Source: Polyangium mundeleinium | GTDB taxonomy: Bacteria > Myxococcota_A > Polyangia > Polyangiales > Polyangiaceae | Direction: 5' to 3' | Assembly: GCF_028369105.1 (NCBI RefSeq) | Contig: NZ_JAQNDO010000001.1 | Location: 5,052,501-5,116,500 of the forward strand | DNA length: 64,000 bases | In this document: piece by piece, positions 1-64,000 of the stretch | Numbering within the stretch: position 1 is the stretch's first letter | Layout: each line of letters begins with the position of its first letter | The notes under the pieces: generated by a model | The model's database searches: none | What the model was told of the DNA's origin: nothing | The model's input: only the letters and a program-made list of their open reading frames with translations | Translations under genes and position numbers: made by a program

Positions 1-139
1 GGCTCGTGATCACGGAGGATGGAGAGCCTCTCCCCGCTGCGATGGGCCCCACGTCGAGCGCCACGATCGGCTGATTTTGCCGCACAAACGCGGCAGCGCC
101 GAGCGTGCAAACCGGCTCGGGCTGGTGCAGCCTCGACGT

Positions 140-520
140 ATGGCGATCACGTGCAGACAAGAAGCGACGCGCTGGGTGCATCGGTACGCGATCGGAGGTG
201 CGGCGTTCGCCACCCTCCCGCTCCCGGTCTCCACGACGGCGGGCCTCGCCGCTCTCGAGGTCCACATGATCAACTTCATCGGCAACGTGTACGAAGAGCC
301 CGTGGGCAACCTGAAGAGCCTCGCCGCGGGCGGCGGCCTCGAGGTCATGGGCGCGGGCCTCAAGTTCGTGGCCACGCGCGCCGCCTCCTTCGTCCCCGGC
401 CCGGCGGGCATCGTGATCCGGGCGAGCATCGCGGCGGTCGTGATCGAGTCCCTCGGCCGCGCGATCATCGGGTATTTCGAGCGCAAGCACCCCAACAAGG
501 TCTTTTCGCCCGCGGTCTAG
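140..520 (+). CDS. DUF697-like small membrane-associated protein
   Basis: A 126-aa protein. The segment PLPVSTTAGLAALEVHMI followed by a 'NVYEEPVG' stretch resembles the DUF697 (YcjF-like) pattern, in which a Pro-containing hydrophobic helix is followed by a helix that ends in a Met-Ile pair and a Tyr-Gly. Two further hydrophobic stretches suggest membrane association. No catalytic motif is visible. The ATG at 140 was chosen; the frame is open back to a TTG at 77 and neither start has a convincing ribosome binding site. The gene lies 29 bp upstream of the two radical SAM genes and may be co-transcribed with them, but nothing in its sequence links it to their chemistry. The function is unknown and the family match is from pattern memory only. 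Confidence 0.6.
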   Translation: MAITCRQEATRWVHRYAIGGAAFATLPLPVSTTAGLAALEVHMINFIGNVYEEPVGNLKSLAAGGGLEVMGAGLKFVATRAASFVPGPAGIVIRASIAAVVIESLGRAIIGYFERKHPNKVFSPAV

Positions 521-549
521 GACCTGCTTCGTACTAAGATCGCGCTGTC

Positions 550-2364
550 GTGAAGGCGCTGATCAAAGTCGGCTACGCGTGCAACGAGAACTGCACGTTC
601 TGCCATACGGCCGACATCCGCCACCTCGACGACACGTCCGAGCGGGTCGACTGGAAGATCGATCGCGCCAAGCGCCTCGGCGCGTCCATGGTCGTCCTCT
701 CCGGCGGCGAACCCACGATGCGGCCCGAGCTCTCGCGCTGGGCGCGCCGCATCGCCGCACACGGCCTCGATTTTGGCCTCGTCACGAACGGGCTGATGCT
801 CTCGTACCGGAACGTCGTCGACGAGCTCGTGGGCGAGTGCCGTCTCCGCTACGTGTACATGTCCCTCCACGGCGGCGAGCCCAAGGTGCACGGCTCCGTC
901 GTCCGCGCCGACACCTTTCACAAGGCGATGCAGGCCATCGAGAACCTGCACGGCAGGATCCCCGATCTCACGATCAACTGCGTGATCACGACGGCGAACC
1001 TGAAGCACTTGAAGGGCCTCGTCGATCGGCTGCTCCCGTTCGAAGATCTCTGCATCAAGTTCTCGATGACGCAGCCGAAGGGCGCGGCGAACCGTGCCTT
1101 CGACGTCATCGTGCCCGAGGTCGCCGCCTGCGCCGCGCGCGTGAACGAGGCGATCGCGTACGGGCTCTCGCGGCGAACCGAGCGCGGCCCGCGCTTCGCG
1201 CACGACGGCCTGCCGTTTTGCCTGCTGCCTGGATACGAACACCTCTACGACGATCTCAAGACGCATCGGTACGCGACGATGATCGAGTCCGACGAGGACG
1301 ACTTCGTGCCCGTCGACGACGTGGCGAAGATCCAGCCCGAGGAGGTCTGCGGCGACTGCGCGCTGCGCGGCGCGTGTCCGGGGCTGTACCGCGGCTACCA
1401 CGAGATCCACGGCGCGAGCGCGCTCCGGCCCGTCACGGACCGCCCTCGGGCGAACTCGTACAACTTCGTCCCCGAGCGCGACCTCGCGCGCCCGCCCGGC
1501 GCGCCGTGCCCGATCCGCGCGGACGGCACGAGCCCGTACGATCGCGGCCGCACGCTGCTGCTCCGCCTCAAGGACCGGATGCGCCTCTTCCGCACCGAGA
1601 CGCGGGACTTCTCCGACGAGGAGCTCTTCGCCACCAAGGAGAGCGCCGGCCAGCTCTACCTCGACGTGTCGACGAAGCTCGCCCCCGACGACTTCGCGAA
1701 GGACTTACGGAAGCTCCGCCCCGCGGCCGAGTGCGAGGCGTGCCCTGAGCGCCCGCGTTGCACCGGCGCATGGGAGCCGGTGCCCGCCGACGTGTTTACG
1801 CGTGATGATCGCGACGTGATGGAGATCCTCGCGAACCTCTCGGGTCGCGTGCTCGACCTCGGCTGCGGCGAAGGGCCGTACCTCGAAGCGCTCGCGCGGC
1901 GCGCGGCGGAAGGGCACATCACGTACGTCGGCGTCGATCCGGATCCGCAGCGGCTCGCCGTCCTCGCGTCGCGCCACCCGTTCGCGCAGTTCGTGGAGGG
2001 CCGCGCGGAGGAGCTCGACGAGGCGCTCGGCACGTTCGACCACGTGCTCGCGCTCCGCAGCGTGAACCACCTCGAAGATCCGGCGCGCGCGTTCGGCGCG
2101 GCGATCGCGCGGCTGCGGCCCGGCGGCACGCTCACGCTCGTGGACAACGTGGCCTTTGGCCTCGTCCGCAGCCGCGCGCACGCCACGCGCGCGGAGAACG
2201 CGCCCGGAAACCGCTTCGAGCATTTCCGCAACGACGACGCGGCCCGGACCGCGCGGCGCCTCGAAGACAAACCCTTGCGCCTGCTCGAATGCCGCGACGT
2301 CGGCCGCGAGACCAGCAATCAGTGGATGTTGCGCTACGAGCGCACGGGAGAAATGCCGTCGTGA
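550..2364 (+). CDS. Radical SAM/SPASM-like protein fused to a class I methyltransferase
   Basis: A 604-aa cytoplasmic protein with a GTG start. The radical SAM cluster motif CNENCTFC (C11, C15, C18) is followed by the GGEP motif (VVLSGGEPTM) and a SLHGGEP strand, as expected of the radical SAM barrel. Two later Cys groups, CGDCALRGAC and CEACPERPRC, resemble SPASM/Twitch auxiliary Fe-S ligands. From about residue 434 a second domain starts with VLDLGCGEG, the SAM-binding glycine motif of class I methyltransferases, and runs to about residue 560. The fusion suggests two SAM-dependent steps on one substrate. The next gene, a second radical SAM protein, overlaps this one by 4 nt, so the two are probably translationally coupled. 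No short precursor peptide was recognised nearby, so a RiPP role is not supported. The substrate is unknown. Confidence 0.9.
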   Translation: MKALIKVGYACNENCTFCHTADIRHLDDTSERVDWKIDRAKRLGASMVVLSGGEPTMRPELSRWARRIAAHGLDFGLVTNGLMLSYRNVVDELVGECRLRYVYMSLHGGEPKVHGSVVRADTFHKAMQAIENLHGRIPDLTINCVITTANLKHLKGLVDRLLPFEDLCIKFSMTQPKGAANRAFDVIVPEVAACAARVNEAIAYGLSRRTERGPRFAHDGLPFCLLPGYEHLYDDLKTHRYATMIESDEDDFVPVDDVAKIQPEEVCGDCALRGACPGLYRGYHEIHGASALRPVTDRPRANSYNFVPERDLARPPGAPCPIRADGTSPYDRGRTLLLRLKDRMRLFRTETRDFSDEELFATKESAGQLYLDVSTKLAPDDFAKDLRKLRPAAECEACPERPRCTGAWEPVPADVFTRDDRDVMEILANLSGRVLDLGCGEGPYLEALARRAAEGHITYVGVDPDPQRLAVLASRHPFAQFVEGRAEELDEALGTFDHVLALRSVNHLEDPARAFGAAIARLRPGGTLTLVDNVAFGLVRSRAHATRAENAPGNRFEHFRNDDAARTARRLEDKPLRLLECRDVGRETSNQWMLRYERTGEMPS

Positions 2365-4067
2365 CTGCTTCAGCACCGTCCCCCCGCAAGCTCCCGGTCC
2401 TCCCGGCAAGCGCCGTCGAGACGTCCTTCGCCGATTTCCAGAACGAGGCGTTGCTCGGCGACGCGGAGGGCGGAGAGAAGACGCTCGCGCACGAAGCCGC
2501 CGCGCACGAGAAGCGCAACTGGGTGCGGCTCTCCTACGATTGCAACAACCACTGCACGTTCTGCCTCGATTCGAATGCGCACGACGGCACGATGCGGGCG
2601 ACGCAGGACATCAAGGTGCAGATCGTCGAGGGCCGGCGGCGCGGCGCCGATCGGCTGATCCTCTCGGGCGGCGAGCCCACGATGCACCCGAACTTCCTCG
2701 ACTTCGTCAAGCTCGGGCGCCTCGCCGGCTACCGGAAGATCCAGACCGTGACGAACGGGCGCATGTTCCGCTACCCCGAGTTCCTCAACAAGGCCGCGGA
2801 CAACGGCCTGCACGAGATCACCTTCTCCCTGCACGGCCACACGGCGAAGCTGCACGACGCGCTCGTCGGCACGCCCGGCGCGTTCGTCGAGGAGGTCGGG
2901 GGGCTCAAAGCCGCGCTCGCGTCGGGGCGCTTCATCGTCAACGTCGACATCGTCATCAACAAGCAAAACGTCCGGCACCTGCCGGAGATGCTGGAGACGT
3001 TCATCGGCTGGGGCGTGAAGGAGTTCGACCTGCTCCACGTGATCCCCTTCGGCAACGCGTGGAGCGACGCGCGGCACCACCTCTTCTACGACCTCGACGG
3101 CAACCTCGAGTACCTCCAGCAGGCCTTCGCCTACGCGCGGAGGCCCGACATCCACATCTGGCTGAACCGCTTTCCGCCGCCCTACGCCGAGGGATTTGAG
3201 GATCTGATCCAGGATCCGTACAAGCTCAATGACGAGGTGCGCGGCCGGCGCGAGGAGTACGATCGGTACCTGTCGCTCGGCAAGAAGCTCATGTGCCGCG
3301 AGCCCGAGCGCTGCAAATACTGCTACCTGCAGAGCCTCTGCGACACGCTCGACGAGGTGATCGACGTGCGCAAGGCCGACGAGGTGGACGTGCTCCGCTA
3401 CGCGGGCGAGCCGCCGCGCGCAGGCAAGCTGCCGGACGCGCACGCGGCGCGGATCGCGGCGGCAAACCTGGAAGAGGCCGCGGCGCTCGCGGCGAAGGCG
3501 GCGCCGGGCTCGATCGAGCTCGAGCTCGCGTCCTACGAGGGGTTGTCCGAGGCGCTCTCGCCCGAAGGTCTGCTCTTCGGCAAGAAGCTCGTGGCTTGTT
3601 ACACCGATGATCCCGCCGCGATCGAGCCGCTGCTCGGGATCCCCCCGTCCTTCGAGGTCCGCACCTTCCTCACGAAGGCGACCGAGCCCGTGATCCGCAG
3701 GCTCGAGCCCCCGCCGGCAACCCTCGTGCTCGTGCAGAAGAACTACGACCTCGTTTCCGACGCCCACGCAAACGACGTCGACACGAAATCGTTTTTCGCG
3801 ACGTACCCGCATCCGGTCCCCGTGGAGAACGTGCCCGCGTGCGTGGCAGGCAGGCCCGTACGTTCCGCGGCGCGGACGCTGGATCTCGCGATGCTCGGCG
3901 CAGACGCGCGCATCGACATGACAGCATTCACGAAGCGCTACGTGGCCGACGGCTTCTACACAAAGGCACTCCGCTGCAAGGACTGCCGCGAGAACGCCTC
4001 ATGCCGTGGCGTGCACGTGAACTGGGTTCGCGCCCACGGCTTCGGGGCACTCGCGCCGATAGGGTAG
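2361..4067 (+). CDS. Radical SAM/SPASM-like protein, partner of the preceding gene
   Basis: A 568-aa protein. The GTG at 2361 sits in the GTGA overlap with the previous stop, which makes it the best start although the frame is open upstream. The radical SAM motif CNNHCTFC (C61, C65, C68) is preceded by a 50-residue N-terminal extension and followed by LILSGGEPTMHP and SLHGHTAKLHD. Further Cys groups, CKYCYLQSLC near residue 320 and CKDCRENASC near the C-terminus, may bind auxiliary clusters. It shares the GGEPTM and SLHG features with its neighbour, so the pair probably arose by duplication and then diverged. This copy has no methyltransferase domain. The pair may act sequentially or as a heterodimer; the substrate cannot be told from the sequence. 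Confidence 0.88.
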   Translation: MTASAPSPRKLPVLPASAVETSFADFQNEALLGDAEGGEKTLAHEAAAHEKRNWVRLSYDCNNHCTFCLDSNAHDGTMRATQDIKVQIVEGRRRGADRLILSGGEPTMHPNFLDFVKLGRLAGYRKIQTVTNGRMFRYPEFLNKAADNGLHEITFSLHGHTAKLHDALVGTPGAFVEEVGGLKAALASGRFIVNVDIVINKQNVRHLPEMLETFIGWGVKEFDLLHVIPFGNAWSDARHHLFYDLDGNLEYLQQAFAYARRPDIHIWLNRFPPPYAEGFEDLIQDPYKLNDEVRGRREEYDRYLSLGKKLMCREPERCKYCYLQSLCDTLDEVIDVRKADEVDVLRYAGEPPRAGKLPDAHAARIAAANLEEAAALAAKAAPGSIELELASYEGLSEALSPEGLLFGKKLVACYTDDPAAIEPLLGIPPSFEVRTFLTKATEPVIRRLEPPPATLVLVQKNYDLVSDAHANDVDTKSFFATYPHPVPVENVPACVAGRPVRSAARTLDLAMLGADARIDMTAFTKRYVADGFYTKALRCKDCRENASCRGVHVNWVRAHGFGALAPIG

Positions 4068-4069
4068 AA

Positions 4070-4117
4070 TGCCTCACCCCCAGCCCCTCTCCCTTTCGGG
4101 GGAGGGGAGGAGAGTGA
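4070..4117. repeat. REP-like hairpin between convergent genes
   Basis: The non-coding gap between two convergent genes contains CCCCTCTCCC, the loop tttc, and GGGGGAGGGG, a long GC-rich imperfect stem. The surrounding CCTCACCCCCAGCCCCTCTCCC-type sequence resembles REP-like elements seen in many bacterial genomes. It has no T tract but could end transcription from both sides. Whether it recurs in this genome cannot be judged from one window. Confidence 0.55.
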
Positions 4118-4126
4118 AGAAGAGGC

Positions 4127-4849
4127 TCAGGGAACGAGCGTGCAACCGGTGAGGACGCCCGCGAGCATTTCGCCGCGGGGCTGGCCTTCCCAGCCGCTCT
4201 CCCAGTGGAAGGTTGGGCTCTTGAGCTTGCCTTCCACCGTGTACTTGCACTTCACGCTGAAGCGCGTGGTTGGCAGGTTGTTCGCGAGTGCCGGCTCGCT
4301 CCAGAGGCCGGCCGCGACGAACTGCACGTTGTCCGTCGACGTGTAGGGCCGCAGCGTCTTCTTGTCGTCGCCGGCGTCGCCCTTGCCCCAGACCTTCGTC
4401 GGCGTCTCGAAGCTGCAGTGTCTGCCTGCGACCTCGTCCGTCGCGGCGCAGTTGAGCTCGCGTTTGTCGCCGGCGACCAGCGTGATCTCGACGTCCACGG
4501 TCTGGCCCGGCTTCCATGCGGGCCCGCGCGGACCGCCGCCGCCGCGCTCTTGACCGAGCAGCGCGAAGCCTGCGGCCAGCGTGCCTACGACGACCACGAA
4601 GAGCACCATGCTCTTGCCGAGCGACGCCGAGCTCGGCGGCGGCGCGCGCCTTGGCGCGGCTTTGCCGGCCTTCGGCTGCTTCTTCGTGGGCGCCTTTGCA
4701 GGCGCGGCTTTTGCGGCGGCGGGGGCCTTTGCTTCGGCTTTTGCCTCGGCCTTCGGAGCCTCTTCCTTTGCTTCGGCTTCGGGCTCGTCGTGGCCCTCGT
4801 CCTCGGCTCCGCCTTCGTCCTTGTCCTCGTCCGGTTCTTTCTCGGCCAT
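4127..4849 (-). CDS. Membrane-anchored protein with acidic and Lys/Ala-rich N-terminus
   Basis: A 240-aa protein not recognised as a named family. Residues 1-75 are low complexity: first acidic (Glu/Asp/Gly), then Ala/Lys/Pro-rich repeats such as AEAKAEAKAPAAAK. One transmembrane helix (about residues 80-98, MVLFVVVVGTLAAGFALL) is followed by a 140-residue extracytoplasmic domain with four cysteines (in NCAATD, HCSF, KCKY, GCTL) that could form two disulfides. The charged cytoplasmic tail and N-in topology would suit interaction with nucleic acid or protein partners, but this is inference. It is transcribed divergently from the FabH-like operon, with 61 bp between the two starts. Confidence 0.75.
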   Translation of the reverse strand: MAEKEPDEDKDEGGAEDEGHDEPEAEAKEEAPKAEAKAEAKAPAAAKAAPAKAPTKKQPKAGKAAPRRAPPPSSASLGKSMVLFVVVVGTLAAGFALLGQERGGGGPRGPAWKPGQTVDVEITLVAGDKRELNCAATDEVAGRHCSFETPTKVWGKGDAGDDKKTLRPYTSTDNVQFVAAGLWSEPALANNLPTTRFSVKCKYTVEGKLKSPTFHWESGWEGQPRGEMLAGVLTGCTLVP

Positions 4850-4910
4850 GGCGCGCGGACTCTACCTTCCTCCGCCCCGCTTCTCAAACCTTCTGTTACC
4901 CTCCGCGCCC

Positions 4911-5906
4911 ATGAGAGCGAGCCCCCCGCGCGCCCGGATTCTCGGCACTGGCCGCTACCTGCCTGCCCGTGTCGTCGCGAACGACGAGATCGCTGCGCGC
5001 GCAGGAACCTCGGATGCGTGGCTCAAAGAGCACGTTGGCGTCGAGCGCCGCCACGTTGCGGCCGAGGGCGAGACGACGAGCGACATGGCCACGGCGGCTG
5101 CGCGTGCTGCGCTCGATGCGGCGGGGCTCTCGCCTGCGGATCTCGACCTCATCATCGTGGCGACCGGGAGCGGCGACAGCCCCATGCCGGCCACGGCGGC
5201 CACGGTCCAGCAGAAGCTCGGCACCGAGCTCGTCCCTTCGTTCGACCTCGCGGCCTCGCATGCAGGCTTCCTCTACGCGCTCGCCGTGGCGGAGCAGTCG
5301 ATCTCCGCGGGGGCGACGCGCACGGCGCTCGTCGTTGGCGCGGACATGCTCTCGCGCCGCGTGGATCCCGAGGATCGGACGACGGCGGCGCTCTTCGGCG
5401 ACGGCGCGGGCGCGGTGATCCTCGGCGCGGCGGGCGACGATGGCCGAGGCATCCTCTCGATGCGGCTCGGCGCCGACGGCACGATGGCCTCGTTGCTCTC
5501 GATCCCGGGCGGGGGCACGGGCGAGCCGATGACGCTGGAGCGGCTCGCGGCGAAGCGGAACAAGGTGCAGATGGAGGGGCCGGACCTCTTCCAGGTCAGC
5601 GTGAAAAAACTCCAGGTCGCGAGCATGGAGGCGCTGAAGGCGGCGGGGCTGCTCTCGGACAAACTCGACTGGGTGATCCCGCAGCAGGCGAACCGCAGGA
5701 TCGTGGATCGGATCGCCGAGCGGCTCGGGTATTCGCGTAGCAAGTTCATCGAGAACCTCGCCGACGTGGGCAACACGGGCGCGGCTTCGATTCCGATCGC
5801 GCTCGACGAGGCTGTGCGGGATGGCCGCGTAAAACCCGGGCAAAACGTGCTGCTTTGCGCGCTCGGGGCCGGCATCACGTGGGCGGCGTCGATGGTCCGG
5901 ATGTGA
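4911..5906 (+). CDS. FabH-like (KAS III) protein with His-Gln-Asn in place of Cys-His-Asn
   Basis: A 331-aa protein with the full-length beta-ketoacyl-ACP synthase III fold, including FDLAASHAGFLYAL, GDGAGAVILG, PQQANRRIV, DVGNTGAASIPIALDEA and a GAGITWAAS C-terminus. In E. coli FabH the triad is Cys112 (AAACAGF), His244 (PHQAN) and Asn274 (GNTS). Here the equivalent positions are His117 (ASHAGF), Gln258 (PQQAN) and Asn288, so the nucleophile and the catalytic His are both missing. It therefore cannot perform normal Cys-dependent condensation. It may be a non-condensing acyltransferase, a chain-length or priming factor, or a binding protein. It heads a coupled operon: the next three genes each overlap their predecessor by 4 nt. 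A second, canonical FabH elsewhere in the genome is expected but not visible here. Confidence 0.9.
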   Translation: MRASPPRARILGTGRYLPARVVANDEIAARAGTSDAWLKEHVGVERRHVAAEGETTSDMATAAARAALDAAGLSPADLDLIIVATGSGDSPMPATAATVQQKLGTELVPSFDLAASHAGFLYALAVAEQSISAGATRTALVVGADMLSRRVDPEDRTTAALFGDGAGAVILGAAGDDGRGILSMRLGADGTMASLLSIPGGGTGEPMTLERLAAKRNKVQMEGPDLFQVSVKKLQVASMEALKAAGLLSDKLDWVIPQQANRRIVDRIAERLGYSRSKFIENLADVGNTGAASIPIALDEAVRDGRVKPGQNVLLCALGAGITWAASMVRM

Positions 5907-6967
5907 AACGTCGGTTCGGTAGAGCAACCCCGCTCGCGCTCGCCTCGGCCTTCGCGCTGAGCACGCTCGTCTCGCTCGACGTCGGCTGTGGCACGCCGCC
6001 GCGCGGCGTCGACTGGAACGGCAAGCGCCTGCCGGCGATCGACATGCACCTGCACCCGGGCGATTGGGATCACGTCCCCGAGGACACCCGGAAGTTTTTG
6101 GCCTCGCGGTTCCCGTTCCCGATCGGGCTCGACGCTGAGGCGGCGGCGAAGGGCTCGCTCTTGCCCGAGAGCATCCTTGGCGAGATCGACGACGCGGGCA
6201 TCTGGGGCGCGGGCCTCTTTGCCATCTATGCCCCGCGCACCGTGGGCGTCGCGTCGAACGAGCTCGTCGCCGAGGATCTCACGTTTGCCCCGGATCGCTT
6301 CTTTGGGCTCGCGTCCTTGCGGGTCGACCGGTGGACGACGGATCGCGACGCGGAGCTCGATCAATTGAAGAGCACGCTCTCGCGGCCGGGGTTCGTCGGG
6401 ATCAAGCTGGCCCACGCGCATCAGCATTTTCGCATGGATGATCCCGCGTTTTTTCCGATCTACGAGGTCGCGGCCTCCCTGGGCAAACCGCTCTATTTGC
6501 ATACGGGGACGAGCCCGTTCCCGGGGACGTCGCAGGAGCCGGCCTATACGGACCCGACGTACCTGGAGACGGCGATCCAGCAATTTCCGAACGCCACCTT
6601 CATCCTCGGGCACCTCGGCTACGATTTCGAGCAGAAGCGCCACGCGGGCCTCGAAACGTGCATTCGGCTGGCAAAGACGTACCCCAACGTGTTCCTCGAG
6701 CCCTCGGCGCTCGGCTCAGCGTCGTCGGATCCGACGGGCGCGAACCTGAAGGAAGCCCTGCGCCGTATGCGCGAGGCCGGGATCACGGACCGCGTGATTT
6801 ATGGCAGCGACGGGCCGCAGAGCCCGGGGTTCGTGAAGGGATACCTCGAACGAACGGTCGCCGCGATGAAGGACACCGGATACACGGAGCAGGAAGCGGC
6901 TGGCGTCCTCGCGGGGAACTTTGCGCGCGTGTTCGGCGTGACGGTTCCCGCGGAGGCGGCCGAATGA
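5903..6967 (+). CDS. Exported amidohydrolase (Amidohydro_2-type TIM barrel)
   Basis: A 354-aa protein. The GTG at 5903 lies in a GTGA overlap with the FabH-like gene. Residues 1-31 form a signal peptide ending in SLDVGC, a weak lipobox with Asp at -3, so lipidation is uncertain. The mature part begins with PAIDMHLHPGDWDH, where HLH gives the first metal ligands. Later YLHTG, ILGHLGYDF and VIYGSDGPQSPGF supply the expected His and Asp ligands of the amidohydrolase superfamily. It probably hydrolyses or decarboxylates a small cyclic or aromatic substrate in the periplasm or at the envelope. Coupling to the FabH-like gene suggests a shared pathway, but the substrate is unknown. Confidence 0.82.
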   Translation: MKRRFGRATPLALASAFALSTLVSLDVGCGTPPRGVDWNGKRLPAIDMHLHPGDWDHVPEDTRKFLASRFPFPIGLDAEAAAKGSLLPESILGEIDDAGIWGAGLFAIYAPRTVGVASNELVAEDLTFAPDRFFGLASLRVDRWTTDRDAELDQLKSTLSRPGFVGIKLAHAHQHFRMDDPAFFPIYEVAASLGKPLYLHTGTSPFPGTSQEPAYTDPTYLETAIQQFPNATFILGHLGYDFEQKRHAGLETCIRLAKTYPNVFLEPSALGSASSDPTGANLKEALRRMREAGITDRVIYGSDGPQSPGFVKGYLERTVAAMKDTGYTEQEAAGVLAGNFARVFGVTVPAEAAE

Positions 6968-7635
6968 ACATGCGTTGGGGCGTGACGTTCGGCGCCTGTG
7001 TGATGGCCTCGATCCTCGGCGCTTCCGAGGCCGCCGCTGCGGAGCCGCGGGCGCCCTTTCCCGCGCACGCCGCGCTCGACGCCGTGGGCGGCAGCCCGGC
7101 CCAAGGGGCGTACGTCCTGTCGGCGCAAGGCGGCTGGCCGTTCTCGTTCCTGCGCGCGCAGGTGGGGTTGTCGGACCGGATCTCCCTGCAAAGCGAGCTC
7201 GAATCGGCCATTGGACGTCGGTATCGTCCGATGCTGGGGATCGGCGTGCGCCTCGCCGAGGCAACCCACGTGCGCCTGACGGGCGAATTCCTCGCCGGCT
7301 GGCTCTTTCAGCGCAGCGAGGAAAACCGGCGTGGCCCGAACGGCGAGCTTCGGTTTCGCCTCGCCATTCCGGTGCGCCGGTTCGTCCCGTACCTCGTGAT
7401 CGGCACGCGCCACGCCTTCCTGCCGGATCTCCTGACGATCGAGCGCGCCTCGGGGACCGAGACGAGCTGGTCGGTGCGGCACGAGTGGACGCCGTGGGCG
7501 ACGCTGGGGCTCGGATTCGCGATTTCGCGGGGGATCGGGCTCGACCTCGGCATCAACTACGGCTGGGTCGGTGCGCCGGACACGATCGCGCTGCCCGGCG
7601 TGCACCTCGGCTTGCATTTCGGAGGGGATCGATGA
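6964..7635 (+). CDS. Small outer-membrane beta-barrel-like protein
   Basis: A 223-aa protein with a clear Sec signal peptide ending in ASEAAAA. The mature part has alternating hydrophobic/polar strands (for example VRLTGEFLAGWLF, FRLAIPVRRFVPYLVIG, WATLGLGFAISRGIGLDLGINYG) separated by short turns, and ends in VHLGLHFGGDR. This is the pattern of a small 8-stranded outer-membrane barrel or an envelope beta protein. The ATG at 6964 overlaps the amidohydrolase stop by 4 nt. No specific family was recognised. It may be a substrate channel or anchor for the operon's product, which is inference from context. Confidence 0.72.
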   Translation: MNMRWGVTFGACVMASILGASEAAAAEPRAPFPAHAALDAVGGSPAQGAYVLSAQGGWPFSFLRAQVGLSDRISLQSELESAIGRRYRPMLGIGVRLAEATHVRLTGEFLAGWLFQRSEENRRGPNGELRFRLAIPVRRFVPYLVIGTRHAFLPDLLTIERASGTETSWSVRHEWTPWATLGLGFAISRGIGLDLGINYGWVGAPDTIALPGVHLGLHFGGDR

Positions 7636-8081
7636 GCCGGGTTCACCTCGTTTTCGCGGCAGCCCTCGTTTTCGTGCTCGCGGGGTGCATCAACGAGGAG
7701 ACGCACCTTTACGAAATCGAGCTCGACGGGCAGGTCGCCGTGCCGAATGGCGTGCCGAGCGCGGGCGTCGTGCACCTCGAATTCCACGTGGCGAGGACGT
7801 TCGGCGAGGGCGACCTCGAACATCCGCTCGGCGTCTTCGAGACGCGCACGGTGACCGGCGTGGGGCCGATGCGCGAGACCGTGCTGTATCCGCTCGACGA
7901 AGGGGATGGGCTCGTCGTCTACGGCTGGCTCGACAGCGATGGCGATGGCGTCCATTGCGCGCCTGGGCAAACCGAGGAGCCCGCGGGGCTCGTGAAGGTC
8001 GCGGGATTCCCGGCGCACACGCTTTCGTTTTCGCTCACGCTCCGCACGCCGTGTGTGGGGCCAGAATCGCTGTATCCTTGA
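7632..8081 (+). CDS. Small lipoprotein of the FabH-like operon
   Basis: A 149-aa lipoprotein with signal peptide and lipobox VLAGC (C18 after acylation). The mature domain has beta-rich segments (YEIELDGQVAVPNG, VVHLEFHVART) and a DSDGDGVHC motif resembling a Ca-binding loop, then a pair of late cysteines. The ATG at 7632 overlaps the barrel gene by 4 nt. The fold resembles small beta-sandwich carbohydrate- or protein-binding modules, but no family is identified. It is the last of the four overlapping genes; the next start is 5 nt downstream. Confidence 0.72.
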   Translation: MSRVHLVFAAALVFVLAGCINEETHLYEIELDGQVAVPNGVPSAGVVHLEFHVARTFGEGDLEHPLGVFETRTVTGVGPMRETVLYPLDEGDGLVVYGWLDSDGDGVHCAPGQTEEPAGLVKVAGFPAHTLSFSLTLRTPCVGPESLYP

Positions 8082-8085
8082 GCGG

Positions 8086-10716
8086 ATGTCCGACGGACCC
8101 AAGCCGAAGCGTGACGTGCTCGATCCCGCGCTGGCCTCGCGTTTCGCCTGGCGCATGGCGCCGCCGCCCGAAGCGCCGCCACCGCAAGCCGATGCCCCTC
8201 CGGCGCCGAACCTCGATCCGGCAGCCTCGGAAGGCTTCGCCGAACACGCGGCGCTCGTCTGCGAGGAGCTCGCGAAGGACGTGCGCAAAGCATGGGCGCT
8301 CGCGTCTCCGCCGGCGCAGGCCGCCGCCGCGGCGCGCCTGAAGCGCTTTGCGCGGCGGATCGGCTTCGAGATCCTCGGCATGTCCCGGCATCCCCTGGAG
8401 GCCGTCCGCTTGCTTCGGCTGATCGCCCGTCACATCAAGGCCACGCCGATCCGCAAGACCGACATGTTCCAGCTCGCGTGGCTGCCCATCCCGGATCGCC
8501 ACCCCGAGGTGGTCGATCTGATCGTCGAGGCCGCGCGCTCCGGCGACAAAAACCTCGCGTTCGTCGTCGATCGCACCGTGGCCGAGAAGGAGCTCGAAGG
8601 ACGTTACCCCGACCTCGGCGCGCGGCTCGCGGAGCTCGCCGACACGACGCGGGTATGGGACGTCCGCGCGCTCGCGATCCGATGGCTCTCGCTCGACGAC
8701 TATCCGGTGGCGATCCCTGCGCTTCGCCGCGCCCTCCGGACGCCCCACGCGCGCCTTCGGTATTATGCGCTCTTCATCCTCGCGCAGATGAAGGGATGGA
8801 CGCAGCGCGAGGAAGACGTGCTCTGGCTGCTCGAAGACGCCGTGCGCCACCCGCTCGACCGCGGCGCTGGGATGAGCGCCTTTGATCGCATCGACGAGTA
8901 CGAGGAGGCGCTGATCGACGCGCTCCGGGGGGCGCCCCCGGCGGAAGGGTGGAAGCCGCTCGAGATCATCGTGGAGGGCGGCGGTGCGCACATCTCCCGG
9001 GACCGACCCGGGCTCGACGCCGATTGGGCGCTGAAGGCGCTCGCCGCCGGTTATCCAGAGCGGGCCATCCACCGGATCGATCGTGTGCTCGCCGAGCCGA
9101 GCGGCCTTCATCGGTACGCCGCCATCAGCGCGCTCGTGCTCTTGCCGGAGGAGGTCGCGCGTCCGCGGCTCCTCGAGGCGGCAGGGGGCTCCGACCACGA
9201 CCTCGTCGAGCGTGTGAAGGGGATCTGGTTCGAGCGGTTCGGGGGCGCGTTGCCGGCGTCGCCCCTCGCCGGGGTGCCCGTGTTCCTGCTCGAAGGGCCG
9301 CCGAGCGATCGGTTTTCCGCGTGCCTGACCGTGCTCCGCGGCGCCTCGCAGGAGGCGCGCTTCACGATGGTGGACGCGCTGCTCGCCGAGGCGCCCGAGG
9401 CGAGCGCGCCGCCTGCGCAGCTCTCTTCGTCCCAGCGTGAAGCGCTCGCCTTGCTGCTCTTCACGTTGCGCACGTCCGGCAGGCTCTACAAGCACCCGAC
9501 GCTGGGCAACCTGGGGGAGGCCGACTGGGCCAAGCTGCTGCTCCGGCGCTTCGGCACGCTCGCGTTCGAGGGGCTCGCGAGCCTCGCGGAGGCGTCGGCC
9601 CTCGCGGGGGTCGCCCGCGGCTGGCTCGATGCGCTCACGAGCGCGGCGCGGGAAGGGATGCTTGGCCCAGCGCAGCGCGAGCGGCTGCGAGACATCGCGC
9701 GCGCGGCGCTCGCGTCGCCTGCGTGGGACAACGCGCCGGGGCCGCTCCTCACGCTCTCGGTCGTGGGGGCGCCGGAGGACTGCGTGGAGCGGCTCTGGTC
9801 GATCCTGATCGCGCCGGACGACCCCGCGGACGCACGGAGCAAGGGGGTGCGGTCGAACGCGGATGCGTCGCGATGGGCGATGATCGTGCTGCGCGACGTG
9901 ACCGAGGCCCCGTGGCTCGACGCGCGGATCGCGACGGCGGCAGGAGAGGCGCTCCAGCAGAAGCGCTTCGAGCTCTTCGATCGGCTGATGTACCTCGGGT
10001 CGGAGCGAAAGGCGGCGGAGGTGCTGGACGTCGCGCCGGCCGCCCTGTCCGCCTACGACGGCGATCCCGAGGCGTTCGGCCCGGTCTACCGCGCCGCCTT
10101 GGCGCTCGTGCAGGCCAACCGCCTCGACGATGCGTGGATCCTGTCTGCGCTCGCGCAGCCCGAGGCGCCGCTGTTTGCCCTCGCCGCGAGGCTCGTCCGC
10201 AAATCCTCGCCCGCGCCGATCCTCGAAGCGCTCACGCGCGTGCTCGCCTCGACTGCGCGAGGCGGCGCGGCGGCGGCCGAAGCGGCGTATGTGCTGGTTT
10301 GGCAGGAGATCCTCGCGGAGGACGACGCGCGGCTCCCGGGCATCCTGGATCGAGCCCCGGCCCGCGCGCGTGCCGCGATCTGCGGCGCGCTCATCGACAA
10401 CAAGGTCCCGCTCGCGAGCTACCGGCAGCACGTCGCCGCGTGCTTGATCTCGCCCGATCCACGGGTCACCCAGGAGCTGCACGATCCCTTGTGGCTCCGG
10501 AAGCCGGAGGGGATGGAGGAGCTGTTCGCCGAGGTCCTGCCGCGGGTGCAAGTGGAGGACACGCGCGATGTCATGCTCCATCTCCTCCGCGCGCCGAACG
10601 AGGCTGCGAAGTACTGGGTCGACGGAGGCGCAGACGACGAGGACGAAGACGAGGACGACTGGGAGGAGGACGAAGACGAGGACGACGACGAGGGCGATGA
10701 GGACGCCTCTTCCTGA
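8086..10716 (+). CDS. Large HEAT-like helical-repeat protein with acidic C-terminus
   Basis: An 876-aa protein without signal peptide or membrane segment. Residues 1-60 are Pro/Ala-rich. The rest is built from helical pairs of the HEAT/armadillo type, for example WDVRALAIRWLSLDDYPVAI followed by LRRALRTPHARLRYYALFIL. The last 30 residues are almost all Asp/Glu (DDEDEDEDDWEEDEDEDDD), followed by ASS. It is probably a cytoplasmic scaffold that binds proteins; the acidic tail could bind basic partners. It starts 5 nt after the lipoprotein stop and probably belongs to the FabH-like operon, although its function need not be related. It converges on mfd with 6 nt between the stops. Confidence 0.75.
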   Translation: MSDGPKPKRDVLDPALASRFAWRMAPPPEAPPPQADAPPAPNLDPAASEGFAEHAALVCEELAKDVRKAWALASPPAQAAAAARLKRFARRIGFEILGMSRHPLEAVRLLRLIARHIKATPIRKTDMFQLAWLPIPDRHPEVVDLIVEAARSGDKNLAFVVDRTVAEKELEGRYPDLGARLAELADTTRVWDVRALAIRWLSLDDYPVAIPALRRALRTPHARLRYYALFILAQMKGWTQREEDVLWLLEDAVRHPLDRGAGMSAFDRIDEYEEALIDALRGAPPAEGWKPLEIIVEGGGAHISRDRPGLDADWALKALAAGYPERAIHRIDRVLAEPSGLHRYAAISALVLLPEEVARPRLLEAAGGSDHDLVERVKGIWFERFGGALPASPLAGVPVFLLEGPPSDRFSACLTVLRGASQEARFTMVDALLAEAPEASAPPAQLSSSQREALALLLFTLRTSGRLYKHPTLGNLGEADWAKLLLRRFGTLAFEGLASLAEASALAGVARGWLDALTSAAREGMLGPAQRERLRDIARAALASPAWDNAPGPLLTLSVVGAPEDCVERLWSILIAPDDPADARSKGVRSNADASRWAMIVLRDVTEAPWLDARIATAAGEALQQKRFELFDRLMYLGSERKAAEVLDVAPAALSAYDGDPEAFGPVYRAALALVQANRLDDAWILSALAQPEAPLFALAARLVRKSSPAPILEALTRVLASTARGGAAAAEAAYVLVWQEILAEDDARLPGILDRAPARARAAICGALIDNKVPLASYRQHVAACLISPDPRVTQELHDPLWLRKPEGMEELFAEVLPRVQVEDTRDVMLHLLRAPNEAAKYWVDGGADDEDEDEDDWEEDEDEDDDEGDEDASS

Positions 10717-10722
10717 CGCGCG

Positions 10723-13700
10723 TTACGCCCCCGCCTTCATGCACGACGCGAGCTCCGCGAGGAGTTTGTCCGTCGCTTCGAGCCCGCTCGCGAAGACCTC
10801 CGTGTCCCGTGTTCTCCTCGACAAACGCATGTCCGGCGAGAGCTTGTACGGCGAGCCCTTGGGCTGCACGAGCTTCATCACCTTCGCGGGATCGAGCGGC
10901 GTGTCGTCGCGCAGGTGCAACGTCACGCCCTTCGCCGTCGCCTCACACGCGAGCGCGCGGAGCTTCCGGAGCTCGGTCTTGAGGCTCATCAGGTGCACGA
11001 GCCTTCGTGCCTCGATCGGCGGCGAGCCGAAGCGATCCTCCATCTCGTTCGCGAGATCCTGCACCTCGTCCGGGCTCGATGCGCTCGCGAGGCGCTTGTA
11101 GAAGGACAAACGCACGCCGACATCGGACACGTAGTCCTCGGGCAAGAGCGCGTCCGCGTCGAAGGCGAGCTCGGGGTCGACCTCGTGCACCACGGGCTCG
11201 CCCTGGAGCTCGTGCACGGCCTCGTCGAGCATCTGGCAGAAGAGCTCGAAGCCGACCTGCGCCACGTTGCCGCTCTGCTCGGCGCCGAGGATGTCGCCCG
11301 AGCCGCGCAGCTCCAGATCGAGCGAGGCGATCTGGAAGCCCGAGCCGAGCTCGGTGTGCCGCTCCAGCGCCTCGATGCGCGAGCGGGACTCGTCGGTCAT
11401 CGCGTTCGCGGGCGGGACGACGAGGTAACAATAGGCGCGCTCCTTCGAGCGGCCCACGCGGCCGCGGAGCTGGTAGAGCTGCGAGAGGCCGAACATGTCG
11501 GCGCGATCGACGATCATCGTGTTCGCGCGTGGGATGTCGAGGCCGCTCTCGATGATCGCCGTCGAGCACAGGATGTCGTAGCGGCCCTCGACGAAGTCGA
11601 GCATCGCCTGCTCCAGCGTGGTCTCGCTCATCTGCCCGTGCGCGATCGTGATGCGCGCCGAGGGCACGAGCTCCTGGAGCCGCGCGGCCCGCTCGTAGAG
11701 GCCCTCGACGCGGTTGTACACGTAAAACACCTGCCCGCCGCGGCCGAGCTCGCGCTCGACGGCCTCGCGCAGGACGTTCTCGTCGTGCCGCGTGACGATC
11801 GTCCGGATCGCGCGGCGCTCCGCGGGCGGCGTGGTGATGATGGACATGTCGCGCAGCCCCGTGACGGCCATCTGGAGCGTGCGCGGGATCGGCGTCGCCG
11901 TGAGCGTGAGGACGTCGACGTTCGTCTTCAGCGCCTTGATGCGCTCCTTGTGCGTCACGCCAAACCGCTGCTCCTCGTCCACCACGAGCAGGCCGAGCTT
12001 CTTGAAGTGGACGTCCTTGGAGAGCAAACGATGCGTGCCGATGACGACGTCGACCTTGCCGTCACGCAGGCCCCGCGTAACCTCGTCCTGCTCCTTGTTC
12101 GACTGGAAGCGCGACATGGCCCGGACTTCGAGCGCGTACGGGCTCATGCGGGCCTTGAAGTTCAGGTAGTGCTGCTGCGCGAGCACGGTCGTCGGGCAGA
12201 GGACAGCGACCTGGCGGCCCGAAGCGGCCACGCGGAACGCGGCGCGGATCGCGACCTCGGTCTTGCCGAAGCCGACATCGCCGCAGACGAGCCGATCCAT
12301 CGGGCGTGCGGCTTCGAGATCGGAGGAGACCTCGCCGATCGCGCGGGCCTGATCGGGCGTCTCGTCGAAGGGGAACGTCGCCTCGAACGCGGCGTAGTCG
12401 TCGTCGGGCGGAGCCGTGGGTTCGCCGATCGCGCTCCTTCGCTCGGCGTAGAGGCGGAGCAGCTCGTCGGCCATCTTGCGAAGGCTCTTCTCGACTTTGG
12501 CCTTCGTCTTGGCAAACGTTTGTCCGCCGAGCCTGTCGAGCTTGGGCGCGCCCTCGCCGCCCTGAAACTTCTGGATCTGGTTGAGGCGATAGACGGGCAG
12601 GTAGAGTTTGTCGCCGCCCGCATACTCGACCGTGATGAGGTCGACGACCATGCCGCCGACCTGCTTGTGCACGAGCCCGTGGTAGCGGCCGATGCCGTGA
12701 TCGGCGTGCACGACGTAGTCGCCGACGGAGAGGTTGCGCAGGTCTTCGAGGAAGGGTCGGGCCGAGGCCTTCGTGTCCTTGCCGCCACGCGCGGCGCGCC
12801 GATGCGCGCGGGCGCCGAAGACCTCTTCCTCGGTGACGAGCGCGAGGAGCTCTGCCGGCGCGACGACACCCCGCGCGAGCCCCCCTCGCACGACGAGCGC
12901 GGTGCGCGCGGCCTCGGCATCCTGCTCGTCGAGGAGCGAGGGGTCGAACGCGCCGAGGCGGGCGCGGACGCGGACGCCCTGGTGGCGCAGGAGCGTGACG
13001 AGGCGCTCGACCTGCGTCTCCGCGCGCGCCGCGACGACGACGCGCATGCCGTGCTCTTGCCAGGCGAGGATGCGGCGCACGAGCGGATCGAGCGCGCCGG
13101 TCTTCCCCCGGGAAGCACGCGCGGCCTTGATGGCGCGTTCGAGGTCGCCCTGATCGAAGGTGGCGAGCGAGGGCGCCTCCTCCGGCGCGACCTCGAAACG
13201 TTCGAGGGACGCAGGATCCGGCGCGTCTCCGGCGATCCCGGTCCGATGGAGCGCGACGTGCGTGCGGCCTTCGATCCACGCGGCGATGCCGCCCTCGGTC
13301 TCGTAGAACGCGTCGAGCGGGAAGTGCGCGTCACGTGACTTGTGGGCGAGATCGGCCAGGGCGCGGCCGAGCTCGTCGCGCAAGGATCGCGTGATCGCCG
13401 CGGGATCTTCGAGCACGACGATGGCGTCGTCGGGCAGGTACGAGGCGAGCGGCGCGAGGTCGAGGTACGCCGGGAGAAACCCTTCGGCCCCGAAGAACGT
13501 GCGACCACTCGTGACGTCGTCGACGAGGGCGCGGGCCTTCACCGACGGAAGATCGACCGCATCACACGCGGCCCGCACGCGCTCGCGGGCGCGGGACTCG
13601 TTCTCGGGCGTGAGCACGGCCTCGCGCGCCTGCGGGAGCCAGACCTCCTTGATGTCGGCGATCGTCTTTTGTCCTTCGGGGTCAAACGATTTGATCCCCA

Positions 13701-14472
13701 TGACGAGGTCGCCGTAAAACTCGATGCGCGCGGGAAAACTCGCGTTCGGCGGCCAGACGTCGAGCAGGGCGCCACGCACGGCGAAGGTGCCGGGGTCCTC
13801 GACGAGCGGGCTCCGGACGTAGCCGGCCTGCGCGAGCCTGCGGATCAAGGCGTCCCGCTCGATCTCCTGCTCGGTCACGACGAGCTCGGCATGCTCGAGG
13901 ACCTCCGGCTGCGGGACGACCTTGCGGGCGAAGGCGGAGACGGGACAAACGAGCGCGCGCCACGGCAGATCCACGGCGAGGTGGAAGAGCGCGGCGAGGC
14001 GGGCCTCGGCGCCGCGGCGATCGGGGTTCACGTCGGCGTAGGGGCTCGACTCGTTCGGCGGGAAGAGCAGGACCTCGCCGAGCGTGGTCTTGCCCGCGTC
14101 CGGCTCCTCGGCATCCGCGCCGGCGAGCAGAAACGATGCGTCGGCGTGGAGGGCGCGCGCGGCTTCGAGATCCGCCGTGACGGCGATGATCTTTCGGCGC
14201 GTGGCTTTCGCGAGGGCGCGGAGGACGAGCGCGGTGGCGCCGCCCGCGACGGAGACGACGTGGATCGTGGGACCCTTCGCGCCGAGGACACGCGCGGCGA
14301 GATCACGCGTTGCGGTGATCGGCCGATCGAGCGGGAGTTCGTACGAGGGGAGGGGCTCGACCGGCGTTAGATCGGGGCGATCGAGTTCGACGTCGAGGGC
14401 CTCGACACCGGCGATCTCGCCGAGGGAAGCGCGGAGCTCTGCGCCCCTGGTTGCCTTTTCGGTCGCGGGCAT
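10723..14472 (-). CDS. mfd: Transcription-repair coupling factor Mfd
   Basis: A 1249-aa protein, slightly longer than the usual 1150-1200. The N-terminal part carries the UvrB-like damage-recognition homology module (LLDVWPPNASFPARIEFYG). The RNA polymerase-interaction region contains DYVVHADHGIGRYHGL. The SF2 translocase follows, with GDVGFGKTEVA (Walker A lysine at residue 737), VVDEEQRFGV (DEEQ box), TLTATPIPRTL and LRGRVGRSKERAYCYL (motif VI). The C-terminal region includes GSGDILGAEQSG and the TRCF domain. Mfd removes RNA polymerase stalled at DNA lesions and recruits UvrA. The ATG at 14472 gives a normal N-terminus; the open frame upstream overlaps another gene and has no Mfd-like sequence. 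The 35-bp spacing from the gene upstream allows co-transcription. Confidence 0.96.
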   Translation of the reverse strand: MPATEKATRGAELRASLGEIAGVEALDVELDRPDLTPVEPLPSYELPLDRPITATRDLAARVLGAKGPTIHVVSVAGGATALVLRALAKATRRKIIAVTADLEAARALHADASFLLAGADAEEPDAGKTTLGEVLLFPPNESSPYADVNPDRRGAEARLAALFHLAVDLPWRALVCPVSAFARKVVPQPEVLEHAELVVTEQEIERDALIRRLAQAGYVRSPLVEDPGTFAVRGALLDVWPPNASFPARIEFYGDLVMGIKSFDPEGQKTIADIKEVWLPQAREAVLTPENESRARERVRAACDAVDLPSVKARALVDDVTSGRTFFGAEGFLPAYLDLAPLASYLPDDAIVVLEDPAAITRSLRDELGRALADLAHKSRDAHFPLDAFYETEGGIAAWIEGRTHVALHRTGIAGDAPDPASLERFEVAPEEAPSLATFDQGDLERAIKAARASRGKTGALDPLVRRILAWQEHGMRVVVAARAETQVERLVTLLRHQGVRVRARLGAFDPSLLDEQDAEAARTALVVRGGLARGVVAPAELLALVTEEEVFGARAHRRAARGGKDTKASARPFLEDLRNLSVGDYVVHADHGIGRYHGLVHKQVGGMVVDLITVEYAGGDKLYLPVYRLNQIQKFQGGEGAPKLDRLGGQTFAKTKAKVEKSLRKMADELLRLYAERRSAIGEPTAPPDDDYAAFEATFPFDETPDQARAIGEVSSDLEAARPMDRLVCGDVGFGKTEVAIRAAFRVAASGRQVAVLCPTTVLAQQHYLNFKARMSPYALEVRAMSRFQSNKEQDEVTRGLRDGKVDVVIGTHRLLSKDVHFKKLGLLVVDEEQRFGVTHKERIKALKTNVDVLTLTATPIPRTLQMAVTGLRDMSIITTPPAERRAIRTIVTRHDENVLREAVERELGRGGQVFYVYNRVEGLYERAARLQELVPSARITIAHGQMSETTLEQAMLDFVEGRYDILCSTAIIESGLDIPRANTMIVDRADMFGLSQLYQLRGRVGRSKERAYCYLVVPPANAMTDESRSRIEALERHTELGSGFQIASLDLELRGSGDILGAEQSGNVAQVGFELFCQMLDEAVHELQGEPVVHEVDPELAFDADALLPEDYVSDVGVRLSFYKRLASASSPDEVQDLANEMEDRFGSPPIEARRLVHLMSLKTELRKLRALACEATAKGVTLHLRDDTPLDPAKVMKLVQPKGSPYKLSPDMRLSRRTRDTEVFASGLEATDKLLAELASCMKAGA

Positions 14473-14507
14473 CGTTCGCCGCGGGTGTAGCACGAAGCGT
14501 GCGGGGA

Positions 14508-15545
14508 CTACGGAGCCGAGATGTACGGCTCGGCCACCCAATACTGCTCGCCGTTGGACATCGTCACGAAGTACTGACCTTGTGCGATTTGCGCGACCGT
14601 CCCCGGGTACTTGTTTCCGTCCGACCACGCGACGAGCACGGCCGATCCGACGCCCGGTTTGGACAGGCTCCTGCCGAACGAATCGAGCGCGTGGCCGAGC
14701 TTGTCGAACCCGCTCTTGAGCGCGCCGCCGACGGCGTGGGCCGCGTCGCTCGCCTCTTGCTCTAGGGTCTTCGGCTGTTGCACGGGAGCGGGAACGGCAG
14801 CGGGAGCGGGAACGGGCTCGGGTGTAGGAACGGCAGCGGGAGCGGGAACGGCAGCGGGAGCGGGAACGGCAGCGAGCGCGGGCGCAGGAATGGCGGCGGG
14901 CGTGGGCGCGGGCGCAGGCACGGCAGCGAGCGCAGGCGCAGGAACGGCAGCGAGCGCAGGCGCAGGAATGGAGGCGGGCGTGGGGTCGTCCGCGGGGGCC
15001 GCGGGGGCCTCCGAGGGGGGCGCGTAGGCCGTGGCTTGTGTGCCAATCAGCGTGGCGAGCGTGGGAATGGGGCGACGCTCGCCGCCGCGGTGCAGGCGCA
15101 AAAGCTCCTGCTCGACGGCGCACACGTACGCGACGAACTGCTGCATGTCGCGGGACATGGCGGCGTTCCAGTGGAACGCGATCTGCGTGTAGCGGAAGAG
15201 ATCCAGGTCCTGGCGCGCGAGCGTGGACGAGAGGCCCGCGTGCATGATCTGCGCGGAGAGCCCGACGTACTCCTCGAACGAGAGCGCGGGCGCGGCGCCC
15301 TTGGCGCGGCCGAGCGCGGCCTGGTAGGCCGGGACGAACCGCACGGCGATGGCGCCGCCGAGCGCGGGATCCTCGAGCCGCGCGAGCCAGCCCGCATGCG
15401 CGGCGAGCCAGTCCTCGCGGGAGACGTTTTTCGATTGCACGACGCGCGCGCAGGCGTCGGCGTCGTCAGGGTGATCCGCGCAGAGGGCGCGAAGCTCGGC
15501 GTATTGCTCCAGCGAGAGGCCGGCGATGGGCGCGAGGGGATCCAT
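14508..15545 (-). CDS. Hypothetical protein with Pro-Ala repeat linker and SH3/Tudor-like C-terminus
   Basis: A 345-aa cytoplasmic protein of unknown function. Residues 1-160 are helical and contain two similar motifs (LSLEQYAELRALCAD and LSFEEYVGLSAQI), suggesting an internal duplication. Residues 175-250 are a Pro/Ala linker built from repeats such as IPAPALAAVPAPA, reflected in an imperfect 18-30 bp DNA repeat. The C-terminal 55 residues (GSAVLVAWSDGNKYPGTVAQ and what follows) look like an Agenet/Tudor or SH3-like barrel, with an aromatic pair at the end (QYWVAEPYI). Similar C-terminal modules occur in myxobacterial proteins of unknown role. It is upstream of mfd on the same strand. Confidence 0.75.
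   Translation of the reverse strand: MDPLAPIAGLSLEQYAELRALCADHPDDADACARVVQSKNVSREDWLAAHAGWLARLEDPALGGAIAVRFVPAYQAALGRAKGAAPALSFEEYVGLSAQIMHAGLSSTLARQDLDLFRYTQIAFHWNAAMSRDMQQFVAYVCAVEQELLRLHRGGERRPIPTLATLIGTQATAYAPPSEAPAAPADDPTPASIPAPALAAVPAPALAAVPAPAPTPAAIPAPALAAVPAPAAVPAPAAVPTPEPVPAPAAVPAPVQQPKTLEQEASDAAHAVGGALKSGFDKLGHALDSFGRSLSKPGVGSAVLVAWSDGNKYPGTVAQIAQGQYFVTMSNGEQYWVAEPYISAP
14770..14990. repeat. Degenerate coding repeat in the Pro-Ala linker
   Basis: Imperfect tandem units such as gcgggagcgggaacggca recur within the coding sequence of the hypothetical gene 14508-15545. They encode alternating Pro-Ala-Pro and Ala-Ala-Val/Ile steps. The units vary in length and are likely to be unstable between strains. 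Confidence 0.7.
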
Positions 15546-15655
15546 GCGCGCGGAGGGAAGCCGGGGTGCGGCGAGGGGTCAAGGGGGAGCAAAACCTCGT
15601 CGAGGCGGAAGACCCGCTCTCGCAATGGCCACGGGGTCCCGCAATCGCGAGGGGC

Positions 15656-16039
15656 TCAATTCAACGTCTCGCCGCCGCCGTCCCCGCGTCCCGCTCCGAA
15701 AATCGCGTCCCAGTTTGCCCGGTACGCGTCCGTCGCGACCTGCGCCGGGCCCGATCGGGGCGCCTCCGGGGGTCTCGGGCTCTTCACGAGGACCTCGACG
15801 TCATAGAAACGCTCGTGCTCTTTGCGTTGCGACAGCTTCACGACGTCGCCGTGCACCGGCGCGCCTTCGCGCATGTTGCGGATCGCGCCGAGCTCCACGT
15901 TGCCCTCGCGCAGCCGCAGCACGTGGTAGCCCTGTCCGTCGGACATCGGGCTGTGGATCATCACCACGTCCTCGGCCTTCGACTCCGTCACCTCGCTCTT
16001 GGCGGACGGCGGCTCGGGCGCTTCAGGCTCGTCACTCAC
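15656..16039 (-). CDS. Small hypothetical soluble protein
   Basis: A 127-aa protein with an acidic, Pro-rich N-terminus and a central beta-rich region (YHVLRLREGNVELGAIRNM, then a short GAPVHGDVVKL strand) resembling an SH3- or Agenet-like small barrel. The C-terminal tail ends in a helix, YRANWDAIFGAG, then a Gly-rich run. It is not recognised as a named family. It is the middle of three same-strand genes between the DUF2325 gene and the Pro-Ala repeat gene; gaps of 83 and 110 bp leave operon membership open. Confidence 0.65.
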   Translation of the reverse strand: MSDEPEAPEPPSAKSEVTESKAEDVVMIHSPMSDGQGYHVLRLREGNVELGAIRNMREGAPVHGDVVKLSQRKEHERFYDVEVLVKSPRPPEAPRSGPAQVATDAYRANWDAIFGAGRGDGGGETLN

Positions 16040-16122
16040 GCGGGAAGCTTGTCACGTTTCGGGCAGATCGCAGCCGCGATGCGCCCCGGCTTCGCTCGGG
16101 AAGGCCGAGCACACGCGGCGTG

Positions 16123-16491
16123 TCACGCACCGAGCAGGGCCGCTTCGTAGCCCGTGCCCACCGAGCCGTCTGCGTGGAAGAGGCCTTTCGCCGTCGCCTG
16201 GTCGATGGCCTCGAGCAATCGCGCGAAGCGGGCGATGCCGCTTTTGCGCAGGAGGAGCGTTCCGCGGCCGCGCTGGCGTGCGAGCTTGCGCGCGAGCTGG
16301 ACGGCGCCGTGGCTGTTCGTCTCCGTCAGGATCACGATGATCTGGCAGCGCTCCACGAGCCCCTCGAGCGATTGCGCCCCACGGCCGCGCACGTCGCCTC
16401 GGTGATATTCGAGCTCGTGCCCGGCCGCCTTCGCGAGCCGCTCCAGTTGCACCTCGTAACGCTCGACTCCCCCGATCCAACCAATGCGCAT
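16123..16491 (-). CDS. DUF2325 domain protein
   Basis: A 122-aa protein covering a whole DUF2325 domain: GWIGGVERYEVQLERLA at the start, a basic 'YHRGD' turn, CQIIVILTETNSHGAVQLAR (the conserved 'vSH' step) and LLLRKSGIARFARLLEAI at the end. DUF2325 proteins are small Rossmann-like proteins of unknown biochemistry, often found with CheY-like or DNA-related genes. The ATG at 16491 lies 57 bp from a perfect 12-bp palindrome that could be an operator. The family call is from the motif pattern. Confidence 0.8.
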   Translation of the reverse strand: MRIGWIGGVERYEVQLERLAKAAGHELEYHRGDVRGRGAQSLEGLVERCQIIVILTETNSHGAVQLARKLARQRGRGTLLLRKSGIARFARLLEAIDQATAKGLFHADGSVGTGYEAALLGA

Positions 16492-16548
16492 GGGGCCTCC
16501 TCGACGGCCACCCCAAGAAGCAACTCGGTGCTCCCGGTAGCCGACTGT

Positions 16549-16560
16549 CCGCTATAGCGG
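16549..16560. promoter_or_regulatory. Perfect 12-bp palindrome upstream of the DUF2325 gene
   Basis: CCGCTATAGCGG lies in the divergent region between the DUF2325 gene (-) and the PilZ gene (+). It is flanked by two copies of gactgtcc. The position, 57 bp from the - strand start, suits an operator. No regulator is assigned. Confidence 0.4.
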
Positions 16561-16883
16561 ATGATCTAAGGTTCCGTAGCGGGACTGTCCAGGCCTTTCC
16601 GTCGTCATCACGGAAAAAAGTCCGCGATGGCGGAGCCTGGACCAGGTCCCTGCGCCCTGACGGGGGCGCCGGTCTCGTCCGCTCTTCGGGACAACCTGCG
16701 CGGGGGCGGTTTCTTCCCGACACGCAAACTTGGCCCTCTTCCTCGGGGTGACTTAGTCGGGGCGAAAGCGAGTGAGCCGCGTGGGGCGCGGCAGGGACGG
16801 GGTCTGTCCAGTCCCTACCGGTTGGCGTTTGGAGCTGCGCTCGGACAAGCCGAGCAGCGCCCCAAGCCCCTTGGAGGATTGTC
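16561..16883. other. Long leader region of the PilZ gene without an assigned element
   Basis: About 320 bp without a gene. It contains a small hairpin (CCGCG-tgggg-CGCGG), an ACGCAAA stretch near 16724 and a good ribosome binding site (GGAGG, 16873-16877) for the PilZ gene. The ACGCAAA prompted a check for a c-di-GMP (GEMM) riboswitch, but the rest of that consensus was not found. No RNA gene is called. Confidence 0.45.
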
Positions 16884-19007
16884 ATGAGCATGCGAGGCGC
16901 AGAGGACTCCGCGGAAGGCACGAACGGCCGGGCAAACACGACGGCCACGCCCGGGACGCCCGGGACGCCGGACCGGCGCGCGGGCCACCACCGGGTCCAC
17001 TTCGAGGCGCTGGTGGCCGTGGGCGAGGCCAAGGGCAGCGGCGGCTTCGAAGCCGAGTCGATCGACGTCTCGCCCGAAGGCATGCGCCTGCGCACGGCCT
17101 ACCTGCCGCAGATCGGCGATCGGCTCGTGTGCCGGTTCGAAGGCGACGCGGGCGAGGTGGTCGCCGACGGCGAGGTGACCTGGCGCCGCGAAGCGCCCCG
17201 CGGCGGCGAGTTCGGCCTGCGCTTCGTGGGCTTCGACAGCCCCGACGCCGAGGCGACGCTGCGCAGCCTGTGCCAGGATCTCGGCGGGACCACCGAAGGG
17301 AGCAGCGGGATCGGCGCGATGGGGATCCCCGGGACGCGCGTGCGGCTGCACATCGACGGGCTCGGCTCGCCGATGAAGGCGCGGGTGCGAGAAGCCGCGG
17401 GCGGCGAGGTGCTCGTGGGCTCGAACCTGGAGTTCCTCAAGGTGGGTCGGTCGCTCGAGCTCGAGGACATGGACCACGGCGACAAACGCGCCGCGATGGT
17501 CGACGCCGTGAAGGTGGAGATCGACCCGTCGACGAAGGTGCCGCAGCTCGTGGTGTCGCTGCGCTTCGGCGAGGCGAAGGAGTCGAAGAAGGCGGTCGCC
17601 GCGGCGAAGGAGCCGGAGAAGGCGGTCGCGTCGAAGGCGCCGGAGAAGGAGTCGAGCAAGGAAGCTCCGTCCCTCGGGCTCGGCGCGCTGATCAAGCGCA
17701 CGACGCCGGGCGTGGGTCCGGCCGCGAAGACCGAGGTGAGCGCGGGGAGCGGCGAGGCCAAGGAGGCCAAGGAGGCCAAGGAGGCCAAGGAGGCCAAGGA
17801 GAAGGAGGCTCGCGCCGAGCTTCTCTCGTCGCCGGTCGTGCCCTCGCGTGCCCGGACGCAGGAGATGCGGTCGAAGCCGCCGGCCACGCGGCCGAGCGCG
17901 TCGGCCGAGTCCGCAGCGCTGCGCACGGCGGTCGAGGAGGAGAACGACGAGGCCGCCGAGGCAAACGATCCGTCGCTGGACTCGCCGGCGGTCGGCGCGA
18001 AGAAGGACTTTTCCGCGGCGCTGCGCGGGGCGACCGAGAAGGCCAAGGGCGCGACGATGGCCGCGTTCGGCGCGATCGGTCCGGCCGTGGGTGGGATCGG
18101 GACGCGCGCGAAGGGCGCGATGTCAGGCTTGTTCGCGGCGATCCGGAAGCGGCGCGGCGAGGAGGCAGCCGAGGCGACGGACGGTCAAGCGACGCGGCGA
18201 ACGACCGCAGCGCCGCCGACGGGCGCGCTGCGCGCAGCCGGCAAGAAGCTCGTGCGTGACAAGGAAGAGGCGGAGACGACCGAGGCCGCTCCGAAGGCCC
18301 GATCGAGCCGGAAAGCCGCGCTCATGGGCAGCGCGCTCGGGCTCGCCGCGGTGCTCGTCGTGGTGGGCGGGATCCGGCTGCTCGGTGCGTCGCGCGCGGC
18401 GGCGCCGACCGATGCACAAGGCATGGAGGCGAACGCGGCAGGATCGGCCGCAGCGCTGCCCGCGCCGACGGCGGCGAACATGGCGGCCGGAGATCCGAAC
18501 GTGGTGCCGAACGTGAACGTGCCGCTCTTCGGGGCGACGCCGCTCTCGACGACGGAGCCGGTGCCGGCGATGCCGACGCAGCCCGATGGGACGATCGCGC
18601 AGACGCCGCCGCCCGCGCCCGAGGGCGACGGCGCGCAGGCCGCGGCGGACGACAGCGAAGGCGGCGACGCGGACGAGGCCGAGACGCAAGGCGACGGCAA
18701 GCAGTACGGCAAGGGCAACGTGCGGAGCCCGATCGTGCTGAAGCTGAAGATGGACGGGCCGATTGAGACGGTGAACGGCGCGGCAGGCGCGATGGGTTTC
18801 ACGGTCTCGCTGCCCGGCCGGCGCGCGCTCTCGTCGGCGACGGAGCTCGCCCGCAAGGACAAGCGGATCGCCTCGATCAACGTGGTGAACAACCCCGCAG
18901 GCGCGGAGATCAGCCTGCAATTCAAGGACGGCGTGCCGGCCTACCTCGCGCGCGGGTCGCGCGCGAAGATCGCGTCGGCGTATCCCGCGCCCGTCTTGTT
19001 CGTGTAG
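16884..19007 (+). CDS. PilZ-domain transmembrane protein
   Basis: A 707-aa protein. Residues 33-130 form a PilZ domain: basic residues in DRRAGHHRV and the D-x-S-x-x-G motif (IDVSPEGMRL) match the c-di-GMP-binding signature. A second PilZ-like beta region follows (about 150-230). A long Lys/Glu/Ala-rich linker includes five KEA repeats. A transmembrane helix near residues 480-500 (GSALGLAAVLVVVGGIRLLG) leads to an extracytoplasmic tail whose last 90 residues (SPIVLKLKMDGPIETV onward) look like an AMIN-type beta domain. The protein may carry a cytoplasmic c-di-GMP signal to the envelope. The start is supported by GGAGG 6 nt upstream. Its last 67 bp overlap the convergent glycosyltransferase gene. 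Confidence 0.82.
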   Translation: MSMRGAEDSAEGTNGRANTTATPGTPGTPDRRAGHHRVHFEALVAVGEAKGSGGFEAESIDVSPEGMRLRTAYLPQIGDRLVCRFEGDAGEVVADGEVTWRREAPRGGEFGLRFVGFDSPDAEATLRSLCQDLGGTTEGSSGIGAMGIPGTRVRLHIDGLGSPMKARVREAAGGEVLVGSNLEFLKVGRSLELEDMDHGDKRAAMVDAVKVEIDPSTKVPQLVVSLRFGEAKESKKAVAAAKEPEKAVASKAPEKESSKEAPSLGLGALIKRTTPGVGPAAKTEVSAGSGEAKEAKEAKEAKEAKEKEARAELLSSPVVPSRARTQEMRSKPPATRPSASAESAALRTAVEEENDEAAEANDPSLDSPAVGAKKDFSAALRGATEKAKGATMAAFGAIGPAVGGIGTRAKGAMSGLFAAIRKRRGEEAAEATDGQATRRTTAAPPTGALRAAGKKLVRDKEEAETTEAAPKARSSRKAALMGSALGLAAVLVVVGGIRLLGASRAAAPTDAQGMEANAAGSAAALPAPTAANMAAGDPNVVPNVNVPLFGATPLSTTEPVPAMPTQPDGTIAQTPPPAPEGDGAQAAADDSEGGDADEAETQGDGKQYGKGNVRSPIVLKLKMDGPIETVNGAAGAMGFTVSLPGRRALSSATELARKDKRIASINVVNNPAGAEISLQFKDGVPAYLARGSRAKIASAYPAPVLFV
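17757..17801. repeat. 9-bp coding tandem repeat (gaggccaag, five copies)
   Basis: Five near-perfect copies of gaggccaag encode a KEA repeat in the linker of the PilZ protein. The copy number is likely to vary, changing linker length without shifting frame. Confidence 0.8.
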
Positions 19008-20347
19008 CCGCCCGGGAGGCGCGCGATCTCGGGCGCGAGCAGGCCGAGCATGTCCACGATGGGAAAACCCGTCGCGTAGCCGACGTAGCCGATGTCGGCG
19101 ATGGCCACGGGCCCGGGTTTTCCGTGCGTCGAGAGCCATGCCGCAGTCCGGCCGCCGGCGTCGTCCCAGAAGGCTTTGTCCTTCTCGAAGATGTCGCGCT
19201 GCGCGACCCGCAGCGAGCCCACGCGCGTGAAGCCCACGAGGATCACGAACAGGGCGACGGCGAGCGCCACGGCCCGTTCCCTGCGCTCGGCGACAGTGCG
19301 CGTGGCGGCGTCGACGAGCAGGAACGCGAAGGGCTCGGCGGGCGCGAGGAACCGGTAGTACGGCATCCAGTCGCCACCGACGAGGAGCACGTAGAGGCCG
19401 AAGGTGAGGGCGATGGCCGCGATGGCGAGCCCGTCGCGTCGCTTGCGGACGACGAAGACCGCGATGGCGGCGACCCCGGCCCAGAGCGCGGGCCCGGCGT
19501 GCATCGCGTAGCGGCGCAGGTAGTCGAGGCCGCCGTGGAGCTGCTGGTTCATGTCGCCCGTCTTCGCGGTGAGCGTGTTGGGGAAGAAGCCGCCGTAGTA
19601 GAGGCGGCGGAACGCGAGGTGCGCGAGGACGGGGACGGCGACGGTGGCGAGGCGCGTGAGGCTCCGGCGGGAGAAGGGTTTGTCCGGATGCCAGACGTAG
19701 AGCAGGAGCAGGAAGAGCGGCGCCTCGGGGCGAGTGAGGGCCGCGAGCGCGAAGAGCGGGCCCGACCAGGGGAAGACGTCGGCGTCGTCGTGCGCCTCGA
19801 TGAGGAAGCGCTCGGTGCCGAGGAGGACGAGCAGGACGAAGAGCGGCGACTCGAGGCCAAAGACGGCGTACCCCGTCTGGGGGAAGCTCGAAGCGCAGAG
19901 CCACGTGGCGAGGCACGGCGACCACCCGAGCGGCGCGAGCCTGCGCGCGATGCGGTAGACGGGGACGAGCGAGGCGCATGCGCAGACGACGCCGAGCACC
20001 TTCGCTGTGATCTCGGGGCGCGCGCCGAGCGTCGCGAAGACGCCGAGGAGCACGGTCCAGAGGAAGTTCGTGTAGCCCTCGACGCGCTCGCCGAGGTTGT
20101 AGACGAGCCCGTGTCCCTCCGCGAAGTTCCGCGCGTAGCGGAAGGAGATGTAGGCGTCGTCGATCGTGAAGCCCGCGACGCGGTAGGCGTTCGCGACGAC
20201 GAGCATCATCGGCAGGACGAGCCCGAGCGCGAGGTGCGTGGGTTGGGAGAGCGGCGCGCCGCCGAGCCAGGCGCGGAGGGAGGCAAGCGCGCTCGTCGGG
20301 GGGGCCTCGGGCGAGGCGGCAACGGGGCCGTTTTCGCGGGTCGACAT
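18941..20347 (-). CDS. GT-C glycosyltransferase, AftB-like, C-terminally truncated
   Basis: A 468-aa multi-pass membrane protein. After a first helix it has FTIDDAYISFRYARNFAEG, then VEGYTNFLWT, the DDAYISYRYARN/EGYTNFLWT pattern of polyprenyl-phosphate-sugar-dependent GT-C enzymes related to mycobacterial AftB (GT89). The divergent paralogue at 20436-22211 matches throughout, but that protein continues about 45 residues past the point equivalent to FARDPRAR, where this one stops. The stop lies inside the 3' end of the convergent PilZ gene, a 67-bp overlap. The gene may have lost its 3' end in a rearrangement or taken a stop from the neighbour. The ATG at 20347 is used; another ATG at 20362 is in frame. 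Confidence 0.8.
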   Translation of the reverse strand: MSTRENGPVAASPEAPPTSALASLRAWLGGAPLSQPTHLALGLVLPMMLVVANAYRVAGFTIDDAYISFRYARNFAEGHGLVYNLGERVEGYTNFLWTVLLGVFATLGARPEITAKVLGVVCACASLVPVYRIARRLAPLGWSPCLATWLCASSFPQTGYAVFGLESPLFVLLVLLGTERFLIEAHDDADVFPWSGPLFALAALTRPEAPLFLLLLYVWHPDKPFSRRSLTRLATVAVPVLAHLAFRRLYYGGFFPNTLTAKTGDMNQQLHGGLDYLRRYAMHAGPALWAGVAAIAVFVVRKRRDGLAIAAIALTFGLYVLLVGGDWMPYYRFLAPAEPFAFLLVDAATRTVAERRERAVALAVALFVILVGFTRVGSLRVAQRDIFEKDKAFWDDAGGRTAAWLSTHGKPGPVAIADIGYVGYATGFPIVDMLGLLAPEIARLPGGYTNKTGAGYADAIFARDPRAR

Positions 20348-20435
20348 CGAGGAGCGGCCCATACCTGGCCTTCGTCGCGGCGGAAAGCACGGCGACGCTT
20401 GCCAAGACCGGGCCCTCCGGTGGTATGGCCGTGGC

Positions 20436-22211
20436 GTGAAGAGGCAGCCCGAGGGCGACGAGCGAGGAAGCGACGCGGAGGCGGAAGCAAACGCGGAAGC
20501 GGAAGCAAACGCGGAAGCGGAAGCAGACGCAGACGCGGAAGAACCGGAATCCGACGACGATCGCGATGATCCCGATCCCGACGCGGCCGATCCCCCGTGG
20601 AAACGTCCGCCGGCGGTGACGCTCCGCGACTGGGCCGCGGGGGCGCCTTTGCCGCGGTTCGTGCACCTCGTCCTCGGCCTCGTGCTTCCGGCGATCGTGA
20701 TGCTCGCGAACGCGCGCCGCGTCCTCTCGTTCACCATCGACGACGCCTACATCTCCTACCGCTACGCGCGGAACCTCGCGCAGGGCCTCGGCCTTGTCTA
20801 CAACGCCGGCGAGCGCATCGAGGGCTACACGAACTTCCTCTGGACCGTGATCCTCGCCGGCGCGATCAAGATCGGCCTCGATCCCGACGTCACGGCGAAG
20901 GTCCTCGGCGCCGCCTCCGCGCTCGGCGCGCTCGTCATGATGTACCGCCTCTCCGATCGGCTCCGGCCGCTCGCGGCGGCGCCCTGCCTCGCGACGTGGC
21001 TCGCCGCGACCACCGTCGTCTTCTCGGGGTACGCGGTCTTCGGCCTCGAGACCGCGTTCTTCGTCTTCCTCCTGCTCGCAGGCACGTGGCTCTTCCTCGG
21101 CGAGATCGATCCCGACGCGGAAGGTTCGTCCAAAACAACCTTCCGTTTCCCCTGGTCGGGCCTCGTCTTCGGCCTCGCCGGGATCACGCGGCCCGAGGCG
21201 CCTGCGTTCGTCGGGTTGCTCATGCTCGTGCTGACCTTCGGGCGGGATGCGTTCGGCACGAAAGACGTCGCGGCTCGCGTCTTCACCGCGCCGAGCGGCT
21301 TCCTCGGCAAGCAGAACCTCCTGCGCGGCGTGGCGTTCGTCCTGCCTGTCGGGACGCACCTCGCGTTCCGGCGCGCGTACTACGGCTCGTTCGTGCCGAA
21401 CACGTTCTCGGCGAAGACGGGCAACTGGTCGGCGCAGATCGACGGCGGCGCCGACTACGTCCGGAACTACGTCAACCACGCCGGACCCGTGCTTTACCTC
21501 GGGATCTTCGCGGTCGCGATGGGCCTCGTGTGGCGGCGTCGGGATCTGCTCGCGGTCTCCGCGATCGCGATCTTCGTGATGCTCTACGTCGTGCTCGTCG
21601 GCGGCGACTGGATGCCGTTCTTCCGCTTCATGGCGCCCTTCGAGCCGTTCGCGTTCCTGCTCATCTGCGTCTCGACGCGCGCGATCGTCGATCGACGGAG
21701 CCGCGCCGCGAACCTCGCGCTCGCCGCGTTCCTGACCATCGCTTTCTCCTTGCGGGTCGGGAACATGCAGAGCGCGCAGCGGCAGATCCTCGAGAAGGAG
21801 GAGCGCTTCTGGACGATGGCCGCGGGCGGCACGGCGAAGTGGTTCCTCGAGAACGGCAAGCCCGGCGAGATCGCGATCGGCGACATCGGGTACGTCGGGT
21901 ACGCGACGGACTACCCCATCCTCGATCTGCTCGGCCTCGTCGATCCGGTCATCAGCAAGCTCGAGGGCGGCTACACGCGCAAGCTCGGCCCCGGATTCCT
22001 CGATCGCTTCTTCGACAAGCGCCCGGACTACTTCCTGCTCATCTCCTCGAACATCGACTGCAAGCACCCGTCTGTCCCGGGATCGCAGGTGATCTACCGC
22101 GATCGACGCTTCCTGCCGGCGTACGAGATCGCAGGCAAAGTGCCGCTCGACGCGGGCTTCGCCTGGTGCATCTATCGTCGCAAGGAGACGTCCGACACGC
22201 GGGCGCCCTGA
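20436..22211 (+). CDS. GT-C glycosyltransferase, AftB-like
   Basis: A 591-aa protein. The GTG at 20436 precedes a cytoplasmic Glu/Ala/Asp-rich tail of about 60 residues with EAEANA repeats. About ten membrane helices follow. The first extracytoplasmic loop holds FTIDDAYISYRYARNLAQG and RIEGYTNFLWT, where the DD pair is the likely catalytic acid motif of GT-C enzymes. A soluble C-terminal part ends ...FAWCIYRRKE. It probably transfers a sugar from a polyprenyl phosphate donor to an envelope or surface glycan; the sugar cannot be identified. It is divergently arranged with its paralogue, with only 88 bp between the starts, so the two may share a promoter region. Confidence 0.85.
   Translation: MKRQPEGDERGSDAEAEANAEAEANAEAEADADAEEPESDDDRDDPDPDAADPPWKRPPAVTLRDWAAGAPLPRFVHLVLGLVLPAIVMLANARRVLSFTIDDAYISYRYARNLAQGLGLVYNAGERIEGYTNFLWTVILAGAIKIGLDPDVTAKVLGAASALGALVMMYRLSDRLRPLAAAPCLATWLAATTVVFSGYAVFGLETAFFVFLLLAGTWLFLGEIDPDAEGSSKTTFRFPWSGLVFGLAGITRPEAPAFVGLLMLVLTFGRDAFGTKDVAARVFTAPSGFLGKQNLLRGVAFVLPVGTHLAFRRAYYGSFVPNTFSAKTGNWSAQIDGGADYVRNYVNHAGPVLYLGIFAVAMGLVWRRRDLLAVSAIAIFVMLYVVLVGGDWMPFFRFMAPFEPFAFLLICVSTRAIVDRRSRAANLALAAFLTIAFSLRVGNMQSAQRQILEKEERFWTMAAGGTAKWFLENGKPGEIAIGDIGYVGYATDYPILDLLGLVDPVISKLEGGYTRKLGPGFLDRFFDKRPDYFLLISSNIDCKHPSVPGSQVIYRDRRFLPAYEIAGKVPLDAGFAWCIYRRKETSDTRAP
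20470..20530. repeat. 18-bp coding repeat in the acidic tail
   Basis: About three copies of an 18-bp unit beginning gcggaagcaaacgcggaa encode EAEANA repeats in the cytoplasmic tail of the GT-C protein. The unit is in frame, so copy-number change would only alter tail length. Confidence 0.7.
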
Positions 22212-22255
22212 GGCATTCCGTACGAGCGTCCAGGCCGTACCTGACACGCACCTCG

Positions 22256-22271
22256 GGGTATCGCGATACCC
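22256..22271. promoter_or_regulatory. Perfect 16-bp palindrome
   Basis: GGGTATCGCGATACCC lies 44 bp after the GT-C stop and about 125 bp before the sigma54-regulator start. It has no T tract, so an operator is more likely than an intrinsic terminator. No sigma54 -24/-12 promoter was found beside it. Confidence 0.5.
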
Positions 22272-22395
22272 AAACGAGGGGGATCCTGAATTGATCCCGG
22301 CGGGTGGCGTGAGCGAACCTCTTCGCTAGAGTTCCTTCACCGAAAGCGTGGAGGCGCCGCGTAGATCGCGCGGAGAACCTCCGGGGAGGAAAAGC

Positions 22396-24249
22396 TTGGG
22401 AGCGAGCGCTTCAGTGCATGCGAGGGGATCGATGCTCCGCGCGCACCGGGCGGCCGGGCACCATACGGGGCGTGTCTTGCTCGTCGAGGACGAGCCCGAT
22501 CAAGCTGCGATCCTGGAGGCCGTGCTCCGGCACGAGGGGCTGGACGTCCTCGTCGCTTCGAGCGGCGAGCAGGCCCTCGAGATCCAGCACCGGACGCCCG
22601 CCGATGTGCTCGTGACCGATCTGAACCTCCCCGGGATGACCGGCATGGATCTCATGCGTCGCCTCACGCCTCCGACGGAGGACGAGGCCATCAAGACGAC
22701 CACGCCCGCGCCCGCGGTGGTGGTCGTGACGGGGTCGGGCTCGGTGTCGAGCGCGGTCGACGCGCTCAAGCTCGGCGCGGCCGACTACCTGCAAAAGCCG
22801 CTCGATCCGGCGCGGCTCGTCTCGCTCGTGCGCGAGCTCTTGTCCTCGGACAACGTCCGCGAGGCCGAAGGCGAGGACGACGACGCCGCGGCCGGGCCGC
22901 TCGTGTTCGAGGGCATGGTGGGCGGATCGCGCGGCATGCGCGAGGTGTTCGCCCGGATCGACCGGGTCGCATCGACGATGGCGCCCGTGCTCATCGTGGG
23001 CGAGAGCGGCACGGGCAAGGAGCTCGTGGCGCGCGCGATCCACAACCGCAGCCCGCGCAAGAACGGACCCTTCATCCCCGTGCACACGGGCGCGATCCCG
23101 CGCGAGCTCATCGGTAGCGAGCTCTTCGGTCACGAGAAGGGCTCGTTCACCGGCGCCTTCTCCTCGGCCGAGGGCAAGTTCGAGGCGGCGACGGGCGGCA
23201 CCGTGTTCCTCGACGAGGTCGGCACGATGGACAGCGCTGTGCAGGTGAGCCTGCTGCGCGTGCTCGAGACCTACCGCTTCACGCGCGTCGGCGGCCGCAA
23301 GGAGATCGAGGCCGACGTCCGGATCGTCGCCGCGACGAACAAGGACCTGCTCGATCTGGTGGACGAGAACGTCTTCCGCGAGGACCTCTACTACCGCCTC
23401 AACGTCTTCACGATCACGCTGCCTCCGCTGCGCGAACGCGTGGAGGACATCCTGCCGATCGCCGAGCGTTTCCTCGTGAAGTTCGCGAAGCGCTACGGCA
23501 CGCCCGCGCGTCGCTTCTCCGAGGGCGCGATCCAGAGGCTCTACGGGCACGACTGGCCGGGCAACGTGCGCGAGCTCCGCAACGTCGTCGAACAGACGGC
23601 GCTCTTCGCGGCGGGCGAGATCGTCGCGCCGGAGGAGGTCCAGATCGGCCAGGGCCGCATCGAGCGGCGCACGGGCCGTCGCTCGCACCACGACCTCCAG
23701 GTCCACGCGAACCCGCCGCACGCGGAGCCGGAGCACCACGTGCCGACGGCGCCGATCACGACGACGCCGCCGCCGGCGATCGCGGAGCTCGAGGGGCGCG
23801 AGCCTCCGCCTTCGCTCACCGAGCCGCCGCCGCCGTCGGCGTCCGCGTCGTTTGCCCAGGCGCCGATCCGCGCGACGACGCCGTCGTCGCACGACCTTGA
23901 AGCCCGCGAGGGCGGCGATCGCAGCGAGCACCCGCTCGTGCTGCGTTTGCCCGTGGGCACGCGCCTCGCCGACGCCGAGCGCAAGCTGATCCTGCTGACG
24001 CTCGAGGCCGTGCGCGGCAACAAGCAGCGCGCAGCGCGCGTGCTCGGCATCAGCCGGCGTGGGCTCTACTCGAAGCTCCAGGCGTACGGCGAGCACGTCG
24101 GCAGCCACGAGGCGCCCGAGGCGCAGGAGGCGCAGGAGGCCGAGAGCCCGCAAGACAGCGCCGAGGAGGCGCCGCCGCCCGCCTCGGAAGAAGCGCCGAG
24201 CGTTCCCAGCGCCGCGGGCGACCTCGACGCGGGCCGCTGTCTTTCCTGA
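22396..24249 (+). CDS. NtrC-family sigma54-dependent response regulator
   Basis: A 617-aa protein if the TTG at 22396 is the start. That start has an excellent GGGGAGGA ribosome binding site 5-6 nt upstream; an ATG at 22432 is the alternative. The receiver domain has VEDEPDQ, the phospho-acceptor in VTDLNLPG and the lysine in YLQKPL. The AAA+ domain has GESGTGKE (Walker A), the L1 loop and FLDEVGTM (Walker B region). The usual GAFTGA loop that contacts sigma54 reads GSFTGA. A Pro/Ala/His-rich linker leads to a Fis-type HTH ([20 protein letters not shown]), followed by an acidic tail. It is probably activated by an unlinked histidine kinase. No kinase is adjacent. Confidence 0.92.
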
Positions 24250-24540
24250 TCCTTCCCTTGATCCAGCGTGCGTCGACCCGGCGGCGAGGGGCCTCGCCGG
24301 TCGGGTTCGTCCGCTGTCTTGCGGTCCCGCTTCCCGATGGGGGCCGCTTTCGACACGCTTGCAAGCGCTTTTTTGGATCGAGCTCCAAGAAATTGCACGT
24401 GGAGACGAATTTTTGGCAGATTCGAGTCTTCCTCGTGGCTGATACGTCAGGAAAGGTCCGAAACGACAGGGCGCCCTGGTAGAGTCTTCGAGCGAAGACC
24501 GACCCGAGGTAAACAGTCGACCCTCCGAACCAGACGCGAC
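24250..24540. other. Intergenic region upstream of the ZnR-GYF gene
   Basis: A 291-bp gap. It contains the palindrome CGCTTGCAAGCG (24356-24367) followed by six T residues after one base, a very short stem that could end the regulator transcript weakly. No convincing promoter was identified. The region is less GC-rich than its surroundings near 24400-24440. Confidence 0.4.
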
Positions 24541-25830
24541 ATGAAGATCACCTGCCAATCTTGCCAGTCGAAGTACACGGTTTCGGACGAGAAGGTCCAA
24601 GGCAAGACCGTCAAGATCAAGTGCCGTAAGTGCGGCGCGACGATCCTCGTCAACAGCAGCGGGGCGACCACGACGAACGCTGACGCCGCCTCGGCCGCGG
24701 GCGCCGAAGAGGCGGCGGCGGACGGCGGGGCGTACCAGGTCAACGTGGCCGAGGGCGATCAGCGAACGATGTCGCTGCAAGAGATCGTCCAGGCCTACAA
24801 CAGCTCGGTCATCACCGCAGACACGTACGTCTGGGCCGATGGCATGGGCGACTGGCAGCCCCTCGGCCAGGTGCCGGCGATCGTGGACGCGCTCAACGCG
24901 GCCGCGCAAGGCGCAAGCGCGCCGCAGCCTGCGCCCGAGCCCGCGCGAGCTGCCGTCAAGAAGGACGGGGCCCGCGGCGGAGCGCGCGATCTCTTCGGCT
25001 CCGACGGCGCCTCCGACGTGTCGACGAGCGCCTCGGGCATGGGCGGCTCCTCGCCCCGCGCGGCGGCCGCGCCCATGCGCATCGGCGCCGGCAAGGAAGA
25101 GCAATCCGCGCTCTTCTCGCTCAGCGCGCTGACGAACCGCGCAGGCCAGACTTCTTCTTCGGCCGCGAGCAGCCTCAGCAGCCTCGGCGCGCTCGCGTCG
25201 ACGCCGTCGAAGTCGATGAACTCCGATGACTCCGGCCTCATCGACCTGAAGGCGCTCGCCGCCGGCGCGTCCGCCGCGCCGTCCACGACGTCCGCTGCGG
25301 CGAGCTTGCTCGGCGACTCCGGCGGCTTGTTCGAGCTCGCGGCGCCGCCCGTCACGGCGCCCGCGGCGGCCCCGATCCCGATCCCCGAGGAGACGAAGCC
25401 GCAGAAGAACCGCACGCCGCTCTTCATCGGCATCGGCGCGCTCGTCGCCGTCGGCGCGATCGTCGGTGCGTTCATGGTCATGAACGGCGGGCCTCCGCCG
25501 GAGGAGACGACGGCGCAGTCGGCCGCGCCCGCGAACACGCCGCCTCCGCTCGAGACCGCGCCGCCCGCGCCGACGCCTACCGTCGCCGAGACCGAAGCGC
25601 CCGCGGCCAGCGCGTCCGCGCTCGCTGCGAACTCGAAGGGCGGCACGTCGAAGGCGGGCGGCACGACGTCGAAGGCGGGCGGCACGACGACGAAGGCCGG
25701 CACGGCGCCCACGAGCGGCGGCGGTACGGCGCCCGCGTCCACGGCGAAGCCCACGGCGAAGCCGAGCTCCTGCGGCTGCGCGCCTGGCGATCTCATGTGC
25801 GCGATGCGCTGCTCCGCCAAGGGCAAGTGA
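24541..25830 (+). CDS. Zinc-ribbon/GYF-domain membrane protein, GltJ-like N-terminus
   Basis: A 429-aa protein. Residues 1-40 are a zinc ribbon (ITCQSCQSKYTVSDEKV and KCRKCGATI, four Cys). Residues about 65-120 fit a GYF_2 domain (TYVWADGMGDWQPLGQVPAI). After an Ala/Ser-rich linker, one membrane helix (about residues 295-315) leads to an Ala/Pro/Thr-rich extracytoplasmic segment and a Cys-rich end (SCGCAPGDLMCAMRC). The ZnR-GYF-membrane order is that of the N-terminal part of the myxobacterial gliding protein GltJ, whose ZnR and GYF domains act as an MglA-controlled switch at focal adhesions. The TonB-like C-terminus of GltJ is absent. It may be a paralogue with a signalling role. The next gene overlaps by 4 nt. 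Confidence 0.8.
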   Translation: MKITCQSCQSKYTVSDEKVQGKTVKIKCRKCGATILVNSSGATTTNADAASAAGAEEAAADGGAYQVNVAEGDQRTMSLQEIVQAYNSSVITADTYVWADGMGDWQPLGQVPAIVDALNAAAQGASAPQPAPEPARAAVKKDGARGGARDLFGSDGASDVSTSASGMGGSSPRAAAAPMRIGAGKEEQSALFSLSALTNRAGQTSSSAASSLSSLGALASTPSKSMNSDDSGLIDLKALAAGASAAPSTTSAAASLLGDSGGLFELAAPPVTAPAAAPIPIPEETKPQKNRTPLFIGIGALVAVGAIVGAFMVMNGGPPPEETTAQSAAPANTPPPLETAPPAPTPTVAETEAPAASASALAANSKGGTSKAGGTTSKAGGTTTKAGTAPTSGGGTAPASTAKPTAKPSSCGCAPGDLMCAMRCSAKGK

Positions 25831-26426
25831 CCCTTCCGGGAGGGGGCTCCCGACCCGCGGATCCGCGGAGCCCCGCCCGCTTCTTCCCCGTTCGTTTCTC
25901 CAAACCCACGATCGATCCACGCGCGTTTGTCCTCGCCGCGAGCGCATGCCTCGTCGCGTGCGCCGCGCGCGCGCCCGAGCCTGCGCCCGTCGTGGCGATC
26001 CCCGGCGGCGCGCCTGCCGTGGTCGCCGTCGGAGATCCAGATCCGAAAGGCACAGCGTCCTCGCCGCGGCTTCATCCGTGGGTGTGGGAGACGGACGAAC
26101 CTCGCGCCCGCGCCCGCGCCGCGCGGGAAGGGGTGCCGCTCGTCGTGCACCTCTCGGCCGCTTGGTCCGCGGCGTCGATCGCCATGGCGCGGGAGGTCTG
26201 GTCCGATCCACGCATCCAGCTCCAGCGCATGCCGATCGTGGCGCTGCGCATCGATCTCACGGAGGAGACGCCGGACGCCGAGTTATGGGCTGCGCGGTAC
26301 GGCGCGAGCTCCGTGCCGACGACGGTCGTGCTCGACGCCGAGGGGCGCGAGGTCGCGCGACTCTCGGGCCCCTGCACCGTCGAGGAGGTCCTCGCGGCGA
26401 TCCGGAAAGCCGCCGCCGATCCCTGA
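25827..26426 (+). CDS. Thioredoxin-fold lipoprotein lacking both active-site cysteines
   Basis: A 199-aa protein. The GTG at 25827 lies in a GTGA overlap with the previous stop. A long basic n-region precedes a hydrophobic core and lipobox CLVAC, so it should be lipid-anchored. The mature part is a thioredoxin fold close to the DsbD C-terminal/thioredoxin-like-7 type: VVHLSAAWSAASIAMAREVW aligns with the usual Y-x-x-WCxxC region, and the cis-Pro loop is SSVPTTVVLD. At the CxxC position it has S114-A-A-S117, so it cannot do thiol-disulfide exchange. A structural, chaperone-like or binding role is likely. It could relate to the following cytochrome genes, but this is inference. Confidence 0.8.
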   Translation: MTLPGGGSRPADPRSPARFFPVRFSKPTIDPRAFVLAASACLVACAARAPEPAPVVAIPGGAPAVVAVGDPDPKGTASSPRLHPWVWETDEPRARARAAREGVPLVVHLSAAWSAASIAMAREVWSDPRIQLQRMPIVALRIDLTEETPDAELWAARYGASSVPTTVVLDAEGREVARLSGPCTVEEVLAAIRKAAADP

Positions 26427-26460
26427 TAGGAGAGCTTGTCCCTCTTTCGCGGGCCCGGCT

Positions 26461-27018
26461 ATGATGGCGAACCTGCCCGGTAAGATGCACAAGCCCTCAT
26501 TCATCCTTCTTCTCGCCGCTGTTGCGGCGCTCCCGATGGCGATCGCTGGATGCGCCACCGAGGAGATCCCGCCCTACGGCGATCCAGCGAAGGTCGTGGG
26601 AGGCGCGGGGGCTTCCTCGTCCTCGGGCGGCGGCACGTGCATGAGTGATCCCATGTGCGCCGTGAGCTTCGCGACCGACGTGCTCCCGATCCTCGAAACG
26701 AAGGGCAAGTGCGCGGACGCCCAGTGTCACGGCATGGGCGCAGGCACGCTCACGCTGACCGCGGGCGACGCGGAGAAGCTCCGCACCGAGCTCCTCGGGA
26801 TCAGCGTGGTGGGGGGCCCGTACATCGCGTGTGAAACACCGGGAGACTCGAAGATGCTCTGCAACCTGCGTGTCGAGATGGGGGTCGTGAAGCCGCCGAA
26901 CTGCGGCGCGCTCATGCCGCAGGTCGATCCCGACGACACCGTCGATGATGCCCGGATCAATCAGATGGAGTTCACCACCATCGAGGAGTGGATCAAGTGC
27001 GGCGCGCCCGACAACTGA
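26461..27018 (+). CDS. Cytochrome c-like lipoprotein with a CX4CH motif
   Basis: A 185-aa protein with lipobox AIAGC after a hydrophobic signal. The mature part has a Gly/Ser linker, then VLPILETKGKCADAQCHG, where two Cys separated by four residues and followed by His (CX4CH) sit where a cytochrome c normally has CX2CH. The rest contains two further Cys pairs (ETPGDSKMLCNL and KCGAPDN). CX4CH can bind haem in some multihaem cytochromes; here it could also be a myxobacterial variant without haem. The ATG at 26461 is used; 26485 is an alternative. The next gene starts 22 nt before this stop. Confidence 0.75.
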   Translation: MMANLPGKMHKPSFILLLAAVAALPMAIAGCATEEIPPYGDPAKVVGGAGASSSSGGGTCMSDPMCAVSFATDVLPILETKGKCADAQCHGMGAGTLTLTAGDAEKLRTELLGISVVGGPYIACETPGDSKMLCNLRVEMGVVKPPNCGALMPQVDPDDTVDDARINQMEFTTIEEWIKCGAPDN

Positions 27019-29102
27019 TCCGCGCGTTCCTGCTGCCGGCGGCCGTCTTCGCGCTCGTCGGGCTCACGGACGCCGGGCCCTCGTACGCGGGGGACAAGGA
27101 CGCTGATGGGCTCGTCGCGGTCGCCGAGGCGATGAACGAGTTCGTCGAGGGCAAGTACGACAAGGCCCTGTCTCGGCTCGATACCGCGCTCAAGGCGTGC
27201 AAGGGCAAGGCCTGCGAGCCGAGCGTGCGCGCCGAGATCCAGATGGCGATCGGCGTCGTGCAGGGCGCGGGCAAGAAGAAGCTCGACGCGGCGAAGAAGG
27301 CGTTCGAGTCGGCCCTCAAGGAAGACGCGAACGTCAAGCTCGACAAGCAGTGGGCGACGAAGGACCTCGAGAAGACCTTCGCCGAGGCCCGGCAAGTCCT
27401 CGGGCCGGCGCGCCCGCCGCCCACGAAGCAGCAGATGGCGTCGGTCACCGCGGCGCAGGCGGCGCTCGCCCAGAAGGACTGGAGCGGGTGCATGCAGACG
27501 CTCATCGCCGAGATGGCGACGTCGAGCGAGTTCGCCGCGGGCAAACTGATGCTCGCGAAGTGTCAGGACGCCGGCGGCCTGCTGCTGGAAGCCGCCGCCG
27601 ACGCGCAGATCGCGGCGAAGTTCGCCGAGGAAGAGAACAACGCGGCCGTGGCGGGCGAGGCGAAGGAGCTCATCGAAAAGCTCCAGATCGACACGCCCAC
27701 GATCACGCTGCAGATCCCGAGCGCGTGGAGCGAGGTCGAGGTCAAGATCGACGGCGTCGTCGTCCCGGCCGACAAGGTCAAGCAGCCGATCCCGCACAAC
27801 CCGGGCAAGGCCACGATCGAGGCCAAGGGCAAACGCGGCAAGTTCCCCGCGCAGTACAAGTCGACCGAGGCCTTCGATCGCGGCGAGCAGATCACCGTGA
27901 ACGTCGATCAGGGCGGCGCGGGCGGCAACAACAGCGCCGTTTTCCAGTGTATGCAGGCCGCGCGCACGCCGGCCGACATGCAGCGCTGCATCGACACGGG
28001 CGGCAAGGGCCGCGGCTTCACGCTGAAGGCCGGCCTCGAGACGATGTTCTACACCGACACGCTGAGCACCACGGTCGTGTCGCCCGCCGCCTACATCTCC
28101 GGCGAGAACCCGACCGCGGGCTGGCAGATCGGCGGCAGCTTCATCGTCGACGTCGTCAGCACGGCGTCGCCCGACATCGTGGCCACGGCGTCGCGGCGGT
28201 GGAACGAGCGGCGTTTCGCGGGATCGCTCTCCGGTGACTTCAAGGTCGGCCCCGCGAAGATCGGCTTGAACGGCGCGGTCTCGGTCGAGCCGGATTACCT
28301 CGCGCGCGCCGTCGGCGTCGCGGTGAGCACGGACCTCAAGAGCAAGATGGTCACGCCGACCCTCGCGTACAACCTCGGCTTCGACGTGCTCAGCCGCGCG
28401 GGCACGCCCTTCGAGGTGTTTCGCGAGGACATCATGCGGCACACGATCGACGCGGGCGTCTCGCTCGTGATCGATCCGAGCATGATCGTCGTCGTGGGTG
28501 GCACGGCCGAGCTCGTCTTCGGCGACACCTCGAAGCCGTACCGCCACATCCCGATGTTCACGCAGGCGACGGCCGATCGCGTCCCGCTCGGCGCGACGCG
28601 CCAGGTCGTCAGCCAGAACCGCTTGCCGTTCGCGCCGCTCGAGCAGCTCCCCACGGAGCGCAGCCGCTTCGCGCTCGTCGGGCGCGCGGCCAAGCGCTTC
28701 GAGAAGACCACGATCCGCGGCGACGAGCGGGTCTACGTCGATACGTGGGGGCAGATGGCGAGCACCACGGACGCGCGCTTCTTCCTCGACGTCAACGACG
28801 ACCTGCGCCTCGGCAGCCACCTGCGCTTCAACATCCAGTCGTCGGTCGACTTCTGGAAACGCGCCTATGTCGCCACGCAGAGCGCGACGGGGTGGAACGT
28901 GCCCGAGTTCCGCACGAGTGATCGCGAGCTCGGGGCGCTCATGGGCTTCACGCTCGGCGCGAACGCGCGGTACGCGCTCGCCCGGGTGCTCTCGGCGCAG
29001 CTCCAGGTCGAGGGCCTCTACAACCAGTACTTCGACCACATCTACGTCTTCAACCGGTTCGGCTTGTTCACCGCCGTGACCCTGGAGCTGGAGGTCGATT
29101 GA
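26997..29102 (+). CDS. Outer-membrane barrel protein with TPR-like and PEGA-like N-terminus (DUF3570-like)
   Basis: A 701-aa protein with a Sec signal peptide. Residues about 30-215 are TPR-like helices with conserved Cys (CKGKACEPSVRAEIQMA). Residues 225-295 look like a PEGA beta-sandwich (VEVKIDGVVVPADKVKQPI). From about 330 to the end it is a beta-barrel (KAGLETMFYTDTLS ... FGLFTAVTLELEVD), with features of the DUF3570 outer-membrane family such as DYLARAVGVAVSTDL and TDARFFLDVNDDLRLGSHLR. The GTG at 26997 has GAGGAG upstream. It sits between cytochrome-like lipoproteins, as in porin-cytochrome conduits, and could be a sleeve or anchor for electron transfer across the outer membrane. That role is inference. 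Confidence 0.72.
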   Translation: MRRARQLIRAFLLPAAVFALVGLTDAGPSYAGDKDADGLVAVAEAMNEFVEGKYDKALSRLDTALKACKGKACEPSVRAEIQMAIGVVQGAGKKKLDAAKKAFESALKEDANVKLDKQWATKDLEKTFAEARQVLGPARPPPTKQQMASVTAAQAALAQKDWSGCMQTLIAEMATSSEFAAGKLMLAKCQDAGGLLLEAAADAQIAAKFAEEENNAAVAGEAKELIEKLQIDTPTITLQIPSAWSEVEVKIDGVVVPADKVKQPIPHNPGKATIEAKGKRGKFPAQYKSTEAFDRGEQITVNVDQGGAGGNNSAVFQCMQAARTPADMQRCIDTGGKGRGFTLKAGLETMFYTDTLSTTVVSPAAYISGENPTAGWQIGGSFIVDVVSTASPDIVATASRRWNERRFAGSLSGDFKVGPAKIGLNGAVSVEPDYLARAVGVAVSTDLKSKMVTPTLAYNLGFDVLSRAGTPFEVFREDIMRHTIDAGVSLVIDPSMIVVVGGTAELVFGDTSKPYRHIPMFTQATADRVPLGATRQVVSQNRLPFAPLEQLPTERSRFALVGRAAKRFEKTTIRGDERVYVDTWGQMASTTDARFFLDVNDDLRLGSHLRFNIQSSVDFWKRAYVATQSATGWNVPEFRTSDRELGALMGFTLGANARYALARVLSAQLQVEGLYNQYFDHIYVFNRFGLFTAVTLELEVD

Positions 29103-29665
29103 TGGTCCCCGTGTCGCACGGGCGAAGGTTCGCCGTGCTCTCGTTCGCCTTCGTCCTCGGCGTGGGCGCCTTTGGTTGCAACGGCAACGATCCCGTCCCG
29201 CAGGAGGTCCTCGACGATTTGCCCGCGGAGCAGGGGTCGCCGAGCGCGCTGCACCGGCCCGGTCAGCCGTGTTTGTCCTGCCACTCCACGTACGGCGCCG
29301 CCGCGCCCGCGTTCGCGATCGCCGGCACCGTATACAAGGAGAACGCGATGGGCGCGCTCGCGGCCGCGCCCAACGTGAAGGTCGAGATCTTCGACTCGGC
29401 GGGGCCCTCGCGCTTCGCGTGCACGAACGCGGCCGGCAACTTCTACATCGAGAAGGACAAATGGGCCGATCTCACCTTCCCGCTGAAGGTGAGGGCCGGA
29501 CAGCGCAGCATGAACTCGATCATCGGCCGCGAGGGCTCGTGCGCCTCGTGCCACAAGCTGCCCTCGGACGACAGGCCGGGGAACGGCGCCGGACATGACT
29601 CGGCCGGCGTGGTGCTCGTCGATGACGGAGACACGGATCCGATTTGTGGTGGAGGTGCGCCGTGA
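29102..29665 (+). CDS. Di-haem cytochrome c lipoprotein with a carboxypeptidase-regulatory-like domain
   Basis: A 187-aa lipoprotein (GAFGC lipobox). Two canonical haem-c motifs are present: CLSCH (C57, C60, H61) near the start and CASCH (C147 onward) near the end. Between them a beta-sandwich segment (FAIAGTVYKENAMGALAAA, then NVKVEIFDSAG and NAAGNFYIEKDKWADLT) resembles the carboxypeptidase-regulatory/CNA-B fold. The ATG at 29102 shares one base with the previous stop (TGATG), so it is translationally coupled to the barrel gene. It is probably a periplasmic- or surface-facing electron carrier attached by lipid. It is the best-supported cytochrome of the set. Confidence 0.85.
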   Translation: MVPVSHGRRFAVLSFAFVLGVGAFGCNGNDPVPQEVLDDLPAEQGSPSALHRPGQPCLSCHSTYGAAAPAFAIAGTVYKENAMGALAAAPNVKVEIFDSAGPSRFACTNAAGNFYIEKDKWADLTFPLKVRAGQRSMNSIIGREGSCASCHKLPSDDRPGNGAGHDSAGVVLVDDGDTDPICGGGAP

Positions 29666-30228
29666 GGCGGAACGTGCGTGAACGGCTCCGGAAGGCGCTC
29701 GGCCGGCGCTCGCTCGCGGCGCTCGGCGTCCTCGCGGCGGGGCTCTTCGGCCTCGGCTTCGGGGCTTCGAGCTGCGTGGGCGAGGCGGGGCTCGAAGCGT
29801 ACGGGTGTCCGAACCCGGCCGTCTTCACGGCGAGCGTCTCGCCGTACCTCGAACGCCGTTGCGGTACCCTCGACTGCCACGGCCAGATGACGCGCCCCAT
29901 GCGCATCTACGGCCAGCTCGGCCTGCGCCACCCGGCGGAGAACAACGTCTCCGGCGGCGTTTCGACGACGCAGCTCGAGCTCGAAGCGAACTACGCGGCC
30001 GTGTGCAACCTCGATCCCGCGGCGATGCAGCAGGTCGTCGACGATCTCGGATCCACGGCCGACAAGCTCCTGCTCGTCAACAAGGCGCGGGGGCTCGAAC
30101 GGCACAAGGGCGGCAAGATCGTGAACGAGCAGGATCCCGGGGATCTGTGCATCCTCGGTTGGCTCGGCTTCAAGGATGCCGCCTCCGTGGCGGCCTCTTG
30201 CACCGCGGCGATCGAGCCCCTCAAGTAG
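29662..30228 (+). CDS. Cytochrome c-like lipoprotein with a CX4CH motif
   Basis: A 188-aa protein; the GTG at 29662 overlaps the previous stop by 4 nt. The signal peptide ends in FGASSC, a plausible though weak lipobox. The motif YLERRCGTLDCHGQM is again CX4CH and has the same spacing as in the lipoprotein at 26461, so the two are related. Four other cysteines lie in CPNP, CNLD, CILG and CTAA. It is the last gene of the set of cytochrome-like proteins around the outer-membrane barrel. Confidence 0.75.
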   Translation: MRRNVRERLRKALGRRSLAALGVLAAGLFGLGFGASSCVGEAGLEAYGCPNPAVFTASVSPYLERRCGTLDCHGQMTRPMRIYGQLGLRHPAENNVSGGVSTTQLELEANYAAVCNLDPAAMQQVVDDLGSTADKLLLVNKARGLERHKGGKIVNEQDPGDLCILGWLGFKDAASVAASCTAAIEPLK

Positions 30229-30324
30229 GGGACCCTGCGAAGCGATCGCGGGAAGTACCCACCGAGACCCGAGACATGCCAGAATGGCCCCGCGGCTTTC
30301 CTCGACGCCGCCACGATCCGAAAC

Positions 30325-32334
30325 ATGCGACCTGACGAAATTCGCCCGGGCGGCCTCGTGGCCGGGAAGTACCGCATCCGGACCATTCTCGGCCGGGGGC
30401 ACGGGGTCCTCGTCGAGGCCTTCAACACCGAGTTCGATCAGCGGGTCGCGATCCGCCTCCTGCTCGCGGGCCAGACCGACGACAAAGAGCTCGAGCGCTT
30501 CCGGCGCGAGGCGCGCACGCTCGCCAAGCTCGAATCCGAGCACGTCGCGCGTATCATCGACGTCGGCACCCAGCAGGACGGCACGTTTTACCTCGTCCGT
30601 CAGTTCCTCGAAGGCACCGACCTCGCCACGCACGTCAAGACCCGCGGCCCCTTGCCCTTGCAGGAGGCCTGCTTGCTCGTCCTGCAGGCGGCGGAGGCCG
30701 TCGCCGAGACGCACGGGCACGGCATCATCTTCCGCGAGCTCCAGCCGCAGCACCTCTTCGTGACGACGCGCGTCGGCGGCGCGCCTTTCCTCAAGGTCAT
30801 CGACTTCGGCACCGCGAAGCTCATGCGCGACGTCGCCGCGCCGATGGCGGGCGAGATGACGGCCACCACGATGCTCGGCCTCTCGCCCTACTCGTCGCCC
30901 GAGATCGTGCGCAAGGCGAAGAGCATCGACGTGCGGGCCGACGTGTGGTCGCTCGGCGCGATCCTCTACTACCTGCTCACGGCGCGTCCGCCTTTCGAGG
31001 GCGAGATGGCGATGCTGATGCTGCAGATCACGAAGGAGGAGCCGCGCCCCGCGACGCAGGTCCGCCGCGATTTGCCGCCCGAGATCGACCAGATCTTCGG
31101 CTGGGCGATGGCCAAGGACGTCGACGGCCGCTTCGCCAACGTGCACGGCTTCGCGCATGCGCTCCGGCCGTACGTGACGGCCGAGGGGCAGGTGATCATC
31201 GATCGCATCGGCGCGATCACGCACGCGGCCAAGCAACGTAAGAAGACCGGCTCCGTGCCGCCGCCGCCCTTGCCCGCGCCCACGCCGCCGCCGCGCGGCT
31301 CCGCGGGCGGCCAGGCGGCGGACATCGAGGACGAGGAGTCCGTCACGCGGATCCAGAGCTCCGCGGCGGCGCTTGGCGAGATGGAGCGGACGATGTTCCT
31401 CGCCGGCGATTTCGTCCCGCAGCCGCCCGGGCCGCCCAAGGACGCGAAAGCAGGGACGCCGGGGACGGTCCCGTTCCCGGGGGCCGGTGGTGGTCCCGTG
31501 TTCGGGGGCGCGGCGAGCGGGATGGGGCCTTCGGTGCTCGGGCCTTCGGGGGCTCCCGAAGGGGGGCCGCTCTCGCCGCAAAGCGCGTGGGCCCCGGGGC
31601 GCCCGGATCCGGCGACGCCGTCGGGCGCCGTGATCTCGCCGCCCGGCACGGGCCCGGCCGGCGGGATCGTCGAGCCAAACCCATTCGCGCCGAAGAAGGA
31701 TCGACGAATCCTCTTCGGGGGGCTCGCGGCGGCGGCCGTGCTCGTGCCCGTGATCCTCGTGATCCTGCTCGTCGGGGGCGACAAGAAGGGCGGCGAGGGG
31801 ACGACGGCCGACAGCGCGGGGCCCGTGGCCGTCGCGCCGCCGCAGTCGACGACGGCCGAGCCGGCGGCCACGGCGCCGCCCCCGGCCACGACCGAGACCA
31901 CGCCTCCGCCGGCGGGGGATCCCGTCGCGGTGAACACGCCTCCGGCCGGGGAACCGAATACCGGCAAGCCGGCGGCCGGCGGCAATGCGGGGGGCGGCAG
32001 CGCGCCCGCGGGCACGGCGCCGAGCGGCGGCGCGACCACGAAAGCCACGGCGACGGCCACGAGCACGGCGAAGGCGCCTCCCACGGCAACGGCGACGCCG
32101 ACAGCTGCGCCTGCGGCGGGCGGCGGCAACGGCACGCTCGTCGCGGTCGCGGTCGGCGGGACGTGTGCATTTTCGGTGAACGGCGCCTCCAAGGGCACCA
32201 CGTCGACGCTCAAGCTCTCGCTCTCGCCGGGCACTTATTCGGTGAGCTGCAAGCCTGCGAGCGGCGCCACGAAATCGAGGAGCGTGGCCATCAAGAGCGG
32301 CGAGACCGCGATGGCGATGTTCAAGCTCCAGTAA
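30325..32334 (+). CDS. Receptor-type Ser/Thr pseudokinase with PEGA-like extracytoplasmic domain
   Basis: A 669-aa protein. Residues 16-275 are a Hanks-type kinase fold: GRGHGVLVEA (Gly loop), E62 in FRREARTL and IDFGTAK (D160). The catalytic residues are altered: the beta-3 lysine is Arg44 (VAIRLL), the HRD motif is FRE with Glu138 for the catalytic Asp, the following Lys is Gln140 and the Asn is His143 (FRELQPQHLF). It therefore probably binds nucleotide or partners without phosphotransfer. A Pro/Gly-rich linker, a membrane helix (about 462-485) and a Thr/Ala/Pro-rich stretch precede a C-terminal PEGA-like beta domain (FSVNGASKGTTSTLKL). It probably senses the envelope and signals inside. 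Confidence 0.85.
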   Translation: MRPDEIRPGGLVAGKYRIRTILGRGHGVLVEAFNTEFDQRVAIRLLLAGQTDDKELERFRREARTLAKLESEHVARIIDVGTQQDGTFYLVRQFLEGTDLATHVKTRGPLPLQEACLLVLQAAEAVAETHGHGIIFRELQPQHLFVTTRVGGAPFLKVIDFGTAKLMRDVAAPMAGEMTATTMLGLSPYSSPEIVRKAKSIDVRADVWSLGAILYYLLTARPPFEGEMAMLMLQITKEEPRPATQVRRDLPPEIDQIFGWAMAKDVDGRFANVHGFAHALRPYVTAEGQVIIDRIGAITHAAKQRKKTGSVPPPPLPAPTPPPRGSAGGQAADIEDEESVTRIQSSAAALGEMERTMFLAGDFVPQPPGPPKDAKAGTPGTVPFPGAGGGPVFGGAASGMGPSVLGPSGAPEGGPLSPQSAWAPGRPDPATPSGAVISPPGTGPAGGIVEPNPFAPKKDRRILFGGLAAAAVLVPVILVILLVGGDKKGGEGTTADSAGPVAVAPPQSTTAEPAATAPPPATTETTPPPAGDPVAVNTPPAGEPNTGKPAAGGNAGGGSAPAGTAPSGGATTKATATATSTAKAPPTATATPTAAPAAGGGNGTLVAVAVGGTCAFSVNGASKGTTSTLKLSLSPGTYSVSCKPASGATKSRSVAIKSGETAMAMFKLQ

Positions 32335-32562
32335 AGGCGGGAAGGTCCGCCGCGATTGACGCGCGGCCCGCCCATTTCACCAAACGCGCGAACACGAGCC
32401 CCGGCGCGTCGGCTGCCTCACGACGCATTGCGGTAGATCCATACTCGTGCCACGTGTCGCGCGTTGCGTGACGCGTGATCACGCGTCGGTTTGACTGCGA
32501 ATGAATTTACGCGATCCCCTTCGGCGAGGCCTATGGGACGGGCTTTTCGCGACATTTATGTG
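32335..32562. other. Non-coding region upstream of the di-haem operon
   Basis: Part of a 310-bp gap between the pseudokinase and the Cys-rich lipoprotein. The sequence is less GC-rich than the genes around it from 32450 onward. No RNA gene, hairpin terminator or reading frame was supported here; the promoter-like part lies just downstream. Confidence 0.4.
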
Positions 32563-32597
32563 TTGACCCACCGACGCGCCCTTGTTTAAATAACAAG
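32563..32597 (+). promoter_or_regulatory. Sigma70-like promoter with overlapping palindrome
   Basis: TTGACC (32563-32568), a 17-bp spacer and TTAAAT (32586-32591) form a good housekeeping-type promoter about 50 bp before the Cys-rich lipoprotein gene. The -10 element lies inside the inverted repeat CTTGTT-taaat-AACAAG (32581-32597), which could be a repressor operator. This is the most convincing promoter in the window. Confidence 0.55.
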
Positions 32598-32644
32598 CTG
32601 GTCCATCGCGTACGGCGTCGTGGGGAAAGCATCGGGAGTGGAGC

Positions 32645-33676
32645 ATGCGTAATAGCTTTATCAAATCGATTCTCGTTCCGTTGACTGCGCTTGGCTTGGC
32701 GGCGTTTTTTGCGCAGGCATGCAGCGGAGGAGACAACACGAACTCGGGCTCGGGCGGCCCCGCCGGCTGTATTCCCGGATCGACCGCCGCGTGCATCTGC
32801 GGCGGCGGGCGCGAGGGCGTGCAGGTCTGCAACGCGGCCGGCAATGGATACGAGGCCTGTGATTGCGGCGGCAGCGGCAGCGGCGGCAGCGGTGGCAGCG
32901 GCGGCGGCGGCCCCGTCACGTGCGTGGAAGGCGGCTCCACGGCGGTCGTCTGCGGCAATGGCACGCTCGATCCGGGCGAGGAGTGCGACGACGGCAACTG
33001 CGTCCCCGACGACGAGTGCTCGGACAAGTGCAAGAACCCGTACTGCGGCGACAAGATCGTCCAGGCGGGCGAGGACTGCGACGACGGCCAGAACGAGGTC
33101 GGCGACATGTGTCCCGACGACTGCCAGATCCCGAACGACGGCGGCCCGGACGCCCCGGTCGATCCCTGCGCCGGCAAGCTCATCTTCAGCGGCTTCACGG
33201 CGGCGCCGCAGGCCTCGCAGTGGAGCTACATGGGCAGCCTCGGCTACGAGGCCGGCACGAAGATGTGCCAGGCGATCGGCGCGGCGGGCGTGTGCGACTA
33301 CGAGCAGCTCGCCGAGATTTTCAACAACCAGGCCGCGCACCCGGTCGACGTCGCGAAGATCACCACGAGCGTCCCGGCCGGTGGCATGATCACGGCGTGG
33401 GTCAATCGCACCACGATGGCGACCATCGGCGGCACGAACTATGCGGTGGGCGCGGGCGGCCGCTGCAACAACTGGACGTACATGACGAACCACATCGACG
33501 ACGGCGAGTTCGTGACCATCACGAACACGGCCGGCGCGATCGCGGGTGCGTTCACGCTCGACGCGAACGCGTGCTTCACCGGCAATCCGGCCGATGGCTG
33601 CGCCGGTCCGGGCCTCGACTGCGGCAGCGTGCAGCGCTACATCCCGTGCTGCTTCCCCGTCTGCCAGAGCCCCTGA
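32645..33676 (+). CDS. Cys-rich lipoprotein with DUF4215-like repeats
   Basis: A 343-aa protein with signal peptide and probable lipobox FAQAC. The mature N-terminus is Cys/Gly-rich and has a GGSGGSGG-type linker. Then come two CGNGTLDPGEECDDGN-like repeats (CGNG/CGDK followed by GEECDDG/GEDCDDG), the myxobacterial DUF4215 Cys-rich repeat, often found in surface proteins. Residues about 180-343 form a separate C-terminal domain with paired Cys (MCQAIG, VCDYEQL, PCCFPVC). It heads the operon of two di-haem proteins; the spacing to the next gene is 16 nt. It is probably a cell-surface binding protein. Confidence 0.8.
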   Translation: MRNSFIKSILVPLTALGLAAFFAQACSGGDNTNSGSGGPAGCIPGSTAACICGGGREGVQVCNAAGNGYEACDCGGSGSGGSGGSGGGGPVTCVEGGSTAVVCGNGTLDPGEECDDGNCVPDDECSDKCKNPYCGDKIVQAGEDCDDGQNEVGDMCPDDCQIPNDGGPDAPVDPCAGKLIFSGFTAAPQASQWSYMGSLGYEAGTKMCQAIGAAGVCDYEQLAEIFNNQAAHPVDVAKITTSVPAGGMITAWVNRTTMATIGGTNYAVGAGGRCNNWTYMTNHIDDGEFVTITNTAGAIAGAFTLDANACFTGNPADGCAGPGLDCGSVQRYIPCCFPVCQSP

Positions 33677-33692
33677 CGCGAGGTTTTGGGTC

Positions 33693-35171
33693 ATGAGCGC
33701 CTTCCGCCGCTTCGGATTCGCGCTCCTCCTCCCCCTGGCGGCCGGCCTCCTGGTCGCCGCCGGGGGCGAGGAGCCCATTCCTTGGCCCCACGGAGACGCC
33801 CCTTCCTCCATCGAGCTCGACGAGGCCATCGGCGCCGCGATCGAGCTCGCCGCCCGCGAGCGCGTCGAGGAGTTCCTCGAGGCGGCCGAGAAGGGCGAGG
33901 ATCGCGAGCACATCTTCGCGCTGCAGCCGAACATCGATCTCGGCGCCTACGATCTCGAACGGCTCTTCGCCTTCGGAGACGCGCTCTTCGCGCACGAGTT
34001 CCGCGGCGAGGACGGTTTTGGGGATCGACCTTTGCCTGGGCTCTCGCGCGTGCATTCGGGCGTGCGCGGCGGGCTCGACACGTATTCGTGCGCGGGTTGC
34101 CACTCCGTCGGCGGGCCCGACGGCGCGGGCGCGCCGACGCAGAACGCATTTCTCCTCGGCGACGGCGATCGCGCCTCGTCGGCGAACCAGCGAAACGCGC
34201 CGCACGTGCTCGGCCTCGGGTTCGTCCAGGCGCTCGGCGCCGAGATGACCTTCGACCTCGGACAAACGCGGAGCGCCGCGCTCGCCAAGGCCGCGGAGAC
34301 CGGGACCGACGTGACCGTCTCGCTCGAATCGAAGGGCGTCTCGTTCGGCAGCCTCACGGCGCACCCGGATGGCTCGCTCGATACGTCGGCGATCGTCGGC
34401 GTGGATCGGGATCTCGTGGTCAAACCCTTCGGCTGGAAGGGCGACATCGCGCGGCTGCGGCGCTTCACCGAGGATGCGGCGCGGATCCATTTCGGCGTTC
34501 AGTCGCACGTGCTCGCGCTCCAGTGGCAAGTGGAGCCTGACGTGCCGCGGCTCGGCGCGGGGCCGAACTGGTGGGATCCCGATAACGACGGCGTGCAACG
34601 CGAGATCGAGGAGGGGATTTTGACGGCGACCGCGGTGTACATGGCGATGCTGGAGACGCCGGTGATCTTGCCGCCGCACGATCCGGCGCTGCGCACGCGC
34701 TGGTCGAACGGCATGGCCGTGTTCGAGGAGGCCGGCTGCGCGAGCTGCCACAGCCCGGAGCTGCCGCTCATGAACGTGCGGTGGGACGAGTGGCCCGATA
34801 CGACCGGCGGCCCCCCGGTCGAGCTGAACCTCATGCGTGACGGCGAAAAGCCGCGGGGCACGAGCCTCGTCAGGCTCTACAGCGATCTGAAGCGGCACGA
34901 CATGGGCGAAGGGCTCGCCGATCCCCACGACAGCACCGGGGACGTCCCGCGCAGCGTGTTCCTCACGCGCCCGTTATGGGGCCTCGCCGAGACTGCGCCG
35001 TACCTGCACGACGGCCGCGCCGCGACGATCCCCGAGGCCATCGACGCGCACGGCGGCGAGGCCGCGGCCGCGCGTGACGCCTTCCGCGCGCTTGATCCCG
35101 AGGATCAGAAGGACCTCCACGTCTTTTTGCTCTCGCTCACGCGGGAGCCGAAGGTCCACGTGCTGCAATGA
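33693..35171 (+). CDS. Di-haem cytochrome c, DUF1111 (thiol oxidoreductase-like)
   Basis: A 492-aa exported protein. It has two haem-c motifs, CAGCH (C133, C136, H137) and CASCH (C349 onward), and DUF1111 features: RVHSGVRGGLDTYSCAGCHS, VVKPFGWKGDIARLRRFTED, LYSDLKRHDMGEGL and PYLHDGRAATIPEAI. DUF1111 proteins are di-haem enzymes distantly related to MauG and bacterial di-haem peroxidases, and are often linked to metal or thiol redox chemistry. The signal peptide has no lipobox, so it is probably periplasmic. The following paralogue overlaps it by 4 nt. Confidence 0.88.
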   Translation: MSAFRRFGFALLLPLAAGLLVAAGGEEPIPWPHGDAPSSIELDEAIGAAIELAARERVEEFLEAAEKGEDREHIFALQPNIDLGAYDLERLFAFGDALFAHEFRGEDGFGDRPLPGLSRVHSGVRGGLDTYSCAGCHSVGGPDGAGAPTQNAFLLGDGDRASSANQRNAPHVLGLGFVQALGAEMTFDLGQTRSAALAKAAETGTDVTVSLESKGVSFGSLTAHPDGSLDTSAIVGVDRDLVVKPFGWKGDIARLRRFTEDAARIHFGVQSHVLALQWQVEPDVPRLGAGPNWWDPDNDGVQREIEEGILTATAVYMAMLETPVILPPHDPALRTRWSNGMAVFEEAGCASCHSPELPLMNVRWDEWPDTTGGPPVELNLMRDGEKPRGTSLVRLYSDLKRHDMGEGLADPHDSTGDVPRSVFLTRPLWGLAETAPYLHDGRAATIPEAIDAHGGEAAAARDAFRALDPEDQKDLHVFLLSLTREPKVHVLQ

Positions 35172-36655
35172 GGCGCGCGCTCGTCCTCTCGCTCGTGGCC
35201 ACCACGCTCGCGGCGTGCGCGCTCGATCCGACGCCCGTGCCCACGGCACAGAAAGGTTCGGCGCGCGCGCTCGGGGTGTACACGACAGACCTCGAACCGG
35301 ACCTCGAACGCCAAGCGTACGACGCGCTCGCGCGCGACGCGCGCAGGCGCGAGCATCGTTTCCTCGACGCGGCCGATCCCGGCCACCTCGCCCGTTCGAT
35401 CCGCGTCGAGCAGGCCGATCTCGAAGCCGGCGTCCATTCGCCCGAGGCGATCTTCCAGCTCGGCGCGCAGATCTTCCACGCCACCTTCACGCCCACGATG
35501 GGGTACGGCGGCAAGGATCGGCCGCACCTCGCGCGGTTTCACGAAGGTCGCCGCGGCGGACCGGACGCCATGCGGTGCGATTCGTGCCACTGGCGCGGCG
35601 GCCCCGGCGGCGCGGGCGACGCTGCGGACAACGCTTATCTCGCCGGCGACGGGGATCGGCAATCGAGCGCGCTCGCCCGGAACCCGCCCTCGCTCGTGGG
35701 CGCGGGCCTCGTCGAGCTCGTCGCCCGCGAGATGAGCGCCGAGCTCGCCCGCGCGCGCGACGCGCTCGTCGTGAAGGCGAAGGCCGAGGGCAAACCCGCG
35801 CGCGGCCCGCTCGTGGCCAAGGGCGTCGTGTTCGGCGAGCTCGAAGCCCGGCCCGACGGCGCCCTCGACGGCACGAGCCTCCTCGGCGTCGACACCGACC
35901 TCGTGGTCAAACCTTTCGGCTGGAAGGGGCATTTCGCCTCGCTGCGCGACGCCGTCGAGGACGAGCTCAACATCCACCACGGCATGCAATCGACGTGGCT
36001 CGTCGCGCACGGCGATCCTGCGCGGATCGGCGCGTTTGGCGGGACGGACCCCGATGGCGACGGCGTCACGGACGAGATCCGCGAGGGCCAGGTGACCGCG
36101 CTCGCACTCTTCCTCGCCATGCAGGAGGTGCCCGTCGCGGATCCGCCGGAGGATCAGGATCACATCGTGCGCCTCGGCGCGGGCGAAGCGCGTTTTCAGG
36201 CGCTCGGCTGCGCGAACTGCCACATCCCCGCGCTCTCGCTCGACAGCGCCGTGTATTCGCTCCCGAGCCGCGAGGGCGGCACGCCGGTCCGCGTCGATCT
36301 CGCCGCGGACGCCGCGGCCCCGCGGATCACGCCGCCCTTCGACGGAGGCCCGCTGCGGGTCTACCTCTACAGCGATCTCAAGCGGCACGACATGGGGCCC
36401 GGGCTCGCGGAGAAGCAGGCGGATCGGGGGGTTCGTCCGGGCACGTTTCTCACGCGCCCGCTTTGGGGCGTCGCGCGGAGCCGCCCGTATCTGCACGACG
36501 CCCGCGCGCCGACCCTCGAGGATGCGATCCTGCTCCACGGCGGCGAGGCGCAGGCCGCGCGTGACGCGTTTGCCGCGCTCTCGGAGTCCGAGCGCGCCGA
36601 TCTTCGCGTCTTCCTCACCTCGCTCACCCGGGCTCGCCGGCTCTCCGTTCCATGA
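35168..36655 (+). CDS. Di-haem cytochrome c lipoprotein, DUF1111
   Basis: A 495-aa paralogue of the preceding protein. The lipobox LAAC makes it a lipoprotein. Haem motifs are CDSCH (C137) and CANCH (C348). VVKPFGWKGHFASLRDAVED, LYSDLKRHDMGPGL and PYLHDARAPTLEDAI match the previous gene closely, so the pair arose by duplication. One copy appears soluble and the other anchored, so they may form a heterodimer or a relay. The ATG at 35168 lies in an ATGA overlap. The next gene also overlaps by 4 nt. Confidence 0.88.
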   Translation: MRRALVLSLVATTLAACALDPTPVPTAQKGSARALGVYTTDLEPDLERQAYDALARDARRREHRFLDAADPGHLARSIRVEQADLEAGVHSPEAIFQLGAQIFHATFTPTMGYGGKDRPHLARFHEGRRGGPDAMRCDSCHWRGGPGGAGDAADNAYLAGDGDRQSSALARNPPSLVGAGLVELVAREMSAELARARDALVVKAKAEGKPARGPLVAKGVVFGELEARPDGALDGTSLLGVDTDLVVKPFGWKGHFASLRDAVEDELNIHHGMQSTWLVAHGDPARIGAFGGTDPDGDGVTDEIREGQVTALALFLAMQEVPVADPPEDQDHIVRLGAGEARFQALGCANCHIPALSLDSAVYSLPSREGGTPVRVDLAADAAAPRITPPFDGGPLRVYLYSDLKRHDMGPGLAEKQADRGVRPGTFLTRPLWGVARSRPYLHDARAPTLEDAILLHGGEAQAARDAFAALSESERADLRVFLTSLTRARRLSVP

Positions 36656-38139
36656 AACGTCTCCGCGCATCTTTGCTCCTCCTCGGCCTCGGCGCGCTCG
36701 GATGCGGCGAGGTCGAGATCGCTTGTGACGACCCTGCCGCCTGCACCTGCGGCCCCACGCGCGCCTTGCCCCAGGGCGGCTGCTGTCCCGCGTGGACCGT
36801 GGCCGACGGGGAGGTTTGTCGCGCCCGCACGTGGATCTACCCCGCGCCGTCTCAAGCGATCAGCGGCCCCGGGGCGCGCCGCGTGTCCGCGTCGATCGAC
36901 GGGCGCGGCCGCGGGCTTTTCGTGTGGGACGAGGCGACCACGCCCGGCGCCGACGTGATCGTCGTGGCGGAAGAGACGGACGCGGGTTTGTCCCTGCGCA
37001 AGCCGAGCGCCGTGCTGCCCGGGTTTGCTGGCATGGGCGTCGTCCTCGGCGGCGAGGCGGGGGACGCGGTCGTGTCGTGGCGCCAGTCGATCACGGGCGG
37101 CGAGGGCGACGTCCATCGGAGCGAACGCGCGCCCGACGGGACGTGGACGGACCCGATGTCGCCCGCGGATCGGGTCTCGTTCGGCGTACGAGCGTACGAG
37201 CCGCGGCTCGCGACGCGGCCTTCGGGCGAGATGCTGCAGGTGTGGAACCAGTGGTTCGACGGTTCCCATTTTGGCGTCGCGATCGCGCGCCGGAGAGGCC
37301 CGGGCGAGGCGTGGGAGGGGCCTTCGGCCGAGGACGACGTGCTCTCGCCGGTCTCGTTTTTCTCGAACGCGCCGCAGGTCACGGTGAACAGCCGCGGTGA
37401 TGCGCTCGTGTCCTGGTACCAGTCGGCCGGCAGCCAGCTCATGGCGTTCATGAGCGAGCGCCTCGGCGCCGAGGGCGCGTTTTCACGGCCCGGCGTGGAT
37501 GCGTATCTCTCGGCCCCGGGCGCGCCAGTCGACAACGATCCCGTTTGCAACCCGAAGCCTGCCCTCGCCGAGGACGGCCGTGGCGTCGTGGTGTGGACGC
37601 AGGAGACGGGGCAAGGGGGCGTCGCGGTGTACCTCGCCTCGCGGGATGCGAGCGGCACGTGGACGCGGCCCGCGGACCTCGCGGATACGTTCTCACGGCC
37701 CGCGGGCAAATGCCGGGACGCGCGGGCGGCGTTTGATGGGCTTGGCCATTTGTACGTCACCTGGTCCGAGGACACGGGGACGGGGCCGGTCGTGCACCTT
37801 GCGCAGCGCGCGCCGGATGGCGCTTGGATCCACCCGGGGGATCGACCTCTCGTGCTTTCGACGGAAGGCGCGACGCAGGCGATCACGCCGGTGCTTGCCG
37901 TTGGCCGGGATGGCGGCGTGATCGTGGTGTGGAGCGAGGAGGTGGGCGACCACTTCCGTGTTGCGGCGCGGCGGGGGAGCGCGGCGGGTTTTGGGCTCCT
38001 CGAGGTCCTCTCGCCTGCGGGGGATCACGCGCTCACGCCGCACGTGGCCGTCGGCGGCCCGGGCGATCGCGCCGTGGTCGCTTGGATCCACGGCGAACCC
38101 ACCGTCGGCCGTGTCCTCTTCGCGACGCTCGCCCTCTGA
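36652..38139 (+). CDS. Propeller-like lipoprotein of the di-haem operon
   Basis: A 495-aa lipoprotein (lipobox LGALGC). A short Cys-rich segment (CDDPAACTCGP, CCPAW) follows the anchor. The rest is a series of repeats with a G-x-x-x-V-x-W-x core (GLFVWDEATTPGADVIVV, DAVVSWRQS, ALVSWYQSAGSQLMAF, VVVWTQETGQGG, VIVVWSEEV, AVVAWIHGE), as in 6-8 bladed beta-propellers. Such proteins act as binding platforms. It is the last gene of the operon and could hold the two di-haem proteins or bind their substrate. Confidence 0.78.
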   Translation: MKRLRASLLLLGLGALGCGEVEIACDDPAACTCGPTRALPQGGCCPAWTVADGEVCRARTWIYPAPSQAISGPGARRVSASIDGRGRGLFVWDEATTPGADVIVVAEETDAGLSLRKPSAVLPGFAGMGVVLGGEAGDAVVSWRQSITGGEGDVHRSERAPDGTWTDPMSPADRVSFGVRAYEPRLATRPSGEMLQVWNQWFDGSHFGVAIARRRGPGEAWEGPSAEDDVLSPVSFFSNAPQVTVNSRGDALVSWYQSAGSQLMAFMSERLGAEGAFSRPGVDAYLSAPGAPVDNDPVCNPKPALAEDGRGVVVWTQETGQGGVAVYLASRDASGTWTRPADLADTFSRPAGKCRDARAAFDGLGHLYVTWSEDTGTGPVVHLAQRAPDGAWIHPGDRPLVLSTEGATQAITPVLAVGRDGGVIVVWSEEVGDHFRVAARRGSAAGFGLLEVLSPAGDHALTPHVAVGGPGDRAVVAWIHGEPTVGRVLFATLAL

Positions 38140-38169
38140 GCCGTTCGCCAGCGGGCGCTGCCACAACTC

Positions 38170-38338
38170 ATGCGCCTTTGCATCGACCGCATCGCGGTCG
38201 ATGCACCCGAGGTCCAGGGCTGGCCCTGGTCCGGGTCGAGGGGTGGACAACCCTGGGGTTTGGGGCGTAGCTCGGCTTGCCGAGCGTAGCCCCATCGTTG
38301 ATCAGACGGGTCCGGGGTGAAACCCGGCGCTACGCTGC
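38170..38338. repeat. Dispersed hairpin-rich repeat, long copy
   Basis: The block contains an 11-bp stem (GCATCGACCGC-atc-GCGGTCGATGC), CCAGGG-ctgg-CCCTGG, a partial GGGG-tggacaa-CCCT hairpin, and CCGGG-gtgaaa-CCCGG followed by cgctacgctgc. A second copy lies at 50970-51092. This copy carries an extra 51-bp segment (38257-38307) that itself forms a nested hairpin (GGGGC-gtag-CTCGGC-tt-GCCGAG-cgta-GCCCC). Both copies lie just 3' of a - strand gene in the same orientation, here 2 bp beyond the stop of the Kelch gene. It may act as a transcription terminator or as a mobile non-coding element. Confidence 0.8.
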
Positions 38339-38340
38339 AT

Positions 38341-39840
38341 TCAGGGCTGCGCCTCGGCGCCGGTGCCGAGTGCGCCTTTGGTGTCGCGACCGCCCCACAC
38401 GAGGATGCGCGAGCCTGTCCATACGGCGGTTGCGTCGCGGCGTGAGCTCAGGGCGGGCACTTCGGGGATGGGCTCCCAGGTCCCGCCGTTCATGCCGGGC
38501 GTGTATCGCCCGCCGTCGCCGAGGCTCCCGGTGCAGACGAGATCTCCGCAGCCGCCCCAGACGATCATCGACGACCCGGTCCAGACGGCGACGTGCGAGC
38601 GGCGCGGGCTTGGCGCGCCTGTGGTGGTCATGGGCGTCCATGTGCCTTGCGCGCCGGTCAGGGGCGCGAAGATGGCGCCTGTGTCGAGGTAGGGCCCGCC
38701 GTTCCAGCCGCCCCAGATGTAGATCTCCGAGCCGGTCCATACGGCTGTGTGGGATTCGCGGAACGACGCTGCGTTCGTCATGGAGGTCTTTGCCGTCCAT
38801 GCGTTGTCGCTCGGCGAGTACATCGCGCCGTCGCCGAGCCAATCGAAGAAGTCCATGCCGCCCCATACGACCATGCGATCGCCGGCCCAGGTCGCGGAGT
38901 GCTGCGTGCGCGGGCTCGGCGCGCCCATCGTGGTCGTTGGGGACCAGGTCTTCGTGGCGATGTGGTAGCGGCCGCCGGAGAGCAGCGGCTGGTTGCTCCC
39001 CGAGGTGCCTCCCCAGACGATCATGTACGAGCCTGTTGCGACGGCCGAGTGCCGGATGCGCGGCGTGGGCTCGTTCATCGTTGGGATCGCGGTCCAGGTA
39101 TCCGTGTCGGGGTGGTAGAATGCGCCTGCGCCGACCGTCCCGTTCGTCGAATAGCCGCCCCACACCATCATGACGGTGCCCGTCCAGATGGCTGTGTGTC
39201 CGAAGCGCGGGGAGGGGGCGTTGACGCTGCTCATCGGCGTCCATGTCTTCGACATCGGATCGTAGAGGGCGCCGTCGCCGAGCAGCGGATCGAGGCCGCC
39301 GCGCTCGCCGCCCCAGATGATCATGTGCTTGCCGGTCCAGATCGCGGTGTGGTTGAAGCGCGGCGACGGCGCGTTCTGCTGGGACAACGGGACCCACGTG
39401 AGGCAGGCGCCGCCGACCGCCGTGTGCGAGATCGCGCCCGTTTGCGGGTCGCAGGCGTCGGTCGTGCAGGGATCGCCGTCGTCTGTCGTGACGGGCTTCG
39501 GCACGCATGCGCCTGCTGCGTCGCAGGTGAGGTCCTCGACGCAGGGGGCGGGCGTGCCGCACGTGGTGCCTATCGCGAGGGGCGTGGAGACACACGCGCC
39601 GTCGGTGCAGGCGTCGGCTGTGCAGGGGTTCTGGTCGTCGCAGGCGGTGTCCGCGGTGCAGCCTGCGTCGCTGCCGCTGTCGGGCGCGCTGCCGCCGGTG
39701 CCTGCGTCCGGGGCATCCGTGTCTTCGGGGATGAGATCGTAATCGATCTCGGCGATGAGCACGCAGCTCGTGACCGACGACACGGCGAGCGCGGCGAGGA
39801 GCGTGCTCGCGAGGGCGAGCGACGCGCGGCGTTGAGACAT
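38341..39840 (-). CDS. Kelch-repeat lipoprotein with Cys-rich N-terminus
   Basis: A 499-aa protein with a signal peptide and a probable lipobox SVTSC. Residues 30-130 are Cys-rich repeats of the CTADACTDGACVSTPL and DPCTTDACDPQTGAIS types. From about residue 135 seven or more Kelch-type blades follow, each with PSPRFNHTAIWTGKHMIIWGG-like sequence (H-T/S-A followed by W-T-G and M-x-V/I-W-G-G). It is probably a surface beta-propeller involved in binding proteins or glycans. The ATG at 39840 is used because it precedes the signal peptide; a large open frame upstream is not supported. It converges with the operon before it. Confidence 0.85.
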   Translation of the reverse strand: MSQRRASLALASTLLAALAVSSVTSCVLIAEIDYDLIPEDTDAPDAGTGGSAPDSGSDAGCTADTACDDQNPCTADACTDGACVSTPLAIGTTCGTPAPCVEDLTCDAAGACVPKPVTTDDGDPCTTDACDPQTGAISHTAVGGACLTWVPLSQQNAPSPRFNHTAIWTGKHMIIWGGERGGLDPLLGDGALYDPMSKTWTPMSSVNAPSPRFGHTAIWTGTVMMVWGGYSTNGTVGAGAFYHPDTDTWTAIPTMNEPTPRIRHSAVATGSYMIVWGGTSGSNQPLLSGGRYHIATKTWSPTTTMGAPSPRTQHSATWAGDRMVVWGGMDFFDWLGDGAMYSPSDNAWTAKTSMTNAASFRESHTAVWTGSEIYIWGGWNGGPYLDTGAIFAPLTGAQGTWTPMTTTGAPSPRRSHVAVWTGSSMIVWGGCGDLVCTGSLGDGGRYTPGMNGGTWEPIPEVPALSSRRDATAVWTGSRILVWGGRDTKGALGTGAEAQP

Positions 39841-40066
39841 CCTTTTTCGGTACCAAGGATGCCTTCGAGCATCAAGAACTCCTTCCCATGGCGGGAATAG
39901 GGGCGCATAATCCGGATCTGATCTCCCTCGTCCTCGATCCTCGAGACGAGGCGAATCGAGGCGAGGGTGCGCGGATCGATGCCGGAACAGGCGCGCGCCC
40001 TCGGGTTCCCGGGCCTCCCCCGGGTGGGCATGCATCGATCCACCCGGATCACCCTCGATCCTTGTT
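39841..40066. promoter_or_regulatory. Divergent promoter region with a perfect inverted repeat
   Basis: A 226-bp region between the Kelch gene (-) and the cytochrome operon (+). It contains CCGGGTGG-gcatgcatcgat-CCACCCGG (40020-40047), an 8-bp perfect stem ending 19 bp before the + strand start. This could be an operator or leader hairpin. No reliable -35/-10 pair was identified. Confidence 0.4.
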
Positions 40067-41302
40067 ATGGCAGTGAAAACTTCTCGTGAAATCGGATCCG
40101 CGGGCCGCCCCATTCTGGGACTGCTCCTGTCGCTCGGCGTTGTGGTCGCGATCGCGGGGATGAGCGCGTGTTCGAGCAATAACTCGGAGGGCTCGTCAGA
40201 GGGGACCGGGGCGACCGGCGGGGGCGGGGGCGGAGGCGGGGGCGGGGGTGGGCCTGCGGGGCCGACGCCTTACGAGCTTTTCCTGAAAATCGAGCCGGAC
40301 CTCGTCACGAATTGCAACATTTGCCACAAGAAGGGCGGCTCGGCGCCGGCGCCGTTCCTCGCGGGGACGACGCCCGAGGAGCGGTACCAGACGATTACGT
40401 TCTGGCCGGGGATCGTGGTCCACGCGCCCGAGCAGAGCATTCTGCTCACGCACCCGGAGTCGGCGAACCATGGCGGCGGCGAGGCGCCGAGGATCCCGGA
40501 CAACGTCAAGCCTGGCGTGCTCACGTGGCTCACGGCGGAGGCCGAGGGGCTGCCGGATGGCAATGGGGACATCGGGCCGAGCGTGCGTCCGTTCCGGCCT
40601 TTGCCGGGCGGCGCGCTGAACACGGTCTACCTCGACGCGCTCGGCGCTGATTTCGAGTACATGTCGATCGCGTTCTTCGCGGAGGCGCTCGGCGGCACGA
40701 GCGACGCGCCCACGATGCTTCGCCTGACGAACATCACGGTGCACCCCGTCATCAACAAGCCGCTGCACATCGTGCACCCGGTCTTCACGGTGTACGTGCC
40801 GGGACAACCGGGCGATCCGGATCCGGTCGACAGCTTCTCGAACCTCGACCAGACGTTCACGCTCGGCGGGAACAACACGCTCGGGACCGGCGAGGTCGTC
40901 CTGACGAACTGGCAGAAGGGGGCGTACCTCGGGATCGCGTTCGAGCTCATCGAGGTCTACGGGGGCAACGCGGGCCCGGGGACGGGCTGCAATGATCTCG
41001 TGACGTTCCAGCAGAACGTCGTGCCGGCCATGCAGACGTGCATGATGAAGTGTCATGGCGGGGCAAACCCGCAGGCCAAGGGCACGATGGATCTGTCGGA
41101 GCTCAATGTGATGATGCCCTCAGCGGCTTGCCAGGAGGTACGGGCGCGCATCAAGCCGGGCGATTCCGCCGCGAGCCAGATCCTGCAGGTGACGGATCCG
41201 GTGCAGCCGATCGTGCACATGTACAAGTTCGACGGTGATCTGAACGCATACAACGCTTTCAAGACCAAGGTGGAGCCTTGGATCATGGCGGAGCAGCAAT
41301 GA
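40067..41302 (+). CDS. Cytochrome c-like lipoprotein with CX2CH and CX3CH motifs
   Basis: A 411-aa lipoprotein (lipobox AGMSAC). After a poly-Gly linker the first domain has LVTNCNICHKKGG (canonical CX2CH, near residue 83). The second has MQTCMMKCHGGANPQAKG (CX3CH, near residue 326), an unusual spacing. Between them is a beta-rich region (LRLTNITVHPVINKPLHIVH onward) that is not cytochrome-like. It heads the operon 40067-44995 and overlaps the next gene by 4 nt. It probably passes electrons to or from the following proteins at the envelope. Confidence 0.82.
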   Translation: MAVKTSREIGSAGRPILGLLLSLGVVVAIAGMSACSSNNSEGSSEGTGATGGGGGGGGGGGGPAGPTPYELFLKIEPDLVTNCNICHKKGGSAPAPFLAGTTPEERYQTITFWPGIVVHAPEQSILLTHPESANHGGGEAPRIPDNVKPGVLTWLTAEAEGLPDGNGDIGPSVRPFRPLPGGALNTVYLDALGADFEYMSIAFFAEALGGTSDAPTMLRLTNITVHPVINKPLHIVHPVFTVYVPGQPGDPDPVDSFSNLDQTFTLGGNNTLGTGEVVLTNWQKGAYLGIAFELIEVYGGNAGPGTGCNDLVTFQQNVVPAMQTCMMKCHGGANPQAKGTMDLSELNVMMPSAACQEVRARIKPGDSAASQILQVTDPVQPIVHMYKFDGDLNAYNAFKTKVEPWIMAEQQ

Positions 41303-42624
41303 CAATGAAATGGGGCAAGAGAGCGTGGACCGGGACCGCGCTGATCGGACTTTCTTTGGTCCTTTCTGCGTGCAATCCCGATGATCCCAACCAGCTCCTC
41401 GGCGGGCCGCCCGCCAATGGGGGCAAGCCCTGTCCGCCTTCCGCGGGCGGAGAGGGCGGATCCACAGCGTCGACCACCGTCGGGAATGGCGGATCGGGCG
41501 GCGAGCCGACGACGACGAGCGGCGGCGGGACGACTGGCTCGGGCGGCGGCGTGAAGACCGTGCTCGACGAGCGCGTCGTCTCGTACAGCGAGGCGCTGCG
41601 CACCGCGAGCCTCAAGCTCGTGGGCAAGCTGCCGAAGAACGATGAAATCGAGGGCATTCGGAGCGCCGCGGATCCCAAGAAGGTCTACGAGACGTTCGTC
41701 GACCAGTACATGGCGTCGCCGCGCTTCGCCGCGATGATGCTCGATTACTGGAAGAACACGTTCCGCTCGGGCGCCATGGCCCCGAACGAGGCGCCGAACC
41801 GCAACAACGCGCCGCTCTTTGCGGCGAAGGTCACCGTCGAGGGCGGCGATTACCGGCAGCTCTTCACGGCGACGAGCGGCACCTGTCCCACGTTCGACCC
41901 GGCGGCCGGCACGTTCACGGCCGCCGATTGCGCGAATGGCCCCGCTGCCGCGCCCGCGGCCGGCGTGCTCACGGACGCGGGCCTCATGGCCCAGTATGCG
42001 AGCGCGCTCGCGTTCCGGCGCGTGCGGTTCATCCAGGAGACGTTCTCCTGTCGCAAGATGCCGGCCGAATACCGAGGCACGCCCGAGCCGAGAGGCGGCG
42101 GCTTCTATACGTCGCCCTGGCCCTTCGAATCGATCGCCGGCGCGGCGAACGGTGGTCGTGTCGACTTCCTCGATGATTCGTCGACGATCTGCGCGAACTG
42201 CCACGGCTCGATGAACCACCGCGCCCCGCTCTTCGCGGCGTACGACGACAGCGGCAAGTACATCGAGCCCGCCGCCGGCATGGACGGCATTCTCGAGTTC
42301 TCGGCCACGGTGCCCATCGACGGCAATCCGAAGGTCAAGCAGAGCGATTACCTGCCCCCCGGCGAGACGACGGCGTTCAAGTTTGGCCAGCCCGCGGCGA
42401 ACCTCCTCGAGTACGGCCAGCGCATGGCCGCCGACGACGAGGTCGCGCGCTGCGCGGTCGTCCGCGTCTGGAACTACGCGATGTCGAAGGGCGACGCGGT
42501 CTACGATCTGGCCGACGTGCCCGACAGCGTCATCGACCCGTTCGTCAAGCAATTCAAGACCAACTACAACCTGCGCGAGACCATCCGCGCCGCGTTCGTC
42601 CACGACGACTTCGTGAGGTATTGA
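41299..42624 (+). CDS. DUF1549-like lipoprotein with one haem-c motif
   Basis: A 441-aa lipoprotein (lipobox VLSAC, then a long Gly/Ser/Thr linker). The segment RTASLKLVGKLPKNDEIEGI and the following VDQYMASPRFAAMMLDYWKN match the DUF1549 pattern of planctomycete-type proteins. A haem motif CANCH lies at about residue 300 and is followed by HGSMNHRAP. The C-terminal part (NYNLRETIRAAFVHDDFVRY) resembles the end of DUF1585/DUF1553-type proteins. Such proteins are usually encoded next to a DUF1501 or DUF1552 partner, as here. Their function is unknown. Confidence 0.72.
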   Translation: MTMKWGKRAWTGTALIGLSLVLSACNPDDPNQLLGGPPANGGKPCPPSAGGEGGSTASTTVGNGGSGGEPTTTSGGGTTGSGGGVKTVLDERVVSYSEALRTASLKLVGKLPKNDEIEGIRSAADPKKVYETFVDQYMASPRFAAMMLDYWKNTFRSGAMAPNEAPNRNNAPLFAAKVTVEGGDYRQLFTATSGTCPTFDPAAGTFTAADCANGPAAAPAAGVLTDAGLMAQYASALAFRRVRFIQETFSCRKMPAEYRGTPEPRGGGFYTSPWPFESIAGAANGGRVDFLDDSSTICANCHGSMNHRAPLFAAYDDSGKYIEPAAGMDGILEFSATVPIDGNPKVKQSDYLPPGETTAFKFGQPAANLLEYGQRMAADDEVARCAVVRVWNYAMSKGDAVYDLADVPDSVIDPFVKQFKTNYNLRETIRAAFVHDDFVRY

Positions 42625-42626
42625 TC

Positions 42627-43460
42627 ATGGCGCGGAGCTTCCTCGGCTGGGCGCTGCCTGGCCTGTTCTTCACGATCGGCTTCGGATTCGCGGCATGCCT
42701 CGGCAGCGCGGATCCGATGGGCGAGGACTGCGAGCCGACCACGTCGGGCCCCGGAGCGGGCGGCAATGGCGGCACGGGCGGTACGGGCGGCGCGGGCGGC
42801 GGCTCGGCCGGCGCGGGCGCGCAATCGGCCGGCGATCCCGAGACGAGCGAGAATGGCAGCAACAACTTCCATCATCCGATGGACCCCACGCAAGCGGGCC
42901 AGGACGATCCGTTCGAGATCCTGAAGAAGCGCGCGGCGGAAGGTCCCCCGGAGATCCGCACGCGGCTGCACTCCTGCAGCAAGCTCACGTATGCGGCGCT
43001 GGGCGATCTGCTCACGACGCGCGGCGTGGATCTGAACAAGACGGCCGCGGCGGGCCAGCCTCCGACGGCGGGCCAGCTCTACAAGTCGGCGGCGACGAAG
43101 GATTCGCTCGGCGTGGCGAACTTCGACGCGCGCATGGGCGAGTCGTATTTCTATACGATCTCGGCGGCCGCGAAGGTGCTCGACATCTTCATGCAGGCCG
43201 CGCCCGAGATCATCCAGAACATCGAGAACGCCGAGGAGTGCAAGATCAACGGCGTGGGCAATCCCATGTTCGATGCTGCCACGGGCAGGTGCGTCTACAA
43301 CTCGTTGAGCTGCATCATGGGCCGGCCGGCGACCGAGGATGACATGGACCTCTGCAACCTGATGATCGAGCAGGCGAACAAGGCGGATCCCAAGGATCTC
43401 GCGAACAAGCGCGCGCTCACCGTTGCTGCGTTCCTGAGCGCGGCGCATACCTGCGAGTAG
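42627..43460 (+). CDS. Hypothetical lipoprotein of the cytochrome/DUF1501-like operon
   Basis: A 277-aa protein with a signal peptide ending in GFAAC and a GGTGGTGGAGGG-type linker. The mature domain is mainly helical with seven Cys (for example HSCSKLTYAALGDLLTT, EECKINGVG, CVYNSLSCIMG, DLCNLM). It is not a known family. It starts 2 nt after the previous stop and ends 11 nt before the Tat protein, so it is firmly in the operon. It may be an adaptor between the DUF1549-like and DUF1501-like proteins. Confidence 0.68.
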   Translation: MARSFLGWALPGLFFTIGFGFAACLGSADPMGEDCEPTTSGPGAGGNGGTGGTGGAGGGSAGAGAQSAGDPETSENGSNNFHHPMDPTQAGQDDPFEILKKRAAEGPPEIRTRLHSCSKLTYAALGDLLTTRGVDLNKTAAAGQPPTAGQLYKSAATKDSLGVANFDARMGESYFYTISAAAKVLDIFMQAAPEIIQNIENAEECKINGVGNPMFDAATGRCVYNSLSCIMGRPATEDDMDLCNLMIEQANKADPKDLANKRALTVAAFLSAAHTCE

Positions 43461-43471
43461 GAGAACGGGCC

Positions 43472-44995
43472 ATGGCAAACTACAAACTCAAGGATTTGCG
43501 CGGCCCCCAGCGCCGGAACTTTCTCCGGCTGATGGCCGCGGCGGGCGCGGGCTTCGCGCTCGAGCGCTCGCGGCTCCTCAATTTCATCGCCGACGAGGGC
43601 GGCACCGCGCTCGCCGCCGAGGCGTGCGGCGAGACGAACCGCCACGTCGGTATCGTCTCCGGCGGCGGCAATTTCTGCCTCTGGCAGCTCATCTGGCCGC
43701 TGCCCGACGTCGCCGCGTCGATGAACCCTGCCTTCGCGTACGACGCGGTCGGCCAGGGCTTCATGACGAACTACGTCGACGAGAACTCGTATTTCAAGAA
43801 CGGCGCCGCCGACCGGCCGATGTATTACGGCCCGGATGCGCCGTTCGTCGACCAGGCGTCGCAGACCGTGCACCGGCCGATGAGCGCGTACCTCGTCGCG
43901 GACACGGCCGTGCATCACCGGAAGCCGCTCCGCCAGATCACGATCGACGGCGCGCTCCCGGGCAACACGAACAACAGCGGCGACGGCGTCGTCGGCAGCA
44001 GCGTCACGCTTTTCGCCGCGATCGGCGCATTGCAACGCACGACGACCTCGATCCTTCCGTCGATTGGCGTCGCGCCTGCCTCGATTGGCTCTGCGCCGGG
44101 CGCGCCCACGCTCTCGGTCGTGCCGAGCGCGGACTCGATGGTCGACCTGTTCAACAGCGCCGCGTCGAAGGCGATCCTGCTCGCGCAGGAGGACAAGTCG
44201 ATGTTCGAGACCTATTACAAGGCGATCCTCGGCCTGCGCGAGGCTGCCGGGCGCCCGACCTGGGCGCGCGAGCTCGATATTGCCAAGAAGGCGTCGAACC
44301 TGATCGGCAGAAACCTCGCCGATCAGCTCCGGCCGGAGACCGAGGACCTCGACTTTTACGGCGCCACCGCGGTCCAGGGCATGGCGGCGAGCGAGTTCTT
44401 CGGCGGTCAGAATGGCAAGGACAGGCTCCTCAATCTGGCGAAGTCCCTCATCATCACGAAGAAGGCGTTCGCGCTCGGATTGACGAACCAGGTGATCATC
44501 GGCGTCGTCGCCGAGACGGGCGGCGGCATTTTCACCGATCCGCACGAGACCTTCGCGCAGCTCCCCGGCGCGCGGAACGTGATCAAGTATTACGGCATGT
44601 TCCTCGACCGGTTCTACCAGGACCTCGCGAAGGCGCCGGATCCGGCCTGCACTGCGAAGAACCTCGACAAGACCGTCATCACCACGGTCCACGGCGATCA
44701 CCCGCACGACCCGCTCACGCGGAATGCGTGGCCCGACTCGACGCCGGGCGGCGCGAACTGGATCTACGTGATGGGCAATGGGTACCTCCCGGCCGGTTGG
44801 CATGGTCATCCGAAGACCAACAACACGGCATTGGGCATCGACCCGACGACGGGCCTGAGCACCGCTTACAACGGGATGAAGTCCGTGCACGCCGCGAGCG
44901 CCGCGATCCTCTACGCGATCGCGAACGGCGACATGAAGAAGGTGACGGATTTCTATAAGGGCAACGCCATCACCGCGCTCGTCAACAAGGTGTGA
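43472..44995 (+). CDS. Tat-exported DUF1501-like protein
   Basis: A 507-aa protein. The N-terminus has PQRRNFLRLMAAAGAGFAL, a twin-arginine signal (RRNFLRL), so it is exported folded. The mature part begins with HVGIVSGGGNFCLWQLIWPL and contains ITTVHGDHPHDPLTRNAWP, where a His/Asp-rich motif matches the metal-site region of DUF1501 (sulfatase/phosphatase-like) proteins, followed by GWHGHP. DUF1501 proteins are commonly paired with DUF1549/DUF1553 proteins, as seen here. The substrate is unknown. It ends the operon, just before a strong intrinsic terminator. Confidence 0.75.
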   Translation: MANYKLKDLRGPQRRNFLRLMAAAGAGFALERSRLLNFIADEGGTALAAEACGETNRHVGIVSGGGNFCLWQLIWPLPDVAASMNPAFAYDAVGQGFMTNYVDENSYFKNGAADRPMYYGPDAPFVDQASQTVHRPMSAYLVADTAVHHRKPLRQITIDGALPGNTNNSGDGVVGSSVTLFAAIGALQRTTTSILPSIGVAPASIGSAPGAPTLSVVPSADSMVDLFNSAASKAILLAQEDKSMFETYYKAILGLREAAGRPTWARELDIAKKASNLIGRNLADQLRPETEDLDFYGATAVQGMAASEFFGGQNGKDRLLNLAKSLIITKKAFALGLTNQVIIGVVAETGGGIFTDPHETFAQLPGARNVIKYYGMFLDRFYQDLAKAPDPACTAKNLDKTVITTVHGDHPHDPLTRNAWPDSTPGGANWIYVMGNGYLPAGWHGHPKTNNTALGIDPTTGLSTAYNGMKSVHAASAAILYAIANGDMKKVTDFYKGNAITALVNKV

Positions 44996-45013
44996 CCGAG
45001 CCGGGCGTCCGGT

Positions 45014-45051
45014 GACTTCGGCCGCGGAGGGATCCGCGGCCGAAGTCTTTT
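45014..45051 (+). terminator. Strong intrinsic terminator
   Basis: A 15-bp perfect stem (GACTTCGGCCGCGGA, loop ggga, TCCGCGGCCGAAGTC) is followed directly by TTTT. It lies 18 bp after the stop of the DUF1501-like gene and ends the 40067-44995 operon. It is the clearest rho-independent terminator in the window. Confidence 0.9.
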
Positions 45052-45138
45052 GTGGGGCACGTACGTCGAAGGACGCGCTGACGAAGACGTGTAAGGTCTT
45101 TTTCGGCCCGAACGTTGTGGGGAGGCGAGGAGGAGCGA

Positions 45139-46575
45139 ATGAAGCGGAGCATGGTGGTGATGGCGGCGGGGTTCGCCGTGGGGGTCGGGCTCGCGGTCGG
45201 GTGCGCGAGCGGGCCCGTGGTCGTGCAGAGCAGTGATCAGGCCGCCGAGCCGCTCCCGTCGCAGGAGAAGCAGGGGAAGACCGAGCCCACGGGCATCACG
45301 ACCGGCACGGCGCCCGAGGTGGCGACGGGGCCGACCGAATGGGGGATCGTGGGGCCGGCGCCCGTGCCGACCGTGGATTACCCGAGCGTCGTCGCGCGGG
45401 TCGAGTCGATGATCCGCGACCGCAATGTCGTGGCGGCGACGCAGCGCCGCGGTTTGTCGGTCATGAACGTGATGTGGGAGGATACGGGCCGGGCCCAGGG
45501 GTCTTCGCTCGGACCGAACATCTCGGATTTGACGCTGCAGGTGCGGTTCCACGACGAACGCGGCGACTCTTTTCGAACGGCGCTGATGCCCGTGATCCGC
45601 TTTCCGAATTTCACGGATCGCACGGGCGACATCCCGGCGGACCGGTTTTTCGTGCGCGTCGGCAACCAGAAGGCGGGCGGCGGGTCGATCGAGTCGGTGC
45701 CGCTCAAGGACGTGCTCAAGGACATTCGCGCGTTCGCCAGCGTGCCGAGCTCGATCCTCGGCAACGGCAACCTGCTCGCGCCGCGGGACTCGCATTTCCT
45801 GGTGAGCGCGCAGGCCGTGTTCTTGCCGATTCCGAAAACGGGCAAGGCCGAGTTCAACCCGGTCATCTTCAATTACCAGTCGGCCCCGAAATCACCCGCC
45901 GTGCTGACGCTCCTGGTGACGCGCGAGGGCACGAGCATCAGCGTGATCGAGAACCGCCGGGAGGACATGGGCATCCGCGGGATGGGGCAGGAGCTTTATT
46001 TCAACAACAAGGGCCAGCGCGCCTCGTTCACGGCCGAGCGGCGCAGCGACGTGAAGGCGCGCATCGAGGCGCAAGGCGGGCCGAAGACCGAGGCGGACCA
46101 GAGCGCGCTCGCGAAGGGAGCGGACGTGCTCTTCCTCGTGCAGGTGCCGCTCGTGCACGCGCAGCGCGGGGTGCTCGGCGGCTCGGTGCCGACGATGCCG
46201 ACGCCGAAGAGCGGCGGGGCGCCGATGCCCATGGCCACGACCAAGCCGTCGAAGAAGGCCCTCGACGCCGCGGTCGAAGAGGACAGCGACGTGGAGCAGG
46301 CGGTGCTCGGCCACGGCCCGAACCTCGGACCCTACAACGAGGGGCACAACCTCCGGCTCGTGCGGGACCCCAAGTTCCCGATCCGGGTGACGGTGCAGTT
46401 CTACAAGGCCACGAGCAACGGCGTCGTGGACGAGGCGGATCTCGACGGGATCTCCCGGTCGATCGGGAGCGTGTACGAGCATGCGGACTTCGTCGGATCG
46501 CTCGTGATGCCGGAGGGAGATCCGCGGCGGCCGACGGCGTGGCAGACGATCCCGGGGGAGTGGTTCCCGTGGTGA
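45139..46575 (+). CDS. Hypothetical beta-rich lipoprotein
   Basis: A 478-aa lipoprotein (lipobox LAVGC) with an excellent ribosome binding site, GAGGAGGAGC, immediately upstream. A linker (residues 25-75) leads to a beta-rich region with segments VMNVMWEDTGRAQGSSLGPN and LTLQVRFHDERGD, and later VTVQFYKATSNGVVDEAD near the C-terminus. It is not recognised as a named family. It is transcribed alone, after the terminator, and converges on the TPR protein gene with 2 nt between the stops. Confidence 0.75.
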   Translation: MKRSMVVMAAGFAVGVGLAVGCASGPVVVQSSDQAAEPLPSQEKQGKTEPTGITTGTAPEVATGPTEWGIVGPAPVPTVDYPSVVARVESMIRDRNVVAATQRRGLSVMNVMWEDTGRAQGSSLGPNISDLTLQVRFHDERGDSFRTALMPVIRFPNFTDRTGDIPADRFFVRVGNQKAGGGSIESVPLKDVLKDIRAFASVPSSILGNGNLLAPRDSHFLVSAQAVFLPIPKTGKAEFNPVIFNYQSAPKSPAVLTLLVTREGTSISVIENRREDMGIRGMGQELYFNNKGQRASFTAERRSDVKARIEAQGGPKTEADQSALAKGADVLFLVQVPLVHAQRGVLGGSVPTMPTPKSGGAPMPMATTKPSKKALDAAVEEDSDVEQAVLGHGPNLGPYNEGHNLRLVRDPKFPIRVTVQFYKATSNGVVDEADLDGISRSIGSVYEHADFVGSLVMPEGDPRRPTAWQTIPGEWFPW

Positions 46576-46577
46576 TC

Positions 46578-49500
46578 TCAGGCCGGCAGCCGGAGCGCTT
46601 CTTCCACCCACGCGCGCGCCTTCGCCGCGAGGGCTGACAGGCGCTCGGCGTCCCACGTCGCGCGCGGCAGCGGCATCTCGCGGCGGTTCAGGGTGCCGCG
46701 CGCGTCGAACAGCTCGCAGAAGGACAGCAGCGCGAGGGCCTTGCGGAACCGAACCATGGGCGTTTGGCCCTCCTCCGCCCGTAGACACGCCTCCGACAGC
46801 CGCGCCATGCTCTGGATCTCGTTGGCTTCCCATAGGAGGGGAACGTCGAGGATCCGCTGCGCCGCGGCTGCGTCCCCTCGCGCGAGCGCCTCGTCCGCGG
46901 TGACGACGATACGCAGGTAGTCCCGCTTTACGGCTTGCTCGGGCGTCCACGACCTTTCTTCGTCCGAGAGCGGCACGCAGAGGGGAAGGATCTCTTCAGG
47001 CTCGCACGCGCCTTCCTTGCAAGCGGCTGAGCGCTCGAGCTCGACGAGCGCCGCCTCGGGCTTGTCCAGCATCATCAGCGCGATCCCGCGCATGTGGTGG
47101 AAGTGCTTTACGTCCGAGGGCTCGCGGAGCCGCGAGGGATCGATGTCCGCGAGGTGCTCCACGATCTCGCGCCACTGCCCCAGGGAGCCGAGCGTGCGGG
47201 TATACGAAAGCCGGATCCTCGGATGATCGGGGAACCGTTCGCACGCGATCTTGTTCACGTACCCGGCCGTCTCCATGTCATGGAGCCGCTTGAGCGCGTG
47301 CTCGAACGCGAGGATCTCGTCCGGGCCCGCCTTTCGCCGCGCCCACTCCAGGCGCCGCTTGAGCCCTTGTCTCCCCTCCCGCCGGAGCACGCGCTCTTCC
47401 TTGATCGCGGCCGTGAGGTTTTCCCCCGCGGGCTGGTGGCAGTCGAGGTGCCGCGTGTGCAAGGAGCCCCTCGGCAAGGTCGGGATCGTGAACGGCGCGA
47501 CGATAGGGCCCTCGGCCGCCCTCGGCGGCTCCGGGCCGAGCGGCACGATCTCGTGGTGGCCGTCGTGCAGCACGACGAGCGCCGCGCGGCGACCGTCCGC
47601 GGTCCCCGCGAGGAGCGAGCGCCGAGGCACGCGTACGCGGTACGTGATCGCGAGTCCCTCTTCTTCGTCGCGGAGGCCAAAGAGCAGGGGGCCGTCGTCT
47701 TTGAGATCGAAGAGCACGAAACACATCTTCGCGTCGAGGCTCCCGATCGCCGTCACCTCGTAGACGGCCGTCACGCCTTCGAAGAGGCGCAGGGGCCGCA
47801 CGCCTCGCGCGTCGATCTCGACGAACCCCCACCACGCGGCGTGAGGATCCATCGGGCCCTCGGGGTCGCTGGTGATGCCCAGGATCCGCTCACCGTCCGG
47901 GCAGGCGACGACCGCCCTGGCGGAGAGCGCGTCGGTCGGGAACGTGGGGTCGCCGGACGGCGCCCCGCGGGAGCTGTAGAAGCACGTCCGGCCCTTGTCC
48001 TCCTTCTCGCTGCTCTCGGAGACGACCACGCGCGGCGTCTTCAGACCGGGGATGCCGCCAGAGGAGACGCGCTCGGAACGATGCTCGCGGATCTCGCGCA
48101 CGAGCCGCAGATCCTCGAGGTCGAACACCGAGAGGATCCGGCGAATGCTGCCGCTCGCCATCGTGTTGATCCAGAGCCAGCGACCCTCCGGGGTGATGAG
48201 CGCCTCCTCGACGTGCACCTGGGGCAAGGTGAGCTCGAGGATGTTGTCTTGCTGGAACGTCACCGCGGTGCCGTTGCAGAGGACGTTCCGGCACCAGCGC
48301 TCCACCGTCCAGTCGTCCGTGTCGATCTCGAGGAGGCTCGCGCGCCGCCCGACGAGGATCAGGCGTCTGTCGCGCAGCGCCGCGGCCAACAGCTCGATCG
48401 GATCCGGCGAGCGCAAGGTGATGCGCGCCCGGAGCTTGCCCGTCGCTGCGTCGATCACGCGGAGGAAGACCCACGCGCCTCTCGTCTGGGGGACGATGAG
48501 GACGACCTCCTCGCGCCCGTCACGCGTCCGCACGAGCATCGTCTCCCACTTCCACCGAGGGATGATGCGTGCGTCGTGGAGCGCCGCCGCGGGTCCTTGG
48601 CCTCCCTCGAACGTCTTCACCTGCACCGAGAATTGGCGCCGCACCTCCGCGCGGATCTCCCCGCGCAGGGCCGCGATCCGCGCCACGTCCTCGCCCTCCA
48701 CGCGCGCCGCGAGCTCCTCGCACACGGCGAGCGCGCGCAGGGCATCCCCCTCGCGCCGGAGCTCCGCGAGCGAGGCGGCGAGGGTTTGCCGTTCGAGCTT
48801 CCGCTGCACCTCTGCGCGAAACCGATCGAAGGCCGAGGCCTCGTCCTCCGGCAGATCCTTTCGTTGCACCTCGCCGAGGAGCTTGTTCGCCTGCGCGACG
48901 TCGCCTTCCTCCATCACCCGCCGAGCCGCCTCGATCCGCCCCGTGGCGACCCGCCGGCGTTCGTCCGCGAGCGCGGCCTGCGCGCGCTTTCGCACATCCT
49001 CTGCGGGTGCGAAGCCCTGCAGAACTTTTCCGTGCGCGTCGAGCAGCTCGATCGCCATCTCCGGCGAGCGTTCGGCGAGCTCTGTGGCGCGGTGGAGCGC
49101 GACGATCGCGGCCACCGCCGGCTTCCCCTTCGCGCCCTCGCCGGGCGGCGCGACGACATCCATCCACGGGAGGAGCTTCGAGCCTGCGAGCGCCTTCACC
49201 CGGCCGCGTCCCGGGGCGGGCAACGTGAGGTACGCGGCGAGACCCTCGGCGATCGCGCCTGTGCCGATCGCTCGTGCGATCGTCGCGGCGTGCGCTTCTT
49301 CTTCCTGCGCGCGCGCTGCCGCGAGCATCACGGCGATCCGTTGCTCGACGGTCGCCGCTTCATGCTCCGGGAGTCCGAGGCCCTTCGCGGCTTCGAGCAG
49401 CGCGACGGCTTGCTGGGGCGCGCCGCGATCGAGCGCGTCGCATGCGTCGTCGAGCTTTCGCCGCGCCTCGTCCCGCTTCTTTTGCTCCTCGACGGCGCGA

Positions 49501-50519
49501 AGGATCCTCCGGGCGACCTCGCTCTCCGGGTGATGCGCGAGGATCTCGCGGGCGCGTTCTTCTGCGCCGTGGAGATCCCCCTCCGCGAAGAGCCGTGACG
49601 CTTCCGCTTCCGCGGGGCCTCGCGTCGTGGCGCGCGCCTTCGCGAGCGCGTCTGCGAGGCCCACGAGCTCCGGATGGGTCACGTCGAGGGCTCGCGCCCG
49701 CGTGATGTCGTCGGCGGCAGAGGCGAGGTCTCCCGTTGTGAGCGCGCTTCTCGCGAGTGCCACGAAGACCTCGGCGACGCGCGCCGGGGGGGCCTTTGCG
49801 TTCGCGGCAGGGAGCAGGCGAAGCGCACGCGCGCGCTCGTCGAGCCTCGCGGCGGCGAGCGCGAGGAGGAGACGCACGTGGACATCCGTGAGCGTCTCCG
49901 CGGGGAGCGTGGCCTCCAGGGCGAGCGCCTCTGCGTCGATGCCGAGCGTGGCCACGAGGAGCGAGAGGAGCGCGATCGCGGCTTGCGTGTCGCCGCCGCT
50001 TTGGGCGAGCGCTTCTTCGAGGTGTGTCCGGGCGAGCTCGTAGTCGTACTCTGCGAGCGCCTCCTCGGCCGCACGGAGGAGGTCCGGGAGGGCGCCGCTC
50101 GGGCGGCTGCCTTCGCTTGGTCGCGGCGTGGTCTTCCGTGGTGCTTCGGGGGCCAGGGGCGCGGGGGAGGCTGCCGTATCGACCACGTGCTGGACGAAGG
50201 ACCTCGCGTCGTCGTCGAGCTCCGCGATGACGGCGTGGCAGGCGTCGAGGCCCGAGGGGCGATGGTGGAGGAGGACGACGCCGGGCTGGCCGGGCTCGGG
50301 GCGGATCTCGATCGCCTCGCGGAAGCGCGTGACGAGCATGCTCTGGAGGCGGTTCTTCAGGGCGTAACGCCGCGCCGTCTCGCGCCGATCGAGCCCGCGG
50401 TCGGTGGGGTTCACTTCGCGGATGAGCGTGACGAGATCCCGCGCCTCTGGACGTGAGCGACCTGTGAGGACGTCCTCCGGGTCGAGCGAGCTGTGTCGGG
50501 TCTTCTTGTCTTTGGCCAT
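46578..50519 (-). CDS. Very large TPR/helical and propeller-like protein
   Basis: A 1313-aa cytoplasmic protein with no signal peptide. Residues 1-100 are basic. Residues about 140-620 are TPR-like helical repeats (DLLRAAEEALAEYDYELART, RLLLALAAARLDERARAL and many more). Residues about 640-1010 change to beta-rich segments with WD-like features (VERWCRNVLCNGT, GRWLWINTMASGSI, AWWGFVEID), consistent with a beta-propeller. The last 250 residues are again TPR-like. The two-part layout suggests a scaffold for a large assembly; no catalytic motif was found. Its start is next to the 587-bp non-coding region. Confidence 0.8.
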   Translation of the reverse strand: MAKDKKTRHSSLDPEDVLTGRSRPEARDLVTLIREVNPTDRGLDRRETARRYALKNRLQSMLVTRFREAIEIRPEPGQPGVVLLHHRPSGLDACHAVIAELDDDARSFVQHVVDTAASPAPLAPEAPRKTTPRPSEGSRPSGALPDLLRAAEEALAEYDYELARTHLEEALAQSGGDTQAAIALLSLLVATLGIDAEALALEATLPAETLTDVHVRLLLALAAARLDERARALRLLPAANAKAPPARVAEVFVALARSALTTGDLASAADDITRARALDVTHPELVGLADALAKARATTRGPAEAEASRLFAEGDLHGAEERAREILAHHPESEVARRILRAVEEQKKRDEARRKLDDACDALDRGAPQQAVALLEAAKGLGLPEHEAATVEQRIAVMLAAARAQEEEAHAATIARAIGTGAIAEGLAAYLTLPAPGRGRVKALAGSKLLPWMDVVAPPGEGAKGKPAVAAIVALHRATELAERSPEMAIELLDAHGKVLQGFAPAEDVRKRAQAALADERRRVATGRIEAARRVMEEGDVAQANKLLGEVQRKDLPEDEASAFDRFRAEVQRKLERQTLAASLAELRREGDALRALAVCEELAARVEGEDVARIAALRGEIRAEVRRQFSVQVKTFEGGQGPAAALHDARIIPRWKWETMLVRTRDGREEVVLIVPQTRGAWVFLRVIDAATGKLRARITLRSPDPIELLAAALRDRRLILVGRRASLLEIDTDDWTVERWCRNVLCNGTAVTFQQDNILELTLPQVHVEEALITPEGRWLWINTMASGSIRRILSVFDLEDLRLVREIREHRSERVSSGGIPGLKTPRVVVSESSEKEDKGRTCFYSSRGAPSGDPTFPTDALSARAVVACPDGERILGITSDPEGPMDPHAAWWGFVEIDARGVRPLRLFEGVTAVYEVTAIGSLDAKMCFVLFDLKDDGPLLFGLRDEEEGLAITYRVRVPRRSLLAGTADGRRAALVVLHDGHHEIVPLGPEPPRAAEGPIVAPFTIPTLPRGSLHTRHLDCHQPAGENLTAAIKEERVLRREGRQGLKRRLEWARRKAGPDEILAFEHALKRLHDMETAGYVNKIACERFPDHPRIRLSYTRTLGSLGQWREIVEHLADIDPSRLREPSDVKHFHHMRGIALMMLDKPEAALVELERSAACKEGACEPEEILPLCVPLSDEERSWTPEQAVKRDYLRIVVTADEALARGDAAAAQRILDVPLLWEANEIQSMARLSEACLRAEEGQTPMVRFRKALALLSFCELFDARGTLNRREMPLPRATWDAERLSALAAKARAWVEEALRLPA

Positions 50520-50745
50520 ACGCGGGGGAGGCCTGGCGGCGTGCGGTTGGGCGATCGGAAGGCTGTACGGGGTGTGGTGTCAAGGGGCGGGGGCTCACCT
50601 CGCCCGTGGAACGAGCCCTCCCGCGCGAAAAACGCTCCCCCGAGCGCGGAAGACGCGCCGGAAGCGAGGGCAGGCGCGCGGGAAGGTCACGCCGCTTCGC
50701 GGGAAGAAAAAGCGGACGTGTCGGAAGAAAGCGCGCGTGGTCCAC

Positions 50746-50850
50746 GAGCGGATCCCTTTTCCGCAGGAGCGAATCGCACTTCCGTGGGAGCGAATCGCAC
50801 TTCCGCAGGAGCGAACCGCACTTCCGTGGGAGCGAATCGCACTTCCGTAG
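50746..50850. repeat. 21-bp tandem repeat, five units
   Basis: Five 21-bp units of the type gagcgaatcgcacttccgtgg lie head to tail. The first is diverged (gagcggatcccttttccgcag). The end of the unit alternates between gtgg and gcag. The period is two DNA helical turns, so bound proteins would line up on one face. There are no spacers, so it is not a CRISPR array. Confidence 0.85.
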
Positions 50851-50940
50851 GAAGGAAGGCGTGTGTTGTAGCTTTCTTTACCTCAGGATGCGGGAAGCGA
50901 TGTCGCGCGTGTTGGAACGAACGGCACGTCGGTGGGAACG

Positions 50941-50956
50941 ACCCGCTTCGGCGGGT
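50941..50956. promoter_or_regulatory. UUCG-loop hairpin
   Basis: ACCCGC-ttcg-GCGGGT is a perfect 6-bp stem with an extra-stable UUCG loop. It lies 13 bp before the dispersed repeat copy. It has no T tract. It may be part of a larger structured element with the neighbouring repeat. Confidence 0.5.
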
Positions 50957-50969
50957 GCTCCCCGACGCG

Positions 50970-51092
50970 ATGCGCCTTTGCATCGACCGCATTGCGGTCG
51001 ATGCACCCGCGGTCCAGGGCTGGCCCTGGTCCCGGGTCCAGGGGTGGACAACCCCTGGTCGGGCCCGGGGTGAAACCCCGGCGCTACGCTGC
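50970..51092. repeat. Dispersed hairpin-rich repeat, short copy
   Basis: This matches the copy at 38170-38338 over two blocks (50970-51058 and 51061-51092) but lacks its 51-bp inner hairpin. Stems are kept: the 11-bp GCATCGACCGC stem differs from the other copy only in the loop, CCAGGGGT-ggaca-ACCCCTGG is a perfect 8-bp stem here, and CCGGGG-tgaaa-CCCCGG is one pair longer than in the other copy. It ends 14 bp from the asd stop, in the same orientation relative to the gene as the other copy. Confidence 0.8.
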
Positions 51093-51106
51093 GGCGGGGC
51101 ACCGCC

Positions 51107-52111
51107 TCAGCCGAGCAGCCGCTCCGCGATCTGCACCGCGTTCAGCGCCGCGCCCTTCCGCAGATTGTCCGCGACGATCCACAGATTCAGCGCCCCCGGC
51201 ACCGCGAGGTCGTCGCGCACGCGGCCAACGAACACGTCGTCCGTGCCGGTCGCCGCGCGCGGCTGCGGGTGCTTGCCCGGCGCGTAGGGCTCGTCGAAGA
51301 GGCGGACGCCCGGGGCGCCGCGGAGCAATTCGCGCGCCTCGGCCGCCGTCATCGGGCGGTGGAACTGCGCGTGCACGGCCTCGCTGTGGCTCGTGACGAC
51401 CGGCACGCGCACCGTCGTCGGCGTCACGCCGATCTCCGCGTCGCCCAGGATCTTGCGCGTCTCGTGCACCATTTTGAGCTCCTCCTCGGACCAGTCGGGC
51501 AGGCTCCCCGGCTTCCAGTCCATGAGGAGGTTGCCCGCGAGCGAGCCGGGGAAGACGCTCGCCGTGGGCTCGGCGCCGGCCGCGAGCTCGCGCGTTTGCG
51601 TGATGAGCTCGTCCATCGCCGCGTGGCCCTTGCCGCTCGCGGCCTGGTACGTGGAGACGACGACGTGCTTGAGCCTCGCCGCGGCGTGGAGCGGCCCGAG
51701 CGCGACGACCATCTGGATCGTGCTGCAGTTCGGGTTCGCGATGATGCCCTTCGGGCGGTTCTTCGCGGCGTCCATGTTCACTTCGGGCACGACGAGGGGG
51801 CAGTCGGGATCGGCGCGCCACGCGCTCGAGTTGTCGATGACCACCGCGCCGCGCGCGGCCGCGAGTGGGGCGAGCTCGCGCGAGGCGGCGGCGCCGGCGC
51901 TGAAGAGCGCGATGTCCACGCCGTCGAAGGCCTCCGCGCGGGCGACCTGGATTTCGAGCTCGCCGCCCTGGAAGGGGACGCGGCTTCCTGCGGAGCGCGC
52001 CGAGGCGAGGACGCGCACTTCGGTCGCCGGAAAGCGCCGAAGCTCCAGGGTCCGCAACATCTCCCGCCCCACCACGCCCGTGGCGCCCACGACAGCAACG
52101 ACGCACGACAT
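51107..52111 (-). CDS. asd: Aspartate-semialdehyde dehydrogenase
   Basis: A 334-aa enzyme of normal length. It converts aspartyl phosphate to aspartate semialdehyde with NADPH, for lysine, threonine and methionine synthesis and for meso-diaminopimelate in peptidoglycan. GATGVVGREML is the cofactor-binding glycine motif. The active-site Cys is in NPNCSTIQMV. TYQAASGKGHAAMDEL is the conserved 'SYQAxSG' region and VTSHSEAVHAQF contains the conserved basic/His residues. The ATG at 52111 fits the expected N-terminus. The gene is transcribed away from the BNR lipoprotein gene and ends beside the dispersed repeat. Confidence 0.95.
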   Translation of the reverse strand: MSCVVAVVGATGVVGREMLRTLELRRFPATEVRVLASARSAGSRVPFQGGELEIQVARAEAFDGVDIALFSAGAAASRELAPLAAARGAVVIDNSSAWRADPDCPLVVPEVNMDAAKNRPKGIIANPNCSTIQMVVALGPLHAAARLKHVVVSTYQAASGKGHAAMDELITQTRELAAGAEPTASVFPGSLAGNLLMDWKPGSLPDWSEEELKMVHETRKILGDAEIGVTPTTVRVPVVTSHSEAVHAQFHRPMTAAEARELLRGAPGVRLFDEPYAPGKHPQPRAATGTDDVFVGRVRDDLAVPGALNLWIVADNLRKGAALNAVQIAERLLG

Positions 52112-52190
52112 GGGCCCGCTATAGCGCCCGGTCCGCGGTCCGCGCAAGAACGCTGCGCCTCGGCGGGCTGCGCGCTAGCATGCGTCCTTG

Positions 52191-55100
52191 ATGCGAGGCC
52201 CCTCCCGCGCTTCGAGTTGCATCCTCGCGCTCCTCGCGCTCGCGCCGCTCACGTCGCTCTCCGTGACAGGCTGCAAATCGGGCGCCTCGGGCAGCGCTGC
52301 CCAGGGGGCCACGGCGCCCGCAACGAATGCTGCGGCCGTCCCGGAAAAACTCGTGTCGATGGTGTCGCCCTCGCGGCTCTTGCCCGACGTGCGCGGCGAG
52401 CGCGGGGTCGTCGCGTACGAGGCCGGCGCGCGGCGCGTGCTCCTCGATCGCATGCGGCTCCTCGTGCACGAGGACGGCACGACGGAGCGGGCGAACGAGC
52501 TCTTGCCGCTCGGTCACGTGAACGCCGTCGCGCTGCCGAGCCGGCTCGGCGGTGGGTTCGTCTTCCACGCGACGTCGGGCGGCGGCACGCAGCTCTGGCG
52601 GGCCTCGTCCTGGCTCGGAAAGCTCCGGCCGCTCGTGCAGTTCTCCTCGACGACGAGCGACGTCGTGCCGGGGTTCGACAGGCTCTACCTGCGGCTCTCT
52701 TCGAACGGAAAGCTCGTCGCGGTCGACGCCGAGTCGGGCGAGGTGCGATCCCTCGCGCCGCTGCCGCCCGCCGCGGCGTACGGCGGGCTCGCGTTCGCCG
52801 ACGGGTTCACCGGCGTCGTCGACGCGGATCTGCGCGGCGTGCTCGCGACCTTCGACGCGGGCGCGACGTGGAGGCCGCTGCAGCTCCCGGAGCGCCCCGC
52901 GGCGATCTCGGTCGTGGGCGACGAGCCGACGATGTTCGTCGCGGGCGGCAGGTACGTGCTCGATGCGCGCGGCAACCTGACGTACCGCGCGAACCAGGTC
53001 GCGACCGACGACGAGGGAGACCCGACCACGCCGGGCGCGCCGAAAGGCCCGTTCGGGAAGAAGGTGCTGCGCGCGGCCGTGGAGGACGGCTTTCCCGACA
53101 CGCCACGCACGGCCGTCGTCGCGCGGGCCGGGGCGCTCGCGCGGGTCTCGCTCGACACGGCCGCGATCGTCGATCTGAACCTCGCCGCGTTCCCCGAGCG
53201 CGAAGCGAATTGCCACGCCGTGCGCCTTGGCGCCTCGTACGGGTTCGTTTGCGGCGAGCGCGAAGGGCCGACGAACATCTACGCGTTCGTCCCGCCGCTC
53301 GCGATGCAGAAGGTCCTTTCGTTCAAGGGCCCGCGCTTCGTCTCGGCGAACGGCGCGGGCGCGCTCGTGGTGCGCGGGACGTGCGAGGACGGCGAAGGCG
53401 AGGCACGAGGGCCAGGCGCGAAGGCGCGCGCTCCCGGCGCGAGCGCGGCGAGTGACGCGGGCACGCGCGTGTACTGCGTACGCGCGGCGAGCGGGGCGAC
53501 GCGCGAGGTGCGGGTGAAGGGCGATCTCGGCGTCGAGCGGGTCGTGGCGCTCTCGGACGAGCGGGTCGCGATCCTCGTGCCGCCGCGCACGGGCAGCACG
53601 GGGCAGCTCACGATCCTGAAGGGCGCGGAGATGACGAACGTGCCGCTCGTGCTGCCGCAAAAGCCCCGCAGCGTGGCGCGCGAGCTCCGGCGCGGGATGT
53701 GGCTCGAAGGGTTCGAGGAGCGCGAGCCCGGCGTGCTCGGCGGCTGGGTCGAGTCGGGTGGGCCGGTGATCGGCGTGCGCGTGAAACTCGACGGCACGGT
53801 GACCGCGGGCGAGGCGCGCGACAACGAGAACGGCGTCGTGATCTCGGGCAAGTTCGCGTTGTCGCCGGGCGAGGGCGGGCGCGCGGCGGAGTCGATCGAC
53901 GGGGGCATGACGTGGAAGGTCTTCGACCTGCCCGAGCACGACGTCGAGCCGGGCGACGCCGCGACGCGCGCCTGCGGGCCCGTCGGGTGCGTGCTCGCGG
54001 GCTGGGTCCGCGTGGGCTGGGGCAAACCCGCGATCTCGGGGGATCTCGGCGCTGCCGAGGCGCCGCCTGCGCTCTACGTGCCGATGAAGACGACGCCGAC
54101 GGTGCGGGTCTCGTGCGCGCCCGTGGGCAAACCCGTCACCGAGCCGCTCCCGGACAAGCCTGCGAAGAAGGAGGCCGCGCCCGCGCCGGTGCCGCCCGTG
54201 TTTGGGGGGTTTGGTGGGGGTGGCTTCGGCGGCTTCGGCCGGCCGCCGCCGCAGCCGCAGAAGACGCCCTGGAGCACGTTCCGCAACCTACCCGCGCCTG
54301 CGCTGGAGAAGGACGAGGTCGGGATCGACAACGGCGCGCCCTACGACCTCGTGAGCCTGCGCGCGTACGCCTGGGGCAAGAAGGGCTCGGACTGGGCGCG
54401 CACGGGGCACTTCCTGGTGCGGTTCGACGATCGCTTCGATCCCGCGGGCGGCGTTCGATCCACGGCGACGAGCGCGCCGCCCTGGCCCGACGAGACCTCG
54501 ACCGCCGAAGGCATGGGCGTCGGCTCGTATCCGCTCGCGTCGTGGGGATCGTTCCTCGATCCGACCGGCCGCCACGCGCTGGCGCACGTGTGCCGGGGCA
54601 CGAGCTGCTCGTTGCTCGCGGCGAGCGAGGGGCAACCGGTGCTGCTGTTGCGAGACGCGGCGGGGCGCACGGCGGGGTTTGCAAGGCCGCTGCCGCAAGG
54701 CGCGGTGCGCCTCGGCGAGAGCTGGTTCCTGCTCGTGCAGGGCGCGTCCTACGACACGGTCGCGCTCTACCGCGTGGATCTCGGCGTCCTGCGTCTCGTC
54801 ACGTCGTTCTACCGGCCGAGCCCCTCGCGGTACGCCATGCCGGAGCCGCCGCGGCTCGTGCGTCGCGCGCTCGGGACGGGGCTCGGGTTGCTCGTGACGA
54901 GCATCCCGGAGCCGGGCGATCGCTTCGGCGGGATGTACGTGCACCCGGTCGATCCGGAGACGGGCGCCGTGGGCGAGCCGATCGCGCTCGGCAAGCGGGA
55001 TCTCGGCGGCGTGCTGCCGCCGCGCTGCGCGGAAGGTCAGGACGGCTGGCTCATGGACACGTCGCTCGACGCGTCACCTGCCGTGGAGATCCCCGGCGGT

Positions 55101-55319
55101 CGGGCCGCGCTCGACTCGATCGAGATGCGGCTGCGCATCGATCCAGGAGCCGCCTGCGTGGAGGGAATCGCCGCGCGCCTCGACGGGACGTTCGTGCCCG
55201 ACAAGGAAACGAAGGCGCAGCCCGCCGCAGACAAACCGTCGCCGGCTGGCACGGTGCCCCTCGCAGCGACGGAGCGATCGACGGGGCGGCGGTGGACGTT
55301 CGCCTGCAGTCGGCGCTAG
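52191..55319 (+). CDS. Large BNR/Asp-box propeller lipoprotein
   Basis: A 1042-aa lipoprotein (lipobox VTGC). The mature part is beta-rich and carries Asp-box motifs TFDAGATWRPL and SIDGGMTWKVF (S/T-x-D-x-G-x-T-W), typical of BNR-type beta-propellers such as sialidase-like and photosystem-assembly (YCF48) proteins. A Pro/Gly-rich stretch with GGFGGGGFGGFGRPPPQPQ near residue 680 separates two propeller-like halves. Scattered Cys (for example CRGTSC) may form disulfides. No enzymatic residues were seen, so a surface binding or assembly role is more likely. The ATG at 52191 follows a TTG directly upstream. It converges on the methyltransferase gene with the two stops abutting. Confidence 0.8.
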   Translation: MRGPSRASSCILALLALAPLTSLSVTGCKSGASGSAAQGATAPATNAAAVPEKLVSMVSPSRLLPDVRGERGVVAYEAGARRVLLDRMRLLVHEDGTTERANELLPLGHVNAVALPSRLGGGFVFHATSGGGTQLWRASSWLGKLRPLVQFSSTTSDVVPGFDRLYLRLSSNGKLVAVDAESGEVRSLAPLPPAAAYGGLAFADGFTGVVDADLRGVLATFDAGATWRPLQLPERPAAISVVGDEPTMFVAGGRYVLDARGNLTYRANQVATDDEGDPTTPGAPKGPFGKKVLRAAVEDGFPDTPRTAVVARAGALARVSLDTAAIVDLNLAAFPEREANCHAVRLGASYGFVCGEREGPTNIYAFVPPLAMQKVLSFKGPRFVSANGAGALVVRGTCEDGEGEARGPGAKARAPGASAASDAGTRVYCVRAASGATREVRVKGDLGVERVVALSDERVAILVPPRTGSTGQLTILKGAEMTNVPLVLPQKPRSVARELRRGMWLEGFEEREPGVLGGWVESGGPVIGVRVKLDGTVTAGEARDNENGVVISGKFALSPGEGGRAAESIDGGMTWKVFDLPEHDVEPGDAATRACGPVGCVLAGWVRVGWGKPAISGDLGAAEAPPALYVPMKTTPTVRVSCAPVGKPVTEPLPDKPAKKEAAPAPVPPVFGGFGGGGFGGFGRPPPQPQKTPWSTFRNLPAPALEKDEVGIDNGAPYDLVSLRAYAWGKKGSDWARTGHFLVRFDDRFDPAGGVRSTATSAPPWPDETSTAEGMGVGSYPLASWGSFLDPTGRHALAHVCRGTSCSLLAASEGQPVLLLRDAAGRTAGFARPLPQGAVRLGESWFLLVQGASYDTVALYRVDLGVLRLVTSFYRPSPSRYAMPEPPRLVRRALGTGLGLLVTSIPEPGDRFGGMYVHPVDPETGAVGEPIALGKRDLGGVLPPRCAEGQDGWLMDTSLDASPAVEIPGGRAALDSIEMRLRIDPGAACVEGIAARLDGTFVPDKETKAQPAADKPSPAGTVPLAATERSTGRRWTFACSRR

Positions 55320-56096
55320 TCAGGGCTTTTTCGCGACCACGATGTACTGGTCGGGCAAGGTCTCCTGGAGGACCTCGCCCTTCAACCCTGCGGCCTCGAG
55401 CTCGGCGATCATCGCCTCCGGCGTGATGCGGTGCTCCTTCGGCGGGCCCTTCGGGGCCTCCATCGTGAAGTCGACGATGACGAGGAGTCCGCCAGGCTTG
55501 AGGCCGTCCTTGATCTTCGCGGCGTAGTCCTTTCGGCCATCGATGTGGTGCCACGTGTCGACGATGAGCACGCGATCGACCGTGCCCTGTCCAAGCCCCG
55601 GATCCGAAAGCCCGACCTGACGCGCCTCCACGTTGTCGAGCTTCTCCTTCCCCACGCGCTCGCGCAGGTAGCGCACCATGTCGGCCTCGACGTCGAGGGC
55701 GAACACCTTGCCGCTCGGCCCGACGGCGCGCGAGAGGTGCGGCTCGAAGTACCCCGTGCCCGCGCCGATGTCCGCGACGACGAGCCCCGGCGACAGGCGC
55801 ATCGCGGCGACGACCTCGGCCGGCTTCTGCCACGCGTCGCGCGCCGGATCGTCGAACTCCTTGGCCCAGTCCTCGGCCTTCTCGAAGCGATGCACGAGCG
55901 GACCGCCGTGCCCGTGATGGCCGCCGCCATGCCCGTGATGGCCGCCGCCGTGCCCGTGATGCGGTTGGTTGGGGGGCATCCTCGCGACGAGCTCGTCATG
56001 CGGCATGGTCTCCGCCGTGCTGTACACGGGCTTCGGGGGAGGTTCGCTCGCGCAGGCGATGACGGGGAGCAGGAGGAGACAAGCGTAGGGCCGCAT
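55320..56096 (-). CDS. Lipoprotein-type class I SAM methyltransferase with His-rich repeat
   Basis: A 258-aa protein. The N-terminus MRPYACLLLLPVIACASEP is a short signal peptide with lipobox VIAC, so the enzyme is predicted to be lipid-anchored outside the cytoplasm. Residues about 45-65 are a Gly/His repeat (three HHGHGG units). The rest is a full class I methyltransferase: ADIGAGTGYFEPHLSRAVG, FALDVEADMVRYL, VDTWHHIDGRKDYA and PGGLLVIVDFTMEAPKG. SAM is not normally present in the periplasm, so either the signal is misread, the protein uses another ligand, or SAM is supplied there. The His repeat may bind Ni, Zn or Cu. Confidence 0.85.
   Translation of the reverse strand: MRPYACLLLLPVIACASEPPPKPVYSTAETMPHDELVARMPPNQPHHGHGGGHHGHGGGHHGHGGPLVHRFEKAEDWAKEFDDPARDAWQKPAEVVAAMRLSPGLVVADIGAGTGYFEPHLSRAVGPSGKVFALDVEADMVRYLRERVGKEKLDNVEARQVGLSDPGLGQGTVDRVLIVDTWHHIDGRKDYAAKIKDGLKPGGLLVIVDFTMEAPKGPPKEHRITPEAMIAELEAAGLKGEVLQETLPDQYIVVAKKP
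55905..55967. repeat. 21-bp coding repeat of the His-rich segment
   Basis: Three copies of a 21-bp unit of the type ccgtgatggccgccgccatgc encode the Gly/His repeat of the lipoprotein methyltransferase. It is in frame, so copy-number change would alter the number of possible metal-binding His clusters. Confidence 0.75.
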
Positions 56097-56107
56097 CGGA
56101 CGATGCG

Positions 56108-57013
56108 TTAGCACGCCGCCGGTTCCCCGCCCGGAGGAAAGCGGGCGTTGAAGGCGCGGTGGATGGCGACCGCCGGATCGTCGGAGAGCGCGAGATCCCG
56201 CTCGCGGTAACCGGTCCCGATCGACAGGACCGTCACGTCGCGCCGCTCGACCCGGAAGCTGACGCGGAAGTCCTTGTGCGCGAGGCGCAAGGTCCCGTCG
56301 GGCAACGCGCGGATGCGGCGGTAGGGGTGCGGCTGCGGGCCGAGGCGCAGCGTGCGCGTGACGGGCGTGACGAGGTCGACCCCGTGTTCGTCCTTCAGGT
56401 ATGCGGCCTGCGCCGCGGCGTGCGGGCTCCACGTGACGGAAAAACCCGGCTCCGGATCCGCGGGGGCCTCGCCCGCGCTCTCGTTCTCCCCGGCGAGCGA
56501 TTCGAGCCAGCCCGTGCGCGCGCCGGGGCGCGCCTCCGCGTAGGGGATGTAGGGCTTGATGTCGAGCACCGGGCTCTCGTCGATCATGTCGACGTCGCGC
56601 ACGTGGATCACGAGCCCCTCGACCGAGACGAGCCGCACGAGCGAGAGGCCGATGGGGTTCGGCCGATGCGGCGATCGCGTGGCGAGCACGCCGCGGCGTT
56701 TGCCGGCGCTGCGCGGGGGCAACACCTTGGGCCTCCAGTGGTACGTGCCGGGGGCTCCGCTCGTCGGAGCCGAACTCTGCCCCCGGACCCCCGCGTTGAG
56801 GTGGAAGCAGAAGATGACCCAGAGGTACTCCCAGCCTTCGAGGTCACTCACCGCGTGTTCGAGTCCGAGGCCGGCCGCGAGCTCGATGCGGCCCTCGGCG
56901 CCTTCCGAGGCGTGCGGCTGGCGTGGCGTGCTCACGCGATCGGGGAAGGGCGTGCGCAGGATCCCGATCGGCGTGAGCGAGAACGGCTGGAGACGGGGAT
57001 CGTCGGGGGACAA
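56108..57013 (-). CDS. trmO: tRNA (adenine(37)-N6)-methyltransferase TrmO (TsaA-like)
   Basis: A 301-aa protein of the TsaA/YaeB family, which N6-methylates threonylcarbamoyl-A37 in some tRNAs. Motifs: TPIGILRTPFPDRVSTPRQP, EGWEYLWVIFCFHLN, GVLATRSPHRPNPIGLSLVR and MIDESPVLDIKPYIPYAEA. The C-terminal part (LRLGPQPHPYRRIR, then DFRVSFRVERRDV) is the usual short extension. The TTG at 57013 is the only possible start before the conserved PIGILRT, because an in-frame stop lies just upstream. This start abuts a perfect 11-bp hairpin that contains its ribosome binding site. Confidence 0.92.
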   Translation of the reverse strand: MSPDDPRLQPFSLTPIGILRTPFPDRVSTPRQPHASEGAEGRIELAAGLGLEHAVSDLEGWEYLWVIFCFHLNAGVRGQSSAPTSGAPGTYHWRPKVLPPRSAGKRRGVLATRSPHRPNPIGLSLVRLVSVEGLVIHVRDVDMIDESPVLDIKPYIPYAEARPGARTGWLESLAGENESAGEAPADPEPGFSVTWSPHAAAQAAYLKDEHGVDLVTPVTRTLRLGPQPHPYRRIRALPDGTLRLAHKDFRVSFRVERRDVTVLSIGTGYRERDLALSDDPAVAIHRAFNARFPPGGEPAAC

Positions 57014-57040
57014 GCGCTCCGCATTTGGGATGCGGAGCGC
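57014..57040 (-). promoter_or_regulatory. Perfect hairpin sequestering the trmO ribosome binding site
   Basis: GCGCTCCGCAT-ttggg-ATGCGGAGCGC, an 11-bp perfect stem with a 5-nt loop, fills most of the 38-bp gap between the esterase stop (57052) and the TTG start of trmO (57013). On the - strand the GGAG Shine-Dalgarno sits in the 3' arm, 5 nt before the TTG. It can block translation initiation or act as a terminator without T tract. Confidence 0.65.
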
Positions 57041-57051
57041 CGGATGTCAAT

Positions 57052-60000
57052 TCACTCGGTCCACATCGACTCGGACTCGCCCATCGTCCGGTAGTTCGCG
57101 TCGATGTGGTTCATGAGCTCGAGCCACCACGACTCGAGCTTCGCGCCGCTCTGGAGCGGGCTCTCGCCGAAGAATGTGCCGCGGATGCACTCGGCCTTGC
57201 CGTCCGGCCCGACGCGGCAGCGGCCGTCGACGAAGACGAGGATCATCTTCGGCAAGCGGCTCTCCACGCTGTCCGTCGGCGCGTTCATGAACGTCTTGAT
57301 CAAGGTCGCCGCCGCGACGAGATCCTTCGGCTCCTGGCCGTAGCCGTGGAGCGCGTAGACGACCGGGTAGCGCCGCTCCTTCTGCGTCTTGTGTGCGTAG
57401 CCGGGCGGCAGCGCGACGCTGACCGGGCCGACGCGGCCGAGCGTCGATTTGAACTCGAACGAGCAGGCGCCCTGGACCTCGCACGCTTCGGCCTCCGGAT
57501 CCGCGTCGTCGTTGCTCTCCAGCACGAGCGTGCGCAGGTCCTGATCGGGCCAGCGCGAGCTGATGAAGTAGAGCGCGCCCTGCAAGCGGGCGACGAGCTC
57601 GTTCGCCGTGCCCACGTGCTGGCCGCTGCCGTTCTCGATGTCGTCGGCCGTCGGATCGAGCTTGCCGTACCGCTGGAGCACGATGCCGGGCAGATCCTCG
57701 TAGGGCACGCGCGAAGGCGCGTAGCCGTTCAAGTTGCCTGGCACGAGCTCGGGCTGCTGCGTGAAGTCCGAGAAGTACGTGACGTTCCGCTTGCGCGCGC
57801 CGAACGCGCCCGTGAGGTGCTGCGCGCTCACCGCGAAGTTGAAGAGGTCGCGCGTGCCGCCGTCGGTCCACACGTCGATGCGACGCAGCGCCGCGTCGTC
57901 GAGCTCGCCACCGGGCGGCGCCTCGCGCGTGATGCGATGCACGATCGAGTGCGCGTCGCGCTCCCAGAACCGGTCGAGCCCGCTCGCGACCGTGAACTTC
58001 CCGTCGCCCTCGCCCACGTCGTAGCCGTCGCCCGCTTTTTGCCATCCGCCGGGCGGCTGCTGCTTTGTGCCGGCCACGCCGTCGAGGCCCACGTCCTTCC
58101 ACGGCTCGCCGTCGTCGAAGCGCATGTTGCGCTCGGTGCCGCCCGGGTTGTACTGCGCGTCGTAGTCGTCGCCGGCCGGATCCTCGTTCACGCCGGGCAT
58201 GTAGCCGGGCTCCATGTTGCTCGGGATCCCGTCCTTGCCGACGTCGTCCCAGGGCTCGTGGCCGGCGCGGATGATCGGCTCGAGCTCGTCGCGCTTGCCG
58301 TTGCCGTTGTAGTCGACCGCGAGCGCGAGCTCGAGCGGGTAGGTGTTGCCCTCGGGGGTCCACCAGTTCGCGTAGGGCGTGCGCTCCTCCTTCTGCGGCG
58401 AGCCGTCGCAGACCGTGATCACCGGGAAGGTGCCGTCGGGGTTGAACTCGTCGTCGAAGTAGTTCGTGAGCGTGAGCGTGTTCGCGCAGCGCTCCACTGG
58501 GCATTTCTGCGCGAGCTCTTCCTGTTTGTCCTTGTCCGGCCCGTCGAGCGGATCGACCCACATCGCACACTCGTCCGTCGGCCGACCACCGGTCTGGCTC
58601 GCGTCGTCCGGACGAACGCCCGCGGGCAGGTTCTCCGCGCCGGGCGTGAGGTTCTCGCCGTTCGGGTTGCCGAACATCGCGGCGAGATCGCGGAAGATCT
58701 GCACGTACGCCTCGCGGCTGAAGCTGCCGCCCGTGCCCTCCCGCGGGTACTCGAACCACCACTGGTTGAAGACCTGCGTGTGCTCGTACGGGTCGCGCGG
58801 CGGCAGCATCCACGCGCACTTGCCGGGCGATCCGTCGATCACGCCGATGCACGTCTCGTCCTGCGCACACTCGGCGTTCGTCTGGCAGAGCGTGGGATCG
58901 AGGTTGATGTCGCCGAGGACCGTGCCCTTCTGGATCGGCCGGAATCCGCCGACGTAGTGGCGCTTGACCGCGTCGAGCATCCACGTCCAGTCGACCGGTC
59001 CGCCGAGCGGCGCGAGGGCGTCGAAGAGGTGATGGTGACGCATGCCGAACATGGCCGTGCCGCCGCCGCCCATCGAGACGCCGAGGATCGCGCGGTGCGT
59101 GAGCCTGCGCGGGAAGGCGTCCGTGCCCGCGTCCTTCTCCACGACGGCCTGGTAGGTGCCGAGCCGCGGCGCCTTGAACGAAAGCGCCCAGCCGTCGCCC
59201 ATCTTCACGATGCGAGCATCCGCGACCGGGACGACACGCGGCTCCTTGAAGGCCGGGCCCGAATACGAGACGGCGAGGTGCCGCAGGCGCGCCTTCTCCG
59301 GCATGCGCGCGGGGTTGATCGGGATCGTCATCGGCACGTCCCGCTGGAACTTCGAGGCGATGGGGCCGAACGTGACCGCGGGGCCGAGCGGGTCGTAGCC
59401 CGACGGGGGCTTCGCGTCGCCGCAGCCGATCGTCGCGTCGAACTTGGGGACGCTCCAGAGGAAGCTGCCCTTGTTCGGATCGCTCGCGCGCTCGGGCAGG
59501 CCGAGGCTCGCCGCGGCGAGGCTGCCCTTCGCGGTGATCGTCTTGCCGCCCTCGACAACGCCCGCCGCGCCGTCTCCGGCCGCGCAGGTGAGATCCGCGG
59601 TGCCCGCCGTGTCGAGGACCTCGACTTCGAGCGTGGCCTCCGCGTCGGTGCCGTCGCCGCGGGGCAGGAAGGCCTTTACCGAGGCGCTGCCAGAGGTCTT
59701 GCCGGCGACGACCGCGACGTCGAACCCGGCCTTGTACAGGTCGAGCGTGTCGCCCTTCGGCGCGGGCGTGATGTCCGCGCTCGAGGTCTCGAAGCGGATG
59801 GGGGTCTTCGTGCAGAAGTCGGGCTCGGCGACGAGGCGGACCGATCGCGACGCGCACGTCGCGCTCCCGTCCGCGCATTTCGCGAGGAACACGCGGCTCG
59901 GCTCGAAGCGCAGCTTGACGACGTCGGGCGACGGCGCAGAGCAGAAATCACCGGGCCGGAGCGTCGGCTCCGTGCCGCCGGAGCTCGTCCCCGGCGTGGT

Positions 60001-60111
60001 TTCGGTGGTGCAGCTCGGCGCGGCGACGGCGCCGATCGCGCCGAGCAGCGCGAGGACGAAAGCCGCGCGTGTGCGTGTGGAAGAAAAGCCCCGTAGGCGA
60101 GCGGATGTCAT
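57052..60111 (-). CDS. Esterase D-like alpha/beta hydrolase, apparently circularly permuted
   Basis: A 1019-aa exported protein (signal ends in VAAPSC, possible lipoprotein). Residues 40-330 are beta-sandwich-like modules. The hydrolase then appears in two parts. First comes the part holding the nucleophile elbow (RAILGVSMGGGG, S346), then a long insertion with Ca-binding-like loops, a probable Asp755 (GGTRDLFN) and His832 (GQHVG). Only after this comes the part that opens a normal esterase: PPGYAHKTQKERRYPVVYAL, HGYG (H922-G925, oxyanion region), LVFVDGR and DANYRT, where the protein ends. In a usual enzyme the NYRT segment leads straight into RAILGxSMGG. Thus N- and C-terminal halves are exchanged. 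Confidence 0.8.
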   Translation of the reverse strand: MTSARLRGFSSTRTRAAFVLALLGAIGAVAAPSCTTETTPGTSSGGTEPTLRPGDFCSAPSPDVVKLRFEPSRVFLAKCADGSATCASRSVRLVAEPDFCTKTPIRFETSSADITPAPKGDTLDLYKAGFDVAVVAGKTSGSASVKAFLPRGDGTDAEATLEVEVLDTAGTADLTCAAGDGAAGVVEGGKTITAKGSLAAASLGLPERASDPNKGSFLWSVPKFDATIGCGDAKPPSGYDPLGPAVTFGPIASKFQRDVPMTIPINPARMPEKARLRHLAVSYSGPAFKEPRVVPVADARIVKMGDGWALSFKAPRLGTYQAVVEKDAGTDAFPRRLTHRAILGVSMGGGGTAMFGMRHHHLFDALAPLGGPVDWTWMLDAVKRHYVGGFRPIQKGTVLGDINLDPTLCQTNAECAQDETCIGVIDGSPGKCAWMLPPRDPYEHTQVFNQWWFEYPREGTGGSFSREAYVQIFRDLAAMFGNPNGENLTPGAENLPAGVRPDDASQTGGRPTDECAMWVDPLDGPDKDKQEELAQKCPVERCANTLTLTNYFDDEFNPDGTFPVITVCDGSPQKEERTPYANWWTPEGNTYPLELALAVDYNGNGKRDELEPIIRAGHEPWDDVGKDGIPSNMEPGYMPGVNEDPAGDDYDAQYNPGGTERNMRFDDGEPWKDVGLDGVAGTKQQPPGGWQKAGDGYDVGEGDGKFTVASGLDRFWERDAHSIVHRITREAPPGGELDDAALRRIDVWTDGGTRDLFNFAVSAQHLTGAFGARKRNVTYFSDFTQQPELVPGNLNGYAPSRVPYEDLPGIVLQRYGKLDPTADDIENGSGQHVGTANELVARLQGALYFISSRWPDQDLRTLVLESNDDADPEAEACEVQGACSFEFKSTLGRVGPVSVALPPGYAHKTQKERRYPVVYALHGYGQEPKDLVAAATLIKTFMNAPTDSVESRLPKMILVFVDGRCRVGPDGKAECIRGTFFGESPLQSGAKLESWWLELMNHIDANYRTMGESESMWTE

Positions 60112-60167
60112 GGGGTCGGGAGAATACCGAAGCCGCGCGCCGCTCGCGACGCCCGTCATTCACCCTC

Positions 60168-61814
60168 TCAGGGCGAGGGCGGTTCGGGGTCGGGCGTCGG
60201 CTCCGGCGGCGGCTCGGCGGGCATCGTCTCGCCGAGCCCGGGGAGCACGCCCGTGATCGGCGCTTTTTCGACCGGCGCGACGATCACGCCGTCGGTCACG
60301 CTGCCGAGCCACGAGCCTTGCAGCGAGACAGGGACCGCGATGTCGTCCACCGTCGCGCCGGCTGCCGCGAAGATCTGGATCAGGCCGATTTTTCCCTCGA
60401 TGGCAGAACCATCCTGGGCGGCGTCCCACCGCGTGGTGAGCGCCTCCTGGCAGAGGCTGGCGAGGCAAGCGGCGTCGCAGGTGCCGAAGCTGACGAGGGC
60501 CTCGCCGAGCGCCGTGCAGCCCGCGATCGTCGCGAGCGCGTCGCCCATCGTCGTGCCTTCGGGCGCGCCTTCGAGCGCGACGCTCTTGCACGCGCCGCCC
60601 ACGTACCGCGTGGGCAGCCAGAAGATCTCGCCGCTCGTGGAGACGTTGTCCCCCGGCTCGGACGCGATCTTCACGAGGTGCGCGCCCGGCATGCCGGCCT
60701 CGTCGGCCGGGACGACCCCAAAGCGGCTCGGCGAGAACATGCCGAACCCGGGGACGGCCGTGAGCGCGGTCAAACGCCCGGCGAGCTGGGTCGGCGGCGC
60801 GGCCGTGCCCTTCTGCAGGAAGCCTTCGATCGCGTTGCGCAGCGACATCGGCTGCGCGGCGAGGTGATCCTTCGTGATCGTATCCCAGCCGCTTGCCGCG
60901 CGGGCCTCGGCGAAGAGCGCTGCATCGGGCGCGGGCACGCGCGCGGCCATCTCGTCGAGCAGCACCGCCGCCATCTCGACGTCCTTCGGCGCGAACCTGT
61001 CGAGCAAGCTCTTGCCCGCGGCGGTCATCATCGAGAGGAACGGCGCCTGCGCGGGCACGAAGTCGAGCGTGACGTCGAGGTCGGTCTTGCCGACGACGAC
61101 GGGTTTGTCGATGATGTTGACCTTGAGCGTGTGCGTCGTCCCGGCGATGAGGCCACTCGCGGTGGCGCAGCCCCAGGCGTAATGGCCGGCGCGCACCGAG
61201 ACCGCGAGCGTCGGGCCGACGGGCGCCTTCTCCACGAGCAGCGGCGCGTCGACCGGCGCGCTCTTGACGATGTCGGCCGGGGCGTCCTCCGGCAGGAGCG
61301 GCGCGACCGCCTCACACGTCGAGCGCGGCAGGACGCTGACCGTCCACGTCGTGACCTCACGTTTGCCCTTGTACTGGGGCAGGACCTGCAGCGTCGCGAA
61401 GCCGTCGCCGTTCACCGTCACCGGCAGCTCGGCCGCGGGGCCGTCCTTGATCCATGCGCGCAGGCGGTACGCCGTCGCCTTGTTCGGCGCGCGCATCGTC
61501 ACGGTCGCCGCGCCCTCTGCATCCATCGGCGCGGCCACGCGATCGAGCGTCGCGTCGAGTGAATCGCCGAGCAGGACGAACCAGACCTCGTCCGACGAGG
61601 GCGGGTCCGTGCGCACCGTGATCGTGGCCTGCTCCCGCATGCCGAGCGAAAGCGGCCCCTCGTTCGTGAAGATGAGCTGCGTCTTGGGGGCCGTCTCCAC
61701 GGGCGGCGACCAGGGCGTCTCCACGGTCATGTCGTCACTCGGGGCGCAGCCGAGGAGCGGCGGCCCCGCCGTGGCGAGGAGGACAAACCATGAACGTCGA
61801 TAAGGAAAGCGCAT
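60168..61814 (-). CDS. Hypothetical lipoprotein with Ig-like domains
   Basis: A 548-aa lipoprotein (lipobox PLLGC). The first half has Ig-like beta segments (LSLGMREQATITVRTDPPSS, ATVTMRAPNKATAYRLRAWI). A second beta domain follows (TLAVSVRAGHYAWGCATASG). The middle is helical. A Cys-rich region (CTALGEALVSFGTCDAACLA) leads to a C-terminal beta segment and a Pro/Glu tail. It is not a known family. The gene lies 56 bp upstream of the esterase gene and the two may be co-transcribed, perhaps with the P-type ATPase gene before it. Confidence 0.75.
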   Translation of the reverse strand: MRFPYRRSWFVLLATAGPPLLGCAPSDDMTVETPWSPPVETAPKTQLIFTNEGPLSLGMREQATITVRTDPPSSDEVWFVLLGDSLDATLDRVAAPMDAEGAATVTMRAPNKATAYRLRAWIKDGPAAELPVTVNGDGFATLQVLPQYKGKREVTTWTVSVLPRSTCEAVAPLLPEDAPADIVKSAPVDAPLLVEKAPVGPTLAVSVRAGHYAWGCATASGLIAGTTHTLKVNIIDKPVVVGKTDLDVTLDFVPAQAPFLSMMTAAGKSLLDRFAPKDVEMAAVLLDEMAARVPAPDAALFAEARAASGWDTITKDHLAAQPMSLRNAIEGFLQKGTAAPPTQLAGRLTALTAVPGFGMFSPSRFGVVPADEAGMPGAHLVKIASEPGDNVSTSGEIFWLPTRYVGGACKSVALEGAPEGTTMGDALATIAGCTALGEALVSFGTCDAACLASLCQEALTTRWDAAQDGSAIEGKIGLIQIFAAAGATVDDIAVPVSLQGSWLGSVTDGVIVAPVEKAPITGVLPGLGETMPAEPPPEPTPDPEPPSP

Positions 61815-61880
61815 CGAGGGCGAGTTTACCCTGGAACCAGGCCGGCGGCGACCTCTCTCGCGCACGTGCGGGGAGGTTTT

Positions 61881-64000
61881 TCAGGGCGGAAGGGGCACCC
61901 GGTCTGTCCGGACGTGCGCGAGAGCGCCCGCAGCGGGCAAACCCGGAGGCGCGGCGGCCTTGCCAGGTAGCCCGGGCGAAACCAGGAGGCGCGCCGCGTT
62001 CCCGCAGAGGAGCAGCGCTTCGCCGAGGGCGAGCCCCGCCGCCACGAGCGGGCTCAAAAAGCCCGCCGCGCAGAGCGGAATGACGGCCGCATTGTAGACG
62101 ACGGAGACGAGGAGGCTTTGCCTGACCGTGGCCCGCAAGGCGCGGGCGAGGTCGACGAGCCAAGCGATGGTCTCCAGGCGGTCGTCGCAGAGCACGAGGG
62201 GCGCCGGCACGGCCACGGGCAACGCGCCGGGCGCGACGGCGAGCGAGACGTCCGCCGGGCCCCTGTTCGCGCGGTCCTCCTGGCCGTCGCTGATGTGGAG
62301 GACACGCGCGCCGGCTTGCTGAAGGTCACGGACGTGCAGGGCTTTTTCCGCCGGGCCGAGGCCGCCGCGCGCCGGCACGCCGAGCCGATGCGCGAGCGCG
62401 AGCGTCGCGTCCGGGCCGTCGCCGCTCAGGAGCCGGCAGCCGAGCCCCCGCTGGAAGAGCGCACGGAACGCCTTCTCCGAGCCGAGCCGCGGCGGATCCC
62501 AGAGCTCGAACCAGGCCTCGACGGTGCCGTTGCGACGGACGCAGACGAGGCTCGCGCCCTCTCGCGCGTCCGGAGGCAGAGGATCTCCCGGGCGCGCGGC
62601 CGAGACCTCCACGAGCGCGCCGCGCGACCGGCCCACCACGCCGTCGGGGCGCACGTCGGCCGCCTCGTCGAGCGCGCCGGGACGCACGCCGGCCACGGCG
62701 AGGTGATGCGCGATGGCGCGGCCCGCGCGGTGCGTCGCGCTCGCTTCGAGCGCGGCCACGTCCTCGAGGATCGAGATGTCCGGGAACTCGCGCCACGAAA
62801 GGCGCGTGACCCGCGGCGTGCCGAGGGTCACCGTGCCCGTCTTGTCGAAGCAGGCGACGGTGGCCGTGGCGAGCGCTTCGAGGGCCGCCGGATCCTTGAC
62901 GACCACGCCCGCCGCGCGCGCCCGCAGGACGGCGATGGTCCGCGCGGCCGGGAGCGCGATCACGAAGGCCGCGGGCGAGGCGCCGATGAGCACGGCGATC
63001 GCGGTGAGATACCCGTCCGGATGGAACGGGCCACGGCCGAGCAGCGCGTGCACGACGAACGCGAAGCCGGCGAACGAGACGGACGCGACCGACAGGGCGA
63101 GCGACGCGACGTGCGCGAACGACTTTCCCGTGTGCTGCCGCGCGTCCCGCTCGATCCGCAGGGCGGCGCGATGCACCTCGGCGTCGGCCGCGGCGGCGAG
63201 CTCGGAGCAGGGCGCCCGCGCCACGCGCCCTGTGACCTCGCCGGAGAGCAGCCGCGCGCCGGTCTCGACGATCTGCCCGCCGGCCCGATCCACGGCGCGG
63301 CCATCCGGCAGGGACACGCGCGCCGCGCTCTCGAGGACGATGTCCACGGGCGTGATGTCGCCTTCGCCGAGGCGCACGCGGTCGCCGGGCGCGAGCATGG
63401 CGCACGCGACGCGCTCGTCGACGCCGCTGCCGCCCACGCGGCGCACGCGGGCCTCGCGGGCCAGCGCGGCGCGCGTGACGCTCCGGTAGGCGCGCGTGAG
63501 CAAGGCCGTGTGCGCGTAGAGCCCGAGGATCGAGCAGCCGAGGATCGCGCCGGAGGCCTCGAACGCGGCGAGCGAGAGGCCGTCGAGCGAAAGCCCGAGC
63601 CGCGTGAGCTTCTCCAGGATGGTTCCGGCGCGGCTCGGATCGAACACCATCGCGACGACGCCCAGGGCGAGCGCGAGCGTGGCGCAGGAAAGCGTCACGA
63701 CCTCGGTGCCGAGGACGCCGCGGCGCGCGAGGGCGCGGGCGCGGTGGAGGAGGGGCGGGCCGGCCACGGCGAAGAGCAACAGCGTGAAGCCGAGCTCGAC
63801 CCAGGCGATCTCCCGCTCGGGGGTGCGCGCGGGCCGCCACGAGGCGAGGGCGACGAGGTTGCCGAGGAGCGCGACGACGAGGCCGAACCGTCCCGCGTCG
63901 AGCCGCGCTCGTTCGCTCGGCGGTGCGCCCACGGCGGCCGTGAACGTGAAGCCGCGCTGGGCCATGGCGGAGGCGATCTCGCGCTCGCTCGTGACCCGCA
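61881..64000 (-). CDS. P1B-type metal ATPase without CPC motif, 5' end outside the window
   Basis: At least 694 aa from an internal ATG at 63965, but the frame stays open to the window edge (TSEREIASAMAQRGFTF), where the residues look like the end of an HMA-like domain, so the start is probably upstream. FDKTGTVTLGTP (phosphorylation site), LLSGDGPDATLALA and SDGQEDRAN are recognisable. The membrane metal motif, normally CPC, reads SPA (GASPAAFVIALPAA), the TGE-loop reads SGE and the 'HP' motif is HR (ATHRAGRAI). The helix layout resembles the CcoI/FixI copper-ATPase branch. It may transport another ion or be impaired. The ATPase identity is firm; the ion is unknown. Confidence 0.85.
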   Translation of the reverse strand, partial: RVTSEREIASAMAQRGFTFTAAVGAPPSERARLDAGRFGLVVALLGNLVALASWRPARTPEREIAWVELGFTLLLFAVAGPPLLHRARALARRGVLGTEVVTLSCATLALALGVVAMVFDPSRAGTILEKLTRLGLSLDGLSLAAFEASGAILGCSILGLYAHTALLTRAYRSVTRAALAREARVRRVGGSGVDERVACAMLAPGDRVRLGEGDITPVDIVLESAARVSLPDGRAVDRAGGQIVETGARLLSGEVTGRVARAPCSELAAAADAEVHRAALRIERDARQHTGKSFAHVASLALSVASVSFAGFAFVVHALLGRGPFHPDGYLTAIAVLIGASPAAFVIALPAARTIAVLRARAAGVVVKDPAALEALATATVACFDKTGTVTLGTPRVTRLSWREFPDISILEDVAALEASATHRAGRAIAHHLAVAGVRPGALDEAADVRPDGVVGRSRGALVEVSAARPGDPLPPDAREGASLVCVRRNGTVEAWFELWDPPRLGSEKAFRALFQRGLGCRLLSGDGPDATLALAHRLGVPARGGLGPAEKALHVRDLQQAGARVLHISDGQEDRANRGPADVSLAVAPGALPVAVPAPLVLCDDRLETIAWLVDLARALRATVRQSLLVSVVYNAAVIPLCAAGFLSPLVAAGLALGEALLLCGNAARLLVSPGLPGKAAAPPGLPAAGALAHVRTDRVPLPP

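What the first reader, a model, noticed from the sequence alone, without database searches (positions are those of the whole stretch)
57052..60111. Apparently circularly permuted esterase D-like enzyme
Seen: within one 1019-aa frame, the nucleophile elbow (GVSMGG, S346), a likely Asp755 and His832 come first, and the block that opens a normal esterase D fold (RRYPVVYALHGYG, then LVFVDGR and DANYRT) comes last, ending the protein at NYRT. Known: in canonical PF00756 enzymes the order is HG-G, NYxT, then RAIxGxSMGG, Asp and His. Here the C-terminal end of the protein joins logically onto its middle. An insertion of about 380 residues with Ca-binding-like loops sits in the permuted domain. I know of no described permutation in this family at this exact point, but I cannot search. 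If the join is real, this is a new topology for the fold.
Basis: partly seen in the sequence, partly recalled or inferred. Interest (0 to 1): 0.85.

Follow-up and report, generated by a model that had tools for sequence, protein, structure and literature searches.

The report
Naturally circularly permuted esterase, phylum-wide
A surface esterase-like protein has the order of its catalytic domain rotated, with the usual front end moved to the back; the same rotated design is kept in many distantly related myxobacteria and resembles one solved plastic-degrading enzyme that seems to have made the same rearrangement independently.

Summary
The minus-strand gene at 57052-60111 encodes 1019 aa. Its alpha/beta-hydrolase blocks run Ser346, Asp755, His832, then HGYG and NYRT; the chain ends 10 residues after NYRT. 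It is not misassembly: relatives from 25 anonymised families of the phylum (Myxococcota) were aligned, and 74 of 74 rows keep Ser, Asp and His. Against a profile of canonical-order esterases, 64 of 74 show both halves swapped and 0 the normal order; controls 17 of 17 normal. The predicted domain (pLDDT 94.7, pTM 0.94) aligns end to end with PHB depolymerase 2D80 (Z 12.3), while each listed feruloyl esterase matches one half only. So the topology is not new to the fold. By sequence, though, the family comes from feruloyl-esterase-like (CE1/PF00756) ancestors (E 2.5e-16) and shows no detectable similarity to a type-2 PHB depolymerase, which itself is a permuted type-1 depolymerase by sequence. 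Best reading: a second, independent natural permutation at an equivalent seam, in a lipoprotein-like ester hydrolase with an acidic-loop cap. Substrate unknown.

The parts
57052..60111 (-). Gene of the circularly permuted esterase-like lipoprotein (1019 aa; stop codon 57052-57054; an in-frame ATG at 60159 also exists)
   Evidence: the five same-genus relatives have a Met at the position equivalent to 60111, which does not prove the start
60010..60111 (-). Residues 1-34: signal sequence ending in a lipobox-like PSC (lipoprotein call is by eye)
   Evidence: C34 in 90% or more of 28 rows
59605..59943 (-). Residues 57-169: Ig-like (Big_2-like) domain
   Evidence: predicted structure; VIA match 7quz Z 9.3, 87 aligned, rmsd 2.0
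59122..59580 (-). Residues 178-330: ZU5-like beta domain
   Evidence: VIA match 4d8o Z 11.4, 133 aligned, rmsd 3.2
58957..59121 (-). Residues 331-385: start of the permuted domain (seam strand 332-337, beta5, nucleophile elbow, helix C, beta6)
   Evidence: DSSP of models; PDB alignments; strand names are my mapping
59074..59076 (-). Ser346 codon, nucleophile in GVSMGG
   Evidence: 74 of 74 rows Ser
57895..58956 (-). Residues 386-739: inserted cap with acidic Ca-binding-like loops, at the beta6/beta7 position
   Evidence: no PDB sequence relative at E<=1
57502..57894 (-). Residues 740-870: beta7, Asp755, beta8, His832, helix F
57847..57849 (-). Asp755 codon
   Evidence: 74 of 74 rows Asp
57616..57618 (-). 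His832 codon
   Evidence: 74 of 74 rows His
57055..57474 (-). Residues 880-1019: block that opens a canonical PF00756 domain (beta1, beta2, beta3, HGYG, helix A, beta4, helix B, NYRT), here at the C-terminus
57337..57348 (-). HGYG oxyanion motif, residues 922-925
   Evidence: His in 62 of 74, Pro in 12 of 74; both Gly in 74 of 74
57055..57096 (-). NYRT (1006-1009) and the 10-residue C-terminal tail with the second seam strand (1013-1018)
   Evidence: in 74 of 74 rows 11-29 residues remain from the column of residue 1003 to the end, exactly 17 in 49 of 74
60168..61865 (-). Neighbouring lipoprotein-like gene directly upstream, possibly co-transcribed
   Evidence: no Pfam match at E<=0.1; related frame in 5 of 17 neighbourhoods including the window

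Best explanation
The gene encodes a secreted, probably lipid-anchored serine ester hydrolase whose alpha/beta-hydrolase domain is a natural circular permutant of a feruloyl-esterase-like (CE1/PF00756) domain. The chain enters the domain at the strand before the nucleophile elbow (beta5), makes beta6, a ~350-residue acidic cap with Ca-binding-like loops, beta7 with Asp755, beta8, His832 and helix F, then crosses over and finishes with beta1-beta4 carrying the HGYG oxyanion loop and helix B, ending just after NYRT. The old N- and C-termini are joined through the linker around 852-880; the new termini lie in the loop between helix B and beta5, where the model puts two strands (332-337 and 1013-1018) that I infer close the seam. 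Shown: order, conservation, one predicted fold matching 2D80 end to end, sequence descent from CE1-like enzymes, no detectable similarity to the type-2 PHB depolymerase tested. Inferred: normal Ser-His-Asp ester hydrolysis, Ca binding, cap gating, lipid anchoring, and that the permutation arose once in this family and independently of the PHB depolymerase one.
For: Order test at 5 bits: 64 of 74 members hit the canonical profile with both halves swapped, 0 in normal order, 9 one half only, 1 neither; 17 of 17 canonical controls normal (the profile was built from them) and 17 of 17 artificially rotated controls swapped. Of the 64, the elbow piece begins at profile position 109-121 in 63 and the other piece ends at 113-121 in 42, earlier in 22. 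Profile of 74 rows against PDB sequences: 7xrt feruloyl esterase E 2.5e-16 and XynZ 1jjf E 8.3e-15, each in two swapped stretches; in 7xrt they meet at residue 145. Triad Ser/Asp/His in 74 of 74. Models pLDDT 87.1/pTM 0.88 full length, 94.7/0.94 domain. VIA: each listed feruloyl esterase covers model 544/559 to 690-692 or about 9-18 to 534-537 only, 2D80 covers 17-688. Relatives: 79 of 282 genomes of the phylum have a match, 4 of which I judged not family. dN/dS 0.18-0.28. hhalign of the family: canonical-order esterase L105 Prob 98.2 (C-terminal block), type-2 depolymerase L159 Prob 0.3.
Against: No structure or activity measured. A simple rotation raised the best-domain score in only 23 of 74 (mean 27.6 to 28.1 bits); I think because about 30 seam residues split the match. 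In 9 of 74 only one half, and in 1 of 74 neither, reaches 5 bits. 12 of 74 have Pro for the oxyanion-loop His, so part of the family may have altered or lost activity. Foldseek found nothing at E<=0.001 for the domain. A few other VIA rows have ranges that run past model residue 600 (2uz0, 4rot, 8rfb, 6trw; Z 5.1-6.0, 150-157 aligned), but ranges give only first and last aligned residue. The type-1 PHB depolymerase model also matches 43 of 74 weakly, best E 6.3e-5, at the elbow in the window protein. The independence argument rests on one type-2 sequence (L159) and the NF050059 model. Genomes outside the phylum could not be searched with the profile. I had no coordinates, so seam-strand pairing and triad geometry were not measured.
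Confidence: 0.85

Rival explanations
1. The family shares one permuted ancestor with type-2 PHB depolymerases (2D80 kind), and only the sequence has drifted: one permutation, not two.
For: Same order and end-to-end structural match to 2D80, Z 12.3, 245 aligned. Weak elbow matches of the type-1 PHB model in 43 of 74 members.
Against: The family profile against the myxobacterial type-2 protein L159 (which hits 2D80 at E 6.5e-60) gives Prob 0.3; NF050059 is not among the 15 NCBIfam models that match any of the 74 members up to E 1, a scan whose filters drop most matches above about 0.1; 2D80 is not among the 43 PDB sequences up to E 10, whereas CE1 enzymes lead that list in swapped order. L159 matches the type-1 model at E 1.7e-27 in two stretches, its C-terminal 206-304 on profile 8-94, and matches a type-1 protein of the own genome (L164, over the type-1 cut-off) in swapped order.
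Confidence: 0.1
2. Two half-domains from two degraded tandem hydrolases, or an inter-chain domain swap, rather than one closed permuted domain.
For: The two halves lie over 500 residues apart; a dimer was not modelled.
Against: One high-confidence monomer domain (pTM 0.94) that aligns over both halves to 2D80; catalytic residues from both halves conserved together; GxSMG and HGxG occur once each in the window protein.
Confidence: 0.05
3. Assembly or annotation artefact.
For: None found in the calls made.
Against: Same order in relatives from many independent genomes; purifying selection.
Confidence: 0.01
4. The permuted protein is a non-catalytic surface or binding protein that kept the fold.
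For: 12 of 74 lack the oxyanion-loop His; large appended domains.
Against: Ser, Asp and His invariant in 74 of 74, both oxyanion-loop Gly invariant.
Confidence: 0.12

Closest known systems
CE1 feruloyl/acetyl xylan esterases (PF00756), e.g. 7xrt and XynZ 1jjf
   Same: Sequence descent of both halves, GxSMGG elbow, HG-G loop and NYRT-like end; Asp and His by position in the fold
   Different: Block order rotated; ~350-residue cap between beta6 and beta7; N-terminal Ig-like and ZU5-like domains in the window protein
Type-2 extracellular PHB depolymerase, 2D80/NF050059
   Same: Oxyanion block after the triad (PMC2666664 and PMC7034887, passages); collinear fold match Z 12.3
   Different: No detectable sequence relation; 2D80 chain is only 318 residues, so no cap of this size; different parent family by sequence
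Type-1 PHB depolymerase (NF050058) and S-formylglutathione hydrolase (TIGR02821)
   Same: Weak matches: NF050058 in 43 and TIGR02821 in 29 of 74 members
   Different: Window protein scores 16.1 and 15.8 bits against cut-offs of 150 and 281.7; their order is canonical

Membership tests
PF00756 / CE1 esterase | Score above the Pfam cut-off | tested here: met
   28.2 against 22 bits; 69 of 74 members match at E<=0.01
PF00756 / CE1 esterase | Ser, Asp, His triad | tested here: met
   74 of 74 rows; geometry not measured
PF00756 / CE1 esterase | HG-G oxyanion loop | tested here: met
   Window protein HGYG; in the family 62 of 74 His, 12 of 74 Pro
PF00756 / CE1 esterase | Canonical linear order, oxyanion block first | tested here: not met
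   0 of 74 canonical, 64 of 74 swapped, 10 of 74 undecided at 5 bits. So it is a permuted derivative, not a plain member
PF00756 / CE1 esterase | Ester hydrolysis | not testable with these tools
   needs a bench assay
Type-2 PHB depolymerase (NF050059, 2D80) | Permuted order and fold | tested here: met
   VIA Z 12.3, model 17-688 on chain 30-338
Type-2 PHB depolymerase (NF050059, 2D80) | Sequence similarity to the family model | tested here: not met
   Not among the 15 NCBIfam models matched up to E 1; hhalign Prob 0.3 with L159; the window gene is not among the 2 own-genome matches
Type-2 PHB depolymerase (NF050059, 2D80) | PHB hydrolysis | not testable with these tools
   needs a bench assay

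The most novel reading that the evidence does not exclude
Probability: 0.75. Interest if true: 0.68.

Novelty: new variant of a known kind. Interest (0 to 1): 0.62.

Why it matters
[quoted passage not shown] A second, apparently independent case with the cut at the equivalent seam suggests that this fold has a preferred place where termini can be moved without losing the active site, which can be tested directly by permuting a canonical CE1 enzyme at that loop. It also shows why profile searches half-annotate this family: Pfam sees only fragments of PF00756.

Tried and rejected
Foldseek and VIA with the full-length model returned N-terminal-domain matches, so the hydrolase was folded alone. 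Foldseek with the domain gave nothing at E<=0.001; VIA, a second look at Foldseek's top 1000 chains, gave the 2D80 match. Scoring of simply rotated sequences was uninformative and was replaced by the order test on the same data. Collecting canonical esterases by motif found 1 and few; one search took them from the match coordinates instead (32 collected with L100 and L105, 17 after removal of near-duplicates). Relatives outside the phylum: plasmids gave 2 Novosphingobium records covering 11-12% of the query, order not examined; viral contigs gave none; the genome-contig scan uses exact peptide patterns and returned 5 near relatives. Profile matches in L098, L099, L101 are LptD-like barrels by eye with similar acidic loops; L100, L103 and L105 are canonical-order esterases by eye. 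Cap alone: no PDB sequence match at E<=1; its fold was not searched alone.

Literature: I saw listings only, capped, (for example 20 of 299 papers, 20 of 113, 25 of 54), and no listed title or abstract start describes a permuted PF00756/CE1 enzyme; the library holds open papers only. Passages were seen of PMC11878206 (and its section 25), PMC2666664, PMC7034887 and PMC11757225.

Rows dropped: from the domain alignment A2 (window plus 73) I left out L094 (frame open at the contig end), L015 and L102 (elbow missing) and near-duplicates of the same genus (L002-L005, L031-L034) and re-fetched copies; several family matches were never fetched. The count of 25 anonymised families was made by hand for the A2 rows; L035 has no family label and was not counted.

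Full report
What is there. The gene lies on the minus strand, 57052-60111, 1019 aa. It has one match in its own 13.25-Mb genome at E<=0.001. The nearest named relative is Polyangium fumosum (Myxococcota, Polyangiaceae). Pfam finds PF00756, 28.2 bits, two stretches at E<=10 of which one (890-967) is printed. PDB sequence search with the single protein already showed the crossing: query 338-408 on ferulic acid esterase 7xrt 145-215, and, weakly (6.3 bits), query 890-933 on 7xrt 38-78.

Conservation. 35 of 59 genomes (own plus relatives) have a match at E<=1e-10, and 79 of 282 genomes of the phylum at E<=1e-5 with the profile; I judged four of these (G100, G104, G160, G270) not to be family members after reading their frames. 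The 28-row alignment keeps S346, D755, H832 and H922-G-Y-G in every row. In the 74-row alignment (window plus 73, 25 anonymised families counted by hand) S346, D755, H832, G923, G925, C965 and C975 are in 74 of 74, while H922 is His in 62 and Pro in 12. The 73 fetched frames of that alignment all end in a stop codon inside the locus, and 11-29 residues remain from the column of residue 1003 to the end, exactly 17 in 49 of 74, so the position of the C-terminus is itself conserved. Relatives with only about 80 residues of frame before the elbow exist (L078, elbow at 78 of 715 aa), so the permuted domain does not depend on the N-terminal domains.

Test of the permutation. A profile of 17 non-redundant canonical-order esterases from the phylum was run on the 74 members. 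At 5 bits, 64 of 74 have both halves in swapped order, 0 in canonical order, 9 only one half, 1 none; at 0 bits 70, 0, 4 and 0. Controls: 17 of 17 canonical proteins in normal order (they built the profile) and 17 of 17 artificially rotated ones swapped. Among the 64, the elbow piece begins at profile position 109-121 in 63; the other piece ends at 113-121 in 42 and earlier (36-102) in 22, where the alignment stops short. A plain rotation without removal of the seam did not raise scores in most members (23 of 74). For the window protein, canonical order with the insert left out gives one PF00756 stretch of 38.6 bits, native order of the same pieces 31.2. The 74-row profile hits 43 PDB sequences up to E 10, led by feruloyl esterases (7xrt E 2.5e-16; 1jjf 8.3e-15); in 7xrt the profile's 477-616 lies on residues 27-145 and its 18-61 on 145-187.

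Structure. Full-length model: pLDDT 87.1, pTM 0.88. Domain 321-1019 with 74 rows: pLDDT 94.7, pTM 0.94. Secondary-structure order is seam strand, beta5, elbow helix, beta6, helix, cap, beta7, beta8, helix F, linker, beta1, beta2, beta3, helix A, beta4, helix B, seam strand; the strand names are my mapping, and I left short elements out. VIA-align: 2D80/2D81 PHB depolymerase Z 12.3/12.2 with 245/249 residues over model 17-688 and chain 30-338; the next rows (8bf3, 8bbp, 6rzn, 7b6b) have Z 7.6-7.7 and cover model 544/559-691 only; others such as 9j1e or 1jt2 cover model 16/18-534 only. Four further rows (2uz0, 4rot, 8rfb, 6trw) have ranges running past 600 at Z 5.1-6.0 with 150-157 residues aligned; ranges name only first and last aligned residue. 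Foldseek, which is sequential, gave nothing at E<=0.001; its best row is 1jjf, E 4.9e-3, 159 alignment columns. Thus the predicted topology equals that of 2D80.

Relation to type-2 PHB depolymerases. [quoted passage not shown] PMC7034887 (passages) lists Ser39 for 2D80 and His155 and Cys250/Leu251 among the ligand contacts of 2D81. That the 2D80 paper itself calls the enzyme a circularly permuted variant is recall; it is not held. PMC11878206 (passages and section 25) mentions permutation in other hydrolases for strands beta1 and beta2. To ask about common origin I found a myxobacterial type-2 protein (L159; 384.8 bits against a cut-off of 280), which hits 2D80 at E 6.5e-60. The permuted family shows no similarity to it (hhalign Prob 0.3), but Prob 98.2 with a canonical-order esterase (L105, C-terminal block only). 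L159 matches the type-1 model at E 1.7e-27 in two stretches (the printed one puts its C-terminal 206-304 on profile 8-94), and L159 and a type-1 protein of the own genome (L164, 263 bits against 150) match in swapped order by BLASTP. So type 2 looks like a permuted type 1, and this family like a permuted CE1: two permutations, from two parents, at an equivalent seam. Sequence divergence could still hide one origin, so I put about 10% on that.

How it probably works. From the motifs: a secreted protein with a lipobox-like PSC, an Ig-like and a ZU5-like domain, and a hydrolase acting by Ser346-His832-Asp755 with the HGYG loop as oxyanion hole. The cap sits between beta6 and beta7; PMC11878206 (passages) says caps and lids are often located after strand 6. 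Its invariant Asp/Glu/Gly columns suggest Ca binding, untested. Substrate is unknown; CE1 descent and the 2D80-like topology both point to ester bonds in a polymer, which is inference. Neighbours give little: a lipoprotein-like gene directly upstream recurs in 5 of 17 neighbourhoods and a 1043-aa secreted protein with weak PQQ_2/BNR matches (below cut-off) in 6 of 17, window included.

Verdict. The claim of a new topology for the fold is wrong because 2D80 has it. New variant of a known kind. Limits: genomes outside the phylum could not be searched with the profile; no coordinates; no bench data.

Noticed in passing
window 59122-59580 (-), residues 178-330: ZU5-like domain (ankyrin/UNC5 kind) in a bacterial lipoprotein-like protein: VIA Z 11.4 to 4d8o, 133 aligned. 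No Pfam match to it.
   Followed up: no
L098, L099, L101: LptD-like outer-membrane barrels (name by eye) carry acidic loops much like those of the cap (NPDPxxDD, NPGGxEGNGxxDxGEP).
   Followed up: no
A2 members such as L062, L065, L068, L072: A DNDGDG-type stretch is inserted after the DG-C of the C-terminal block; an acidic double-disulfide repeat model (NF033662) matches 9 of 74 members, which I take to be this stretch.
   Followed up: no
L082-L088, L091-L093, L095, L096: Oxyanion-loop His replaced by Pro in 12 of 74 members, all from two anonymised families, f28 and f50.
   Followed up: partly
L159 and L164 (own genome C1:9625443-9626042): Type-2 PHB depolymerase and a canonical-order type-1 depolymerase match in swapped order, so type 2 is itself a permutant visible by sequence.
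   Followed up: yes
window 60168-61865 (-) and 52188-55319 (+): Unnamed lipoprotein-like gene directly upstream (related frame in 5 of 17 neighbourhoods) and a 1043-aa secreted protein with weak PQQ_2/BNR matches (6 of 17).
   Followed up: partly
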